Shown here piece by piece: positions 1-64,000 of a DNA stretch of 64,000 nt. Source of the stretch: Erythrobacteraceae bacterium (GTDB lineage: Bacteria; Pseudomonadota; Alphaproteobacteria; Sphingomonadales; Sphingomonadaceae); the NCBI GenBank assembly GCA_024642525.1, contig JAHEAX010000007.1, forward strand, positions 1-64,000, given 5' to 3'. The notes below the pieces were generated by a model. That model saw only the letters and a list, made by a program, of their open reading frames with translations, was not told where the DNA came from and did not search any database. A program made the translations under genes and the position numbers. Each line of letters begins with the position of its first letter. The stretch's first letter is position 1.

Positions 1-105
1 GCAGGATTGCAGCCTGACAACAATGGCTGGCTGCGTACGGACCCATCCATGCTGCCCGATGCCGGCGGGCTTGACGGGTTCTTCATCGGGCGCTGGGTCA
101 AGTAG
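1..105 (+). CDS. C-terminal fragment of a 16S rRNA (cytosine-C5) methyltransferase, RsmB/Sun-like (truncated by window start)
   Basis: Frame 1 reads ...QPDNNGWLRTDPSMLPDAGGLDGFFIGRWVK*, resembling the RsmB-family C-terminus. Confidence 0.6.
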   Translation, partial: AGLQPDNNGWLRTDPSMLPDAGGLDGFFIGRWVK

Positions 106-254
106 GGCTGCCCGGACAAGCCCGTTAGCGGACAGTCAGGTCTAACCGCTATTAATCTATGGCTCAAAATTCTTCTATTGGGTGGAAAGCGCACATTCGC
201 GGGATCGCATGATCGAGGTCCGCCAGGTTTAGAAGCAGACCCGTGCCGGACGGA

Positions 255-704
255 TCAGGCAGGAAAATGAATTCCGCAAAGTTTGTTGCCGTCGGGATCA
301 CGAAAATAGGCCAGCTCGATGGTGCCCATGGAGGCAGTTTCGCGCGGTCCGGGCGGAGCTTCGATCGAGGTTCCGCCTGCGGCAACGGCGGTATCGTGAA
401 GCTGCTTCACCTGCTCGGGCGAGTCGCAGGAAAAGGCGACTGTGCTGCCGTTGGCGACGCTTGCCGGTTCGTCGTTGATCGGCTGGCTGACGATGAAGTT
501 GGTTCCGTTGCCATTATTGTAGATCAGACGGGTCTGGCCGCTGTCGGCGATGTTCCGCGTCCCTTCCCCTGCACCCAAGGCGCCGAGCACCGTGTCGTAG
601 AAGCGCTTGGATCGTTCAATGTCGTTCGATCCGACCATGGTGTGAAAAAGCACGCATACTCTCCTGAAGGCTGATCGACTTCCGATCGCCATTAGCGGTA
701 TCAC
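255..704 (-). CDS. VOC/glyoxalase-like family protein (true start may be internal, near MVGSNDIERSKRFYD)
   Basis: SNDIERSKRFYDTVLGALG... and AYFRDPDGNKLCGIHF are typical VOC motifs. Confidence 0.8.
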   Translation of the reverse strand: MIPLMAIGSRSAFRRVCVLFHTMVGSNDIERSKRFYDTVLGALGAGEGTRNIADSGQTRLIYNNGNGTNFIVSQPINDEPASVANGSTVAFSCDSPEQVKQLHDTAVAAGGTSIEAPPGPRETASMGTIELAYFRDPDGNKLCGIHFPA

Positions 705-838
705 CTAACAGGCACGTAACGCGCAGTCACCCCCGGCCCTCGGAATGTCCGCTATCGGGTCGTTAGCCGACAGTCCGCCTTTATCTCAGCCATTGGAGCA
801 GCGGGCTGTCTGATTGCCCCCTCACGCCCGGATTCGAT

Positions 839-1381
839 TCACGCTCCCTGCTTCACCTTGTTCTGGAAGCTTTTACGCAGTTTCAGCAGCTTGGGAGGGA
901 TGGTCGCCATGCAATAGGGATTGCGCTGGCCTTCGCCGTCCCAATATTCCTGGTGGTAATCTTCTGCCGGATACCAGGTGGTCGCCTCCTCAATCGTGGT
1001 GACGACCTTGCCATTATGGCTTTCATTGGCGCGCTCGATTGCGGCCTCCGCTTCGGCGCGCTGCGTATCGTCCAGCGGGAAGATGGCCGAACGATATTGT
1101 GTGCCGACATCATTGCCCTGCCTGTTCAGCTGCGTCGGATCATGCGTGCCGAGAAACACATCCAGCATTTCGGCATAGGAAATCACTTCGGGGTCATACG
1201 TCACGCGGATGCCTTCGGCGTGGCCCGTCGCGCCTGAACAAACTTCCTTGTAGGTCGGGTTAGGAGTTGTGCCGCCGATATAGCCGCTTTCCACTTCGCT
1301 CACCCCGATCACATCACGAAAGACGGCTTCTGTGCACCAGAAGCACCCACCTGCGATGATGGCCTGTTCCATGTGTGACAT
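839..1381 (-). CDS. msrA: Peptide-methionine (S)-S-oxide reductase MsrA
   Basis: GCFWCTEAVFRDVIGV, YDPEVISY, HDPTQLNRQGNDVGTQYRSAIF, AEDYHQEY. Confidence 0.95.
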   Translation of the reverse strand: MSHMEQAIIAGGCFWCTEAVFRDVIGVSEVESGYIGGTTPNPTYKEVCSGATGHAEGIRVTYDPEVISYAEMLDVFLGTHDPTQLNRQGNDVGTQYRSAIFPLDDTQRAEAEAAIERANESHNGKVVTTIEEATTWYPAEDYHQEYWDGEGQRNPYCMATIPPKLLKLRKSFQNKVKQGA

Positions 1382-1555
1382 AAATGCGCTTTCCTTTTTG
1401 CAAGGTCATAGGGTCGTATTGCGATTGGCTCGTGGTGGCAGATAGGAACGCTGCGGGCACTTGTCATCGGTTCATCTTGCATCTGTGGCTTGTCTTCGCA
1501 TTTTCCAGCCTTACTGTGCGCATTACACGATATTCATATGTTTCGGAGAGAGTTA

Positions 1556-2374
1556 ATGCGTTCAATTCTTGCAGCGACCGCTGCGCTTGCCGCACTTGCC
1601 ATGGCCGCGCCTGCTGTTGCAGACCACCACATGGAAAACACTGCGATGAAGACGGCGCTGGCTGCTTCCCTGCGCGCCGATGATGCCGTGCGCGACCAGT
1701 ATCGCCACCCTGCCGAAACGCTGGAATTCTTCCAGGTGAAGCCGGGCATGACCGTGGTTGACGTGGTGCCCGGCTCTGGCTGGTACACCCGCGTCCTTGC
1801 CCCTTATCTTGGCAAGGATGGTAAATATATCGGCCTCAACCCTGATGTCGCGCACAGCAATTCTACGCGCACCGCGGAAAACTGGGCGGGTCTTGCCAAG
1901 TCATTCCCGAACGATCTGGCGGGCTGGGGCCTTGCTGGCACCAATGCAGTCGGCCTCAACAGCGACGAAGTGACAGAGGCGATGCATGGCACCGTCGACC
2001 GCGTGCTCATCTTCCGCGAAATGCACAATCTGCACCGCTTCGGCTTCCTCCATTATGAACTGGCGACCATGCACAATCTGCTGAAGGATGACGGAATGCT
2101 CGGCATTGTGCAGCACCGCGCAAAGGCGTGGGCACCTGCATCCTATACCGATGGCAGCCGCGGCTATCTGCGGCAGAAAGATGTGATCGGGCTGGTCGAG
2201 GCCCATGGTTTTGAACTGGTCGGCACCAGTGAAATCAATGCCAATGCGAAAGACCCGGCTGACCACCCGCGCGGTGTCTGGGAAATGCCGCCAAGCTGGG
2301 GTTCAAAGCGTCCCGAGCTGAAGGATCTGGGCGAAAGCGACCGGATGACGCTGCTTTTCCGCAAGCGCAAATAA
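1556..2374 (+). CDS. Exported class I SAM-dependent methyltransferase-like protein
   Basis: Signal peptide MRSILAATAALAALAMAAPAVA; VVDVVPGSGWYTRVLAPYLG motif I-like; start chosen at ATG 1556. Confidence 0.75.
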   Translation: MRSILAATAALAALAMAAPAVADHHMENTAMKTALAASLRADDAVRDQYRHPAETLEFFQVKPGMTVVDVVPGSGWYTRVLAPYLGKDGKYIGLNPDVAHSNSTRTAENWAGLAKSFPNDLAGWGLAGTNAVGLNSDEVTEAMHGTVDRVLIFREMHNLHRFGFLHYELATMHNLLKDDGMLGIVQHRAKAWAPASYTDGSRGYLRQKDVIGLVEAHGFELVGTSEINANAKDPADHPRGVWEMPPSWGSKRPELKDLGESDRMTLLFRKRK

Positions 2375-2469
2375 ACTGAAGGATGGTGCAAACGGCTGCG
2401 CGGCGCAGTTCGCCGCTGCGCAGCCGTTCCCTTGTGGACTTCACAATCGTCCGCAAATAAACGGGCGGT

Positions 2470-3333
2470 ATGACCAAACTGACTGTCGCCGCCCTCCAGC
2501 TTGCCCTCGGCTCTGACGATGAAGCAAGCAACATTGCTGCTGTTTGCGCGCTGGTAGAAGATGCTGCCGCCAGTGGCGCGCAGGTTATCCTACCGCCCGA
2601 ACTGTTTTCCGGCCCCTATTTCTGCCGTGAAGAGGATGAGGCGCTGTTTGCGCTGGCGCGTCCGACCAGTCAGCATCCTTCGGTGCAGGCAATGCAGCAT
2701 CTTGCAGCGAAGCTGAAAGTGGCGATACCGACCAGTTTCTTCGAACGGGACGGTCACCACTATTACAACACGCTGGCGATGATCGGGCCGGATGGCGAAA
2801 TCATCGGCACCTATCGCAAAAGCCATATTCCTGATGGACCGGGCTACGAGGAAAAATACTATTTTCGGCCCGGCAATGACGGTTTCAAGGTGTGGGATGT
2901 CTTCGGCGCGCGCATCGGCGTGGGTATCTGCTGGGATCAATGGTATCCTGAATGCGCCCGCGTGATGGCGCTGATGGGCGCAGAAGTTCTGCTCTACCCC
3001 ACCGCCATCGGTTCTGAACCTTATGATGTGGATCTCGATACCAGCCGGATGTGGCGGCGCGCCATGCTGGGCCATTCGGTGTCCAATTGCATGCCGGTCA
3101 TTGCTGCCAACCGGATTGGCCACGAAGGGCCGGCAGATCGCGCGCAGAGCTTTTACGGCCACAGCTTCATCAGCGACGAATGGGGCGATTACCTTGCTGA
3201 ATTCGGGGCCCTTGAAACAGGCGTGCTGACCGCCACTCTCGATCTGGCGCAGGCGGCCAGGCACCGCGCAGGGATGGGCTTCTTCCGTGATCGCCGCCCG
3301 CAGCTTTACGGACGTATTTGCGAGGATATCTGA
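2470..3333 (+). CDS. aguB: N-carbamoylputrescine amidase (nitrilase superfamily)
   Basis: Nitrilase Glu-Lys-Cys triad contexts (LPPELF, YRKSHIPDGPGY, GVGICWDQWYPE). Confidence 0.9.
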   Translation: MTKLTVAALQLALGSDDEASNIAAVCALVEDAAASGAQVILPPELFSGPYFCREEDEALFALARPTSQHPSVQAMQHLAAKLKVAIPTSFFERDGHHYYNTLAMIGPDGEIIGTYRKSHIPDGPGYEEKYYFRPGNDGFKVWDVFGARIGVGICWDQWYPECARVMALMGAEVLLYPTAIGSEPYDVDLDTSRMWRRAMLGHSVSNCMPVIAANRIGHEGPADRAQSFYGHSFISDEWGDYLAEFGALETGVLTATLDLAQAARHRAGMGFFRDRRPQLYGRICEDI

Positions 3334-3824
3334 TCCACCAATACCTCATCGCGCTTGGCTCCAACGTTCGCCATCCAGCCATTGGCAGCCCGCCCAAGGT
3401 GCTTGCCGCGGCACTGGACCGGCTCGCTGATGAAGGTATCGAAGTGCTGGCCGCGTCGCCTGTCATGCACAGCGCGCCTGTCGGTCCGTCGATGCGCCAA
3501 TATGCCAATGGTGCCGCCATCATTGCCACCAGCAGTGACCCTGAAGGTCTGTTGGAGACTCTAAAATCCGTCGAACGTGAATTTGGCCGCAGGGCGCGCG
3601 GGCAGCGCTGGCGGGCCCGTGTGCTTGATCTGGATATAATCCTGTGGACAGGCGGCTGCTTTCACAGCGATTCTCTCATAATCCCGCATCCTGCCATGCA
3701 GGAAAGGGACTTTGTGCTGGCCCCGGCAGCCGCGATTTCCCCCGATTGGCGCGACCCGATTACAAGACTTTCCATAAAGCAGCTTCATGGGCGCTTGACC
3801 CGCCCGCGCGCCGCCCCTAGGTGA
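3318..3824 (+). CDS. folK: 2-amino-4-hydroxy-6-hydroxymethyldihydropteridine diphosphokinase (HPPK)
   Basis: YLIALGSNVRHP, RARVLDLDIILW, IIPHPAMQERDFVLAP; TTG start overlapping aguB stop. Confidence 0.9.
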   Translation: MRGYLIHQYLIALGSNVRHPAIGSPPKVLAAALDRLADEGIEVLAASPVMHSAPVGPSMRQYANGAAIIATSSDPEGLLETLKSVEREFGRRARGQRWRARVLDLDIILWTGGCFHSDSLIIPHPAMQERDFVLAPAAAISPDWRDPITRLSIKQLHGRLTRPRAAPR

Positions 3825-3837
3825 GCCGCCGGTGGTC

Positions 3838-3913
3838 GGGCCCTTAGCTCAGTCGGTAGAGCAACTGACTTTTAATCAGTAGGTCGCTGGTTCGAACCCA
3901 GCAGGGCTCACCA
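3838..3913 (+). tRNA. tRNA-Lys (anticodon TTT), CCA encoded
   Basis: Cloverleaf by eye: acceptor GGGCCCT/AGGGCTC (one G-T), D-arm GCTCAGTCGGTAGAGC, anticodon loop CTTTTAA, T-arm GCTGGTTCGAACCCAGC, CCA. Confidence 0.97.
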
Positions 3914-3995
3914 CCATTTTCCTGTCACCGACACTGCCGATGGACCGGCCCCTTCGGGCGGGGCGCAGCCCCCGTGCGCTGTGAAGAGTAGCGGC

Positions 3996-4661
3996 TTAGA
4001 GCGGCTTGGTGTCGAGCTTCTTGGCCCAGCCGACGAACAAGGTGATGAGCACGGGCACCAGCAGGAAGCTCAGCACCACCTTGGCCAGCATCTGGCCGAT
4101 CAGAAGCGGTCCAATCGGAAATTCGCCATAAAAGGCGAGGGTCACGAAGATGAGCGTGTCGATTGCCTGGCTGAGCGCAGAAGCAACTGCCCCGCGCAGC
4201 ATCAGCCCCATGCTGCCCGTTCCATCGGATTTGCCGCGCAGGCGTTCGAAAATCCAGATATTGAGCAGCAGCGATACACCATAGGCGACAGGGCCCGCAG
4301 CCATGATTCGCGGTGTCTGCGACAGCACCTGTTTGAATGCGGCGATATTTTCCGGCGGCATGTTGGCCGAAGGTGGAAGCATCAGCACCAGCAAGACGAG
4401 CAATGCGGACCCTGCAAGCGGCAGGAAGCCCCAGAAAACCAGCCTGTTCGCAATCGCCTGGCCATGCAGCTGCGCCACCGTGCTCGACAGGACGACCAGC
4501 ATCAGAAAGGCAAAGATACCGGCTTCAACGGCAAGCGGCCCCAGAGCCACCTGTTTGAAGCCCAATACGCCCGCGATGACCGTCATCCCGCCATATATCA
4601 GCGCGAAGACGAACAGGGAGCGGGGGATGGCGGGGTGTTTCGCGTGATCTTGGTCGTTCAT
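3996..4661 (-). CDS. Queuosine precursor transporter (VUT/YhhQ family)
   Basis: Multi-TM protein; SQAIDTLIFVTLAFYG and KVVLSFLLVPV typical of YhhQ family. Confidence 0.85.
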   Translation of the reverse strand: MNDQDHAKHPAIPRSLFVFALIYGGMTVIAGVLGFKQVALGPLAVEAGIFAFLMLVVLSSTVAQLHGQAIANRLVFWGFLPLAGSALLVLLVLMLPPSANMPPENIAAFKQVLSQTPRIMAAGPVAYGVSLLLNIWIFERLRGKSDGTGSMGLMLRGAVASALSQAIDTLIFVTLAFYGEFPIGPLLIGQMLAKVVLSFLLVPVLITLFVGWAKKLDTKPL

Positions 4662-4817
4662 CGCGCTGTGCCTATTATCTCGCGCAGGAAAAGGGAAGCT
4701 GTCTGTTGGCAGGGGCAGGCGAATATCGCTGCTGGTGATGCATTTGACATGTATGTTTGACCTTAGCCGCGCAAAAGGCGAAGAGCGTGTTCGAAATTTG
4801 CTCTTTCGAAAGATCCT

Positions 4818-6131
4818 ATGCCCCCTATCCTCACCAGCCTGTTCGGCATTGCCGCAATCCTTCTGCTCGCATTCCTGCTATCGACCGGGAAACGGCGGAT
4901 AAAGCTGCGGATTGTCGGGGCCGCATTTGCCTTGCAGGTGCTGATGGCATTCCTGGTTCTGAGCACGCCTTGGGGCCGGGTGACCATCCGAACCATGTCG
5001 GACGGCGTGGCGGCGCTACTTTCTTATGCGCATGCAGGCACATCCTTCCTGTTCGGCGCGGAAAACCCGTTGGCCAACACTTTTGCGCTGGGCGCATTGC
5101 CGGTGATCGTCTTCTTCGCCGCGCTGGTATCCATCCTCTACCACCTCGGCATCATGCAGCGCGTGGTGCGCTGGGTGGGCGGTGCGATTGGTTGGGTGAC
5201 TGGCATCAGCAAGGTGGAATCGCTGGGCGCTGCGGCCAATATCTTTGTTGGCCAATCGGAAAGCCCGCTGGTGGTTCGCCCCTATCTGGCTGCACTTTCG
5301 CCATCGCGCCTGTTCACCTTGATGACAGTGGGCATGGCAGGCGTGGCAGGCACCATTCTGGCAGCCTATGCCGGCCTGCTCGGCCCTGATTACCTGCCTT
5401 ATCTCCTGGCGGCGGCCTTCATGTCGGCGCCAGGCGGTATCATGATGGCCAAGATCATCATGCCTGATGACGAAGACGAGCCTGCCACTGCCGATGGCGA
5501 TATTGCCCTGCCCAGCGCGCGGATCAGTTCCGAAGGTCCGGCAGCCCTCACCGAAGGCGGGAAGGCGCATGAAGTCGAAGTGGCCGAGACATTCGAGGAA
5601 GGCCAGAAGCCTGCCAACGTAATCGAAGCTGCCGCACAAGGCGCGCAGACAGGCGTGAAGCTGGCCGTGGCCGTGGGCGCCATGGTGCTGGCATTCGTGG
5701 CGCTGGTGGCGATGGCCAACGGCTTTCTTGGCGCAGCAGGCGGCCTGTTCGGCTATCCTGACCTTTCATTCCAGCAAGTGCTGGGCTGGGTTTTTGCACC
5801 CTTCATGTTCCTGCTTGGCGTGCCATGGCAGGAAGCAGGCGTTGCTGGCGGTCTGTTCGGCACCAAGGTGGTGCTGAACGAATTTGTGGCCTTCATCGAA
5901 CTCGGCCAGCTGACCTCTGAAGTCCTGAGCGACCGGAGCCGCGCCATTGTAACCTTCGCGCTGTGCGGCTTTGCCAATTTCAGTTCCATCGCCATCCAGA
6001 TGGCGGTTACCGGCGGCCTCGCGCCCAATCAGCGGCCTGTCATCGCGCGCCTCGGGCTGCGTGCCCTTGCTGCCGGTTCGCTTGCCAATCTGATGAGCGC
6101 CGCGCTAGCTGGCCTCTTTCTTCCCTACTGA
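4818..6131 (+). CDS. NupC/CNT family concentrative nucleoside transporter
   Basis: NIFVGQSESPLVVRPYL, SAPGGIMMAKII, LNEFVAFIEL, ALCGFANFSSIAIQ motifs. Confidence 0.92.
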   Translation: MPPILTSLFGIAAILLLAFLLSTGKRRIKLRIVGAAFALQVLMAFLVLSTPWGRVTIRTMSDGVAALLSYAHAGTSFLFGAENPLANTFALGALPVIVFFAALVSILYHLGIMQRVVRWVGGAIGWVTGISKVESLGAAANIFVGQSESPLVVRPYLAALSPSRLFTLMTVGMAGVAGTILAAYAGLLGPDYLPYLLAAAFMSAPGGIMMAKIIMPDDEDEPATADGDIALPSARISSEGPAALTEGGKAHEVEVAETFEEGQKPANVIEAAAQGAQTGVKLAVAVGAMVLAFVALVAMANGFLGAAGGLFGYPDLSFQQVLGWVFAPFMFLLGVPWQEAGVAGGLFGTKVVLNEFVAFIELGQLTSEVLSDRSRAIVTFALCGFANFSSIAIQMAVTGGLAPNQRPVIARLGLRALAAGSLANLMSAALAGLFLPY

Positions 6132-6139
6132 GAATCCAC

Positions 6140-7069
6140 ATGACCGATATTGCCTCTGTTTCCCTGTCCCGGCCGCTGGAAGACGTGGCTGACGAACTTG
6201 GCCGCAGTTTTTCCGAATTCGGCTTTGCCATTGTCCGCGATCACGGCATCCCGGCCGATCTCATCGCGCGGGCAGAAGACATGTCCAGGGCGTTCTTCGC
6301 CCTGCCAGACCAGGTGAAGCGCGAATACAAGATCGAAGGCGGCGGCGGCGCGCGCGGCTACACGCCGTTCGGCACGGAAAAAGCCAAGGATGCCAAGGTC
6401 CACGACCTGAAGGAATTCTGGCATGTGGGCCGCGACCTGCCCAAGGGCCACCCCCTGTCGGAATTCATGGCGCCCAACCTGTGGCCGTCGGAAGTGGAAG
6501 GCTTCAGGGAAACTTTTGAGGCACTTTATTCTGCTTTCGAAAAGGCTGGCGACACCATCCTGCGCGCCATCGCGCTGCATCTGGGTCTGGCAGAAGATTT
6601 CTTCGTTCCCACGGTGAAGGACGGCAATTCGGTGATGCGCCTGCTGCATTATCCACCGCTGGAAACCGAAGATGCCGAAGGTGCAATCCGCGCGGCGGCC
6701 CATGGCGACATCAACACCATCACCCTGCTGCTGGGTGCAGAAGAAGCCGGGCTGGAACTTCTGACCAAGCAGGGCGAATGGCTGCCCGTTTCGCCGCCTG
6801 AAGGCGCATTGGCTGTCAATATCGGCGATATGCTGGACCGGCTGACCAATGGAAAACTGCGGTCGACCACCCACCGCGTGGTGAACCCAATGGGCGAAGC
6901 GGCGCACCGATCGCGCTATTCCATGCCGTTTTTCCTGCATTTCCGGCCGGACTACATGATCGAGACCTTGCCGGGCTGCATCGACAGCGAATCGGGTGCC
7001 CTTCCGCCGGAGCCGATTTCGAGTCACGATTTCCTGATGCAGCGCCTGCGCGAGATAAATCTGGCCTGA
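6140..7069 (+). CDS. Isopenicillin N synthase-like 2-oxoglutarate/Fe(II) dioxygenase
   Basis: AHGDINTITLLLG (HxD), LTNGKLRSTTHRVVNP, RYSMPFFLHF; start at ATG 6140. Confidence 0.9.
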   Translation: MTDIASVSLSRPLEDVADELGRSFSEFGFAIVRDHGIPADLIARAEDMSRAFFALPDQVKREYKIEGGGGARGYTPFGTEKAKDAKVHDLKEFWHVGRDLPKGHPLSEFMAPNLWPSEVEGFRETFEALYSAFEKAGDTILRAIALHLGLAEDFFVPTVKDGNSVMRLLHYPPLETEDAEGAIRAAAHGDINTITLLLGAEEAGLELLTKQGEWLPVSPPEGALAVNIGDMLDRLTNGKLRSTTHRVVNPMGEAAHRSRYSMPFFLHFRPDYMIETLPGCIDSESGALPPEPISSHDFLMQRLREINLA

Positions 7070-7313
7070 ACAGGGCCATTATTTCTCGCATTTTTCCACT
7101 GCCGAACTTTGTCTGGCATTGTTGCATTGCAGCAACATGCCTGAAACCCGCAGAAATGCGCGGTTTTTGGGCCTGTTGAAAAGTCCGCCGCCAGATTCGC
7201 GTGGATTGTCACAGTCCAGTAACAAAAGATACTTTTTAGCGTCGTCCATCGCCCTTATCGGGGCCAAGTCATTCCTCACTATTTCCGCGAACGTCACGCA
7301 AGGGACTGCTCAA

Positions 7314-10300
7314 ATGAAAATCAAATATCTCCTGGCTGCCAGTGTTGTCAGCCTTTCCGCAGCGGCAATCATGCCGGCGCCTGCCATGGCGCAGCAGATC
7401 ACTTCGGGCATCGAAGGCAGTGTTTCGTCCGCAGACGGCGCGCCGCTTGCTGGCGCAGTGGTTGTCATCACCGACACCCGCACCGGTCAGTCGCGCACGC
7501 TGACCACCGGTTCGGATGGCCAGTTCCGCGTAGACAGCCTGATCACCGGCGGTCCCTACGAAGTGACGGCCACCACGGCTGGCTTCGAAGGTCAGACTGT
7601 CGAAAACATCTACATCAACCTGCAAGGCAACTCGCAGCTGACGTTCCAGCTGGCCGCAACCGCCGGCAGTGAAGATAACGTCATCGTCGTTTCGGGCGCA
7701 CGTGTGCAGCTTTCGCAGCGCGCCATCGGCCCGGGCCAGTCCTTCGGCACCGACACGATCGAAGCCTTCCCTTCGATCAGCCGCGATGTTCGCGACATCA
7801 TCCGTATCGACCCGCGTGTCAGCCTCGACCGTTCGAACGAAGTTGACCGCGTGTCCTGCCTCGGCGGTAACGACCGCACCAACGCCTTCACGGTTGACGG
7901 TATTGCCCAGTCCGACCTTTTCGGCCTGAACGGTACGCCGTTTGCCAGCCGTAACTCGCTGCCGCTTCCTTATGACGCTGTTCGCGAAACCTCTGTCGAA
8001 TTCGCACCGTTTGACGTGCAGTATGGCCAGTTCACCGGCTGCGCCATCAACGTTGTCACCAAGTCTGGCGGCAATGACTTCCACGGTTCGGCATTCTTCA
8101 CCTATGCCAGCGACAGCCTGCAGGGCGACACTGCCGGCGGCGTCGATTTCTCTGGCCAGCCTTACAAGGAAAAGCGCTGGGGCGCGACGCTGAGCGGACC
8201 GATCATCAAGGATCGCCTGTTCTTCTTCGCTGCCTATGAAGAAACCGATCTGGCAGACAGCCAGGAAGAAGGTCCGGCTGGCGAAGGCTACCCGACCGAA
8301 CTCGGCTTCGTCACCACGGACCAGTTCAACCAGTATTCGCAGATCCTCAGCAGCGTTTACGGCTTCGAAGCCGGCGGCCTTGCCCGCAGCCTGCCAGAAA
8401 GCAGCGTTCGCTACTTCGGCCGTCTCGATGCCTACATCACCGAAGATCACCGCCTTGAAGCGACTTATCAGCGCCTTGAGGAAACCAACGTAGAGCCGGA
8501 CGATTTCTCGCGCACCAGCAACGTATTCACCGGCTACAACGCCTTTGAAGACGAAGGCACGGTCAGCGATTACTACTCGCTGCGTCTCTATTCCGACTGG
8601 TCTGACGTATTCTCCACCGAGATCCGCGCATCGCGCGCCGAAGTGCAGGACGTTCAGGGCCCGGTTGGCGGCGGCGAAGCGCAGTCGGGCAACCCGATCC
8701 CGCGTATCGTTGTCGGTGTTTCCAACAATGGTCAAAACGGTTCCATCGTCAGCGGCCCGGGTTTCTCGCGCGGCGCCAACGATCTGAAGACCACGGTTAC
8801 CCAGCTTAAGGCGCTTGGCCGTCTCAATGCAGGCAACCACACCATCACCATCGGCGGTGAATACAACCAGCTGAAGGTCTTTAACCTGTTCGCCCAGAAT
8901 GCGACTGGCACGTTGACCTTCAACAACCTGACCGATTTCGCCAATGGCCTTCTGTCGGGCGGCACCAACACCTTCCCTAGCGGCGATGCCATCGTGGCTG
9001 GCCAGTCTGCTGGTGCATACGGCAACTTCACCGGCAGCGGCGACATCAACGATGCAGCTGCACGTTGGCAGCGCACCACCTGGACTGCCTATGCGCAGGA
9101 CGATTGGCAGGTTTCCGACCAGCTGAACGTGATTGCCGGTATCCGTGCTGAATGGCTTTCGGGCGATGCACCAACGGGCAACCAGAACTTCTTCAACCGT
9201 TACGGCTTCACCAATGCCAACAGCTTCGGCAAGATCGACCCGGTCTTCCTGCCGCGTGTTGGCTTTACCTATGATGTCGATAACTCCGGCTTCTTCCGCA
9301 ACACCCAGATCAAGGGTGGTGTTGGCCGCTTCACCGGCGGCGACCCGGCTGTGTATTTCTCCAACGCCTTTTCCAACAACGGCTTTGCAGTCGGCTTCGG
9401 CCAGACCGGCAATGCCGCTTGCGGTCCGGCTGGCACACAGATCGACGTAACCCCGGGTGGCACCTACAGCGGTATTCCGCAGTGCATCATCGATGCTGGC
9501 GGCGTTCAGTCCTCACGCGGCCTTGCCGACACCCAGTCGACCGATCCGAACTTCGAAATGCCGACCGTGTGGCGTGCCAACTTCGGCCTGTCGACCATGT
9601 TCGGCACCGAAACCGGCTTCTTCAGCGACTGGCGCCTGAATGTCGACTTCATCTACAGCAAGTTCGTCAACCCAGTGGACTTCGTTGACCTTTCGCAGGT
9701 CGTGAACCCGGCTCTGGGCCTCGGTGGTTACACGGTCGATGGTCGCCCCATCTACCGCGCAATCGACCCGACGGTGACTGGCTGTAATGCAGTTCTGCAG
9801 AACCAGGGCGGCTCGCCGCCAACCTACACCGGCGTAACCTCGGCTTGCTTCAGCACCGGCCGTGACGATGAAATCCAGCTGACCAACGGCAAGAGCTTCG
9901 AAAGCAAGATTGCTTCGGTAATCCTGTCCAAGAACTGGAACCGTGGTTTCATCACCGATGGCGGAAGCATCAACTTCAACCTCGGCTATGCCTATACCGA
10001 TGCAGAGAACAACCGTTACTCCAGCAGCTCGACCGCGACTTCCAGCTTCGACATCGTCGCAGCTGCTGATCGCCAGAGCGTTGATGTGGCAACGGCCGAG
10101 TTCCAGACGAAGCACAACTTCACGATGGGCCTCAATGTTCGTGAACAGTTCTTCAGCGACTACGATACAAGCTTCGGCTTCATCTTCGTTGCCCGTTCGG
10201 GCCGTCCATACAGCGTTGTATGGGACAATGGTCCGTCGAGCGTGCTGAACGACAGCGCAAGCGGTGACTTCAACTCGCTGCTCTACGTGCCCACCGGCAT

Positions 10301-10727
10301 CAGCGATCCGAATGTATCGCCTTCCAGCAACGCGGCTGCTCTGGCCGACCTGGATGCGTTCATCTCGAGCAAGTCGTGCATCAACAAGTATCGTGGGATG
10401 ACCCTGCCGCGTAACAGCTGCACCAACCCGTGGTTCTACGACCTCGATCTGCGCTTCAGCCAGGAACTCCCTGGTCCGGCGAGCATCTTCGGTGTCACTG
10501 AAGACAAGCTCAAGCTGTTCGTCGATTTCGACAACTTCCTGAACCTTGTCGACAGCGGCTCGAACCTGTTCAAGCGCTATCGTTACACCGAAGCAGCTGC
10601 CCGGGTTGATGGTATCGATTCAAGCGGTCGCTACATCTACTCGCGTGCACTCGACTATGGTGCACCGGTCATCCAGTCGAGCTCCTCGCTCTGGAAGATC
10701 CAGCTGGGCGTAAGCTACGAATTCTAA
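7314..10727 (+). CDS. TonB-dependent receptor with N-terminal carboxypeptidase-regulatory-like (Oar-type) domain
   Basis: Signal peptide; GIEGSVSSADGAPLAGAVVVITDTRTGQSRTLTTGSDGQFRVDSL; VDGIAQSDLFG; C-terminal ...LGVSYEF; start at ATG 7314. Confidence 0.92.
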   Translation: MKIKYLLAASVVSLSAAAIMPAPAMAQQITSGIEGSVSSADGAPLAGAVVVITDTRTGQSRTLTTGSDGQFRVDSLITGGPYEVTATTAGFEGQTVENIYINLQGNSQLTFQLAATAGSEDNVIVVSGARVQLSQRAIGPGQSFGTDTIEAFPSISRDVRDIIRIDPRVSLDRSNEVDRVSCLGGNDRTNAFTVDGIAQSDLFGLNGTPFASRNSLPLPYDAVRETSVEFAPFDVQYGQFTGCAINVVTKSGGNDFHGSAFFTYASDSLQGDTAGGVDFSGQPYKEKRWGATLSGPIIKDRLFFFAAYEETDLADSQEEGPAGEGYPTELGFVTTDQFNQYSQILSSVYGFEAGGLARSLPESSVRYFGRLDAYITEDHRLEATYQRLEETNVEPDDFSRTSNVFTGYNAFEDEGTVSDYYSLRLYSDWSDVFSTEIRASRAEVQDVQGPVGGGEAQSGNPIPRIVVGVSNNGQNGSIVSGPGFSRGANDLKTTVTQLKALGRLNAGNHTITIGGEYNQLKVFNLFAQNATGTLTFNNLTDFANGLLSGGTNTFPSGDAIVAGQSAGAYGNFTGSGDINDAAARWQRTTWTAYAQDDWQVSDQLNVIAGIRAEWLSGDAPTGNQNFFNRYGFTNANSFGKIDPVFLPRVGFTYDVDNSGFFRNTQIKGGVGRFTGGDPAVYFSNAFSNNGFAVGFGQTGNAACGPAGTQIDVTPGGTYSGIPQCIIDAGGVQSSRGLADTQSTDPNFEMPTVWRANFGLSTMFGTETGFFSDWRLNVDFIYSKFVNPVDFVDLSQVVNPALGLGGYTVDGRPIYRAIDPTVTGCNAVLQNQGGSPPTYTGVTSACFSTGRDDEIQLTNGKSFESKIASVILSKNWNRGFITDGGSINFNLGYAYTDAENNRYSSSSTATSSFDIVAAADRQSVDVATAEFQTKHNFTMGLNVREQFFSDYDTSFGFIFVARSGRPYSVVWDNGPSSVLNDSASGDFNSLLYVPTGISDPNVSPSSNAAALADLDAFISSKSCINKYRGMTLPRNSCTNPWFYDLDLRFSQELPGPASIFGVTEDKLKLFVDFDNFLNLVDSGSNLFKRYRYTEAAARVDGIDSSGRYIYSRALDYGAPVIQSSSSLWKIQLGVSYEF

Positions 10728-10753
10728 TCTTCGCGATTAGTCTTAAAACACAG

Positions 10754-10786
10754 ACGGCGGCATCTTCGGATGCCGCCGTTTGCTTT
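10754..10786 (+). terminator. Rho-independent terminator after TonB-dependent receptor
   Basis: ACGGCGGCATC-TTCG-GATGCCGCCGT followed by T-rich tract; 11-bp perfect stem. Confidence 0.9.
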
Positions 10787-10809
10787 TGTGCGGCGGATTT
10801 TTGCCCGCG

Positions 10810-13680
10810 TCAGGCTGCGACGAGCAATTCTTCGGCAAGACGCTGGCGATTGCCTGCGGATAATTCATCCTTGAGCGCCCGTTCGAAGGCGAGTGCCTTG
10901 GCGCCAAGCACTGCCTCGCCAAACATCCCGGCAGTGCCGGCCAACTTGTGCACTATGCGGGCAAGTTCCTGCGCGCTTGCGCCTTCCAGCCTGTTCGTCC
11001 GCAATGCATCAGACACCGCATCCAATGCTTCCTGCCGCCGCAGCTGCCATTTGGCGAGCAGGGCAGGCGAATGCTGGCTGGCTGCCGCAGGCGCAGCAGG
11101 ATCGGGCACAGTAGCAGCCATCGCTGGTAAGGTGTTTCTTTCGGGCAGCCACATGCACAGTGCTTCCATCAGTTCATTCAGCACCAGTGGCTTGGACAAA
11201 TGCGCCTGCATCCCCGCTTCGATCACGGCGCGCTTGTCTTCATCGTAAACATTGGCCGTCAGCGCCACGATGGGCAGTTCACTTGGCGTGACACCCGCTG
11301 CGCGGATCTGGCGGGTGGCACTGTAACCATCGCAAAGCGGCATCTGGATATCCATCAGCACAAGCTGGAAAGGCCTGCCTTCATTGTGTGCAGACATGAC
11401 TGCGGCAAAGGCCTCCTCGCCATTTTCAGCCGTTTCAACGCACTGGCCGCATTTTTCCAGCATAGTGGTCACCAATATGCGGTTGATGTCGTGGTCCTCG
11501 GCCAGAAGGATGCGCGCCGAACGGGGCAATTGTGTCGTGACCGGAGCTTGCTTGGGGGCAGCGGCTCGTTCTGTATCGGGCTCTGGCAAGCGGACAGGCA
11601 AACGCAGCATGAAGCAGGAGCCGGTGCCGCTGATGCTGCTGACGCTGAGCGACCCGCCGAGCAATTGCGCCATCTGACGGCTGATCGCCAGCCCGAGTCC
11701 CGTTCCGCCATATTTGCGCGATGTCGCATTATCGGCCTGTTCGAATGGCTTGAATATTCCTTCCACGCGGTTGCTTGGTATGCCGATACCGGTATCTTCC
11801 ACGCCGATCAGGATAGTGTCGCCATTTAACGCGGCGCGCAGCGTGATCGTGCCGCTTTCGGTGAATTTCACGGCATTTCCGGCCAGGTTGAGGATGATCT
11901 GGCGCAGCCTCAGACTGTCGGAAATGATGGTATGCGGCAAAGAAGGATCGAGATCGACTTCCAGCGCCAGCCCCTTCTGGCTGGCATTGGCCGAATGCAG
12001 CATGGCGCAAGACCGGAGCAATTGCGCAAGTTCCACAGGTTCCTGCGTCACTTCGATCTGGCCTGCTTCCACCTTGGAAAGATCGAGGATGTCATTCAGC
12101 AGCCGCATCATGCTCTTGCCGGATTCGTCAATCAGTTCAGCATGATGGCGCTGTTTTGGCGTCAGGTCAGATTGCAGCAGAAGTTCAGTGAAGCCCAATA
12201 CGCCGTTCATCGGTGTGCGGATTTCGTGGCTCATATTGGCGAGGAACTGCGACTTTGCCGTTGCGGCATTTTCCGCGTGTTTGCGGGCGCGCACAAGATT
12301 GCGTTCCAGCTGCACCCGCGCGGTGACATTGCGGCAGGATACGAAGATGGATTGTTCGTCATCCAGATCATCGGGATCGACGCTGCTGCGCACGCAATCG
12401 GCCTCGATATAGACAGCTTCGCCATCTGCATCGTCCAGCAGGCGGCGGTAGGTGAAGCGTTCCTTGGCGCTTTCGCCAGACAGCAGGCGCCGCTGAATTT
12501 CGCTGATGGCTTCCTGCGCTTCCGGGTGGATCTGCGAATCCGCGACCTTGCCGATGAAATGTTCTGGCGGCAGATCCAGTACATTGCGCACGGATGGCGA
12601 TGCATAGGTGCACACGCCGGTCATGTCATATTGCATGACCGCGTCGCTGACATTCTTGGCCAGCATCTTGAACTGCTGCTTGCGCATCCGCAGCTGGCGC
12701 ATGGTCTGGTGCTGGGCAGCCACTGCTGCTGCAACCGGCAGGCTCATGACAAAGCCGCTCACCAGAAAAATCTGGAGGATCATCAGCCGTTCGTTGATCG
12801 GCCCATCCACCAGCGTCACGGGGCCATGGCCCAGTGCCGTCATGATAGTGGCGGTTGTCGCCACCTGCGCCAGCGCCAGCGCCGTGCCAAAGCTGCCGAG
12901 GCGAAACGCATGCAGCACCAGCACAGGTGCCGTCAGGAACAGGATGGGGAAACCATCCTGCCAGAAAATGGCAAAAGTGGCGAAGAAACCGCCTGCCATG
13001 ATGCCCAGCCATTCACCCCAGTGCCGCCTGACGACGGGATACTGGCCGCGCAATGTGCCAATGATGATGAGCAGGGGCGGAGCGATCAGCATGATGCCCA
13101 TTGCATCTGCCACATACCAGCCAAGCCATGCTTCCCAACTGGCCACTCCTGCCAGGACCATGACGCTGATAACCACGATCGAAGACGCCAGCGGAGCGAT
13201 GAGTGCAGCGAGAAATACAAAGCGGGCAAGGTCGCTCACCCGCTCCATATCCGGCGGGATGCGTGCCATCATCCGCAGCAGCAATAGTGCGACGCTTATT
13301 TCCACGACATTCGCGACAGAAAAGGCTGCGCCCATCCACGGGTCCGATCCGGCCAGTACATTGCCAGCAAGGCTGCCTGCAAACAGCACGGAATAAAGAA
13401 GGGTTTCGAATTTGGGCCGGAAATGCAGGAAAAATGCGATGGCAATGGCGTTGGGCATCCACACCGCGGCAAAGCTGCCTTCACCCTTGGTCAGGGCAAC
13501 TCCGCCATAGGCAAGCGCCGTAAAGCCGCCGAATGCGATCAACAGCAGCCAAGGCAATTGCCAGCCGCGCAGCCGCAAACCGGCGGAATTCGGGAACTTC
13601 AAAGCGCTGTTCCGCATTCCCTGAATGGCGGCACGCGCCTTTGCGGCCTGTGCTTCCATGATTTCTTGATTGCCCCCCAT
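10810..13680 (-). CDS. MASE1-PAS-HisKA-HATPase-REC-HPt hybrid sensor histidine kinase
   Basis: Multi-TM N-terminus (AVWMPNAIAIAFF), FLANMSHEIRTPMNGVLGF H-box, GGTGLGLAIS, LLAEDHDINR/LVLMDIQMP REC, ARIVHKLAGTAGMFGE HPt. Confidence 0.93.
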   Translation of the reverse strand: MGGNQEIMEAQAAKARAAIQGMRNSALKFPNSAGLRLRGWQLPWLLLIAFGGFTALAYGGVALTKGEGSFAAVWMPNAIAIAFFLHFRPKFETLLYSVLFAGSLAGNVLAGSDPWMGAAFSVANVVEISVALLLLRMMARIPPDMERVSDLARFVFLAALIAPLASSIVVISVMVLAGVASWEAWLGWYVADAMGIMLIAPPLLIIIGTLRGQYPVVRRHWGEWLGIMAGGFFATFAIFWQDGFPILFLTAPVLVLHAFRLGSFGTALALAQVATTATIMTALGHGPVTLVDGPINERLMILQIFLVSGFVMSLPVAAAVAAQHQTMRQLRMRKQQFKMLAKNVSDAVMQYDMTGVCTYASPSVRNVLDLPPEHFIGKVADSQIHPEAQEAISEIQRRLLSGESAKERFTYRRLLDDADGEAVYIEADCVRSSVDPDDLDDEQSIFVSCRNVTARVQLERNLVRARKHAENAATAKSQFLANMSHEIRTPMNGVLGFTELLLQSDLTPKQRHHAELIDESGKSMMRLLNDILDLSKVEAGQIEVTQEPVELAQLLRSCAMLHSANASQKGLALEVDLDPSLPHTIISDSLRLRQIILNLAGNAVKFTESGTITLRAALNGDTILIGVEDTGIGIPSNRVEGIFKPFEQADNATSRKYGGTGLGLAISRQMAQLLGGSLSVSSISGTGSCFMLRLPVRLPEPDTERAAAPKQAPVTTQLPRSARILLAEDHDINRILVTTMLEKCGQCVETAENGEEAFAAVMSAHNEGRPFQLVLMDIQMPLCDGYSATRQIRAAGVTPSELPIVALTANVYDEDKRAVIEAGMQAHLSKPLVLNELMEALCMWLPERNTLPAMAATVPDPAAPAAASQHSPALLAKWQLRRQEALDAVSDALRTNRLEGASAQELARIVHKLAGTAGMFGEAVLGAKALAFERALKDELSAGNRQRLAEELLVAA

Positions 13681-13769
13681 CGCGGACCCCTTTCGGGACT
13701 GTTATAGAGAGAGCGCAGCCAATCCGGGCGCGGCCACATCAGCTTTCGTGAATATTCCAGGCAGATTGC

Positions 13770-14492
13770 ATGACCACAGATACGAGATTTTCAAGCACCT
13801 CGCGCAAGGTCCGGCCAGCGACATTGCTGATGATTGGCCTGTTTCACGTGGCTGCCATCTATGGCCTCGCCAAGGCGTTTGCGCCGGATATGACCGGCAC
13901 CGTTGAACGCACGGTTATTGCTGCTTTCACCGTCACAGTGACAACACCTGAAGAAAAACCCCCCGAAGCAGAGCCTGAACCCGATGAGGGCGCAGCGGGC
14001 GAGGAAGGCAAGGAAGCGGTGCCCAAGCCCGTTACCGCGCCCCCACCCAAAATCCCGGTCAAGAGGGACAAGCCTGCACCCAAGGCATCATCCACCGGCA
14101 CCGCCAACACTTCGGGCGCGAAAGACCAGGGCGATGGCACGGGTGCCGCAGGAAGCGGGCTAGGCACCGGCAGCGGCAATGGCGGCGGCGGGCAGGGCGG
14201 CGGCGCTGTCAGCAAGCCGGTGCATGTTTCGGGCGCAATCAACAATGCGCGGGATTATCCTGTCCCAGAGGGCGGCCGCAAGGCGCGGATCGGGACCGAG
14301 GTGATTGTGAAAGTGACCGTCGGCACGGACGGGCGCGCATCCAATTGCAGTGTTTACAAAGCCAGCCCAGACCCCGAAGCTGATCGCATCACATGCCGAT
14401 TGGTGGTGGAACGTCTGGGCTTCAAGCCTGCGACCGATGCGAGGGGCAATCCGGTGTCGGCTCCGTTCTACTGGCGGCAACGCTGGTTCTGA
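13770..14492 (+). CDS. Energy transducer TonB
   Basis: N-terminal TM, Pro/Lys/Glu-rich linker, TonB C-terminal domain (TEVIVKVTVGTDGRASNCSV...RFGFKPA-like). Confidence 0.85.
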   Translation: MTTDTRFSSTSRKVRPATLLMIGLFHVAAIYGLAKAFAPDMTGTVERTVIAAFTVTVTTPEEKPPEAEPEPDEGAAGEEGKEAVPKPVTAPPPKIPVKRDKPAPKASSTGTANTSGAKDQGDGTGAAGSGLGTGSGNGGGGQGGGAVSKPVHVSGAINNARDYPVPEGGRKARIGTEVIVKVTVGTDGRASNCSVYKASPDPEADRITCRLVVERLGFKPATDARGNPVSAPFYWRQRWF

Positions 14493-14586
14493 TGGACTGG
14501 GAGTTTTAAAATCAACAAGGTAACCAGATAGAAAACCATTTACCCTATTCGCCCTCTCGAATTGGAAATGTTGGACGGGAAGTAGA

Positions 14587-15630
14587 GTGATTCAACCGGT
14601 CATCCTGTGTGGAGGAAGTGGGACGCGCCTTTGGCCGCGCAGCCGCGCATCGCGGCCCAAACCCTTCCTTGCGCTGACTGGCGAAACGTCGCTGTTCGAA
14701 GCGACCCTTGCCCGTGTTTCCGACCGCGAAATGTTTGCCCCACCCATTGTGGTGACTGGGCAGCAGCATGTGGAACTGGTGCTGGCGCAGGCAGGCGATG
14801 TCGATGGCCTCCGCATCGTGGTGGAACCAGTCGGCCGCAATACCGCGCCTGCCATTGCGCTGGCGGCATGTATTCTGCCCGAAGATGCCGTCATGCTGGT
14901 GTGCCCGAGCGACCATCACATTGCCGATATTGCCGAATTCATCCGCTCCGCCCGCGATGGTGCAGTGCTGGCCAGCGATGGCTGGCTGACGGCCATCGGG
15001 GTCAAGGCCAGCAGGCCGGAGACAGGATATGGCTATATTCTTGAGGGCGAGGGGATTGCCGCGCCCTGCAAAAAGTCATGCCACACAATCGAACGCTTCG
15101 TGGAAAAGCCTGACGCAGCGCTGGCTGCAGAATTTCTGGCAGATGGCCGATATTGCTGGAATGCCGGCATCTTCGCTTTTGGCGCAGCAAACTTCCTGGC
15201 CGAACTGGCACGTCACCGCCCCGACATGGCGGAAATGGCACAGCAGGCCATGGCGGCCAGCGCAGCCGACGGCGTTCTGATCAAGCCGGATACGGCCATT
15301 TTTTCCTCGATCGAGCCTGAATCGGTTGATTATGCCGTGATGGAGCAGGCCCGCCGCGCTGCCGTGGTGGCAGCAGACATGGGCTGGTCCGACATTGGCA
15401 ACTGGCGCGCCTTGCGTGATGCACGGGTGCATGATGCCAATGGCAACAGCATAAAAGGCAGCGCGGACCTGGTGGATTGCCATGATGTGATGGTCGACAG
15501 CGACGGGCCGCATGTTTCGGTCATCGGTCTGGATGACGTTATCGTGGTCGTCGACGGGGATGAGATTCTGGTGGTTTCAGCATCGGGCGCGCAAAAGGTC
15601 GGCAAATTGCCGGGCGTGACAGGGGCATGA
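14587..15630 (+). CDS. manC: Mannose-1-phosphate guanylyltransferase
   Basis: PVILCGGSGTRLWPRSRASRPKPFLAL; FVEKPDAALAAEFL; WNAGIFAF. Confidence 0.93.
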   Translation: MIQPVILCGGSGTRLWPRSRASRPKPFLALTGETSLFEATLARVSDREMFAPPIVVTGQQHVELVLAQAGDVDGLRIVVEPVGRNTAPAIALAACILPEDAVMLVCPSDHHIADIAEFIRSARDGAVLASDGWLTAIGVKASRPETGYGYILEGEGIAAPCKKSCHTIERFVEKPDAALAAEFLADGRYCWNAGIFAFGAANFLAELARHRPDMAEMAQQAMAASAADGVLIKPDTAIFSSIEPESVDYAVMEQARRAAVVAADMGWSDIGNWRALRDARVHDANGNSIKGSADLVDCHDVMVDSDGPHVSVIGLDDVIVVVDGDEILVVSASGAQKVGKLPGVTGA

Positions 15631-16478
15631 GCGCCGTGGTCAGGCTGCGGCCCCGCATGGTCGAAAAAATCTGGGGCCGCACTGTGCTGCCTGCTCCATT
15701 TACGGCGCCAGCAAACAAGCGGATTGGTGAAATCTGGTTCGATGTTCCGCCCGAGATGGACAGTGTGCTGGTGAAATATCTGTTCACTAGCGAAAAATTG
15801 TCGGTCCAAGTGCATCCATCCGACCACCAGGTTCCTCTGGGCCAATGCGGCAAGGAAGAATGCTGGCTGGTGCTGGATGCGGAACCGGGCGCAAAGCTGG
15901 CGCTTGGTTTTAAACACGAAATAAGTCCAGAAGCGATGCGTGCAGCGGCGCTCGACGGATCGATTGAAGACCGGCTCGCATGGCATGATGCAAAGCCGGG
16001 TGACTTCTTCCACCTGCCATCAGGCACAGTTCATGCAATCGGCCCCGGCATCAGCCTGGTTGAGGTGCAGCAGAACTGTGACGTGACATATCGGTTGTTC
16101 GATTACGGGCGGCCGCGCGCGCTTCATCTCGATCAGGCCGTGGAAGTTGCCATCGGCCAGCCGCACGATCCGGCGCTGCGCAAATCCTGCGGGACCAGCG
16201 GCAATGCGGCGCTGATCGAAGGCCCGCATTTCCGGCTCGACCGGCTTGCAGGCCCGCCAAGCGATGACATGCGCTCCCGCTATCCCGGCGCCGTGCTGGC
16301 CGTGCCCTTGCTGGGCACGGTGCGCGTCGGCGGGATTACGGTAAGGGCAGGCGAATGTTGCCTGCTGCCAGACCTCGACAGTGCAGATTTCTCAGCCGCC
16401 CTGACAACGCTGATTACCCAGCCGGTCAGCCAATGCGCTGCTGCGGATTACCCTGCTTTGAAATTGGCCAGTAACTGA
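15627..16478 (+). CDS. manA: Class I mannose-6-phosphate isomerase
   Basis: KIWGR...GEIWFD, LSVQVHPSD, GDFFHLPSGTVHAIGPGISLVEVQQNCDVTYRLFDYGRPR; ATGA overlap with manC. Confidence 0.9.
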   Translation: MSAVVRLRPRMVEKIWGRTVLPAPFTAPANKRIGEIWFDVPPEMDSVLVKYLFTSEKLSVQVHPSDHQVPLGQCGKEECWLVLDAEPGAKLALGFKHEISPEAMRAAALDGSIEDRLAWHDAKPGDFFHLPSGTVHAIGPGISLVEVQQNCDVTYRLFDYGRPRALHLDQAVEVAIGQPHDPALRKSCGTSGNAALIEGPHFRLDRLAGPPSDDMRSRYPGAVLAVPLLGTVRVGGITVRAGECCLLPDLDSADFSAALTTLITQPVSQCAAADYPALKLASN

Positions 16479-19018
16479 GCGATATCATCCTTGGTGTAAG
16501 GCTTTTTCAGCACGGCCATTGCACCCTTTTCACCCAGTTCATCCGCCATTTCGCCATAGCCGGTGGCAAATGCAAACGGCACATTCAGGCTCCGCAGCTT
16601 CTGCGCGACAATGTCACTGGTTTCTTCACCCAGATTATAGTCAAGGATGGCCATTTGCGGCACGTCATCTTCGATCAGCCGCATCGCGCTTTTGACCGTG
16701 CTGGCCATGGTGACCGTTTCGATACCCAGCTGGCGCAGGCAATCTTCTGAATCCAGTGCGATGATCATGCTGTCTTCCACCAGCAGCACATGCTTCAGTT
16801 CGCCCGAAATAGTGCCATTGGCGCGTGGCTGCTCGTTATTCATTTTCTTCACCGCATCCGCGTCTACCATCGCCGTGGTGTAATGCGTCAGAAACCGGTT
16901 GGGAATGATGAATTCCGCCTGCACGCCGCCCAGCTTGTAATTGACCTTGGCATCGCCGCCCAATTCATAGGGAATGGACTTTTCGATGATGGTGGAACCA
17001 AAGCCGCGCCGTGTGGGTGGCTTGACCGGTGGCCCGCCCATTTCGTGCCATTCGATGACAAGATCGTCATGGATGTCGCGGCGCAGAATGATCGAAAGGG
17101 TGCCGCTGCTGTCGCATAGGCTGCCATATTTGGCCGAATTGGTCATCATTTCGTGCATGACGAGCGCGATGACGGTGTAGGCTTCCGGCGCGACCAGCAC
17201 ATCATCGCCGTTGACGACTATGCGGTCTTCCTTGCCTGTGAAAAACGCTTCTGCCTCTGCACCGATCAATTCTTTGAGCGGTGCGGGATTCCAGTTTTCA
17301 CGCGTGATATTGTCATGCGCCTTGGCCAGTGCAGAAACACGGCCGCCGATGAGGTCAATGAAACCGTCTACTTCGCTGGCTTCGGTCCGGGACTGGCTGA
17401 TCAACCCGCGGATAAGGTTGAGGATGTTGCGAACCCGGTGATTAAGTTCTGCAATCAGCAGTTCCTGCTGTTCCTTGGCCCGGCCAAGTTCCCGAACGGC
17501 ATCGTCCGTGACGCGCAGGATCACTTCCAGCAACGTGACGCGCAGGGATTCTGCGATCTGCATTTCTGCCTCGGTCCATTCCGCGCTCTGATCGTCGATC
17601 TGCTGCTGCCATGCGGCAAAGCTCTTGCGCGGAGACAGGCGCACTTCGCCGCCTGATTGCTGTTCGACCGGCTTTTCAGGGTTCCCGCCCCAGGTGACGG
17701 TCTGTTTCAGGGGCTTGCGCCACAGGACAAAATAATCTCGCGGACGGCGCGAGACAGGTATGATCAGGGCCCCTGCCACACGGTCTTTGAATGCGGATGC
17801 CGCGTCCAGACTTTTTGCAAGATGGGAATTGCCGATCACCGTGCTGGTGGCAGATGTATTCAGGCCCCGAACCAATGCCTGGAATTCAGCCTCGGTAGGG
17901 GCAACGCCTCGCGCTTGGTAATTGCCATCGACATAGGCGCTGGACCCGTCATGCGGGATGATACCGGCAATGGCCTGGCCCAGTGTAGGCAGGCTGTCGA
18001 CCAGCGAAACACCGCCAGCCAGCCGCGCCATAAGTCGGTCATGCAACTTGCGCCCATCATGCCAGATGGCAGATTTGCGTTCCGAAATTGTCCGGTCGAG
18101 CTGTAGGGAGAATATCTGCGAGAACAGTTCCGCACTGGTGCGTTGGGAATAGGGCAGAACGCGAGGTGTGCGATGATGGCACGCAAACAACCCCCACAGC
18201 TTGCCGCGGATGATGATCGAAATGGACAGTGACGCTGCAATGCCCATGTTTCGCAGATATTCGATATGCGCCGGCGAAACCGCGCGCAGGCTGCTGAGGC
18301 TGAGATCGAGCGGATGACCGTCAAAAGATACGGCAGGCTCGATCGGCACAGGCGTGGCTTCCACATCGCTGATGATGCGGAACAGGTTACGCAGATAGAG
18401 CGCGCGGGCCTGCGCGGGTATGTCGGATTTGGGGTAGCGAAGGTGAAGGAACGGTTCGAGATCGTTCTCGACCGCTTCGGCAATGACTTCGCCAGTGCCG
18501 TCAGTCTGGAATTTATAGACCATCACACGGTCGAAGCCGAGCAGGTCCTTCAGATGCCCGGCTGCCAACTGGCACAGCGTGCCTTCATCGGCCTGGCCTT
18601 CCAGATTGCCGATGAGTGGCCGCAGCGCGCGGGCGCTGTTGGTATATGATGCCTCGTCATGCGGCTCGAATTCGATGATTGTCCGCCCACCGATCGTGTG
18701 CAGGGCAACGTCCAGCAAATTGTCATCGTTGGCGAGTTTGACGCCGAACAGCCGTTCAACATCGTCCGGCCCGCTCAGCCGGCACAATGCCTGCTGCAAG
18801 GTGGCCAGCGCTTCGGGAAGCAAAATTTGGCTGAGCAACATCCCTGATTCAATCGGGGTGCTTGTCTTCAGAATTTCCGCTGCGTTCGCGGAATGATGGC
18901 TCACGATCCAGTCGCTATTGACAGCCAGCAGGCCGCCGAACGGCTGGATGGTGTTCAACTGGTGGATCGGTTCCCTGTCACACTGCGTGAGATCGGGTTT
19001 GGGGTCGTCTAGGCTCAT
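16448..19018 (-). CDS. Bacteriophytochrome (PAS-GAF-PHY) fused to HWE/HisKA_2 histidine kinase and C-terminal REC
   Basis: N-terminal CDREPIHQLNTIQPFG (biliverdin Cys), YPKSDIPAQARALY (DIP), SPRKSF tongue motif, ELNHRVRNILNLI H-box, EWHEMGGPPV, LLVEDSMIIALDSE REC; start ATG at 19018. Confidence 0.95.
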   Translation of the reverse strand: MSLDDPKPDLTQCDREPIHQLNTIQPFGGLLAVNSDWIVSHHSANAAEILKTSTPIESGMLLSQILLPEALATLQQALCRLSGPDDVERLFGVKLANDDNLLDVALHTIGGRTIIEFEPHDEASYTNSARALRPLIGNLEGQADEGTLCQLAAGHLKDLLGFDRVMVYKFQTDGTGEVIAEAVENDLEPFLHLRYPKSDIPAQARALYLRNLFRIISDVEATPVPIEPAVSFDGHPLDLSLSSLRAVSPAHIEYLRNMGIAASLSISIIIRGKLWGLFACHHRTPRVLPYSQRTSAELFSQIFSLQLDRTISERKSAIWHDGRKLHDRLMARLAGGVSLVDSLPTLGQAIAGIIPHDGSSAYVDGNYQARGVAPTEAEFQALVRGLNTSATSTVIGNSHLAKSLDAASAFKDRVAGALIIPVSRRPRDYFVLWRKPLKQTVTWGGNPEKPVEQQSGGEVRLSPRKSFAAWQQQIDDQSAEWTEAEMQIAESLRVTLLEVILRVTDDAVRELGRAKEQQELLIAELNHRVRNILNLIRGLISQSRTEASEVDGFIDLIGGRVSALAKAHDNITRENWNPAPLKELIGAEAEAFFTGKEDRIVVNGDDVLVAPEAYTVIALVMHEMMTNSAKYGSLCDSSGTLSIILRRDIHDDLVIEWHEMGGPPVKPPTRRGFGSTIIEKSIPYELGGDAKVNYKLGGVQAEFIIPNRFLTHYTTAMVDADAVKKMNNEQPRANGTISGELKHVLLVEDSMIIALDSEDCLRQLGIETVTMASTVKSAMRLIEDDVPQMAILDYNLGEETSDIVAQKLRSLNVPFAFATGYGEMADELGEKGAMAVLKKPYTKDDIAQLLANFKAG

Positions 19019-19578
19019 GCAGCGATTCTCGTCGGATAAATGGTCTTTGCCGCCTCGAAGCATTGGAAAACGGCATTGGCGCCGTTTGCTGCTTTGTCGA
19101 TCAGGGCGTCGGAAACTGGTTGTTCAAGCCGCGGTTTGAGCGCGGCCCAATATTCGGTCATGGCGGCATCTGCCAGAAAGGCGGTGGGCCAGTCGTGTGC
19201 GGAACTTTTGTGCATCCTCGCCAGCATCGCCCGGTTGCCCATGGATGATCCGCCCAGCGCCCAGGCAATGCCCAGCCAACCTGCATTGGCAGGAGGGGTG
19301 AAGGCGGGACAGTGGTCGGGCGATCTCGAACCAAGCGTGGCGAGGTCTGCCGCAATGAGGTCCGACTGTGCCGGCGGGCACATGTCTGCTGGCATATTTG
19401 CTGCGCACCACGCCTCTATCGGGCGGCGTGCAGCATATTGGATTGCAAGGAAATCGGAATATTCTGCCGGATCTGAAAGATCGAGTGTGCCAATAGAGGC
19501 GTCCAACCGGTCGTGCGCGGCTTTTGTCATGGTGCGCAGTGCGGACCGGAGGTTGTGGGTATCTGTAGCCTGCTTCAC
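19015..19578 (-). CDS. bphO: Biliverdin-producing heme oxygenase (BphO-like)
   Basis: LRTMTKAAHDRLDASIG (proximal His), WALGGSSMGNRAMLAR; ATGA overlap with downstream bacteriophytochrome. Confidence 0.9.
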   Translation of the reverse strand: MKQATDTHNLRSALRTMTKAAHDRLDASIGTLDLSDPAEYSDFLAIQYAARRPIEAWCAANMPADMCPPAQSDLIAADLATLGSRSPDHCPAFTPPANAGWLGIAWALGGSSMGNRAMLARMHKSSAHDWPTAFLADAAMTEYWAALKPRLEQPVSDALIDKAANGANAVFQCFEAAKTIYPTRIAA

Positions 19579-19790
19579 TCATTCCCTCCGGACACAGGAT
19601 GGTCTGGAAAATTCGCTTTCCACACCAAACTGGCGTTCAACGGGGTGAGTGCAGATTGCACGGCACGTCTGGTATCCCGTAACTTCGTCCTCTATCAATC
19701 CACGAAGAGGCAGCTGTGTTCCCGAATATCTGCGGAAGCATCACAAAATCTGTTTCAAAGTCAGATATCTGCAAAAAGGGCGTGATTTTC

Positions 19791-20231
19791 ATGATTGCCG
19801 AAACGATTCAACTGGCGCTCGCGCCGGTCTTTGTACTGGTGGCGATAGGCAATATCATGAACCTGCTTTCCACCCGGCTGGGCCGCGTGGTGGACCGCAG
19901 CCGTCTGATGCAGACCCAGTATGGTTCCACTACCGGCGCGGAACATGATATTGTTGTGCTGGAAATCCGCTCGCTCGATCGGCGGATTTTGCTGATCGGC
20001 CGCGCCATATTGCTCCTGGTTCTCAGCGGCCTCACCATCGGGCTGACCGTTGTATTCCTTTTCGTGGGCGAACTGGTTCACAAGGACTTGCCACAAATGG
20101 CTGCTGCCGCTTTCATTGCGGCAATCGGTTTGCTGATGACGGCGCTGATGCTGTTCCTGCTGGAAACGCGCGAGGCATCTGCATCGCTGCGCATACCGGA
20201 GGATTATCTGGAGCTGCACCGGTCAATCTGA
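19791..20231 (+). CDS. DUF2721 family membrane protein
   Basis: LAPVFVLVAIGNIMNLLSTRLGRVVDRSR; multi-TM. Confidence 0.85.
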   Translation: MIAETIQLALAPVFVLVAIGNIMNLLSTRLGRVVDRSRLMQTQYGSTTGAEHDIVVLEIRSLDRRILLIGRAILLLVLSGLTIGLTVVFLFVGELVHKDLPQMAAAAFIAAIGLLMTALMLFLLETREASASLRIPEDYLELHRSI

Positions 20232-20246
20232 CCTGGGCAATGACGC

Positions 20247-20546
20247 CTATTTGAGCAGTTTCTGGCCCTGCTGCTTGATCGCGCCTGCAATCATCGGCTC
20301 GATAAAGCTCAGTGCCATTGGCAGGGCGATCTGGAAAACCAGCTGGTTCTCTTCAATATCGACCACGCCGTTCAGGTCCTGCCCCATGGCGCGCACTGTC
20401 ATGTTCATACGGTCGTCGCTCGGCCAGTCGGTCACGACTTCGGCCATGCCGCCAGGGATATGGTCTGCGATTTCATGACTGCGGCTGCGCAGGCGTTCGC
20501 GAACAGTATCGCGCGGAATGTCGAATGGCACGGCAACGCGCATCAC
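20247..20546 (-). CDS. Polyhydroxyalkanoic acid system-like small protein
   Basis: MRVAVPFDIPRDTVRERLRSRSHEIADHIPGGMAEV... resembles PHA granule-region family. Confidence 0.7.
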   Translation of the reverse strand: MMRVAVPFDIPRDTVRERLRSRSHEIADHIPGGMAEVVTDWPSDDRMNMTVRAMGQDLNGVVDIEENQLVFQIALPMALSFIEPMIAGAIKQQGQKLLK

Positions 20547-21328
20547 TTGGTATCCTTGGCAATGTCGGGCGACCCATCGGCGGCATCGCCATATTTATAA
20601 TCGAGGTAGCGGTGCTTGATGGCAAGATCGTCCAGCGCGCCATCGGCCAATTGGCGCGTCACGCTGTCGATTTCTGCGCTGATTTTTCCCAGCCCATCGG
20701 TCAATTGCTGGTCAGGCGTAGCGCCTGCGCGTTTTTCGCCTCGCAATTGGTGCGGCACCTTGCGGTAGGAATCGACCATTTCAGGCAGATGTTCACCCAC
20801 CAGCTTGCGCACTTCACGCGCGGCGGGGTGGCTTTGGTCAATTGCCTGCAATTGCAGGCCCAACGCATCAAGCTGGACGCCGATCTGGTCCACCAGCGTG
20901 ACTGCCGGCGGGGGTAGGGCGGGTCGCTGTGCTTCCAGCCACAATTCAGTGCGGCCCACCATCTGCGCGACATCGCCTTTGACCAGGTCGGCCCGCTTTG
21001 GCACCTTCATCTTGGGGAAGGCCGAAAAGCCCACTGTGGCGGCGATAATGGCCAGCATGGTCACCATCACACCGGTAAAGCCGATGCCGTCGATGATAAG
21101 GCCCGCCACCATCGCGGCAACCACAATGCCGCCGATTGCGAGCACGATCCGCTTCACCTTGCGCACGAAATGCTGCGTCTTGATTTCGGCCGAACCCCTG
21201 CCGATGGAAACACGGCGGTGCCTGCCCCCATCGCGGTTGTCGGCTAGCAAGCGCCTGCCATCGTTAAGCAGACGGTCGCTGTCTCTGGTCAGATCATTCA
21301 TCAATATTGTCCCGCGATCAGCCTTCAA
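20543..21328 (-). CDS. XpaC-like/hypothetical membrane protein partner of TelA (likely start MNDLTRDSDRLL)
   Basis: TM pair followed by coiled region; directly downstream of telA-like gene. Confidence 0.6.
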   Translation of the reverse strand: MKADRGTILMNDLTRDSDRLLNDGRRLLADNRDGGRHRRVSIGRGSAEIKTQHFVRKVKRIVLAIGGIVVAAMVAGLIIDGIGFTGVMVTMLAIIAATVGFSAFPKMKVPKRADLVKGDVAQMVGRTELWLEAQRPALPPPAVTLVDQIGVQLDALGLQLQAIDQSHPAAREVRKLVGEHLPEMVDSYRKVPHQLRGEKRAGATPDQQLTDGLGKISAEIDSVTRQLADGALDDLAIKHRYLDYKYGDAADGSPDIAKDTK

Positions 21329-22538
21329 GGCTCAACAACGGCGATTCCGTCACTTGCTTGGAAGCCTGTGCCTGGCCTTCTGCGCGCGCGATATAGCCCT
21401 TGGATTTCTGGACTTCGTCGGACAGCACGTCGACGGTCTGCTTCATGGACGAAAGGGCTTCCAGCTTGAACCGGTCAACTTCGTCCATCGTGTCGTAGAT
21501 GTTCTGGAAAGCGCGCTGCAATGTTTCCAGCGGAATGGTGGAACTGGCGGCTTGTTGGTGGATCTTGCCGGTCTGGTCACGCAGCATGGTGCTGGTGGAA
21601 TCGATAATGCCCGCGGTCGTTTCATTAAGCGCGGTAATCTGGCCCAAGACCAGCCGCTGGTTGGTCATTGCTTCGGCCACGGTCACGGCGGTGCGCAGTG
21701 CGCCCACAGTGGTGGTGCTGGCGCGGTCGACACCCTTCACCAGTTCGACATTGTTCTTCTTCACAAGGTCCAGCGCGAGATAGCCTTGCACGCTGACAGC
21801 CATCTGGGTCAGCAGGTCCTGCGTGCGCTGGCGGACATAGAACAGGGCGGTTTCACGCACTGCCTTGGCCTTCATCGGATCGGTCGCATCCAGTTCCAGC
21901 GCCTTTTCTTCGAGCTTTTCATCAAGGCTTTTGGAAATGACGATCATCTGTTCCAGGTTGCCCATGGCTTCCCACAGTTTCTGGCGTTCCACGTCGATCG
22001 CGGCATTGTCCATAATCAGCTCGTCCTTGCCCGAAGACAGGTTGCCTAGGATGGACTGGATATGCGTTTGCGCGCTTTGATAGCTGCGGAAATAATTGGT
22101 CAGCTTGTTGCCGAACGGGATGATGCCCAGAATCTTCCTCGGGCCGGACAATTTACCCCGCTTCCCGGGGTCGAGATCTTCGACCACGCGGCGCAGTTCC
22201 GCCAGATCGGCGCCTACACCTTCATCCTTGTCCATTGCGCGTATTGGCCGGTCGAGGAAGCGATTGGACATTTGCGCGGCAGCAGCAATTTCCTTGCGGC
22301 CCATGTTGGTCAACTGATCGACCTTCTGGCCAAATTCGGGGGAATTGGCATCCTGCGCGATCAGGTCTGCAACAAAGGATTCGACCTTTGTCTGCAGCTT
22401 GGACTGGATTTCCTCGGAGACCGGAACAAGCCCTGCGGCCTTTTCTGCGGCAACCTGGGGCACCGGATCGGGCGCAGTCAGCTCCAGATCGATCGCGGTT
22501 GCTGTCCGTGTTTCGCCATTGTTCTGGGGTGCGCTCAT
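21318..22538 (-). CDS. Toxic anion resistance protein, TelA family
   Basis: LNETTAGIIDSTSTMLRDQTGKIHQQAASSTIPLETLQRAFQNIYDTMDEVDRFKLEAL is TelA signature. Confidence 0.93.
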   Translation of the reverse strand: MSAPQNNGETRTATAIDLELTAPDPVPQVAAEKAAGLVPVSEEIQSKLQTKVESFVADLIAQDANSPEFGQKVDQLTNMGRKEIAAAAQMSNRFLDRPIRAMDKDEGVGADLAELRRVVEDLDPGKRGKLSGPRKILGIIPFGNKLTNYFRSYQSAQTHIQSILGNLSSGKDELIMDNAAIDVERQKLWEAMGNLEQMIVISKSLDEKLEEKALELDATDPMKAKAVRETALFYVRQRTQDLLTQMAVSVQGYLALDLVKKNNVELVKGVDRASTTTVGALRTAVTVAEAMTNQRLVLGQITALNETTAGIIDSTSTMLRDQTGKIHQQAASSTIPLETLQRAFQNIYDTMDEVDRFKLEALSSMKQTVDVLSDEVQKSKGYIARAEGQAQASKQVTESPLLSLEG

Positions 22539-22722
22539 CGATTGTGACCAATTCCTGTTCGCCTGCCTTGATGCAGGTGTGATTGACTATAGCTACTGTA
22601 TTAAGGTCATAAGACACGAAGTTCAAGATTTTTGCCTCATGCCATGTACTTCGTCCATCCTTTCATCTGAAAAAGAAGCAGGCTAACAGCGGCACCAAGA
22701 CTGAAACAGGGCAATAGACAAG

Positions 22723-24243
22723 ATGACAGATGACACACCGGTTGTGACCGCACGGCCAGACACCCAATCCTTTGGCTGGGTGGTGCTGAGCTGGCGTAGA
22801 TGGTGGCGCGATGCTGTCATCGGCACGGTCGATCAGGCTGCCGTTATCGAAAAGCGCCACGAAGACGGCGCAATGTCATCCCGTTATATGTTCATGATCG
22901 CCATGTCAGGCGGCATCGCCATTCTTGGCCTGCTGCTGTCGTCCCCTGCCGTGGTCATCGGTGCCATGCTCCTGTCTCCGTTGATGGGGCCGATCATGGG
23001 GCTGGGGTTCGCCATGGCAATTGGCGATTATTCGTGGATGCGCCAGTCGGCAAAATCGCTGGCATATGGGTCGCTGATGGCGGTCGCGCTGTGCGCCTTT
23101 GTCGTATTCATGTCGCCATTGCAGACAGTTACTTCCGAAATTGCCGCGCGCACCCGGCCCAATCTGTTCGATCTGCTGGTGGCGCTGTTTTCCGCTTTGG
23201 CCGGCGCCTATGCGATGATCCGCGGGCGCGAAGGCACCATTGTCGGCGTGGCCATTGCCACCGCCTTGATGCCGCCGCTGGCCGTCGTAGGTTTCGGCAT
23301 CGCCACGTTCAACTGGACCGTGTTTTCAGGCGCGCTGCTGCTGTTTTTCACCAACTTGATGACCATTGCGCTGACCGCAGCAGTCATGGCGCGTATCTAC
23401 GGTTTTCGCACAACCCTGAGCGACCGGCAAACCCAGTTCCAGAACATCGTGATTGTCGTCTCCTTCGTCGCGCTGGCTGTGCCTCTGGGCTATTCGCTGC
23501 GCACCATCGCGTGGGAAGCCAACGCATCGCGGCAGGTGCAGGCACAGTTGATGAACGAATTTGACGGCAGGGCTCGTATTTCGCAGCTCGATATCAATTT
23601 CGATGCCGATCCGATCGAGGTTTCTGCCACGGTTTTGACCCCGGGCCTGATCGATGATGCCGAACAGCGCGGTGCACGCGCAATGGGGAGGATATTGAAA
23701 GAACCGATCAGCCTTACCCTGACGCAGTACCAGGTCGGCACCAGCAAATCCGCTGCCGAAGAAGCGCAGCTTGCGGCAGCTTCCCAGCAGGAAGAAGTGG
23801 CCAATGAACGCGCCAACGAGCTGGCAAGCAGGCTCGCATTGCTGGCCGGGGTGACCGAGGATGAAGTGCTCGTCGACCGTCAGCGGCGCCATGCGCGGGT
23901 CAAGGCAAAGGTTTTGCCAGGTGCCACGCTTGCCGCCTATCGGGATCTGGAAAAGCGTATCACCGTGACAGAGCCTGACTGGCAGATTGAACTGGTCCCG
24001 CCTTCTCTGCCATTGCCATCGCTGCCGATGAACAATGGCGAACCGACCGAAGCAGGGCTTGAGAACATGGCGCTGGTGTCATGGGCGGCAAGCCGCCTCG
24101 ACACCAAGATCAGACTGGCCGGCCCTGCGGATGCTGTCGAGAAAGCGCGCGCCATTATCGTCGGTGATGATGATGATGTTGCGATTGAAACGGAAACACG
24201 CAGCGGTAACCTCACCGTCGGATGGGTAAGGCCGGGCGAATAA
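22723..24243 (+). CDS. DUF389 family membrane protein
   Basis: GGIAILGLLLSSPAVVIGAMLLSPLMGPIMGLGFA; VGVAIATALMPPLAVVGFGIA. Confidence 0.9.
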   Translation: MTDDTPVVTARPDTQSFGWVVLSWRRWWRDAVIGTVDQAAVIEKRHEDGAMSSRYMFMIAMSGGIAILGLLLSSPAVVIGAMLLSPLMGPIMGLGFAMAIGDYSWMRQSAKSLAYGSLMAVALCAFVVFMSPLQTVTSEIAARTRPNLFDLLVALFSALAGAYAMIRGREGTIVGVAIATALMPPLAVVGFGIATFNWTVFSGALLLFFTNLMTIALTAAVMARIYGFRTTLSDRQTQFQNIVIVVSFVALAVPLGYSLRTIAWEANASRQVQAQLMNEFDGRARISQLDINFDADPIEVSATVLTPGLIDDAEQRGARAMGRILKEPISLTLTQYQVGTSKSAAEEAQLAAASQQEEVANERANELASRLALLAGVTEDEVLVDRQRRHARVKAKVLPGATLAAYRDLEKRITVTEPDWQIELVPPSLPLPSLPMNNGEPTEAGLENMALVSWAASRLDTKIRLAGPADAVEKARAIIVGDDDDVAIETETRSGNLTVGWVRPGE

Positions 24244-24298
24244 CCGCGCCGCCTGTGCGGACCGGCTTTGTTTAATTATCGGCGCCTTTAATGGCCTG

Positions 24299-26053
24299 TC
24301 AGGCAGCGACGGGCAGTTCCAGCGGCTGGATGTCACCTGACAAATAAAGGCGCTTTGCCTTCGCGCGGCTGAGCTTGCCGGAACTGGTCCGGGGCAGGCT
24401 GCGCGGCGGAACCAGTTCCACGACGCAGTTCATGCCGGTGATGGAACGAACCTTGTCGCGGATCTGTTCGTGCAGCTTCATGCGTTCTTCAGGGTCCGAT
24501 ACGCGGCAGTGCACCAGCACTGCCGGTGCTTCTTCGCCATTTTCGGTTTCCACACTGAAGGCGGCAATATCGCCGTGGTTGAAGCCGGGCAGCTGTTCCA
24601 CGGCCCATTCGATATCCTGTGGCCAGTGGTTCTTGCCATTGATGATGATCATGTCCTTGGCGCGGCCGACAATGAACAGGTAGCCATCGGCCATATAGCC
24701 CATGTCGCCTGTATCCAGCCAGCCATCGACCAGGCATTCCTCGGTAGCTTCCGGATTGCGGAAATAGGAATGCATGACGCTTGTGCCGCGGCACCAGACC
24801 TTGCCGATCTGATGGTCTTTTTTCACGCTGTCCTTGGGGCCGCGGATGACCACTTCCATGCCGGGGATCGGCTTGCCGCAATTGACAATGGCACGGTAAC
24901 GGGCCGGTCGCGACAGGTCGCGCGGGGTGCCGGACAGCTTTTCTTCTTCCACCAGTTCCACCTTGATGCCTTCACGTGGCGGCATGACGGTGACTGCAAG
25001 GGTTGCCTCGGCAAGGCCGTAGCTGGGGGTAAAAGCGTTGGCCTTGAAACCTGCTTCGGCGAAGGAATTGACGAAATGCTGCATCACGTCGGGCCGGATC
25101 ATGTCGGCACCATTGCCTGCCGTGCGCCAGCGAGAAAGGTCGAAACGTTCGGCCACATGGCTCTGGCTGGAAATGCGGCGGGCGCAAATGTCATAGCCGA
25201 AAGTCGGCGAATAGCTGAGCGTGGTGCCTTCGTTGCGGCTGATAAGATCGAGCCACGCCAGCGGACGGCGGGCGAAATGTTCGGTTTTCAGATAATCAGC
25301 CGAAACCTGGTTGGAAATCAGCGACAGGAAGCAGCCGACCAGTCCCATGTCATGATACCAGGGCAGCCAGCTGACCACGCGGTCGTTGCTGCCGATATCC
25401 ATCGAAATGGCATGGCCTGCCAGATTATCCAGCAGTGCGCGGTGGGTCACGGCCACTCCGGTGGGGAAGCGGGTGGAGCCGCTTGAATATTGGAGATAGC
25501 AGATATCGTCCGGCTCGGGCGGGGTAAGCTCGCATTCCGGCGCATCCAGCGCGGCAAAGCTGACCCAATCCATGCCTTCGCAGCCCTGGCGTGCAGCCGC
25601 TGCTGCCGCCATTTCCGAAATTTCTGCCGGATAGAGCAATAATTTGGGGTCGGAACTTTCCAGCTGGACTGCCAGCTGGTCAATATAGCTGTCCTTTCCG
25701 CCAAAAGTGGTGGGCAGCGGCAATGGCACGGGCCATGCGCCTGCATAGACAGCGCCGCAGAACAGCGCGGCAAATTCGGGGCCGGTTTCGGCCACCAGCG
25801 CAACGCGGTCTTCCCTGCCGATGCCTGCTGCCACCAGCCGCTTTGCCATCGCCAATGCGTCTTCGCGCATTTCCGTGAAGGTATAGGCGCGTTCCAGGGT
25901 GCCACGCATATCGTGGAAATTCAGACCCTTCGCGCTTCTGGCGGCATAATCCACCGCATCGGTAAACGTCGCAAAATCCGACCGGCGGCGCGGCAGGGGG
26001 CAATCGTTTGGCGTTGGTTTCAACGCCTGAGGCGTAACTGTGGCATCGGTCAT
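24299..26053 (-). CDS. Fatty acyl-AMP ligase (FAAL/FadD32-like)
   Basis: LQYSSGSTRFPTGVAVTHRALL, WLPWYHDMGLVG, FTPSYGLAEATLAV, DTGDMGYMADGYLFIVGRAKDMIIINGKNHWPQDIE. Confidence 0.93.
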   Translation of the reverse strand: MTDATVTPQALKPTPNDCPLPRRRSDFATFTDAVDYAARSAKGLNFHDMRGTLERAYTFTEMREDALAMAKRLVAAGIGREDRVALVAETGPEFAALFCGAVYAGAWPVPLPLPTTFGGKDSYIDQLAVQLESSDPKLLLYPAEISEMAAAAAARQGCEGMDWVSFAALDAPECELTPPEPDDICYLQYSSGSTRFPTGVAVTHRALLDNLAGHAISMDIGSNDRVVSWLPWYHDMGLVGCFLSLISNQVSADYLKTEHFARRPLAWLDLISRNEGTTLSYSPTFGYDICARRISSQSHVAERFDLSRWRTAGNGADMIRPDVMQHFVNSFAEAGFKANAFTPSYGLAEATLAVTVMPPREGIKVELVEEEKLSGTPRDLSRPARYRAIVNCGKPIPGMEVVIRGPKDSVKKDHQIGKVWCRGTSVMHSYFRNPEATEECLVDGWLDTGDMGYMADGYLFIVGRAKDMIIINGKNHWPQDIEWAVEQLPGFNHGDIAAFSVETENGEEAPAVLVHCRVSDPEERMKLHEQIRDKVRSITGMNCVVELVPPRSLPRTSSGKLSRAKAKRLYLSGDIQPLELPVAA

Positions 26054-26180
26054 ATTATTTTACGAAACCCGTCATCTACGCGCTTTCAGGGCGCTTCCAT
26101 ACCATTTGGCAATGCTGAAATGCGACCAGCAGCATTGCAAACTTTCCCATTTCATACAGACTGTGGCACGAATAAGGCCA

Positions 26181-26771
26181 ATGACCGAACGCGATCATCC
26201 ACAATCCCGCAAAAAACGGACCCCGCGCCCGCTCGACAAGGAGCGTTTGCAGGAACTTGCGCTGGCCTATGTAGCACGTTTTGCGACAACTGCATCAAAG
26301 CTGGAAGTCTACCTAAACCGCAAACTGCGTGAACGGGGGTGGAACGGGGATGCAGAAGGCCATCCCGACCCTGCCGCAATTGCCGCGCGATTTGTCGAAT
26401 TGGGATATATTGACGATGCGGCCTACGCCCGGTCGCGGGCAGGCGGGCTGCTGAGGCGCGGATACGGACCAAGGCGGGTGTCGCAGGCGCTGAATGCAGC
26501 CGGTGTGGACGAACAGACCCGCAATTCGGTTGAACACGGCGATCATGCGATTCGGCAGGCCGCGCTGGCGCTGGCACGCAAGCGCCGCTTTGGACCTTTT
26601 GCGCTTGAAACGCCCGATCGCGACAGGCGGGACAAACAAATCGCCGCAATGTTGCGCGCAGGGCATGGATTTGATTGTGTCCGCGCGATAATGGATGCCG
26701 AAAGCGCTGCGGCTGCCATCGAATGGTCGAACGAACTGGCCAGCAGCGGCCATGAAGAGGAATTTTCCTGA
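26181..26771 (+). CDS. recX: Regulatory protein RecX
   Basis: ARFATTASKLEVYLNRKLRERGW...FVELGYIDDAAYARSRAGGLLRRGYGPRRVSQAL. Confidence 0.85.
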   Translation: MTERDHPQSRKKRTPRPLDKERLQELALAYVARFATTASKLEVYLNRKLRERGWNGDAEGHPDPAAIAARFVELGYIDDAAYARSRAGGLLRRGYGPRRVSQALNAAGVDEQTRNSVEHGDHAIRQAALALARKRRFGPFALETPDRDRRDKQIAAMLRAGHGFDCVRAIMDAESAAAAIEWSNELASSGHEEEFS

Positions 26772-26773
26772 TT

Positions 26774-27256
26774 ATGCGAACCGTGATCCTGGGTACCCTG
26801 CTGGCTTTGTGTGCCGCTTGCTCTCCGCAGCCTGCTGCCGAAGCCACCCCTGCCGCAGCTGCGCAGGCATCGGTTCATCCTGTTTCCGGCCTCAAGGTGG
26901 TGCCATTGACGGTGATCAATGGCACAAAGCGCCATGTTTTCCGCGTCGAAGTGGCCGCCACGCAAATGGACCAGGCCAAGGGCCTGATGTTCCGCACCCA
27001 GCTTGGCCCCGATGAAGGGATGATTTTCCCTCGCGATCCCTATTCGCAGGCCAGTTTCTGGATGAAGAACACGCCGTTGTCGCTGGATATCATCTTTGTC
27101 GGCACCGATGGCCGCATCAGCAACATTGCGGCCAACACTGTGCCTTATTCGCTGGATTCGGTAACGTCTGACGGAATCGCCAGCCTAGTGCTGGAATTGC
27201 GCGGCGGACGCGCGGCAGAACTGGGTATTGTTGCCGGCAACAAGGTTGAATGGTGA
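26774..27256 (+). CDS. DUF192 family exported protein (lipobox-like LCAACS)
   Basis: QAKGLMFRTQLGPDEGMIFP...SFWMKNTPLSLDIIFVG. Confidence 0.9.
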   Translation: MRTVILGTLLALCAACSPQPAAEATPAAAAQASVHPVSGLKVVPLTVINGTKRHVFRVEVAATQMDQAKGLMFRTQLGPDEGMIFPRDPYSQASFWMKNTPLSLDIIFVGTDGRISNIAANTVPYSLDSVTSDGIASLVLELRGGRAAELGIVAGNKVEW

Positions 27257-27329
27257 TCGCGCAAGTTGCGCTTCGCGCTTGGCCCATCGGCCGTAATCGG
27301 CTAACCGCGCGCCCCATGAGGTTTATTCC

Positions 27330-27728
27330 ATGAGCATTCTAGGCAAGATTTTCACCTGGTGGGACGGCGCCACGATCGGCACGTTGCTGAACAGTTGGCG
27401 TCACGGCGAACAGGTTGGCACCGACGCGCAGGGCAACGCGTATTTTCGCGCCCGCAAGACGGCGGATGGCGCACGTGAACGTCGCTGGGTCATTTATGAA
27501 GGTGCCAATGATGCAAGCCGCGTGCCTGCCGAATGGCATGGCTGGCTGCACGGTTCAGGCGATGACGTGCCCGAAAGCAACCTGCCGCCTCCACGCATCT
27601 GGGAAGTGGATTACACGCCCAATGCCACTGGCACAGACGCTGCCTATCGCCCGCAAGGCGCGCTGGAACGCGGCGGCCGCCGCGCCAGCGCCACGGGCGA
27701 TTACGAAGCATGGACGCCGGATAGCTGA
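27330..27728 (+). CDS. NADH:ubiquinone oxidoreductase subunit NDUFA12 family
   Basis: GEQVGTDAQGNAYFRARK...RRWVIYEGANDASRVPAEWHGWLHG. Confidence 0.95.
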   Translation: MSILGKIFTWWDGATIGTLLNSWRHGEQVGTDAQGNAYFRARKTADGARERRWVIYEGANDASRVPAEWHGWLHGSGDDVPESNLPPPRIWEVDYTPNATGTDAAYRPQGALERGGRRASATGDYEAWTPDS

Positions 27729-27730
27729 TC

Positions 27731-28363
27731 ATGCGCAGGATTTTCCCTGCGGCAGGTGTGCTGGCACCGCTGATGCTTGCACTTGCGGCGTGTTCGCAAG
27801 GCGCGCCTGCGCCCGAAGCTGAAGAAACGGACATTCCCGAAGAATTGCAGCAGGCTGCCAAGCCCACTGGTCAGACCGGCCCTGTGGCGGGCGCAACGCC
27901 GATGGAAGACCGCGTGGCCACCATTGGCCTGCTGAACAAGCGCAACAACCTGTCGCAGGACCTGGAAATGAAACCGGGCGAATCGCGCAGGCTGGGGAAT
28001 GTCATCATTCGGCTGGCCGCGTGTGAACGGACCCCGCCATGGGAACTGCCCAAGGAAACAGGTGCATTTGTCCAGGTACTGGTGCGCGATACCGGCGGCG
28101 ATCGCGACTGGCGCAAGGTGTTTTCAGGCTGGCTGTTCAAACAGTCGCCGTCGCTAAATGTGGTCGAACATCCGATTTACGATGTCTGGGTCAAGGACTG
28201 CGCGATGAATTTTCCGGGCGAAGGGGCAGCTGACCCGTCCACTGATGAGACGCCCGATGCAGAGGCTTCGCCTGCGCCATCTGCAGCGCCGGCAGCGCCG
28301 GCAGCGCCGGCACCGGCGACGGAGCCTGCTGCCGAGGCAGAATCAGCCAATAACGCCCAATAG
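27731..28363 (+). CDS. DUF2155 family protein with Ala/Pro-rich C-terminal extension
   Basis: RLAACERTPPWELPKETGAFVQVL...YDVWVKDCAM. Confidence 0.9.
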   Translation: MRRIFPAAGVLAPLMLALAACSQGAPAPEAEETDIPEELQQAAKPTGQTGPVAGATPMEDRVATIGLLNKRNNLSQDLEMKPGESRRLGNVIIRLAACERTPPWELPKETGAFVQVLVRDTGGDRDWRKVFSGWLFKQSPSLNVVEHPIYDVWVKDCAMNFPGEGAADPSTDETPDAEASPAPSAAPAAPAAPAPATEPAAEAESANNAQ

Positions 28364-28989
28364 GCTTCGGGCACGGACATATCCGGTGCGCCGCGCGCCT
28401 TTTCAAGCAATTGCAGATAGCGTTCCTGTTGCAGGGCCACAGCGCCCATCGATGCGAGATGTTCGGTCATGAACTGGCAATCGAGCAGACGCGCACCGCT
28501 TTTGCGTAAAATCGCCACCAGCCATGCCAGCGCCACCTTGGATGCGTTGTCCGCACGGCTGAACATGCTTTCCCCGCAAAAAACCTGGTCAAAGCTCACG
28601 CCATAAAGGCCGCCCACCAGATCATCTCCGCGCCATACTTCTATGGAATGGGCATATCCGCGCTTGTGCAGCGCCAGATAGCTTGCCTGGATGCGCGTGC
28701 TTATCCAGCTGCCGTCCTCATCGCCGCGAGGGGCCGCACAGGCGGAAATGACCTTTTCAAAAGCCTCGTCGCAAGTGACGCGGTAAATGTCCTGCCGCAA
28801 CACCTTGCGCAGCGATTTGGAACAGCGAAACCCGTCGAGCGGGATAATCGCGCGTTCACGCGGCTCTACCCAGAAGATTTCTTCATCGTCGCGCCCTTCG
28901 GCCATCGGGAAGATGCCGCTGCGATAGGCCATCAGCAACAGCTCCGGTGGAATGATGGCAGACGGGGCAGATGGCAGCGGCGCAGACAT
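28177..28989 (-). CDS. aat: Leucyl/phenylalanyl-tRNA--protein transferase with low-complexity C-terminal extension
   Basis: LLMAYRSGIFPMAEGR, WISTRIQASYLALHKRGYAHSIEVW, GGLYGVSFDQVFCGESMFS, DCQFMTEHLASMGAV; start ATG at 28989. Confidence 0.93.
   Translation of the reverse strand: MSAPLPSAPSAIIPPELLLMAYRSGIFPMAEGRDDEEIFWVEPRERAIIPLDGFRCSKSLRKVLRQDIYRVTCDEAFEKVISACAAPRGDEDGSWISTRIQASYLALHKRGYAHSIEVWRGDDLVGGLYGVSFDQVFCGESMFSRADNASKVALAWLVAILRKSGARLLDCQFMTEHLASMGAVALQQERYLQLLEKARGAPDMSVPEAYWALLADSASAAGSVAGAGAAGAAGAADGAGEASASGVSSVDGSAAPSPGKFIAQSLTQTS
28283..28318. repeat. 9-bp tandem repeat GCAGCGCCG x3 plus degenerate copy GCACCGGCG
   Basis: GCAGCGCCG at 28283, 28292 and 28301, then GCACCGGCG at 28310. 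Confidence 0.9.
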
Positions 28990-29108
28990 TGGCTCCACTG
29001 TTAGCTTGCACGGGCGCGATCGCATAGAGTTTGCGATATTAGTGGCAGCAGCTGCACAAAGTTGCCTTGCCATCCAGCCTTCGCCGCTCTAGAGGCGCGG
29101 CTGCCTGC

Positions 29109-29184
29109 AGGAGCGTAGCTCAGTTGGTAGAGCATCGGTCTCCAAAACCGAGGGCCGTGGGTTCGAGTCCCTCCGCTCCTGCCA
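29109..29184 (+). tRNA. tRNA-Trp (anticodon CCA), CCA encoded
   Basis: Acceptor AGGAGCG/CGCTCCT, D-arm GCTCAGTTGGTAGAGC, anticodon loop CTCCAAA, T-arm GTGGGTTCGAGTCCCTC, GCCA end. Confidence 0.97.
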
Positions 29185-29371
29185 GGCAATATCGGCCAAC
29201 CCCGGCCACTTCCCCCAGATCCGCCCGAAACGCCCGCAGCCGGGCCATGACCTGATGTGCGTTTCATCACCTTCAGATGCCATTCACCCGAATTCGGGGA
29301 ACCTGCACGACCAACCGAGCATTTATAGCGCTGGATGGAGAGGCAATGGTAATTCATGGAGGACGTAGATC

Positions 29372-29521
29372 ATGTCTAGCTTGACCTTTCGCAGCAGCCG
29401 TCCCGATGGCTGGATTTCGCCGCGCCCTTACAGCGATGCCAATTTGCGCCACCGCAAGCTTGGCCCCGTTCAGCCGCTTGAGGAACCCGGATTTTTCTCG
29501 CGGTTGTTTTCGCGCATCTAG
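29372..29521 (+). CDS. Small ORF, 49 aa, unknown function (not in supplied ORF track)
   Basis: MSSLTFRSSRPDGWISPRPYSDANLRHRKLGPVQPLEEPGFFSRLFSRI*; GGAGG about 9 nt upstream; followed by a strong terminator. Confidence 0.55.
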   Translation: MSSLTFRSSRPDGWISPRPYSDANLRHRKLGPVQPLEEPGFFSRLFSRI

Positions 29522-29552
29522 TTCTTCACCGCGCGGCTTAGGCTGCGCATGA

Positions 29553-29590
29553 AAAAGGGGCCCGGTCGAATTATCGACCGGGCCCCTTTT
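29553..29590. terminator. Strong bidirectional Rho-independent terminator
   Basis: AAAAGGGGCCCGGTCGA-ATTA-TCGACCGGGCCCCTTTT, 17-bp perfect stem flanked by A and T tracts, between convergent genes. Confidence 0.95.
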
Positions 29591-29609
29591 GTTTGGCCTT
29601 GTTGAAGGA

Positions 29610-31127
29610 TCAATATTCTTCAGGCGGTTCCGGTGTATCGACGCGGTAGTCCGGACCGGCGGTCCTGTCGCCGCGCGCCAGCTTGAATACCACGCCGGAC
29701 AACAACGCCAGTGCCAGCAGGTTCGGCAGGGCCATCGCAGCGTTGGAAATATCGCCAAGGCGCCACACCAGTTCAGATGGCTGCGCCGCGCCGATATAGA
29801 TCGCCACGCACCACAGTACGCGCCAGATGTAATGCAGCACCTTCTCGCCCCCCAGCGTGGAGCCGGGAACGCGGTCATAGATAAAGGTGATCGCCCGTTC
29901 GCCGTAATATGACCACGTCAGCAACGTGGTAAAGACGAACAGCAGCAAGGCCACGCTGGCCACCAGCGTGCCGATGGGGATGGTGCCCACTTCCATCGGG
30001 AATGCCGCGGCAAATGCGCCCGATGTCATGGCAAAACCGGTAAGGTCAGATTGCCATGCATGGATCACAGGCTGGCCGCCGCCGGTGAAGTTTCCTTCCA
30101 CCGTCAGGATGACCAGCGCGGTCATGGTGCAGATCACCACCGTGTCGATAAATGTGCCGAGCATGGCCATGCGGCCCTGCTGTTCCGGATCGTTGGTTTG
30201 CGCCACTGCGTGGGCGATCGGGGTGGAACCCTGACCTGCTTCGTTGGAAAACAGGCCGCGCGCCACACCGGCACGAAGTGCGATGATGATGGCTGCACCG
30301 ACAAAGCCGCCGGTGGCTGCCTGCGGATTGAATGCGCCGTAAAAGATGCGGTAGAATGTCTCGCCCAAATCGTTGAAATTGAGGATTAGCGCGATCACGG
30401 CCATCACGATGTAAGCGCCTGCCATGGACGGCACGACCTTTTCCGCGACATTGCCGATCGACTTGATGCCGCCGATGATCACGATAAATACCGCGCCAGC
30501 CACGATCAGCCCGCCAAGCCATTCCTCGATACCGAACAGTTCATTAAGCCCGTCCGCCACTGCGTTGGACTGGATGGCATTGCCGGTAACCAGCGCCGAA
30601 AACAGCGTGCCAATGCAGAAAACCACCGCCAGCCACGTCCATTTGGGGCCAAGGCCCATCATGATGTAGCTCATCGGGCCGCCGCGATAGGTGCCTTCTG
30701 CCGTGGTTTCGCGATATCGGATGGCCAGCGAACCTTCGGCGAATGCCAGCGCCATGCCGAACAGGGCGGTAACCCACATCCAGAAAATGGCCCCCGGCCC
30801 GCCAAGGGCGATGGCTGTGGCCACACCGGCTAGGTTGCCCGTGCCGACCTGGCCGGAAAGCGCGGTGGAAAGTGCCGCAAATGGCGAGATTTCGCCTGCG
30901 CCTGAACCCTTGCGTCCCTTGAACAGCCCCGCGAATGCACTGCCCAGCTTGACGATGGGATAGAATCGCAGGCCGATCATGACCCAGAGCCCGATGCCCA
31001 GCAGGATCAGCGTCATCGGCGGGAAGGGCAGAACCTCCTCGCCATTCCACAAACCTGCCCAGATGAAATCCGATACGTTGGTGATCGGTGTGATCCAGGC
31101 CTCAGCCCCGGATGGATTAGCGGCCAT
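29610..31127 (-). CDS. Alanine/glycine:cation symporter (AGCS) family protein
   Basis: GTGNLAGVATAIALGGPGAIFWMWVTALFGMA; RGLFSNEAGQGSTPIAHA. Confidence 0.95.
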   Translation of the reverse strand: MAANPSGAEAWITPITNVSDFIWAGLWNGEEVLPFPPMTLILLGIGLWVMIGLRFYPIVKLGSAFAGLFKGRKGSGAGEISPFAALSTALSGQVGTGNLAGVATAIALGGPGAIFWMWVTALFGMALAFAEGSLAIRYRETTAEGTYRGGPMSYIMMGLGPKWTWLAVVFCIGTLFSALVTGNAIQSNAVADGLNELFGIEEWLGGLIVAGAVFIVIIGGIKSIGNVAEKVVPSMAGAYIVMAVIALILNFNDLGETFYRIFYGAFNPQAATGGFVGAAIIIALRAGVARGLFSNEAGQGSTPIAHAVAQTNDPEQQGRMAMLGTFIDTVVICTMTALVILTVEGNFTGGGQPVIHAWQSDLTGFAMTSGAFAAAFPMEVGTIPIGTLVASVALLLFVFTTLLTWSYYGERAITFIYDRVPGSTLGGEKVLHYIWRVLWCVAIYIGAAQPSELVWRLGDISNAAMALPNLLALALLSGVVFKLARGDRTAGPDYRVDTPEPPEEY

Positions 31128-31410
31128 GAACGGCTCCCCTTATGCGTCCCGTAAAGCGCGCCACGCTAAAGGCGCATAGCGGACAAGGCCAGCCCCAAGT
31201 TTCTACTGTAACCGGATGATTGGGCAGGCAGCATCCCTGCTGCCATACCATCTCGTTCAGATGGTCTTGCGTTTGGTGGCGGCGCAGCCTAAATGAACGA
31301 CGTCTTCCGACATATGTTGGTATTAAAGCCCCTCCCGGACTTGAACCGGGGCGGCGATGACCCCATCCCGGTAGACAGGAATTTTTTTGAAGCAGCGAAA
31401 GCGCGAGTAG

Positions 31411-31605
31411 ATGGCAAAGACCAACCCAAGCCAGTTCTTCAGTCAGGTGAAAACCGAAGCCAGCAAGGTCGTATGGCCTACCCGGCAGGAAACGGTGACC
31501 ACCGCGATTTTCGTGGCGATCATGATGGTCATTCTCTCGGTGTTCTTCCTTGGTGTCGACACCCTGTTTGGCGCCATCGTTCGCTGGCTTCTCACGCTCG
31601 CCTGA
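31411..31605 (+). CDS. secE: Preprotein translocase subunit SecE
   Basis: FFSQVKTEASKVVWPTRQETVTTAIFVAIMMV...; upstream of nusG. Confidence 0.95.
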   Translation: MAKTNPSQFFSQVKTEASKVVWPTRQETVTTAIFVAIMMVILSVFFLGVDTLFGAIVRWLLTLA

Positions 31606-31672
31606 CGGCTTCGGCAGCCGGTCGCGCGCTGACGCGATGGGCCGGACACATTTACCAAACACAGGATACACT

Positions 31673-32209
31673 ATGGCTCGCTGGTACATCATCCACGCCT
31701 ATTCCGGCTTCGAGAACAAGGTTCGCGACGCAATCATCTCCGAAGCGGAGCGGCTGGGCCTTTCCGAAGCGGTCGAGGAAGTCGAAGTTCCGACTGAAAC
31801 GATCACCGAGGTAAAGCGCGGCAAGAAGGTTCAGGTCGAACGCAAGTTCATGCCTGGCTACGTGCTGGCAAAGCTGACCATGACCGACGATGTCTATCAC
31901 CTGGTCAAGAATACGCCCAAGGTCACAGGTTTCCTCGGGTCCAATAACAAGCCGCAGCCGATTTCAGAAGCGGAAGCAGCGCGCTATTTCGGCGGTGTCG
32001 AAGAGGCAAAATCGGCTCCCAAGAAGCAGATCAGCGTCGATTACGAAATCGGCGATTCGGTCAAGGTCCTGGACGGCCCCTTCGCCAGCTTCAACGGCGT
32101 CGTCGAAGAACTCGACTTCGACAAGAACAAGGTCAAGGTCTCGGTCTCTATCTTCGGCCGTGCAACGCCGGTGGAACTGGACTTCGAACAGGTCGAACTG
32201 GTCAAGTAA
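31673..32209 (+). CDS. nusG: Transcription termination/antitermination protein NusG
   Basis: [53 protein letters not shown]; start ATG 31673. Confidence 0.97.
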
Positions 32210-32276
32210 TACTGCTGCCTGGCTGGCTCTGCTGTTGCTTTGGTAACGCAGCGGCACGCAGTTCCGGAAATTACAG

Positions 32277-32303
32277 AAGGCGCCCCGTTGCGGGCGCCTT
32301 TTT
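32277..32303 (+). terminator. Rho-independent terminator after nusG
   Basis: AAGGCGCCC-CGTTGC-GGGCGCCTT then TTT. Confidence 0.85.
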
Positions 32304-32503
32304 GCTTGAGCGGCAGACCTGCCGCTTTCTGAGCGAATCTCTTGCATTTCGCGCCGCATCCGCTATTTGCGCGCCTTCCCAAGCGATAGTTTAGGAAAAC
32401 CCATGCGGGAGGGGCCGCTCCAATCCGATTGGACGCCCCGCTTTACCGCTTAACATGAGGCGCCTTCGGAAGAACGTGCCGACAGTGTGATAAGGAGGCC
32501 ATC

Positions 32504-32935
32504 GTGGCCAAGAAAATTGAAGGTTACATCAAGCTGCAGGTGCCAGCCGGCACTGCAAACCCATCCCCGCCGATCGGCCCTGCGCTGGGTCAGCGCGGTG
32601 TGAACATCATGGAATTCTGCAAGGCGTTCAACGCTGCCACGCAGGACATGGAAAAGAGCGCCCCGATCCCGACGGTCATCACCGTCTATGCCGATCGTTC
32701 GTTCACTTTCGTCACCAAGACCCCGCCTGCCAGCTACTTCCTCAAGAAAGCTGCCAAGCTGAAGTCCGGTTCGAAAGAACCTGGCAAGGTTTCTGCCGGA
32801 ACGATCAAGCGTTCGCAGGTCCGCGAAATCGCTGAAGCGAAAATGGCCGATCTCAACGCAAACGATCTCGACCAGGCAACTCTGATCATCGAAGGCTCCG
32901 CGCGTTCGATGGGTCTCGACGTGGTGGAGGGCTGA
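32504..32935 (+). CDS. rplK: 50S ribosomal protein L11
   Basis: [38 protein letters not shown] start with TAAGGAGG. Confidence 0.98.
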
Positions 32936-32939
32936 GAAC

Positions 32940-33635
32940 ATGGCTAAACTGACCAAGATCCAGAAGCTGCGGACCGAGAAGCTCGATCCGGAAGCAATCT
33001 ATTCGTTCGACGATGCGATGAAGACGCTGCGCGAACACGCCAAGAAGTTTGACGAGACTGTTGAAGTCGCGATGAACCTCGGTGTTGATCCGCGTCATGC
33101 CGACCAGATGGTCCGCGGCATGGTATCGCTGCCTTCGGGCACCGGTAAGGACGTCAAGGTTGCAGTCTTCGCTCGCGGCGACAACGCTGACAAGGCGCTG
33201 GCTGCCGGTGCCGACAAGGTTGGCGCTGAAGACCTGATGGAAGACATGCAGAACGGCAATCTCGATTATGACCGCGTTATTGCAACGCCGGACATGATGG
33301 GTGTTGTTGGCCGTCTCGGTAAGGTTCTGGGCCCCAAGGGCCTGATGCCGAACCCGAAGCTGGGCACTGTTACGCCGAATGTCGAACAGGCAGTGAAGGA
33401 CGCCAAGGGCGGCCAGGTTGAATTCCGTGTTGAAAAGCAGGGAATCATCCACTCCGGCATCGGCAAAATGTCGTTCTCGGACGAGCAGCTGAAGGCCAAC
33501 TTCGACGCTTTCACCAGCGCGATTGCCAAGGCAAAGCCTTCGGGCTCGAAGGGCAAGTACATCCAGAAGGTCTCGCTGACCTCGACGATGGGCCCGGGCC
33601 TCAAGATCGACAATGCCGGGATCGAAGGCGCGTAA
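32940..33635 (+). CDS. rplA: 50S ribosomal protein L1
   Basis: [59 protein letters not shown]. Confidence 0.98.
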
Positions 33636-33663
33636 TCGCCCTTTCCCCATTGCTTGAACAAGA

Positions 33664-33698
33664 AAGGCCGGAGAGGGAAACCTCTCTGGCCTTTTCTT
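33664..33698 (+). terminator. Rho-independent terminator after rplA
   Basis: AAGGCCGGAGAGG-GAAA-CCTCTCTGGCCTT then TTCTTTT. Confidence 0.92.
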
Positions 33699-33730
33699 TT
33701 GTGGTAAGGCGCGGCCTGTTTCGCAGTCTG

Positions 33731-34648
33731 TCAGGCATACCGGGCGGAAAGCCAGGGCGGCTGCGCGTTCCCATCTATTTCGAGCCGGTTGCGGCCCTTT
33801 GCCTTGGCAAAGAACAGCGCAAGTTCGGCCCGCTTCATCGTATCGTCCAGCGAACTTGCTATTCTGGCTATGCCCGTGCTGGCGGTGATGGAAATGCCCT
33901 TTTCGCCAATGGAATCGCGAATTTCCGAAAGCGCGCCGATAATCCTGCGGCATATCGCCTCTGCCTGGTCGGGGGTGGCATGGGGCAGAAGAATGCCCAC
34001 AGATTCCCCCCCGATGCGAGAAATGATGTCTTCTGATCGCATGAATGTGCGCAGGAAATCGGAAAACACCACCAGCACCTTGTCGCCGGTGGTCTGGCCA
34101 TATTGCAGGTTTATCGCGCGGAAATGATCAATGTCGAACAGGGCGACGCAGCCGCCATCTTCCCGCTGGACCAGATGTTCCAGGATGGCGATGAAAGCCT
34201 TGCGGTTGGACAGGCCGGTGAGCGGGTCTGTCATGGATGAAACGCGCAGTTCCTCTCCATTGCCGCCTTCGCCTTCCATGCTGCGCAATATGGCCAATGT
34301 GCCGTAAATTTCGGCATTGTCATCGGACAATGCGCGCATCTGGATCTCAAACCATTTTTGCTGGCCATTATCTGTTCGGCCCAGAAATTCCGACCACTGG
34401 GGCGGCTGCAAACCGCCCAGCACGGCAGTATGCTTCGCCTTTATGGCACCGGCCTGCGACGGATGCACCAGGTCCAGCAGATGCGGTCCGATCAGCATTG
34501 ATGGCAATGCCACGCCGAACCGTTCCAGCGCGGGTGATGCATGAATGATGAACCCGTCCCGGTCGGTTTTCAGGATGATGTCTGTCGTTGTTTCTGCAAG
34601 CAATCCACACAGGACAGATTCTTCCCGTGATGTAAAAATAGCCCCCAT
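33731..34648 (-). CDS. PAS-GGDEF protein with degenerate A-site (GGESV) and retained RxxD I-site
   Basis: LAETTTDIILKTDRDGFIIHASPALERFG PAS; SMTDPLTGLSNRKAF; FDIDHFRAIN; RSEDIISRIGGESVGILLP. Confidence 0.85.
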   Translation of the reverse strand: MGAIFTSREESVLCGLLAETTTDIILKTDRDGFIIHASPALERFGVALPSMLIGPHLLDLVHPSQAGAIKAKHTAVLGGLQPPQWSEFLGRTDNGQQKWFEIQMRALSDDNAEIYGTLAILRSMEGEGGNGEELRVSSMTDPLTGLSNRKAFIAILEHLVQREDGGCVALFDIDHFRAINLQYGQTTGDKVLVVFSDFLRTFMRSEDIISRIGGESVGILLPHATPDQAEAICRRIIGALSEIRDSIGEKGISITASTGIARIASSLDDTMKRAELALFFAKAKGRNRLEIDGNAQPPWLSARYA

Positions 34649-34930
34649 TCGACCCTGCCCCCCGGCTTTTATAGCACGTAAGTCTGATGAACCCGAAAGA
34701 AGACGAGTAAGTAAAAGAAAAGTAAGCTGACCTATATAACCAGACAAGAGAGCGTTCCAATATTTCTCTTATTAATCTACGATTGAGGTTATAGCAGTTA
34801 ACTAACTCTCTTTACTTACGAATCACCCTTCCAATTTGTTTACCATATTATTGGGATTGGGTATTTTTAATTGCGCATTTTCAGTCAGAAGCGCAATTTA
34901 TTCGCAGTCGATATGCGCCAGGTGCGGTAC

Positions 34931-35647
34931 TTACAGCTCGATCATTATCCTGACCTTGTCCGGTGAAATGCCATAGGCGCTGGCGATCTGTTGCCGGCTG
35001 CTTGCGATGAGGTCGAGCACTGCGGGCGTTCCGCGGCTGGTCTTCAATTCTTCGGTCTGGATGCCGAGGGCTTCGGCCAAGGCGCCCAACCGTTCGTCCA
35101 GCGGGCGGGCCTTGCCCTGTTCCCAGGCCCAGATGGTGGGCTTGCTGACGCCCAGCTGTTCGCCAAGTTGGGCCATGGTCAGGCGGCGTTCCTTGCGCAG
35201 CCGCCTCAGCTTTGAACCGAAAGGTTCTGCTGCTGGTGTCACGCTGTGATCTGGCGCGGCAATGCGTGCGTCAGGGGCGCTGCCGGCGCTGCTTCCGACT
35301 GCACTTCGCAGTTCTGCGGCAGACAGCGTTGCGGATGATATTGGCATTTCAAACTCGCAGCCGAACAGATGGCCGCTTTCCCACACAACCCTGGCACGCA
35401 CGGTTCCGGCGTGGGGCAATTCCACGAGGATAGTTTCACCGGCTGAAAGGCCAATGCGGCATTCCAGCAGCAAACCCCCGGCAGACGCATTGTGGACAAC
35501 CACATTGGTCGCTTCGCCCGTTGCCAGCGCGCCGGATGTTTCCAGCCGCAACCTGCGTCTGCGCGCGCGGTCCGATCCGTCCTTGGTTGGTGCTTCTTCC
35601 AGATGCGCCGGAATGGCCATTATCTGCCTCCTGATGAAGGCAGACAA
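34931..35647 (-). CDS. PilZ domain fused to XRE-type helix-turn-helix domain
   Basis: RARRRRLRLET...VVVHNASAGGLLLECRIGL (PilZ RxxxR/NxSxxG) and GSKLRRLRKERRLTMAQLGEQLGVSKPTIWAWEQGKARPLDERL (HTH_XRE). Confidence 0.85.
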   Translation of the reverse strand: MSAFIRRQIMAIPAHLEEAPTKDGSDRARRRRLRLETSGALATGEATNVVVHNASAGGLLLECRIGLSAGETILVELPHAGTVRARVVWESGHLFGCEFEMPISSATLSAAELRSAVGSSAGSAPDARIAAPDHSVTPAAEPFGSKLRRLRKERRLTMAQLGEQLGVSKPTIWAWEQGKARPLDERLGALAEALGIQTEELKTSRGTPAVLDLIASSRQQIASAYGISPDKVRIMIEL

Positions 35648-35725
35648 TCGGGCTGCAGCGGTTAAGGCTTCGTTAGCCTGCGGAAGTGAATTTCAGCCAA
35701 TCGGACGAATGGTGGCGCCAAGGCG

Positions 35726-36481
35726 TCAAATGCCGCCGGGCGTGAAATCCCAGCCGCGTTCGCCGAGGCCTTCGCACAAAGTGTCGGCGCAACTTGCCAA
35801 CGCATCGGCACTGGTCGATCGGATGACGAAATTGGCCCCGACCTTGCCTTCTCGGAAGAAGGGATAGCTGCCGATCTGGCACCCTTCGTGGGCCTTTTCC
35901 GCCTCGCGTAGCAAGTCGGCAACTTCGCTTTCGGGCACCCAGCTGCCGATTGTTTCCGACAACAAAGGCGCGCCGCCTTCCAATGTGCCGGTCAGCGCAT
36001 CCAGCATTCCGGCGGTAATATGCGGCACGCCTGCCATCAGGAAGACATTGCCGATCTTGATACCGGGCGCGCCGGACATGCGGTTGGGGATGAGCTGCGC
36101 GCCTTCGGGCACACGCGCCATCCGCAGGCGGCCTTCGTTCAGCCCGCCCTTATCGGTGTAATAGCGTTCCAGTATGGCGCGCGCTTCGGGGTGGACAATA
36201 ACTTCCACGCCCAGTGCCTGGGCGACGGCATCCACCGTAATATCATCATGTGTGGGGCCGATGCCGCCGGTGGTGAACAGGTAATCATAGGATGTGCGCA
36301 GTGCGTTTACCGCATCGACAATCCTGCCTTGGACATCGGCAACCACGCGCACTTCGCCAAGGCGGATGCCTTGCACCTGTAGCCAGGTGGCAATCTGCGC
36401 AATGTTCTTGTCATGCGTGCGGCCGGAAAGAATTTCGTCGCCAATGATGACGAGGCCGGCAGTCCAGATACGTTCGCTCAT
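35726..36481 (-). CDS. Competence/damage-inducible protein A-like, MoaB/Mog-like molybdopterin-binding domain
   Basis: AGLVIIGDEILSGRTHDKN, LFTTGGIGPTHDDITVDAVAQALG. Confidence 0.9.
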   Translation of the reverse strand: MSERIWTAGLVIIGDEILSGRTHDKNIAQIATWLQVQGIRLGEVRVVADVQGRIVDAVNALRTSYDYLFTTGGIGPTHDDITVDAVAQALGVEVIVHPEARAILERYYTDKGGLNEGRLRMARVPEGAQLIPNRMSGAPGIKIGNVFLMAGVPHITAGMLDALTGTLEGGAPLLSETIGSWVPESEVADLLREAEKAHEGCQIGSYPFFREGKVGANFVIRSTSADALASCADTLCEGLGERGWDFTPGGI

Positions 36482-36542
36482 GACAGGGCGTTAGGCCATC
36501 AATGCGGCAAGGTGAAGGGTGCAAATTGCACTGTTTCCACCG

Positions 36543-38045
36543 TTATTCCGCAGCTTCAAGCCGTTCGTCATCGGCAATGGCATTTGCGCCTGCGCGGCGG
36601 AAATCGAGAATTCCGTCATCCACCGCCTCTTCTGCCATGATCTTGCGATCGCGCACATATTCCTGGTTCAGCCGCCACGGGTAATCGACCGCGCTTTTCG
36701 GCATGATGTGGAGCGATCGCTGGATATACCCGGACGAGAAATCGAAGATATTGTCTTCTTCTAGGCCGTGATCATCCTTCAATACAGGCACCACCACATT
36801 TGTGCCGCTGCGCGTCATTTCATTGAGAACGCGGCAGATATAGTCGGAATTGATGTCCGCCCGCAGGGTCCAGCTTGCGTTGAGGTAGCCGAACACCACT
36901 GCCAGATTGGGCAGGTTCGAGAACATGCAGCCCTTGTAATAGAACCGCTTGCTGAAATCGACCGGCTCTCCATCGAGGCTGACGGCAATTTTGCCCGCCT
37001 GCGCCATCTTGAGGCCGGTGGCCGTCACTATAATGTCGGCTTCGATGATATCGCCGTTTTCCAGTTCCACGCCCTGCTCCACAAAGCGGGCGATGCGGCC
37101 TGTCACGATGCTGGCCTTGCGCGATTTCATCGCTTCGAACAGGTCGGCATCGGGCACCAGACAAAGGCGCTGGTCCCATGGATCGTATGGCGGGGTGAAA
37201 GTCGCTTCGTCATAGTCGGGACCAAGCGCCTTCTGGATGCGGGTCTTCAGCGCAGTCTTGACCTTTTCCGGCCTGTTGCGTGCCTGTTTGAAGGCAAAAT
37301 CCTGCATCTTCACGTTTTTCCAGCGGGTGATCTTGTAGGCCGTCTCTTCTGGCAAAATCTTGCGCAGGAAATTGGCGAGGCCATCCTTTGCCGGGCGCGA
37401 GAACATCCATGTCGGCGTGCGCTGCAGCATCGTCACATGGCCAGCCTTGGCCGCCATGGACGGAACGATGGTAACCGCCGTTGCGCCAGAACCGATGACC
37501 AGCACGCGCTTGCCTGCATAGTCGAGGTCTTCTGGCCAGAATTGCGGGTGGATTACCTGGCCCTTGAAGTCGCCCAGTTCAAAGCCCGGGTCATAGGGCT
37601 GGTCGTAATCGTAATAGCCGGAACCGAGATAGAGGAAATTGGCCGTCAGCAGTTTGCGTTCGCCATCTGCCAGTTCGACCGTGACGCGCCACAGGCATTC
37701 CTGTTCGCGCCAGTCTGCCGAAATGACCTTGTGGCCGGTACGGATGTGGCGGCGGATATCGCGTTCATCCACGATGCGGTTGAGATATTCCAGAATGCTT
37801 GGCGCATCTGCGATGGATTTTTCGTGCTTCCACGGTTCGAACACGAAGCCAAGCGTATGCATATCGCTGTCGGAACGGATGCCGGGATAACGGAACAGGT
37901 CCCATGTGCCGCCAAGATTTTCCCGCCGTTCGACAATGGCATAGGTCAGATCGGGGCACATCATTTCCATATGTGCTGCCATCCCGATGCCGGAAATTCC
38001 GGCTCCGACAATCAGAACATCAACATCAGGTTTATTGGCCGGCAT
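36543..38045 (-). CDS. Flavin-containing monooxygenase, Baeyer-Villiger type I fingerprint
   Basis: VLIVGAGISGIGMAAHM (FAD Rossmann), FKGQVIHPQFWPED (FxGxxxHxxxW[P/D]), VLVIGSGATAVTIVPSMA; start ATG at 38045. Confidence 0.9.
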   Translation of the reverse strand: MPANKPDVDVLIVGAGISGIGMAAHMEMMCPDLTYAIVERRENLGGTWDLFRYPGIRSDSDMHTLGFVFEPWKHEKSIADAPSILEYLNRIVDERDIRRHIRTGHKVISADWREQECLWRVTVELADGERKLLTANFLYLGSGYYDYDQPYDPGFELGDFKGQVIHPQFWPEDLDYAGKRVLVIGSGATAVTIVPSMAAKAGHVTMLQRTPTWMFSRPAKDGLANFLRKILPEETAYKITRWKNVKMQDFAFKQARNRPEKVKTALKTRIQKALGPDYDEATFTPPYDPWDQRLCLVPDADLFEAMKSRKASIVTGRIARFVEQGVELENGDIIEADIIVTATGLKMAQAGKIAVSLDGEPVDFSKRFYYKGCMFSNLPNLAVVFGYLNASWTLRADINSDYICRVLNEMTRSGTNVVVPVLKDDHGLEEDNIFDFSSGYIQRSLHIMPKSAVDYPWRLNQEYVRDRKIMAEEAVDDGILDFRRAGANAIADDERLEAAE

Positions 38046-38058
38046 TGTCTCTCTCTCC

Positions 38059-38078
38059 TGCTTACATCGATGTAAGCA
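38059..38078. promoter_or_regulatory. 20-bp perfect palindrome TGCTTACATCGATGTAAGCA, candidate regulator (TetR-like) operator
   Basis: Perfect inverted repeat, 13 nt upstream of the monooxygenase start and in the divergent intergenic region with a TonB receptor. Confidence 0.75.
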
Positions 38079-38150
38079 CATCGCTGGAAGCTTGGCGAGT
38101 CCCGCTTTTTGGTGCTGACGGCGGCCAAAGCGGGCGCTAGGTATTGGTCC

Positions 38151-40172
38151 ATGCAAAAACCAATGTGCCTTACACTCGCTGCAGTGGCGTTCACTGCACC
38201 CGCTTCGCTCGCAGCGCAGGAAACCGCCGATGCTGCCATCGCGGCCGAAATCGTGGTGACGGGCAAGGGCCTGCCCGAAACGCCTGCGGCACCTGCCTAT
38301 GCGGTGACCGAGATAGAGCGGGAAGACATAGTCACCTCGTCATCCGGGCGGATCGAGGATGTGCTGTCGTCCGTGGCAGGTTTCCAGCAGTTCCGCCGTT
38401 CCGACAGCCGGTCGTCCAACCCCAGCGCGCAGGGCATTACCCTTCGCGCGCTGGGCGGCAATGCCAGCAGCCGCGCATTGGTCCTGCTGGACGGCGTGCC
38501 GATGGTTGATCCATTTTTCGGCTATATTCCGCTGAGCGCGATTGCGCCTGATGGACTGGGCAATATACGCGTCACGCGCGGCGGTGGTTCCGGCCCGTTT
38601 GGCGCAGGCGCACTGGCCGGCACGGTGGAACTGACCAGCGCAGACATAGATGCATTGGGGCCGGTCAATGCTTCCATGCTCGTCAATCAACGCGGCGAGA
38701 CAGAAGCAAGCGCCGGCATCGCGCAGCAGCTGGGCAGCGGGTTTGTGGTTGCCAATGGCCGGTGGGACAGGGGGCAGGGTTTCCACACCACGCCGGCATC
38801 CGACCGAGTACCGGCCACGGCGCGCGCTGCTTTTGACAGTTGGTCGGTTGGCCTGCGCGGTGTGGTTCCGCTGAACGACACGGTGGAATTGCAGGCGCGC
38901 GGCCTGTTGTTCGACGATCAACGAACCTTGCGTTTCGAAGGTGCTGACAGTTCCAGCCAGGGGCAGGATGCCAGCATCAGGCTGGTGGGCCGCGGCGATT
39001 GGCAATTCGATGCGCTGGCCTATGTGCAGGCACGCAACTTTTCCAATGTGGTCATCAGTTCGACCCGTTTCGTGCCGGTGCTGGACCAGCGCAACACGCC
39101 ATCAACCGGCATCGGCGGCAAGTTGGAACTGCGCCCGCCAGTGGGGCCGGATAATGTCCTGCGGCTGGGCGCGGATTACCGGCGCGCCAGCGGCGAATTG
39201 CAGGAAGAAGCCTATAGCGCCTTTTCCGGCAATCTGACCGAAGCAAGGCGGGCAGGCGGGCGCAACAGCGATCTTGGCCTGTTCATCGAGAATGATTTCA
39301 GCCTGGGCAGGGTGGTGCTGACAGGCGGGCTTCGGGCTGACCGGACCGTGATCGAAAACGGGTTCTACCGCGCGCGCAACGCAGCAGGCGCGATTGTGTC
39401 TGAAACCATTTCGCCCGACAGGTCCGACTGGACATTGACCTACCGCGCCGGTGCCACTTTCAAAGCAAGTGATGCATTGCGCGTGCGTGCTGCTGCCTAT
39501 AGCGGCTTGCGCCTGCCGACCCTCAATGAACTTTACCGACCCTTCGTGGTGTTCCCCGTGGTGACCGAGGCGAATGCCAGTTTGAAGAACGAACGGCTCG
39601 AAGGTTTCGAGGCGGGTGCGGATTTTACGGCCGCCGAGGGGATTTCCCTGTCAGTCACTGCGTTCGACAACAGGGTGAAGAACGCGATTTCCAACGTGAC
39701 GCTGGCACCCAACATGCGCCAGCGGCAGAACCTTCCCGCGGTGGATGCCCGCGGGCTGGAACTGGCAGCATCGCTAGAGCGCGGAAGTTTCAGCCTGAAC
39801 GGGTCGCTTGCCTATACCGATGCCGCGGTGGACGGGCGCGGATCGTCGATTGATCTTGATGGGAAACGCCCTTCGCAAACGCCAGAATGGGCCGGCAGCA
39901 TGACAGTGGCGTGGCGACCGGCAGATGGCTGGCTGGCATCGGCAACCTTGCGCCATGTCGGCGCGCAGTTTGAAAGTGACCAGGAAACCGATCGCCTGCC
40001 GCCTGCCACCACTCTGGGCGCCTATTTCCAGGCACCGCTGGGCGGCAGATTTTCCCTTGTGCTGCGCGGCGAAAACCTGACTGACGAGACGATTGTCACG
40101 CGCAATTCCGGCGGATCGATCGACCTTGGCGTGCCGCGCACTTTCTGGGGCGGTATTCGGCTGGGATATTGA
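38151..40172 (+). CDS. TonB-dependent receptor
   Basis: Signal peptide ...ASLAAQE; IVVTGKGLPET...GRIEDVLSSVAGFQQF; ALVLLDGVPMVDPFFG; C-terminal TFWGGIRLGY. Confidence 0.92.
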   Translation: MQKPMCLTLAAVAFTAPASLAAQETADAAIAAEIVVTGKGLPETPAAPAYAVTEIEREDIVTSSSGRIEDVLSSVAGFQQFRRSDSRSSNPSAQGITLRALGGNASSRALVLLDGVPMVDPFFGYIPLSAIAPDGLGNIRVTRGGGSGPFGAGALAGTVELTSADIDALGPVNASMLVNQRGETEASAGIAQQLGSGFVVANGRWDRGQGFHTTPASDRVPATARAAFDSWSVGLRGVVPLNDTVELQARGLLFDDQRTLRFEGADSSSQGQDASIRLVGRGDWQFDALAYVQARNFSNVVISSTRFVPVLDQRNTPSTGIGGKLELRPPVGPDNVLRLGADYRRASGELQEEAYSAFSGNLTEARRAGGRNSDLGLFIENDFSLGRVVLTGGLRADRTVIENGFYRARNAAGAIVSETISPDRSDWTLTYRAGATFKASDALRVRAAAYSGLRLPTLNELYRPFVVFPVVTEANASLKNERLEGFEAGADFTAAEGISLSVTAFDNRVKNAISNVTLAPNMRQRQNLPAVDARGLELAASLERGSFSLNGSLAYTDAAVDGRGSSIDLDGKRPSQTPEWAGSMTVAWRPADGWLASATLRHVGAQFESDQETDRLPPATTLGAYFQAPLGGRFSLVLRGENLTDETIVTRNSGGSIDLGVPRTFWGGIRLGY

Positions 40173-40177
40173 GGCGT

Positions 40178-41215
40178 TCAGCCCTGCGCTGTCACTTTTG
40201 CGCGCTGGTCTGGCATACCCATGGATGCCAGCAGACCGCTTGCATCCTGAAATTTGCGGAAATCATCCTTGTTGGCCATCGCGTGCCAGTTGCCGAGGAT
40301 GAGCGATTGCGCCACCGCACCGCCGAGCGTGGTGCCAGGACCAGTTATGATGAAGATGTCCGGCGCAAATTCGCGCGCAGACACTTCGATGGCGCGGGTG
40401 AAATCATAGGTCTGTGTAACCTGGGCGCCCAGCGTATAATCCCACAGGGCCTGCGTATCAGACGCATGGGGCCACCAGATCGCGCCGCGCCCGTCCACCA
40501 TGGGCAGGTCCGGCTGCCTGAATAGCGCAGGCGCAAGGCGCGCGCGGCCTTTGTCCGATACAGGCTGCTGCATCGCTGTGTGGAATGCGGCGTGATTGCC
40601 CAGCCGCATGGGGAAGCGGCCATCCAGCGGTTCTGCCTCCACTTCAAATGCGGCAAGCCCGGCCTCGTTACCGGCCAGCACCAGCATCCCGCCAAGGTTG
40701 ATCGACAGGTGCAAGATATGCCCCTTGCGCGTGCCGATTTCGTCCACCATCGCCAGCAGCCGGGCGCGGCGGGCCGGGTTTGCGGACCAGTCATCGCCCA
40801 GGAACGGATAGACCAGCTGGCCGCCAATGAGGGCTTCCTGCATCAGTGTCCCCATGGTGTTGGCCACGGTGAAACCGTCTTCGGGCGACAAGGCGCCTGC
40901 GCAGGCAAGCGCGGAATACCAGCCCATCGAATTGCCGGTAACCGCCACGACATCAATCGCACTGCGATCAATCGACAGGAAATCACCCAGCGTGGCAGCG
41001 TAGATAAGGCCCGATGCATTGTCACCGCGGGTGTGCTTGGCAAGAGAGAACCGGTCTGCACCATCGAGCGCGGACAGGGTTTCCTGCCCCTGCTTTTTCC
41101 GTTCTGCATCAAACGCGCGGAGCAAAGCTGCATCAGGGAAATTGCGCGCCAGATAGCCCAGCTCTGTCTTGTTATAGGTGCCCCGGCCGGGGCAGATGAC
41201 GACTGCTGTGGTCAT
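40178..41215 (-). CDS. Free-standing FabD-like ACP S-malonyltransferase/acyltransferase
   Basis: AVVICPGRGTYNKTE; nucleophile GNSMGWYSALACAGAL; FIITGPGTTLGG. Confidence 0.75.
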   Translation of the reverse strand: MTTAVVICPGRGTYNKTELGYLARNFPDAALLRAFDAERKKQGQETLSALDGADRFSLAKHTRGDNASGLIYAATLGDFLSIDRSAIDVVAVTGNSMGWYSALACAGALSPEDGFTVANTMGTLMQEALIGGQLVYPFLGDDWSANPARRARLLAMVDEIGTRKGHILHLSINLGGMLVLAGNEAGLAAFEVEAEPLDGRFPMRLGNHAAFHTAMQQPVSDKGRARLAPALFRQPDLPMVDGRGAIWWPHASDTQALWDYTLGAQVTQTYDFTRAIEVSAREFAPDIFIITGPGTTLGGAVAQSLILGNWHAMANKDDFRKFQDASGLLASMGMPDQRAKVTAQG

Positions 41216-43413
41216 GATTTGCCCCCCAGCAATGCTGTGGCGGCGGTCATGATTTCATCCACGCTAGGCATGGTCACTGCATAGGCAGGGCCGGTGGGAA
41301 TGAAACTGTCCTGCGCGCTGACGCGGGCTAGGCCGCGCCCTTCAGCCACGGCGTCATTTTCCGTATAAATGGTCATCAAGGCATCGGCCAGGCCGCCGGT
41401 GCGGCGGGTTTCATCCACGATCAAAATGTTGCGGCAGCCGCTGGTTGCATCCAGCATGGCCGCTTCGGGCAAGGGTGACAGCCAGTTCAGGTCAATGACG
41501 CGGGCGTTGATGCCCTGCGCCCCAAGGCGTTTTTGCGCCTGAAGTGACAGATGGATGCCATTGGCAACGCTGACGATGGCAAGGTCTTCGCCGGTCCCAT
41601 GGGTTGTCACTTCGCCAAAGGCGATCCGCTCGCCCGGTTCGGGGTAGGTGCCAATCCAGCCATTATCGCCCGGCTCGTGAAGATCGCGCATCGGGTAAAG
41701 GGCAATGGGTTCGAGGAAGACCACCAGCCGTTGTTCTTCGCGTGCCAGCCGCACACATTCGCGCAGGATCCGCGCAGCATCTGGCCCGTTGGACGGGCAC
41801 GCAAGGATAAGGCCGGGAATATCGCGCAGCACAGCCACAGAATTATCGTTGTGGAAATGCCCGCCAAACCCCTTCTGATAGCCAAGTCCGGCAATCCGCA
41901 GCACCATCGGGTTGGTATATTGCCCGTTGGAAAAGAACGGCAAAGTCGCCCCTTCGCCGCGCAGCTGGTCTTCGGCATTGTGCAGATAGGCGAGAAACTG
42001 GATTTCCGGCATCGGCAGGAAACCGTTCTGCGCCATGCCAAGGCCAAGGCCGAGAATGGATTGTTCGTCCAGCAGCGTGTCGATCACCCGCGCCCTGCCA
42101 AACCGGGCGGACAGCTTCTGCGTCACCCCGTAAACCCCGCCCTTGCGGCCAATATCCTCGCCCATCATGGCGATTTCGGGGTGCGCCAGCATCAGGTCTG
42201 TCAGCGCCCAGTTGATGAGGCGGGACATGATCTGCGGCTGTTCCATCGCCTTCATGTCGCCGCCAAAGGCTGCCGCGCGGCTCTGCTGCGATGGGCCATT
42301 GCTGGGCTGGCATTCCCGCCGCGGCGGAATGATACTGGCCATGACCTGTGATGCTGTTTCCAGCCTCGGGCGGGTGATTGCTTGGCGCGAAATGCGCTGC
42401 ACGCGGTCAAATGTGCGGTTGTATATGTCCAGCGCTTCTTCAGCGGGCAGCGCGCCCGCCTGTTCCAGCAGCCGTACCGAATGCAGCAGCGGATCATGCG
42501 CTTCTTCGGCTTCTACTTCTGCTTTTGAAAGGTAAGTGGTCGGCACATCGGCCCCGGCGTGGCCATAAAGGCGGATGGTCCCGATATGGAGAAAAGCGGG
42601 CTTGCGCCGCCTGCGGACAAATTCTGCCGCTTGGGCAGCGACCTTGTAGGTTTCGTACATATCGAGGCCGTCGCAATGGAAATATTCAAGCCCGGGACGG
42701 CCGGTAAAACTGGCGGCAATCCAGCCGGTAGGTGTCTTGGTGGAAATGCCGATGCCATTGTCTTCGCAGACAAGCAGCAGCGGCATCGGCACCTTCTGAT
42801 AGGCTGTCCAGCAGGCAGTGTTGATTGCGCCCTGGGCCGTGGAATGGTTGGCAGAAGCATCGCCGAAGGAACACATGATGATGGCATCGTCCGGCAGCGC
42901 CTTGTGCTCAGGCGGCTGACGTTTTGCGAGCCCGATGGAATAGGCTGCGCCAACAGCCTTGGGCAGATGGCTGGCGATGGTCGATGTTTGCGGCGGGATA
43001 TTCAGCGCCTTTGACCCAAGCACCTTGTGGCGGCCGCCCGAAATCGGGTCTTCCGAAGAACAGGCGAAAGACAGCAGCATATCCCAAGCGATGGTCTGCC
43101 CTGGAACCTGCTCTGCCCGCTGGATCTGGAATGCGGCATCTCGGTAATGGAGGAAGGCCATGTCTGTCGGCTTCAAGGCCGCCGCGACCGCAGCCATGCC
43201 TTCATGGCCTGACGAACCAATGGTGTAGAAACCCTGTCCGGCAGCCTGCATGGCGCGGCTGGTTCGGTCCAGCGCGCGCGTCAGGCAGGCAGAACGATAG
43301 ATCGAAACCGCTGTTTCGGGCGTCAGCGGGCCGGACGGTGCCTTGCCCGCAGGAAGGTCACCCGATGCCACGCGGCGCAGGAAATTCTCATGTACGATTG
43401 CAGCGCGATCCAT
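41212..43413 (-). CDS. Thiamine-diphosphate 2-oxoacid dehydrogenase E1, fused alpha-beta
   Basis: GQGFYTIGSSGHEGMAAVAAAL, MCSFGDASANHSTAQGAINTA...ICEDNGIGIST-like (E1alpha); PEIAMMGEDIGRKGGVYGVTQKL, FLPMPEIQFLAYLHNAEDQLRGEGA (E1beta); start ATG at 43413. Confidence 0.9.
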   Translation of the reverse strand: MDRAAIVHENFLRRVASGDLPAGKAPSGPLTPETAVSIYRSACLTRALDRTSRAMQAAGQGFYTIGSSGHEGMAAVAAALKPTDMAFLHYRDAAFQIQRAEQVPGQTIAWDMLLSFACSSEDPISGGRHKVLGSKALNIPPQTSTIASHLPKAVGAAYSIGLAKRQPPEHKALPDDAIIMCSFGDASANHSTAQGAINTACWTAYQKVPMPLLLVCEDNGIGISTKTPTGWIAASFTGRPGLEYFHCDGLDMYETYKVAAQAAEFVRRRRKPAFLHIGTIRLYGHAGADVPTTYLSKAEVEAEEAHDPLLHSVRLLEQAGALPAEEALDIYNRTFDRVQRISRQAITRPRLETASQVMASIIPPRRECQPSNGPSQQSRAAAFGGDMKAMEQPQIMSRLINWALTDLMLAHPEIAMMGEDIGRKGGVYGVTQKLSARFGRARVIDTLLDEQSILGLGLGMAQNGFLPMPEIQFLAYLHNAEDQLRGEGATLPFFSNGQYTNPMVLRIAGLGYQKGFGGHFHNDNSVAVLRDIPGLILACPSNGPDAARILRECVRLAREEQRLVVFLEPIALYPMRDLHEPGDNGWIGTYPEPGERIAFGEVTTHGTGEDLAIVSVANGIHLSLQAQKRLGAQGINARVIDLNWLSPLPEAAMLDATSGCRNILIVDETRRTGGLADALMTIYTENDAVAEGRGLARVSAQDSFIPTGPAYAVTMPSVDEIMTAATALLGGKS

Positions 43414-43479
43414 GGTTCGCCTTGTAGATTGAATCGAGGAATAAACGTGCTGGCCTGATAGGGCCAACTTCGCGCGATG

Positions 43480-45426
43480 TCAGGCCGGAACGGTAATTCT
43501 TTTGCCGCTGAAAACGGCCTGCCAGTTCTGGATTTCGGAAAACACCACTTCGTCAGAGGCATGGATCAGTTCCGAGACGTGGCGATAGTTGAGGCGGCTT
43601 TCCGGCGCGTTCTGAAGCAGCTTGATCCTGTCTGCCACCACGCCCAGTTTTTCCGCCGCCACTTCGGAGATGGACGCGAAACGTTCAAAATCGCCAAAAT
43701 AGCGGATGCCCGCCAGCGCGCCGCCCAGGGTGGGCAGGGCCACGCCCAGCACGGTGAAAATCTTGGCGGCCTTGGCCACCCAGCCGCCCTCGATCACGCC
43801 GATGGCATCCATCGCCACCAGCGCAAGATAAACTGCCACCGAAAAGACAGCGGCGATGAACAGCAGCCCGGAAAGATGGTCCAGCCCTTCATGCACACGG
43901 TTGAGTTGCAGGGCCTTGCGCCGGTGATAATCGCGCTGGGGCACAACGTGCCTGTCGCGCAAAATGGCCAGCGCATCGCGCAAATAGGGTTTCCCGACCC
44001 TGGCTGCGGGCAGGCCGACTGCACGGACACTGTGGCGGGCATACCATTCAGGCCAGTAACTCTTGGTGCCGCGCGGCCACGATCCCGATGGGCGGGCAAC
44101 GCCCATCGCCAGCAGCAGCGGGCTATGGCGCAGATATTCAGCGGCGCGCCGCGTTTCGAACCACCTGCCATGCAGCCGTTCGCGCGTGCCGTGGATGGTG
44201 ATGAGGATAATCAGCAGCAGCAGAATGAATTCTGCCGTGGCAAACAGCCATTTCTGGTTGGTATCGACCAGCGGCAAATAGAGAATGCCCGCGATGATGG
44301 CGAAGGACCCGAGCAGGAAATTGACCGTCATGCCCGAACGGTATCGGTCTGACAGATGCGCGGATATGCCATCGGCCCATGCAAAGCGGCGCAATACATC
44401 AGTGCCGATGCGGTGCGACAAGTCAGGATCGCCGCCGGGCAGGGCATCAATCGCAGACAGCAGCGGCGCGGCGGAACCTGCGGCAATGGCATCGGGGTGT
44501 TCGTAAGTCTGGGTGATGCGGCCAAACCGCTTTGCCAGCCCTTTGCCGCCGAACAGGGCTTCTACGCGCCGGAATGCATGGGCGGTGCGGCTGCTGTGGT
44601 CGCGCCATGTCGCTGCATTGAGTGCGGCAGGGCCGATGTGGCGACCCGTCATGCGCGAAGGTTCAGGCAAGACAGCATCGCGTACGATGGCATCCAGCCA
44701 TTGAAGGTTTTCTTCCATCTCTGTCAGCCCGCCACATTCGGCGAGGGCTTCGGGTGCCTGCAGGATGCGCCAGTCAGCAGGATCGGCAGGGCGAATCCAC
44801 AGGACCGGCGCCCCGAGTTCCAGCGCAACAGAGATGGTGTGGCCAGTGCCGCCAATGTCTGCTGCCGATTGCCCATCCCATACGGCAATCACCAAGTCGC
44901 TTTGTTCGATCAATATCCGGCCCGCCAATGCGGAGCGTGCGCTGGCATCAAGGGAGAATGTTTTTTGCGCCAGCAAGTCGGTTTCGCGGTCAATCGCGGC
45001 AAGGAAAGCGGCCTCTATCTGGTCGTCCTCGTCCTCCATCTCGAACAGGCGGGCCTTTGCTGCAAGTTTGCTTATGGCGTCGACCCGAGCGGCAACCGCG
45101 CTGTCGGCAGGCGGTGTGCCGGCAAGCACGCAGCGGGCATCGGCCGGGGACATCGGGCGGGCGTTGATGGCGGAATTGAGCGCCTGTCCGAAAGGCAGGG
45201 GGATCACCAGTTCCCAGCCGCGGTCCAGCGCCATATGCGCTGCGGCCTGGTCCGTTCCGTCAGACGCCAGCGTGTGCAGGCGGGTGGTTTCCAGCGCGCA
45301 ATCGGCAAAACCGGCACCGCAGCGGGCAATGGTTGTATCGATCCGGTCGAACAAGACGCGCAGCTGATCCTCTATTTCAGAACTGTCTGCCGGATAGGAC
45401 GGGTGGCCAGCACGGTGGCCTGTCAC
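43480..45426 (-). CDS. Large protein: SLOG-like nucleotide-sensor N-terminus plus SLATT/DUF4231-like C-terminal TM module (called GTG start probably truncates it; see findings)
   Basis: LHTLASDGTDQAAAHMALDRGWELVIPLPF resembles SLOG folds; two TM segments followed by HGRWFETRRAAEYLRHSPLLLAMG; second TM pair near the C-terminus. Confidence 0.65.
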   Translation of the reverse strand: MTGHRAGHPSYPADSSEIEDQLRVLFDRIDTTIARCGAGFADCALETTRLHTLASDGTDQAAAHMALDRGWELVIPLPFGQALNSAINARPMSPADARCVLAGTPPADSAVAARVDAISKLAAKARLFEMEDEDDQIEAAFLAAIDRETDLLAQKTFSLDASARSALAGRILIEQSDLVIAVWDGQSAADIGGTGHTISVALELGAPVLWIRPADPADWRILQAPEALAECGGLTEMEENLQWLDAIVRDAVLPEPSRMTGRHIGPAALNAATWRDHSSRTAHAFRRVEALFGGKGLAKRFGRITQTYEHPDAIAAGSAAPLLSAIDALPGGDPDLSHRIGTDVLRRFAWADGISAHLSDRYRSGMTVNFLLGSFAIIAGILYLPLVDTNQKWLFATAEFILLLLIILITIHGTRERLHGRWFETRRAAEYLRHSPLLLAMGVARPSGSWPRGTKSYWPEWYARHSVRAVGLPAARVGKPYLRDALAILRDRHVVPQRDYHRRKALQLNRVHEGLDHLSGLLFIAAVFSVAVYLALVAMDAIGVIEGGWVAKAAKIFTVLGVALPTLGGALAGIRYFGDFERFASISEVAAEKLGVVADRIKLLQNAPESRLNYRHVSELIHASDEVVFSEIQNWQAVFSGKRITVPA

Positions 45427-45695
45427 CCCGATGGAAAAGCGCGGGCGAGGCAGTGGTTCGGCAGCGGGGCGTAATCCGTCGTCTGCGGATTTCTGCGGAT
45501 CGGTCAGGATAAGGCCCCCTCATACCACTGCATCTGCATTGCGCCCTCCGCCAGGGACGGGCGCTTGCCTTTCCTTTCTAGCGAAGATTTCCGGCTTGGC
45601 GAATGAATATCGGCCAGCGCGCTGCGCAGCCATAAAATACGCCCGAATGACATGGCTGCTTGGGATTTTGCGATTGGGCTGGTAGGCGCGCGCCC

Positions 45696-47561
45696 ATGCT
45701 TGGAATCAACGGAATTACCGTGCGGCTTGGCGGCCGGACCATCCTCGACCGCGCGACTGCGGCGATACCACCTGGCGGGCGCGTCGGCCTGATCGGGCGT
45801 AATGGCGCGGGCAAGTCTACATTGATGAAGGTGATGATCGGCAGCCTCGATCCTGATGAAGGCTCGATCGAAATGCCGCGCCGCACGCGCCTTGGCTATA
45901 TTGCGCAGGATGCGCCAACAGGAACGGCTACCCCTGCCGAAACCGTGCTGGCTGCCGATGTTGAACGGGCCGAGTTGCTGGAAGAATCCGAAACCTGCAC
46001 GGACCCTGACCGGCTGGGCGATATTCACGAGCGGCTGTTGGCAATCGATGCCTATTCCGCGCCATCGCGCGCGGCCCGCATCCTGACCGGCCTCGGCTTT
46101 GACGAAGACATGCAGAACCAGCCGCTCGACAGTTTTTCAGGCGGCTGGAAAATGCGTGTTGCGCTGGCGGCGCTGCTCTATTCCGCGCCCGATGTGCTGC
46201 TGCTTGACGAACCTTCCAACCACCTCGACCTGGAAGCGACATTGTGGCTGGAAAACTTCCTCAAATCCTATCCTGCCACCGTGGTTGTCATCAGCCATGA
46301 ACGCGACCTGCTGAACAATGTGGTCGACAATATCCTGCATCTGCAGGGCGGCAAGCTGACGCTGTATCCCGGCGGTTACGACAGCTTTGAACGCCAGCGC
46401 GCCGAACGTGCCGCACAGCTGGCTGCCGCCAAGGCATCGCAGGATGCACAGCGCGCGCGGTTGCAGGATTATGTTGCCCGCAACAGCGCCCGTGCATCAA
46501 CGGCCAAACAGGCCCAGTCCCGCGCCAAGATGCTGGCCAAGATGCAGCCGATCGCAGCATTGATGGAAGACCCGTCGCTCAGCTTCGACTTTCCCAATCC
46601 GGCTGAACTGAAACCTCCGCTCATCACGCTTGACCTCGCAGCGGTTGGCTATGCCGAAGATACGCCCATCCTCAAGCGGCTCAATCTCAGGATTGACCCG
46701 GATGACCGGATCGCCCTGCTGGGCCGGAACGGCAATGGCAAGACCACGCTGGCGCGCCTGCTGGCGGCGCAATTGACGCCGATGGAAGGCGACATGAATG
46801 CATCGGGCAAGATGCAGGTGGGGTATTTTACGCAGTATCAGGTGGAAGAACTGGCCGGCGATGCCACCCCGCTGGAACATATGTCACGGGTAATGGAAGG
46901 GAAGCCGCAAGGCGCAATCCGCGCGCAGCTTGGCCGGTTCGGCTTTTCCGGCCCGCGCGCCACGCAGCAGGTTACCAAGCTGTCGGGCGGTGAACGTGCG
47001 CGGCTCGCGCTGGCGCTGATCACGCGCGATGCGCCGCATCTGCTGATCCTCGACGAACCGACCAACCACCTCGATGTCGATGCGCGCGAGGCATTGGTGC
47101 AGGCGCTCAATGATTATGAAGGCGCCGTCATCCTGATCAGTCATGACCGGCACATGGTCGAACTGACCGCAGACCGGCTGGTGCTGGTCGATAGCGGCAC
47201 GGCCACCGATTATTCGGGCAGTATGGAAGATTACATCGACTTCGTGCTCGGGCGGAACCAGCCCAAGAGCGAAGGCGCTGCAAAACCGGTCAAGAAAGAC
47301 CGCAAGGCTGCAGCCAAGGCCCGCGAGGAAGCGCGGGCGCACAAGGCACGGATTTCCGCAATCGAAAAGGAAATCGCAAGGTTGGAAGTGCAATGTTCCG
47401 CGATTGACCGCGCAATGTTCGAGCCATCGTCGGCGGCACCGGAATTTTCCAGGATGTCGATGAGCGAATTGTCCCGCCAGCGCGGGCAGCTATCGGCAGG
47501 GCTCGAAAAGCTCGAGGCCGAATGGCTGGAACTGAGCGAGAATATCGCCAGCGACGGATAA
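45696..47561 (+). CDS. ABC-F family ATP-binding cassette protein
   Basis: Two ABC cassettes: GRNGAGKSTLMKVMIG / LDSFSGGWKMRVALAALLYSAPDVLLLDEPSNHLDLEA and GRNGNGKTTLARLLA / LSGGERARLALALITRDAPHLLILDEPTNHLDVDA; no TM. Confidence 0.95.
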   Translation: MLGINGITVRLGGRTILDRATAAIPPGGRVGLIGRNGAGKSTLMKVMIGSLDPDEGSIEMPRRTRLGYIAQDAPTGTATPAETVLAADVERAELLEESETCTDPDRLGDIHERLLAIDAYSAPSRAARILTGLGFDEDMQNQPLDSFSGGWKMRVALAALLYSAPDVLLLDEPSNHLDLEATLWLENFLKSYPATVVVISHERDLLNNVVDNILHLQGGKLTLYPGGYDSFERQRAERAAQLAAAKASQDAQRARLQDYVARNSARASTAKQAQSRAKMLAKMQPIAALMEDPSLSFDFPNPAELKPPLITLDLAAVGYAEDTPILKRLNLRIDPDDRIALLGRNGNGKTTLARLLAAQLTPMEGDMNASGKMQVGYFTQYQVEELAGDATPLEHMSRVMEGKPQGAIRAQLGRFGFSGPRATQQVTKLSGGERARLALALITRDAPHLLILDEPTNHLDVDAREALVQALNDYEGAVILISHDRHMVELTADRLVLVDSGTATDYSGSMEDYIDFVLGRNQPKSEGAAKPVKKDRKAAAKAREEARAHKARISAIEKEIARLEVQCSAIDRAMFEPSSAAPEFSRMSMSELSRQRGQLSAGLEKLEAEWLELSENIASDG

Positions 47562-47593
47562 TAAGGCGCGCCTGCCAGGCAAGCCGCCGCAGA

Positions 47594-47857
47594 CTATTGG
47601 GCGGGTGCTTCACTTTCGGCAGGGGCCGGGTTTTCCATCGGCACGTTGGTCATCTGCGTTTCCGGCAGTTTGACATCCACGCCTTCTTCCGGGGCAGTGG
47701 TCCATTCTGTCGAAGGCGGGGTGGCTGCTGCCCGTTCATCGCGCGCAGCCTGCTGCGACTGTGTCCATGACCAGAAAAGGCCCATTCCCACGATCACGGC
47801 AATGGCGATGAGCCAGACGGCTCTTTTGTTGGATGAACTGGACTTCGGGTCTGACAT
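47594..47857 (-). CDS. Small single-TM hypothetical protein
   Basis: MSDPKSSSSNKRAVWLIAIAVIVGMGLFWSW...; consistent frame, convergent to ABC-F gene. Confidence 0.65.
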   Translation of the reverse strand: MSDPKSSSSNKRAVWLIAIAVIVGMGLFWSWTQSQQAARDERAAATPPSTEWTTAPEEGVDVKLPETQMTNVPMENPAPAESEAPAQ

Positions 47858-48089
47858 ATCGGCAACCTGGTTGATTACAAAAAGACAATGCCACCAGATG
47901 AACCCGCCTGCGGCAGGTGGTAATATGTAAATCTCCGTAAGGGCTGGGCAGGGCGCCGCCGGGTTTATGTTGGTTTACGTATGGCCAGAAACTGGCTCCG
48001 CGGCGAAATTCTGCCCATCAGGATCAGGAGCGTTTGACCCCTCTGGCGATAATGTGCTCTTGTCCGTTCTTTCAGACGAGCAGGAAGCC

Positions 48090-48272
48090 ATGGCCACCAC
48101 ACCGCCCAATGATCCCAACAGGATAGACCCGCAATCGCCGCCCGAAACACCGGGTTTGCCGAATGAGCCTGTGCCATCCATGCCGCCGGAAATTGACCCT
48201 CCCGCACCCGATTTTGACGAGCCTGACCGCAGCCCTGACGAGGTTCCGCCAGACGAGGGCAGCTTACGTTAA
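48090..48272 (+). CDS. Small Pro/Asp/Glu-rich hypothetical protein
   Basis: MATTPPNDPNRIDPQSPPETPGLPNEPVPSMPPEIDPPAPDFDEPDRSPDEVPPDEGSLR; AGGAAG upstream. Confidence 0.5.
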   Translation: MATTPPNDPNRIDPQSPPETPGLPNEPVPSMPPEIDPPAPDFDEPDRSPDEVPPDEGSLR

Positions 48273-49087
48273 TGGCTTAGGAGCAGTGGCAATTCCGGGT
48301 CGCTGAGCATTTCGCGGGTTACCCCGCCAAGCACGCTTTCGCGGAAGCGGGAATGGCCATAGGCCCCCATCACCACATAGCCGCCCTTGCGAATTTTCGC
48401 TGCGTCCACCAATATTTCGGCGATAGAAGCCGGGGCTTCGTGCGGCAGATCCACGATTTCTGCTTCGATGCCGTGCCGCGCAAGATATTTGGCGGCACCG
48501 GTGGAGGGCAGATCATACCGATCTGCATCGCGCTTTTCTTCAACCGTCAGAATATGCACCCGCGTTGCGCGTGAAAGCATGGGCATGGCTGCCCGCAGGG
48601 CATGGGCCCCTTCGCTCGATCCGTTCCATGCCACCATTGCTGGCACGTCGAGCGCAAAGCTGTTGGTCTTCGGCGGAACCACAAGGATTGGCGCCCTTAT
48701 CTGCGATACCAGTTCGGATACCAGCATTGCCGGACGTTTGTATTTGCCGACAGGATTATGCGCGCCCAGCACCAGCAGATCGTTAATCGGGGCATAGCGG
48801 GGCAGCTGGATGGCTGCGGAACCATTGCAATCCACCCATTCCCAGATCACGTCTTCGCCTGCCAGCTGCGCTTCCAGCCGGTCGCGCAATTCCTTGGCGA
48901 TCTTGCGATATTCCGCCGCTACCTGCGCGGCCATGGTGCCGTAGATATCGCCCGGCACGCCGAATTCGAAGGGCACTGCCTGCAGGCAGGTCAGGTGGCC
49001 ATCATATTGCCGGGCAAGATCAAGCGCGACCTGCAGCCGTGCCTCCAGACAATCGTCATCATGAATGTGAAGCAGGATCGAACGCAT
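48269..49087 (-). CDS. Universal stress protein (UspA family, two-domain)
   Basis: MRSILLHIHDDDCLEARLQVALDLARQYDGHLTCLQ; VVMGAYGHSRFRESVLGGVTREMLSDPELPLLLSH. Confidence 0.93.
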   Translation of the reverse strand: MRSILLHIHDDDCLEARLQVALDLARQYDGHLTCLQAVPFEFGVPGDIYGTMAAQVAAEYRKIAKELRDRLEAQLAGEDVIWEWVDCNGSAAIQLPRYAPINDLLVLGAHNPVGKYKRPAMLVSELVSQIRAPILVVPPKTNSFALDVPAMVAWNGSSEGAHALRAAMPMLSRATRVHILTVEEKRDADRYDLPSTGAAKYLARHGIEAEIVDLPHEAPASIAEILVDAAKIRKGGYVVMGAYGHSRFRESVLGGVTREMLSDPELPLLLSH

Positions 49088-49276
49088 GATAGTTCCTTTC
49101 ATTGACGCAAGCCCGTCAGATGGCTGGAACAATAGGCGCGGCGCATGGCCGGTAATTACGCAAATGTCCTGATGCTGCCCCCGTGTGCCGCTGTGTGCCC
49201 CCGTAGATTTGCGTATTCGAAGATCGCCAAAATCAGGCGAAGGAACTGGCGAAGACTATGTGCACGGGGAACGCAA

Positions 49277-49642
49277 ATGAGCACTTGGAATATTGTCAAA
49301 CTCGAGCTCGCGCGCACAGATGATTTCCCTTCAGGATCAGCAAGCCGGTCCTACCTCATCAGAGTTCCGCTCGATGATGATTGCCTGATCGACGAGGAAG
49401 CAAGGGCCGAAGACCCCGGCCGGGCGACGGTAAGGCGGTTCTGGCCCAATGAGCCGGATCAGTCCGGATATCTGCTACGCGCCAAAAGTGGCTGGGTCTT
49501 TTCTTACGCCGTCGGGGAAGATGATGATGAAAACCTGTTCCACCTGGAAAACCACCCGGTAAAAGCCGGCGAATATCTGACTGTGACAGAACCAGACGGA
49601 ACACGCCTGCCTTACCGTATCACCTCGGTTGCGCCCATCTAG
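49277..49642 (+). CDS. Hypothetical protein, ~121 aa
   Basis: MSTWNIVKLELARTDDFPSGSASRSYLIRVPLDDDCLIDEEA...; coding-like composition; start ATG 49277. Confidence 0.7.
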   Translation: MSTWNIVKLELARTDDFPSGSASRSYLIRVPLDDDCLIDEEARAEDPGRATVRRFWPNEPDQSGYLLRAKSGWVFSYAVGEDDDENLFHLENHPVKAGEYLTVTEPDGTRLPYRITSVAPI

Positions 49643-49683
49643 GCGGAAGTAGAGCGGAGCCGCGGCCGCCCTGTGACCTGACT

Positions 49684-50301
49684 CTATTCCTTCTCGCCAA
49701 CCCCTGCGGCAAAAGCGATGCGCAACAGGTCGGACAGGTTCTGGACTTCCAACTTGTTCATCAGGTTGGCGCGGTGGATTTCGACCGTGCGCGGGCTGAT
49801 ACCAAGGTCATAGCCGATGGTCTTGTTCGGATATCCTTCGACCAGCCCTTCCAGCACATCATGTTCGCGCGGGGTCAGGCCATTCAGGCGCAATTTCGCC
49901 TCGTCGCGCTTCGTGTGGCGGTGGTTGGCATCTGCCAGCCTGTTACGGCCTTCCTCGATTGCGGCGACCAATACGGCTTTTTCGAACGGCTTCTCGATGA
50001 AATCGACTGCGCCTGCCTTCATGGCCGTCACTGCCAATTCAACATCGCCATGCCCCGTCATGATTATTACCGGATAGGCTATGCCGCGTGCGGTGATTTC
50101 CTGTTGCACTTCCAGCCCGTCCATCCCCGGCATACGGATGTCGAGCAGAATGCAGCCCGGTTCAAGCTTGGCCGTCGCGCGCAGGAATTCGACCCCGTTT
50201 TCAAACGGGTGGACGGTATAGCCTGACGTGCGGAGCATGAAGCCGACCGAACGGCGGACAGAATCATCGTCATCCACCAGATAGATTGGAAAATCAGCCA
50301 T
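49684..50301 (-). CDS. fixJ: FixJ-family two-component response regulator (REC-LuxR HTH)
   Basis: IYLVDDDDSVRRSVGFMLRTSGYTV; GCILLDIRMPGMDG; LTPREHDVLEGLVEGYPNKTIGYDLGISPRTVEIHRANLMNKL. Confidence 0.9.
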   Translation of the reverse strand: MADFPIYLVDDDDSVRRSVGFMLRTSGYTVHPFENGVEFLRATAKLEPGCILLDIRMPGMDGLEVQQEITARGIAYPVIIMTGHGDVELAVTAMKAGAVDFIEKPFEKAVLVAAIEEGRNRLADANHRHTKRDEAKLRLNGLTPREHDVLEGLVEGYPNKTIGYDLGISPRTVEIHRANLMNKLEVQNLSDLLRIAFAAGVGEKE

Positions 50302-51472
50302 CTTCCTCGTCCACTTCTGCACTGCTCAGGGTAAAGTTGAAAGTTGTCCCGCCCATGTCTGACGGTTCCGCGCCGATCTTGCCGCCATGGGCATTGATGA
50401 TTGTGTGACAGATCGACAGGCCAAGCCCCATTCCGCTGGCCTTTGTGCTGATGAAGGGGTGGAACAATCGCTCGGCAATGTGGGGTTCAAGGCCCGGCCC
50501 GCTGTCGCTGACAGAGACGCACACCTTGCTGCCGTCCACGGGCCGCGATGTGATGGTGATCCGCTTGGTCCGGGAATCGGTCATGGCTTCCAGCGCATTT
50601 CGGATGAGATTGACCAGCACTTGCTGGATTTGCACCGGCACCACCAGTACGCTGTCACACGAAGGATCGAGCCGGCTGGAAAAATCAACATCGCGCCCAT
50701 CGCCATTAACCAGCGCGAGGGCGGTCGCTTCCTTGACGAGGCGCGACATGCTGGCAATTTCACGCACCGTATCGCCGCGCATGATGAATTCGCGCAGGCG
50801 GTAGATTATCTTGCCTGCGCGGATTGCCTCTGCGGCGCATTCCGTCAACGCTTCGCGAACCATGGCGATGTTTTCGGCTGATGGCTGGTCCAGCAGGTCC
50901 TTGGCAGCTTCGACATAGTTGGCAACAGCAGTCAGCGGCTGGTTCAGTTCATGGGCGAGCGAATTTGCCAGCGTGCCCATGGATGTGATGCGCGAGACAT
51001 GGGCAAGTTCGGCCTGGAGAATATGCAGCTGCCGTTCGGTTTCGCGCTGCTCGCTCATATCCCTGATGAAGCCTGTGAACAGGTGGTCATCACCGATTAT
51101 CAGTTCACCCACCGAAAGGTTGATCGGGAAGGTTCCACCATCGCGTCTGCGCGCAGTGGTAACCCGGCCTATGCCGATAACCCGCCGTTCCCCTGTCTCC
51201 AGATAATGCCTGATATATCCGTCATGCGCCTCGCGGTCGGGCGAGGGCATCAGCATGCTGACGTTTTCGCCAACCACTTCGGCCTCGTTATAGCCGAACA
51301 TCTTTTCGGCGCCCTTGCTGAATGAGATGATGGCACCTTTGTTGTCGATCACAACCATCGCATCAGGCACGGTATCGATAAGAGCGTGCAGGTTGTTGAT
51401 GCGCTCGGGCACCAACGCGTTCTCCAGATTCTGATCGGTTCCACCAGCCATCTTGTTACCTGATCCTATCAT
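50294..51472 (-). CDS. fixL: FixL-like heme-PAS sensor histidine kinase
   Basis: MLMPSPDREAHDGYIRHYLETGERRVIGIGRVTTARRRDGGTFPINLSVGE (FixL heme-PAS); LANSLAHELNQPLTAVANYVEAA H-box; overlaps fixJ by 8 nt. Confidence 0.9.
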   Translation of the reverse strand: MIGSGNKMAGGTDQNLENALVPERINNLHALIDTVPDAMVVIDNKGAIISFSKGAEKMFGYNEAEVVGENVSMLMPSPDREAHDGYIRHYLETGERRVIGIGRVTTARRRDGGTFPINLSVGELIIGDDHLFTGFIRDMSEQRETERQLHILQAELAHVSRITSMGTLANSLAHELNQPLTAVANYVEAAKDLLDQPSAENIAMVREALTECAAEAIRAGKIIYRLREFIMRGDTVREIASMSRLVKEATALALVNGDGRDVDFSSRLDPSCDSVLVVPVQIQQVLVNLIRNALEAMTDSRTKRITITSRPVDGSKVCVSVSDSGPGLEPHIAERLFHPFISTKASGMGLGLSICHTIINAHGGKIGAEPSDMGGTTFNFTLSSAEVDEEDG

Positions 51473-51783
51473 AGGTCATGGCAACTGAGCCATAGGCGAC
51501 CGTTTTCCTGCGCCGGGCAGCTAGGCACAGCATCAGCAGACAAGGCAGTAAACGGTCTATCAGGGTATTCCCCTAGCTGCTTGGCAGCGGGCGTGCAGAG
51601 TGTGGCCGGATGCGGCAGTTATCCGCCCTGAATCGAGAAAAAATTCCTTGCAATTCTTGTAGGTTGCGGCCGCTTACGGACGTTTCCGTATCGCTGGAAC
51701 TGACCGGCCTGACTACTTTGCGAATCATGGAAATTAGCCCCCGAACCGACCCGAACTGCGGGTTAAGCAATAAGGATTGAGCC

Positions 51784-52272
51784 ATGGTCAACCAGGTTAC
51801 CGCAACCCCCAAACCTGCAACCGATCGCGGAATTGCCGAAAGGTTCATGGAGCCATTTGCCCGGATGCGCAGCAACATGGATCATCTTATCGAGGATTTT
51901 CCAGCACGCTGGTCGGCATTCCAGTTTGCCGGTGTGCCCGCGGTTGAAATGACAGAAGCGGATGACAGCTATCTGATCAGCGTTGAAGTGCCCGGCATTC
52001 CGACCGAGGATATCGACCTCCAGATAGACCGCGATATGCTGGTGCTGAAGGGCGAAAAGAAGGAACAGCGCGAGGAAAAGGACGTCGATTACGTCATTTC
52101 CGAACGCAGTTACGGCTCTTTTGAACGGCGTATCGCCCTGCCTGCAGACGCGCAGGTGGATGCAGTGGAAGCCAGGTCGGACAATGGCGTGCTGCGCATT
52201 TCCATCCCGCGCAGCCCCGGTGCGACGTCCAAGCGGCGCAAGATCGAAATCAAATCCGCTTCCACGGAATGA
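51784..52272 (+). CDS. Hsp20/alpha-crystallin family small heat-shock protein
   Basis: DDSYLISVEVPGIPTEDIDLQIDRDMLVLKGEKKEQREEKDVDYVISERSYGSFERRIALP. Confidence 0.95.
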   Translation: MVNQVTATPKPATDRGIAERFMEPFARMRSNMDHLIEDFPARWSAFQFAGVPAVEMTEADDSYLISVEVPGIPTEDIDLQIDRDMLVLKGEKKEQREEKDVDYVISERSYGSFERRIALPADAQVDAVEARSDNGVLRISIPRSPGATSKRRKIEIKSASTE

Positions 52273-52356
52273 GATAGGGCCACCTTCACCACCTCCCACC
52301 GATTGTCCGGAGGTGGCCCTTGCTAATCGGCGTTATCTGCGACCCGACGCCGAAAC

Positions 52357-52394
52357 TGCCCCCTGATCCGCCCGGATCGGGGGGCATCTTTTTT
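52357..52394. terminator. Rho-independent terminator-like hairpin
   Basis: TGCCCCCTGATCCG-CC-CGGATCGGGGGGCA then TCTTTTTT. Confidence 0.85.
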
Positions 52395-52545
52395 GAGAAT
52401 CGTAAACCGCGAAAGACAAGCTGAACCGCATCGCCCATTCGACCTTTTTAGCCATCCACCTTAAGGACTTATCCGTAATGTGCGGAGCAGGGCGATTTGT
52501 AAGCCTGCGCCAAACCAACTGCTGCGACCCGATCAGGAGCGATGA

Positions 52546-53475
52546 ATGAAAGACGATGCCCATCTCAAAACAGCGCAAGACCAGGTCGAAGCCGTGCTTC
52601 GCGGCGATGGCGCGGCACCGGTAGTAAAGGCGTTTTTTGACGAGCCGACCTTTACAGCAAGCTACGTCGTCCACGACCCAGAGACCAACCAGGCGGCAAT
52701 CGTGGATTCCGTGCTCGATTTCGACCAGCCATCGGGACGCACTTCGACGGCATCTGCCGATGCGATCATCGATTATGTTCGCCGCCATGATCTGACCGTC
52801 GACTGGATCCTGGAAACCCATGCCCATGCCGACCATCTTTCCGCAGCACCGCACCTGCAAGCGGAACTGGGCGGCAAGCTGGTCATCGGCCGCGAAATCC
52901 TGACGGTGCAGAATGTCTTCGGCAAGATTTTCAACGAAGGCACCGAATTTGCTCGCGATGGATCGCAATTCGACCGGCTGCTGGATGACGGGGATTGCCT
53001 GATGCTGGGCAAAATGCCGATCATCTCCCTTCACGTGCCGGGTCATACGCCTGCAGACATGGCCTATGTCATCGGCGATGCAGCCTTTGTCGGCGACACG
53101 ATGTTCATGCCTGATTATGGCACTGCGCGCGCCGATTTTCCCGGCGGGGACGCTGCCACATTATATCGCTCGATCCACCGGCTGAACAGCCTGCCGGGGC
53201 AGACGCGCGTATTCCTGTGCCATGATTACAAGGCTCCCGGTCGCGATCAATTCGCATGGGAAACCACCATTGCGGCTGAGAAGACCGCCAACGTCCATGT
53301 GCATGAAGGGGTAAGCGAGGTTGACTTTGTGGCCATGCGCAATGCCCGTGATGCGACGCTGGATATGCCGCGGCTGATCCTGCCATCGATCCAGGTAAAT
53401 ATCAGGGGCGGCCATTTTCCCGAACCTGAAGCCAACGGCACCCGTTATCTCAAGCTGCCGCTCAACATTCTGTAG
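52546..53475 (+). CDS. MBL-fold hydrolase, persulfide dioxygenase/Blh-like
   Basis: ETHAHADHLSAAPHLQ (HxHxDH), HVPGHTPADMAYVIGDAAFVGDTMFMPDYGTARADFPGG, FLCHDYKAPGRDQFAWETT. Confidence 0.93.
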   Translation: MKDDAHLKTAQDQVEAVLRGDGAAPVVKAFFDEPTFTASYVVHDPETNQAAIVDSVLDFDQPSGRTSTASADAIIDYVRRHDLTVDWILETHAHADHLSAAPHLQAELGGKLVIGREILTVQNVFGKIFNEGTEFARDGSQFDRLLDDGDCLMLGKMPIISLHVPGHTPADMAYVIGDAAFVGDTMFMPDYGTARADFPGGDAATLYRSIHRLNSLPGQTRVFLCHDYKAPGRDQFAWETTIAAEKTANVHVHEGVSEVDFVAMRNARDATLDMPRLILPSIQVNIRGGHFPEPEANGTRYLKLPLNIL

Positions 53476-53578
53476 CGGGCAGATGAGTGCATCGATACAT
53501 GATGCGCGGGCGAAGTCCGGGCTGGAGACGGGTTGTTACGCCAGCTTTGTCCGCATATTGAAGAGCGAGGATTTGATC

Positions 53579-53938
53579 ATGGAACTCAACCGACTTTCAT
53601 CCGATTTTGCAGCCACTGGCCAGCTGGAAGTGCAGGATCTGGAACAGGCCGCGGCCCTCGGCTTCAGGTCAATCGTTGACAACCGGCCCGATGGCGAGGC
53701 GCCCGATCAGCCTGCATCGTCCGAGATGGAGGCAGCCGCCCACAAGCTGGGCCTTGGCTTTGCCTATATCCCCATTGTGCCGGGACAGTTGAGCGATCAC
53801 GAAGCGCTCGAATTGCGGCAGGTTCTCGCCACCATGGAAGGTCCGGTGCTGGGCTATTGCCGCAGCGGCGCGCGCACGGCATCCTTGTGGCAGCGATATT
53901 GCGACCTGCCTGCCGAACCGCCGCTGATCGGTTCGTGA
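53579..53938 (+). CDS. TIGR01244/DUF442 family protein (phosphatase/sulfurtransferase-like, GYCRSGAR loop)
   Basis: AATGQLEVQDLEQAAALGFRSIVDNRPDGE; GPVLGYCRSGARTASLW. Confidence 0.9.
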   Translation: MELNRLSSDFAATGQLEVQDLEQAAALGFRSIVDNRPDGEAPDQPASSEMEAAAHKLGLGFAYIPIVPGQLSDHEALELRQVLATMEGPVLGYCRSGARTASLWQRYCDLPAEPPLIGS

Positions 53939-53971
53939 CCAGCGCCAGTCAGCCGCGATGTTTCGCAGGGA

Positions 53972-54685
53972 GTGCAGGACTTGAGCCGATTACATGATCA
54001 TCCTGAATTGCACGTTTCCGGCAGGATCGGCTGGCTGCGCGCGGCAGTGCTGGGCGCAAATGACGGCATAGTTTCAACTGGCAGCCTGATTGTCGGGGTC
54101 GCGGCATCCCAGCCTGAAGGCAATGCCGTGATGATCGCCGGTGTCGCTGCCCTGTTTGCAGGCGCAATGTCGATGGCCGCGGGGGAATATGTCTCGGTCA
54201 GCTCGCAAGCTGATACCGAACGCGCAGAATTGACGCGCGAGGCGGCTGAACAGCTGTCTCAGCCCGAATTCGAACGTGAAGAACTGATCCAGATTTATGT
54301 GGGGAGGGGCGTCAACCGCGCTACGGCCGAAGCCGTAGCCGACCAGATGATGGCAAAGGATGCCATTGGCACCCACGCGCGTGACGAACTGGGGCTGACC
54401 CATACAGCAGCGGCGCGGCCGTTACAGGCGGCGCTGACATCGGCGCTGACGTTCACTGCGGGGGCTGCAGCGCCGCTGCTGGTGGCATGGTTTGCCCCGC
54501 CTGCATCTGTCGTTGTGGCCGTGGCGGTTGCATCAATCCTGTGTCTCGCCCTGCTCGGCGCATTGGGCGCACGGGCCGGCGGTGCGCCGCTGGCGCCGTC
54601 CATCGTGCGCGTCACATTCTGGGGCGTCCTTGCCATGCTGGTCACTTACGGCATCGGCAATCTGTTCGGGGCGACCGTGGCATAG
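53972..54685 (+). CDS. VIT1/CCC1-family iron/manganese transporter
   Basis: LRAAVLGANDGIVSTGSLIVGVAAS; FAGAMSMAAGEYVSVSSQADTE. Confidence 0.93.
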   Translation: MQDLSRLHDHPELHVSGRIGWLRAAVLGANDGIVSTGSLIVGVAASQPEGNAVMIAGVAALFAGAMSMAAGEYVSVSSQADTERAELTREAAEQLSQPEFEREELIQIYVGRGVNRATAEAVADQMMAKDAIGTHARDELGLTHTAAARPLQAALTSALTFTAGAAAPLLVAWFAPPASVVVAVAVASILCLALLGALGARAGGAPLAPSIVRVTFWGVLAMLVTYGIGNLFGATVA

Positions 54686-54835
54686 GCAGCTTCGGGCGTG
54701 GGTGGCTTAACGAAAGCCCTGTGCGCGCTGGCCATCCGGATATGTCCCTATATTTTGTTCCGGCCTGACGCTGCAAGGATTGGCGCTGGCAGCCATTTTC
54801 GTGGCTTTGGTCAAGATTGAAGGAGCAAGAGAACC

Positions 54836-55273
54836 ATGCAGCTGAAACATGGAACAACCCTGCTGGTGGCAGATGGCTCGCAAATGCTGGTGCTGCGCAA
54901 CACGGGCGACACCGTCTCACCTGAACTTTCCGTGATCCAGCACCGGGCAGTCGATAGTCTGGCCAACCGCGAAATCCTGTCCGATGCGCCAGGTGTCTCG
55001 TTTTCAAGCATGGGCCACGGGCACGATACCCACGGGCAGAACGATGCCCACCAGCAAATGGAAGACAGGTTCATTGCAGAAGCCGTGGGCGCGCTGGCGC
55101 AAACTGCTGCAGGCACCGACGATGACCTGATCATCGTGGCGCCGCCCACTGCGCTGGGCGTGTTGCGCAGCCAGATCGGCCCAGCCTTGCAAAAGCGGGT
55201 GATTGCAGAAATCGCCAAGGACCTGACCAACCATCCGGTCGACGAGATCGCGCGGCTGCTGATGGATTATTGA
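54836..55273 (+). CDS. Host attachment protein family (AtsE/baeRF-like)
   Basis: TTLLVADGSQMLVLRNTGD; ADRFIAEAV-like DRFIAEAVGALAQ; IIVAPPTALGVLRSQIGPALQKRVIAEIAKDLTNHPVDEIARLL. Confidence 0.88.
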   Translation: MQLKHGTTLLVADGSQMLVLRNTGDTVSPELSVIQHRAVDSLANREILSDAPGVSFSSMGHGHDTHGQNDAHQQMEDRFIAEAVGALAQTAAGTDDDLIIVAPPTALGVLRSQIGPALQKRVIAEIAKDLTNHPVDEIARLLMDY

Positions 55274-55314
55274 CGGCGGCGGGCTGGCTTGCGCCGCGTC
55301 CTGCCCATCGAGAA

Positions 55315-56082
55315 TTATCTGGCGGTCCAGCCACCATCTACTGCAACGGCCTGTCCGGTAGTGAAGCTTGCCCCCTTGCTGCACAGCCACAGGACCGCTT
55401 CGGCGATTTCCTCGGGCCGGCCAATTCTGCCCATGGGTTCGGTGGCGATCATCTGTTCCCGCCCATTTTCGGCAGTGGACATGAACCGCTGCAGCATGGG
55501 GGTTTCGATTGCGCCCGGGCAGATGGCATTGACCCGGATTTTGCGTGTCGCATATTCCAGCGCGGCAGCTTTGGTCAGTCCGACTACGCCATGCTTGGCC
55601 GCGACATAGGCAGGGATACCGGCAATTCCGACCATGCCTGCGACAGAGGCGCAATTGACAATGACACCGCCTGTTTCTTCATTCAGCATGTAATAAAGTT
55701 CTTCGCGCATACATAGCCAGACTCCGCGCAGGTTGATGTTGATCACACGGTCCCAATTGGCCGATGTGCATTCTCCGGTAATCGCGGTTTCGCCTTCGAT
55801 GCCGGCATTGTTGAATGCAGCGTCGATGTGGCCGAAGCGGGTGATCGCGCGCCTGATCGTGTCGGTGACGGCCCCTTCATCAGAAACATCGCAAGCGAAA
55901 AACGCACAATCGGTGCCGGTCGCCTGCAATTCTTCCACCAATGCATTTCCGCCTGGCTCATCGCGGTCGACAAGCGCCAGGCTGTATCCGTTCTGCGCAA
56001 ACAACCTCGCGGTCGCCCGCCCAATGCCTGAACTGGCGCCCGTTACCAGCGCCACGTGCTTCCTGCCATTCTCTGTCATCAT
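55315..56082 (-). CDS. SDR-family oxidoreductase
   Basis: ALVTGASSGIGRATARLFAQNG; NNAGIEGE; YVAAKHGVVGLTKAAALEYA. Confidence 0.95.
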   Translation of the reverse strand: MMTENGRKHVALVTGASSGIGRATARLFAQNGYSLALVDRDEPGGNALVEELQATGTDCAFFACDVSDEGAVTDTIRRAITRFGHIDAAFNNAGIEGETAITGECTSANWDRVININLRGVWLCMREELYYMLNEETGGVIVNCASVAGMVGIAGIPAYVAAKHGVVGLTKAAALEYATRKIRVNAICPGAIETPMLQRFMSTAENGREQMIATEPMGRIGRPEEIAEAVLWLCSKGASFTTGQAVAVDGGWTAR

Positions 56083-56178
56083 TTCGGCCTCAACTCGTCT
56101 GGCCGCTTCAGGGGAGCGGCTGTGGCCGATATTAGAGGCGGCATCGCAGGCGTATCATTACGCAATTGTCCCGAAGGG

Positions 56179-56430
56179 TCAGCGCGGGGCTATGCGCCCG
56201 GCCAGGTAATCAACACCGCCGCCAAGTGTGATGAGCCGGGGTGCATCCGCATCGGGAATGTCGAACCCCAGCCGCTGGCTCAACGCAACGACCAGATTGA
56301 ATATGTCCATTGAATCAAGGTCCAGCGCCTCGCGCAGGTCTTCACTGTCATCCACTGCGACGCCGTCGGTTTCGGGCGCAATGGCGCTGATTTCCTCAAG
56401 GATCATCTGACGCAGATCTTCCCTGTTCAT
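56179..56430 (-). CDS. Acyl carrier protein (phosphopantetheine site LDSMDIFNL)
   Basis: MNREDLRQMILEEISAIAPE...LREALDLDSMDIFNLVVALSQRLGFDIPDAD. Confidence 0.88.
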   Translation of the reverse strand: MNREDLRQMILEEISAIAPETDGVAVDDSEDLREALDLDSMDIFNLVVALSQRLGFDIPDADAPRLITLGGGVDYLAGRIAPR

Positions 56431-57602
56431 AAATCCTCCGGTGTATCCAGCAAACCACCAATCCGGCGCAACAACAATGCCCCGCGGTGTCCGTCGCTGG
56501 CGCGGTGGTCAGCCGCCAGTGTGGCCGTCAGCACGGGCCTGACTGCCACTGCATCTTCAATCGCCCAGGCACGCGGGGCGACCGATCCGAAGCCGATAAT
56601 TGCAACCTGCGGAGGGTAGATGATGGGCAGCAACATATCGACGCCGCGGTCACCCAGGCTGGAAACCGTGATTGTCGGGTCGCTGATTTCGGACGACCGG
56701 AACCCGCCCTTGCGCACCCGTCCAATCAGATCGCGCAGTCGTTCCATCAATTCCGCCAGGGTCAACGTGTCAGTGTTGTGGATTGCAGGGGCTGCAAGCC
56801 CTCCGCCGCGCATCGCAATGGCGGTGCCGATGTGGATAGCAGAAGCGGGGACAAACCCGTCAGGGCCGTAAAAGCCGTTGAATTCGGGAAAATCCTTCAA
56901 CGCAAGGGCCACAGCTTTCAGCGTGAGCGCTCCCAGCAGCAGGCGTTCCTGCGGTGGGTGTGCCGCATTATAGGCATCGAGCCATTGGACAGCTTGCGAA
57001 ACATCGAAACTATGACCGAGATAATAATGCGGTATGTCCCTTTTTGCCCGCGACATGGCAGCCGCGATGGCGCGGCGCATCGGTTCAAGATCTGGCACAG
57101 TCGCGGCGCGCGGTGCTGCTTCCTCGATATCGCGGCGCACGATGGAACCGTCTGGACCGGTTCCTTTGACCAATGCCAGATCTATCCCTCTTTCACTCGC
57201 AAGCAGCCGCGCAGCAGGGGTGGCGCGTGATCCCTCGGCCAACGTCGTCACAGTGGGAGGCTGAATTGCTGCTTCTGCACCCTGTACAGAGGAGACAGTA
57301 GGCATAGGGACAGCAGGTGTGGGGGCAGGAGCGGAAGCGTGTCGCCGTTCCGTGGATGCGGTATCCTTTGGCCCTGTAATTCTGGCGAGGGGAGTTCCGA
57401 CCGGCACTTTCTCGCCCGGTTGCACCAGCAATTCTGCCAGTGTGCCATCTTCGAAGACTTCTACCTCGATCGCGCCCTTGTCTGTTTCCACCACCGCAAT
57501 GATGTCGCCGCGGCTTACCTTCTCACCCTGCTGCTTCATCCACTCGACAAGGATGCCGGCTTCCATGTCGGAACCAAGCGAGGGCATGGCGAAAATCCCC
57601 AT
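56427..57602 (-). CDS. 2-oxoacid dehydrogenase dihydrolipoyl acyltransferase E2
   Basis: Lipoyl domain VETDKGAIEVEVFEDG; RATPAARLLASERGIDLALVKGTGPDGSIVRRDIE; C-terminal LAADHRASDGHRGALLLRRI; start ATG at 57602. Confidence 0.93.
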   Translation of the reverse strand: MGIFAMPSLGSDMEAGILVEWMKQQGEKVSRGDIIAVVETDKGAIEVEVFEDGTLAELLVQPGEKVPVGTPLARITGPKDTASTERRHASAPAPTPAVPMPTVSSVQGAEAAIQPPTVTTLAEGSRATPAARLLASERGIDLALVKGTGPDGSIVRRDIEEAAPRAATVPDLEPMRRAIAAAMSRAKRDIPHYYLGHSFDVSQAVQWLDAYNAAHPPQERLLLGALTLKAVALALKDFPEFNGFYGPDGFVPASAIHIGTAIAMRGGGLAAPAIHNTDTLTLAELMERLRDLIGRVRKGGFRSSEISDPTITVSSLGDRGVDMLLPIIYPPQVAIIGFGSVAPRAWAIEDAVAVRPVLTATLAADHRASDGHRGALLLRRIGGLLDTPEDL

Positions 57603-57604
57603 TG

Positions 57605-58579
57605 TCAGCGGCCCAGAACTGCGCGGCAGGCTTCGACGATGCCCGTGATGCTCGGCAAAGCCGCTTCTTCCAGGTGATGCGCATAGGGTATTGGAACTTC
57701 CTTGCTGCACACACGGGCCAGTGGTGCATCGAGATACCAGAACCCTTTTTCGATGATGCGGGCCATGATTTCAGCCGAAATACTGCCTGACTGCCAACCT
57801 TCATCGACTATGACGCAGCGCCGCGTTCTGGCGACGGTGGCCAGGATTGCGTCTTCATCAAGGGGCCGCAAGACGCGCAAATCCAGCACTTCCGCGCTGA
57901 TGCCCTCTGCCGCCAACTGGTCGGCTGCGGCCAGTGTCTTGCCCAATGATCCGCCATAGGTGATCAGGCTGATGTCAGTCCCTTCCCGGCGCACGGCGGC
58001 ATGGTCAATATCGACGCTGGCCGGCCAATCCACATCGGCGGTATCATTATAGAGCAGGGCGTTTTCGAAGATCAGCACCGGATCAGGATCGTCCAATGCC
58101 GGTGCCAGCATACCGCCTGCATCTGCCACTGTTCCGGGCGCGAGCACGCGTATACCCGGTATATGGGCGTACCATCCTTCCAGACTGTGGGAATGTTGTG
58201 CGCCCAGCTGGCGGCCGCCACCTGTGGCCATGCGAATGACGACAGGCACATTGAACTGCCCGCCCGACATATGCCGGATGGTGGCGGCATTGTTCATGAT
58301 CTGGTCAAGAGCGAGCAGCGAGAAATTGCAGGTCATTATCTCCACGATGGGCCGCAGGCCGCCCATCGCCGCACCTATTCCGGCCCCGGTAAAACCGCTT
58401 TCCGAAAGCGGTGTGTCGCGGATGCGCTCAGGTCCGAATTCTTCCAGCAACCCCTTCGACACAGCATAACATCCGCCATAGTGGCCGACATCCTCTCCCA
58501 TCAGGAATACGCGCGGATCTGATTGCATCGCCTCGCGGATCGCGCCGCGCACGGCATCGCGGTAACTCATTACCGTCAT
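57605..58579 (-). CDS. Pyruvate/2-oxoacid dehydrogenase E1 beta subunit
   Basis: [67 protein letters not shown]. Confidence 0.95.
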
Positions 58580-59568
58580 GGTCGCCGCTCCGCGCCCACG
58601 TCGCGGGCCAGGTCAGCAACAGGTTCAAATGTCCCTGCCTCGGCAAAGGCGACCGCGCCAGCCACTTCTTCGGCCACCAATTTTTCGATCTCGTCAATGT
58701 CGGCCTGACGAATTTCGCCGGCTTCCAGCGCCCATTCGGTGAAGCGCTTTATCGGCCCGCGTCCTGTCCACCGCTCCACCTCCGCCTTGTCGCGGTAAAG
58801 CTGCGGATCATACATGGAATGGGCGCGGAAACGGTATGTCCGGCATTCCAGAAAATAGGGCGCGCCAGTCTCGCGGATTGCGGCAACTGCCCTTCGCGCC
58901 GCTGCTTCGACTTCAACCACATTCATCCCGTCCACGGCCTCTGCCTGCATGTTATAGGCGGCGGCCTTGGCGCTGATGTCGGTCTGGGATTCGGAAAGCT
59001 CGAGCGCGGTGCCCATCGCGTAAAGGTTGTTTTCGCACACGAAAAGCACAGGCAATCGCCACAGGGCTGCAAGGTTCATGCTTTCGTGAAATTCACCTTC
59101 AGCAGCCGCGCCTTCACCGAAGAAGCACGCTGTGACTTGCTTCCGCGCCATCATCGCATCAGCCAGCGCAAGCCCTGTTGCAACCGGCATACCCCCGCCG
59201 ACAATCGCATTGCCGCCGTAGAACCGCCTTGCTGCATCGAACAGGTGCATGGACCCGCCGCGCCCTCTGCTGCACCCTTCCTGTTTGCCATACATTTCCG
59301 CCATGATGCTGCCGGCGGGAACCCCGCGTACCAGGGCATGGCCATGTTCGCGGTAGGTCGCGACGATAGCATCTTCGGGCAGCAATGCCTGCATCACGCC
59401 GACCGCCACGGCTTCCTCGCCGATATAAAGATGCAGGAAGCCACGAATTTTTTCCTGCGTGTAGAGTTCGGCGCATTTTTCCTCGAACCGGCGGATACGG
59501 ATCATCTGGTGCAGCAATTCCCGGCAATGCTGCCGGTCCAGCCAGACCTTGGGTGAAGCCTGCGTCAT
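58576..59568 (-). CDS. Pyruvate/2-oxoacid dehydrogenase E1 alpha subunit
   Basis: [67 protein letters not shown]. Confidence 0.95.
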
Positions 59569-61316
59569 GCCGGCGTCTCCAGGGTCGAAATATCGCCTTC
59601 GGGCAGCCCCAGTTCACGCGCTTTGAGCAGGCGCCGCATGATCTTGCCCGACCGTGTGCGCGGCAGATCATCGACGATTTCGATCTGGCGCGGGGCAATG
59701 GCTGCGCCCAGCAACTTCCTTGCATGGCCCAGCAGTTCCTTTGCCAATGCGTCTGATCCCGCCTGTCCGGCGTGGAGAGTAACAAAAGCCTTCACCACCT
59801 CGCCTGCCCGTTCATCGGGAATGCCGATCACGGCGGCTTCGGCAACGGCGGGATGCTCGATCAAGGCGCTTTCGACTTCGAACGGGCCGATCAGATGTCC
59901 GGCAGACTTGATTACATCATCGGCCCGGCCGACAAACCAGAAATAGCCATCGACATCCCGCATCGCGAGGTCGCCCGATAAATACCAGCCGTCACGAAAG
60001 CAGGCGGCAAAGCGTTTCTCCTCGTTCAAATAGCTGCGGAAAATTGAAGGCCAGCCGCGCCGCAGAGCCAGATGGCCCACAGCCATTGGCTTGTCGATTA
60101 CGCCGGTGCCGGTTTCGCTCACTTCGAGAATGCCTGCCGCCACGCCCGGCAATGGCTTGCCCATGGAACCCGGCTTTACATCCATCGATGCATAGTTGGC
60201 GATCATGATGCCGCCTGTTTCGGTCTGCCACCAATTGTCATGGAACGGTTTGCCGAAAACCGCGTGGCTCCATGTTACGGCTTCAGGGTTTAGCGGCTCT
60301 CCCACGCTTGCCATGAAACGCAGGCTGGACAGGTCACGCGTGCGTGGCAATTCGGCACCCGCCTTCATCAAGAGGCGGATTGCCGTGGGCGCAGTGTACC
60401 AGACCGTAACCTTTTCCCGTTCCAGCGTATCGTACCAGCGGTTCGCTTCGAACTCCGCCTCGTCCACCACCATCGTGGCGCCAACAGTGAGTGGAGCAAT
60501 GATGCCGTAGGATGTGCCCGTTACCCAGCCAGGGTCCGCAGTGCACCAGTAGGTATCGTATGGCCGCAGGTCGAGAGCGATTCGGCCAGTCGCATGATGC
60601 GCAACCACGGCTTCATGCACATGGACAGCGCCCTTGGGCCTGCCGGTGGTGCCGCTGGTGAAATGAAGCAGCGCCATGTCTTCCGGCGCGGTCTGGACCA
60701 GTTCGAATTGCGCCGGTGTTTCTGCAAGCGCAGCCTTTAGGTCGATCGTGCCGGGGATGGTATCTGTGCCGTCCTGCGTCAGCAAAACATGCTTCAGGCT
60801 AGGGATATCGGCGCGATATGCAGCGATCTTTCGCGTGTAGGTTTGCGCATTTGTCACCAGAACGTCTGCCTCGCCAATGGTCATGCGGGCGCGGACCGGT
60901 TCCGGCCCGAATGCGGAGTAAAGCGGACAGAACACCCCGCCCGCCTTCAACGTGCCAAGCGCAGCAATGTAGAGTTCAGGCACCCGGCCGAGCATGGAAA
61001 AAACCCGTGCGCCTTTTCCCAGTCCCAAATTGACGAGCAAGTTGGCAAACCGGTCAGTCTCGGTCTTGAGGTCAGCATAGCTATAGCGTTGCACTTCGCC
61101 TGATTTGCGTATCCAGCGCAGCGCCTCGTGGCTGCCCCTGCCATGCGCCACGTGCCGGTCGATGGCTTCATGGGCAATATTCAATCCGCCGCCCGGAAAA
61201 TAATCCAGCCAGCTGCGAAAAACCTCCCAGTCCAGCTGCGCATAAGCGGCGTCATAGTCAGGCATGTTCGACGCTGTTCGTTCGCTGTCGGTTTTGTGGA
61301 TTACAGGTTCAGTCAA
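59565..61316 (-). CDS. acsA: Acetyl-CoA synthetase-like acyl-CoA ligase
   Basis: [100 protein letters not shown]. Confidence 0.93.
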
Positions 61317-61542
61317 TCGGCATTCCCCGCCAGGCCCCGTCTCGAAAGGGCAGATTCCTGTCTGTTGATGGACGGCTGGGGAGAGCGAGTAATTAGGGGA
61401 TGTTCCGAGGGGGTTCCTGCGATCAGGCTGGCCAGATGGCGCGTTGGCAAGCCCGCGATATGCGGTGATTACCGTAATGCGGCGCAGGTGCGGCAGGCCT
61501 AGCCTTGTGCTTCAATCAGGAGTTCGAGGGAAAGGAACTGCC

Positions 61543-61983
61543 ATGAGCACCACGGGACTGGATGTCTTCGACAGAACGCTTCACGCCACGCATATCTGGC
61601 TGGACGAGATCATGGACAGTATCGGGCCGGACCGCGCTCTTGCCTGGAAAGTCCTTTCGGCTGTCCTGCACAAGCTGCGCGACCGGTTGCCGCTTGAACT
61701 GGCCGCCCATCTCGGTGCGCAGCTGCCGTTGCTGGTGCGCGGGGTATATTATGACCAGTTCGACCCGGCAAAAATGCCGGCGAATTGGCATACAGCCGAT
61801 GAATTCATGCAGGAGGTTGCAGCGCAACTGACTGATGCGCGGACCGTGGGCGCGCGCGATGCCATTGATGCGGTATTTGGGGTGCTGGACCGCCACATCT
61901 CCACCGGCCAGGTGGACAAGGTCTACAGGGCCTTGCCCAAGGGTATTCGCGCCTTGTGGCTGGAGCCTGCGCCGGGCCAGTGA
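61543..61983 (+). CDS. DUF2267 family protein
   Basis: FDRTLHATHIWLDEIMDSIGPDRALAWKVLSAVLHKLRDRLPLELAAHLGAQLPLLVRGVYYDQFDP. Confidence 0.9.
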   Translation: MSTTGLDVFDRTLHATHIWLDEIMDSIGPDRALAWKVLSAVLHKLRDRLPLELAAHLGAQLPLLVRGVYYDQFDPAKMPANWHTADEFMQEVAAQLTDARTVGARDAIDAVFGVLDRHISTGQVDKVYRALPKGIRALWLEPAPGQ

Positions 61984-62046
61984 AAGGCGCATGGCTACAA
62001 ATATCCGACCGCTCCGGCAAAGATACCACGCCTGCCTTGATTACGC

Positions 62047-62838
62047 CTAGGTTTCCGCCCCCAGATACGTGTCTCTCACAGACTGGTCGTGGAGCATGTC
62101 TTCAGGCGCACCGCTGAAAATTATCGCGCCCTTGTCGATGACATAGGCGCGGTCGATCAGTTCCATCATTTCCGGGACATTCTGGTCGGTCAGCAAGACG
62201 CCGATGTTGCGCTTCTTCATTTCAAGGATCAATTCCTTGATGCTGGCAATTGTCATCGGGTCGATCCCTGCGAAAGGTTCGTCCAGCAGGATTATGGCTG
62301 GTTCAAGTGCCAGAGCCCGGGCCACTTCGCACCGCCGCCGTTCCCCGCCAGACAGCGAAGTTGCGCGCATATCGCGCAAATGCGCAATGTTGAGGCCCGC
62401 CAGCAGATCTTCCAGGCGGTGCTGGCGCATCGCCGGGTCGGGTTCGGCAATTTCCAGCATCGCAGAGATGTTCTGCGCCACGGAAAGACCGCGAAAGACA
62501 GACGGCTGTTCAGGCAGATACCCAAGGCCAAGCGTTGCCCGGCGATAGAATGGCAGGCGGGAAATATCCTGCCCGTTCAGTAATATTCGGCCCGAATCCG
62601 GCTTTACCAGGCCGAGAACGCAGTAAAATGCCACCGTCTTGCCCGCACCATCACGGCCGAACAGGCCGACCACTTCCCCCTGGCAGATGTCGAGGGACAG
62701 GCCATTCAGAACCGGCACTTTGCCAAAGGATTTGCGGATATCGACCACTTCAAGGCTGGCATTGCCGGTCTGGCGCAGGGAAGGTCTGCCCTGCGGCAAG
62801 GGTGTTGCCTGCTGAATTTCGCCGTGTTGTTCTTTCAT
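62047..62838 (-). CDS. LptB-like ABC transporter ATPase (no lptA/lptC beside it)
   Basis: GEVVGLFGRDGAGKTVAFYCVLGLVKPDSGRILLNGQDIS; TSLSGGERRRCEVARALALEPAIILLDEPFAGIDPMTIASIKELI. Confidence 0.88.
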   Translation of the reverse strand: MKEQHGEIQQATPLPQGRPSLRQTGNASLEVVDIRKSFGKVPVLNGLSLDICQGEVVGLFGRDGAGKTVAFYCVLGLVKPDSGRILLNGQDISRLPFYRRATLGLGYLPEQPSVFRGLSVAQNISAMLEIAEPDPAMRQHRLEDLLAGLNIAHLRDMRATSLSGGERRRCEVARALALEPAIILLDEPFAGIDPMTIASIKELILEMKKRNIGVLLTDQNVPEMMELIDRAYVIDKGAIIFSGAPEDMLHDQSVRDTYLGAET

Positions 62839-62990
62839 GGCAGACCCCCGGCAAACTTATCCGGCATCACAGGTAACCGCCTGCACAAAGGACACAAACC
62901 GGAACATTACCTATAGAACCTGCGCCGCTGACACGGTGAATATGGCTGTATCCCGGCTGCCTTGTGGCGGCGTGTTGCAGGAGAATTCAC

Positions 62991-63584
62991 ATGAATGGAC
63001 CCATTCGCAAGGCGATGGTTTGTGCAGCGGCAGCCACGTCGCTTGCACTGGTGGGCTGCGCCCATCGCAGTACGCCTTACCAGCCGATTTCGTCTGCCAA
63101 CCGCGTGGCTGGCGGTTATTCGGATATCAGGCTGGCAGAAGACCGCTACCGCGTGACTTTTGCGGGCAACCGGCTGACTTCGCGCGAAAAGGTCGAGACA
63201 TATCTGCTGTTTCGAGCAGCGGAACTGACGCTGGAAAAGGGCCGCGACTGGTTCGCCATCGAAGACCGCGTGATCGAACGCGAGGTGGAACGACAGGTCC
63301 GGCCAGACCCGCTGTATGACCCGTGGTTCGGGACATATTACGGCAGCTGGCGACCCTATTGGAGCTATTACGGCCCGCGCACGGGATGGCGCAGGTGGTA
63401 TCCCTATTACGGCCATTCGTTCTGGACCGCCCATGTCGACATTCGCAATGTCGAACGGTTCGAGGCGACAGCTGAAATCAGGATCGGGAAGGGGCGGACG
63501 CCCAATGGTTCGATCACGGCATATAGCGCACGTGATGTGATCAGCCGGATTGGCCCACGCGTGGAATATCCCGGCATCAACTGA
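62991..63584 (+). CDS. CC0125/CC1285-like lipoprotein
   Basis: Lipobox LVGC; TPYQPISSANRVAGGYSDIRLAEDRYRVTFAGNRLTSREKVETYLLFRAAELTLEKGRDWF. Confidence 0.88.
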   Translation: MNGPIRKAMVCAAAATSLALVGCAHRSTPYQPISSANRVAGGYSDIRLAEDRYRVTFAGNRLTSREKVETYLLFRAAELTLEKGRDWFAIEDRVIEREVERQVRPDPLYDPWFGTYYGSWRPYWSYYGPRTGWRRWYPYYGHSFWTAHVDIRNVERFEATAEIRIGKGRTPNGSITAYSARDVISRIGPRVEYPGIN

Positions 63585-63618
63585 CGGGCGGCACAGGCGC
63601 GACTGATGACGCGCGGTG

Positions 63619-64000
63619 CTAGTCACGTTGCCGCGTCCGCGAGCCGTCTTCGATGGCGCCGGGCGGGTTGAGAATAACCCTCATGCCCGCCGAAAGCCCG
63701 CTCAGGACTTCGCCGTATTCATCATTGAGATGGCCGATGGTAACGCGGTGCAGGCGGGCGCGGTCGCCGTCTTGCACAAAGACATTCCATGCACCGTCAT
63801 CGCCGCGAAACAGCGCGCCAACCGGCACGCGCAAAGCCTTGGGGTCGCGCCACAGGATGACGGTGGCATCGACCTGGTATCCATGGCCCAGCCGCGCAAT
63901 CCGCCGCGCGGCATCGGGCGCAAAATCGATGATGACATTGACCCGTTGTTCCTCGATGCCCAATGCGGAAACCTTGAGCTTCCCGAAAGGTTCAACCGTG
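63619..64000 (-). CDS. RND/HlyD-family efflux periplasmic adaptor, C-terminal part (truncated by window end)
   Basis: Frame stays open to the window edge: TVEPFGKLKVSALGIEEQRVNVIIDFA...VPVGALFRGDDGAWNVFVQDGDRARLHRVTIG. Confidence 0.88.
   Translation of the reverse strand, partial: TVEPFGKLKVSALGIEEQRVNVIIDFAPDAARRIARLGHGYQVDATVILWRDPKALRVPVGALFRGDDGAWNVFVQDGDRARLHRVTIGHLNDEYGEVLSGLSAGMRVILNPPGAIEDGSRTRQRD

Follow-up and report, generated by a model that had tools for sequence, protein, structure and literature searches.

In type I Thoeris systems, the TIR protein ThsB is partnered with ThsA, an effector of SIR2-SLOG architecture whose SLOG domain binds 3'cADPR (PMC11204291). Another form of ThsA, the TM-macro effector, joins a nucleotide sensor to transmembrane (TM) segments, for which nucleotide-induced clustering in the membrane has been proposed (PMC11204291). 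TIR genes are also found beside genes for 2TM SLATT proteins, in neighbourhoods described by the Aravind group, and the SLATT protein is predicted to be an effector, a pore gated by an ADPr derivative (PMC9503650; PMC7159879). TIR signalling to caspase-like immunity has been cited as well (PMC12799240). Among other SLOG proteins, the YpsA-like YpsA, ShosA and DprA are soluble, and the eukaryotic six-TM channel TRPM2, which is gated by ADP-ribose, carries a SLOG-type N-terminal domain. The papers cited here support the logic of the mechanism set out below, not the SLOG-SLATT protein itself.

The window, a stretch of 64,000 nucleotides from an Erythrobacteraceae bacterium, encodes a putative SLOG-SLATT-SLATT fusion protein that resembles each of these systems in part. 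As in type I Thoeris, a TIR gene is linked to a SLOG-sensor protein, and some of the TIR neighbours found in relatives match ThsB_TIR (PF08937). However, SLATT modules take the place of SIR2, the SLOG domain is N-terminal, and the partners are large TIR-TPR or TIR-AAA-TPR proteins, none of which is adjacent in the window. The protein belongs to neither of the two types by which a Thoeris effector is recognized (SIR2-SLOG or TM-macro), and the Pfam, NCBIfam and PADLOC profiles matched neither a SIR2 nor a macro domain in it. It shares with the TM-macro effector the coupling of a nucleotide sensor to TM segments, but the sensor is SLOG instead of macro and the TM segments number four. The TIR and 2TM SLATT neighbourhoods offer the same juxtaposition of TIR and SLATT; here, by contrast, a SLOG domain and two SLATT pairs occur in one protein, and a subset of loci includes an ion-channel partner. 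With the soluble YpsA-like proteins the fold and the loop motifs are shared, whereas the window protein joins this domain to a membrane part. TRPM2 likewise couples a sensor to a membrane channel, but its likeness, a weak fold match, is confined to the SLOG domain and does not extend to demonstrated homology of the TM parts.

The gene lies on the minus strand, as do all of its features given below, and its frame (43480-45507) encodes 675 aa from a CTG codon at 45505-45507, or 648 aa if read from GTG 45426. An earlier reading made from the sequence alone had reported the 648-aa frame, an in-frame FSIGVTGHR upstream of it and an end coordinate of 45507; the first two are present as described, and the coordinate is correct because the likely start is the CTG codon. 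Upstream of the GTG the frame remains open until TGA 45520-45522, which adds GGLILTDPQKSADDGLRPAAEPLPRPRFSIG ahead of VTGHR, and no ATG, GTG or TTG occurs between this stop and the GTG inside GVTGHR. Since GTG 45426 is the V codon of that motif, initiation there would delete the first Rossmann β strand. Translation therefore probably starts at the CTG, which follows the Shine-Dalgarno (SD)-like sequence GAGGGGG (45515-45521) at a spacing of 7 nt, so that the candidate start region spans 45505-45521. In four genus members the CTG-AC(C/T) start is conserved and the SD-like sequence is clear in three; the CTG-AC start is shared by G003, G005 and G002. Orthologues are 52-84% identical, and comparison with the nearest of them (G003) indicates purifying selection (dN 0.109, dS 0.809, dN/dS about 0.13), the SLATT part, at 0.07, being more constrained than the SLOG part. 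The downstream neighbour (window 41212-43413) reads as a fused E1-alpha/E1-beta 2-oxoacid dehydrogenase and adjoins the gene in five genus members.

The N-terminal half had been taken for a SLOG domain, and structure prediction agrees. AlphaFold2 modelled residues 18-285 (five sequences) with a pLDDT of 85.9 and a pTM of 0.85, and the predicted Rossmann domain covers residues 18-280 (44668-45456). When this model was compared with the PDB by Foldseek, the top match was YpsA (2nx2, E=3.5e-5, probability 1.00), with DprA and ShosA next; a Moco-binding protein and TM1055 were also near the top, and the weaker matches included TRPM2 and TRPM5 (probability about 0.3-0.6). The predicted domain thus has a Rossmannoid fold with YpsA, DprA and LOG proteins as nearest structures, and conserved polar residues in its putative nucleotide-binding loops. 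The GVTGHR motif (residues 27-32; 45412-45429), in the loop after strand 1, is part of the A1 consensus and invariant in A2. In an alignment of 54 homologues, D86 of the DGTD motif (residues 83-86; 45250-45261) is invariant and G84 is conserved in at least 90%. The predicted ligand-loop motif D-x5-WDG ... GGTGHT (residues 204-224; 44836-44898) contains invariant D204, G219 and G220, with W210, D211, G212 and T221 conserved in at least 90%. These residues of the three loop segments (G84 and D86, D204 with WDG 210-212, and GGT 219-221), as well as P105, are invariant or near-invariant and located in the expected loops. The Pfam and NCBIfam SLOG profiles gave no match to the window protein, which thus falls short of their curated cut-offs. 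Among the 54 homologues, a profile scan recovered the SLOG families YAcAr (nine), DprA (four) and YpsA (two), with best E-values of 0.0027 for YAcAr and 1e-4 for DprA. A PDB sequence search with the protein or its profile yielded nothing significant; the profile weakly matched 7m5h, a nucleoside 2-deoxyribosyltransferase (E=0.023).

The C-terminal half contains four hydrophobic segments in the hydropathy profile (residues 395-413, 420-438, 548-566 and 583-601), arranged in two putative SLATT modules. The first TM pair is SLATT_3/DUF4231-like (residues 375-461; 44125-44385; Pfam DUF4231 8e-4, SLATT_3 E about 1e-3 to 0.011), and DUF4231 is matched in 51 of the 54 homologues, at best with 2.5e-6. 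The second pair is SLATT_1-like (residues 524-664; 43516-43938; NCBIfam SLATT_1 5e-7). A two-TM module matching a SLATT profile is therefore present, although no single match of the window protein passes the curated Pfam or NCBIfam cut-offs (29.7 of 41 bits for SLATT_1, 20.2 of 24.7 for DUF4231). The two pairs resemble different SLATT families, and an hhalign comparison detected no homology between them, so an internal duplication was dropped as an explanation. A full-length AlphaFold model (five sequences) reached a pLDDT of 54, with low confidence in the TM half, and its Foldseek list is usable for SLOG matches only. PADLOC gave no significant match, and a LeoA match at 0.015 was taken as chance. 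The domain matches nevertheless exceed chance. Structure prediction, fold search and family profiles all support the fusion of a putative SLOG sensor to SLATT membrane modules that the sequence-only reading proposed, with the correction that two SLATT-like pairs are present, not one.

Homologues (E<=1e-3) occur in 73 of the 301 genomes of the family, a count that includes about four fragmentary or weak matches. All six genomes of the genus carry the gene, but it is not a core gene of all relatives, the distribution that had been named as speaking against an effector role. A close subfamily (42-84% identity) is present in 32 genomes and a distant one shares about 25-32% identity. Outside the family, a phylum sample contained relatives in nine other genomes; matches also came from three plasmid records but from no phage record. 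At G081:C3:756175-756258, a 28-aa stretch shares 75% identity with the protein's highly conserved C-terminus and is possibly the remnant of a lost copy.

The surroundings of the gene in relatives were compared by fetching 53 family loci in addition to the window, calling their genes and clustering them. In 33 of these 54 loci a TIR gene is found no more than 8 kb away, where genome-wide TIR counts predict about 0.9 such loci, and the figure is 35 of 62 when distant loci are added. TIR genes are widespread in the family (166/301 genomes). TIR_2 genes occur in 72 of the 73 homologue-bearing genomes compared with 94 of the 228 others (Fisher p=1.9e-21, counts uncorrected for phylogeny). The TIR-adjacent label switches 13 times across the tree. 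The commonest TIR neighbours are proteins of about 650 aa with an N-terminal TIR_2 domain and TPRs, some with a TM-like segment between them. Trypsin-type proteases, some of which carry additional N-terminal regions, also recur as neighbours, as do two caspase-type proteins, and many of these protease neighbours have signal-peptide-like starts. The neighbours of distant homologues are conflict-type genes too. Some distant-subfamily loci encode TIR-TPR proteins matching ThsB_TIR, such as the ThsB-like neighbour at L143. L138 has SIR2-TIR and nSTAND1 neighbours, the former being a SIR2-TIR fusion and not a plain TIR protein. L139 (5171-10427) combines a patatin phospholipase, which matches a PADLOC effector, with a RyR-domain protein; similar genes occur at L142 (3327-8598) and a similar patatin at L141 (3833-9260). 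At L146 (7825-15163), a distant homologue adjoins a 1669-aa WD40 protein, the N-terminus of which we take to be DUF4062-like. DUF4062 is a TIR-like NADase family (PMC13174449).

The most specific association found is with a small ion channel. This protein of about 142-156 aa matches Ion_trans_2 and is potassium-channel-like, and the filter SYTTLGIGD is constant in the aligned copies. Its gene is present in 21 of the 301 genomes, 20 of which also carry the SLOG-SLATT gene (hypergeometric p=9e-13, phylogeny uncorrected). In 16 cases the two genes directly adjoin each other, and at L030, L031, L062 and L066 their stop and start overlap by 4 bp. Relatives of the G126 and G150 type have TIR, channel and SLOG-SLATT genes in one intact cluster. 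About 50 of the 73 homologue-bearing genomes have no channel gene.

The arrangement in the window's genome is split. Its only TIR_2 gene (contig C57, 111383-114910) encodes a 1176-aa protein with TIR, AAA_16 and TPR domains, and its only channel gene (C57, 106041-106460) lies about 5 kb away, beside a thiolase-like gene that also flanks the channel in close relatives (e.g., L062 and L066). This type of TIR protein is rare, occurring in 7 of the 301 genomes, and six of the seven carriers have the SLOG-SLATT gene. In the TIR protein of the window's genome, one stretch could be taken for a degenerate cyclase, with no profile match. Within C57 (L151, G000:C57, 10033-18911), the channel gene stands in one block with genes for an FAD oxidoreductase, an amine oxidase, a polyprenyl synthetase and the genome's sole TIR protein. 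At L032 and L085, the SLOG-SLATT gene directly adjoins a homologous TIR block made up of FAD oxidoreductase, amine oxidase, polyprenyl synthetase and TIR genes. Polyprenyl or FAD oxidoreductase genes flank homologues at L066 and L091, and an FAD oxidoreductase gene does so at L068, L069 and L092; terpenoid-type genes thus recur near SLOG-SLATT homologues and in the C57 block.

Five of the six genus members have no adjacent partner. None of the five has a TIR gene beside the SLOG-SLATT gene, and the tree groups them as a single clade that is nested within TIR-adjacent relatives. The c1-type TIR, trypsin and caspase, considered as partners in the window's genome, are absent there. In G002, G004 and G005, a common-type TIR gene is retained at another locus (L127, L128 and L129), with genes for caspase-DUF7379, CHAT and nSTAND1 proteins as neighbours (domains as read from L127), and these loci are candidates for a conflict cluster of their own. 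The search for a channel gene found none in G004 and G005, both of which lack an adjacent partner. Because C57 carries the channel gene and the genome's single TIR gene close together, by the channel's usual neighbour, it is simplest to suppose that the effector gene relocated and its partners stayed, and it appears displaced. The gene had been described as standalone, without an obvious cyclase partner. This holds locally in the window, but relatives keep TIR and channel genes beside it, and the window's genome has one copy of each on C57. A TIR enzyme, not a plain cyclase, is the partner.

The best explanation places the protein in a Thoeris-like TIR system as its SLOG-SLATT arm, a nucleotide-gated effector of the inner membrane, a reading to which we assign a probability of about 0.55. 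A TIR-domain protein would make an ADP-ribose product derived from NAD+, the most likely ligand, and the cytosolic SLOG head would bind that nucleotide. Binding would cause clustering or opening of the SLATT part with its four TM segments, and the resulting permeabilization of the membrane would halt or kill the stressed or infected cell. In some lineages, the small Ion_trans_2 channel, encoded alongside with overlapping stop and start codons, may act together with the effector. In the window's clade the effector gene would have been displaced from its partners, which in this genome lie together on C57 and would act in trans. The domain anatomy, the purifying selection, the co-occurrence and adjacency of TIR and channel genes, and the split arrangement are what the analysis shows; we infer the ligand, the pore, the action in trans and the role in defence. 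Against the reading stand the position of the gene between housekeeping-type genes and its presence in all six genus members, as expected of a core gene. The missing adjacent partner in five of these six, the lack of a channel gene in G004 and G005 and of a caspase or trypsin partner in the window's genome, the absence of phage matches and the low model confidence in the TM half also count against it, as do the frequency of TIR genes in the family and the uncorrected co-occurrence counts. A bolder and rather unlikely version is that the SLOG-SLATT protein and the small potassium-channel-like protein together form a TIR-signalled, nucleotide-gated channel, a split bacterial analogue of TRPM2 in defence, whose effector has become unlinked from the signal maker in one clade.

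Other readings weigh the same observations differently. The SLOG-SLATT protein might mainly be the ligand-binding subunit of the small channel, with the nucleotide gating ion flux (membrane potential, K+), and would then be a split prokaryotic counterpart of TRPM2 without a pore of its own. The near-confinement of the channel to gene-bearing genomes, the adjacent and overlapping genes, and TRPM2 and TRPM5 among the weaker fold matches favour this idea, which is nevertheless unlikely: SLATT has its own TM segments, and the many homologue-bearing genomes without a channel gene mean that the channel cannot be obligatory. A catalytic SLOG domain, processing nucleotides or nucleosides in the manner of LOG, with the membrane part serving only as an anchor, is very improbable. 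Some SLOG proteins are indeed enzymes (PMC9503650) and there is the weak 7m5h profile match, but the best fold match is YpsA-like, from a sensor-type clade, and conservation is higher in the SLATT part than in the SLOG part.

Two further explanations were considered. The presence of the gene in all six genus genomes, strong purifying selection and housekeeping-type flanking genes would suit a non-immune protein of membrane stress or envelope signalling, which would monitor nucleotide state in these alphaproteobacteria as a chromosomal housekeeping sensor, and the signal-peptide-like protease neighbours and the TM segment of some TIR neighbours suggest envelope sensing. The patchy occurrence in the family and the conflict-type neighbours (TIR, caspase, trypsin, SIR2-TIR, nSTAND1 and patatin) make this doubtful. 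The window copy may instead be an orphan of a lost system, answering another signal or retained by drift, as the lack of a local partner and the absence of the c1-type TIR, trypsin and caspase from the genome would allow. With selection at dN/dS 0.13, all SLOG motifs intact, and TIR and channel genes kept elsewhere in the genome, such an origin is decidedly unlikely.

SLOG, SLATT and TIR are known conflict domains whose linkage has already been predicted, and the system is not categorically new. In the literature searched, which left the 2015 SLATT-defining paper outside its scope, the tandem SLATT-SLOG fusion, the near-exclusive channel partner and the split arrangement were not found, and the fusion may have been described earlier. 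No experiment on SLATT as a nucleotide-gated pore was found in the same literature, and the overlapping genes would allow a test of that prediction. The Thoeris-like reading unites a predicted TIR signal maker, SLOG sensor and SLATT membrane effector in a single system open to test, which it supplements with a dedicated ion-channel partner that is found almost only in genomes with the SLOG-SLATT gene. It also suggests that a TIR system can be split over two loci, an arrangement that defence searches based on adjacency would miss.
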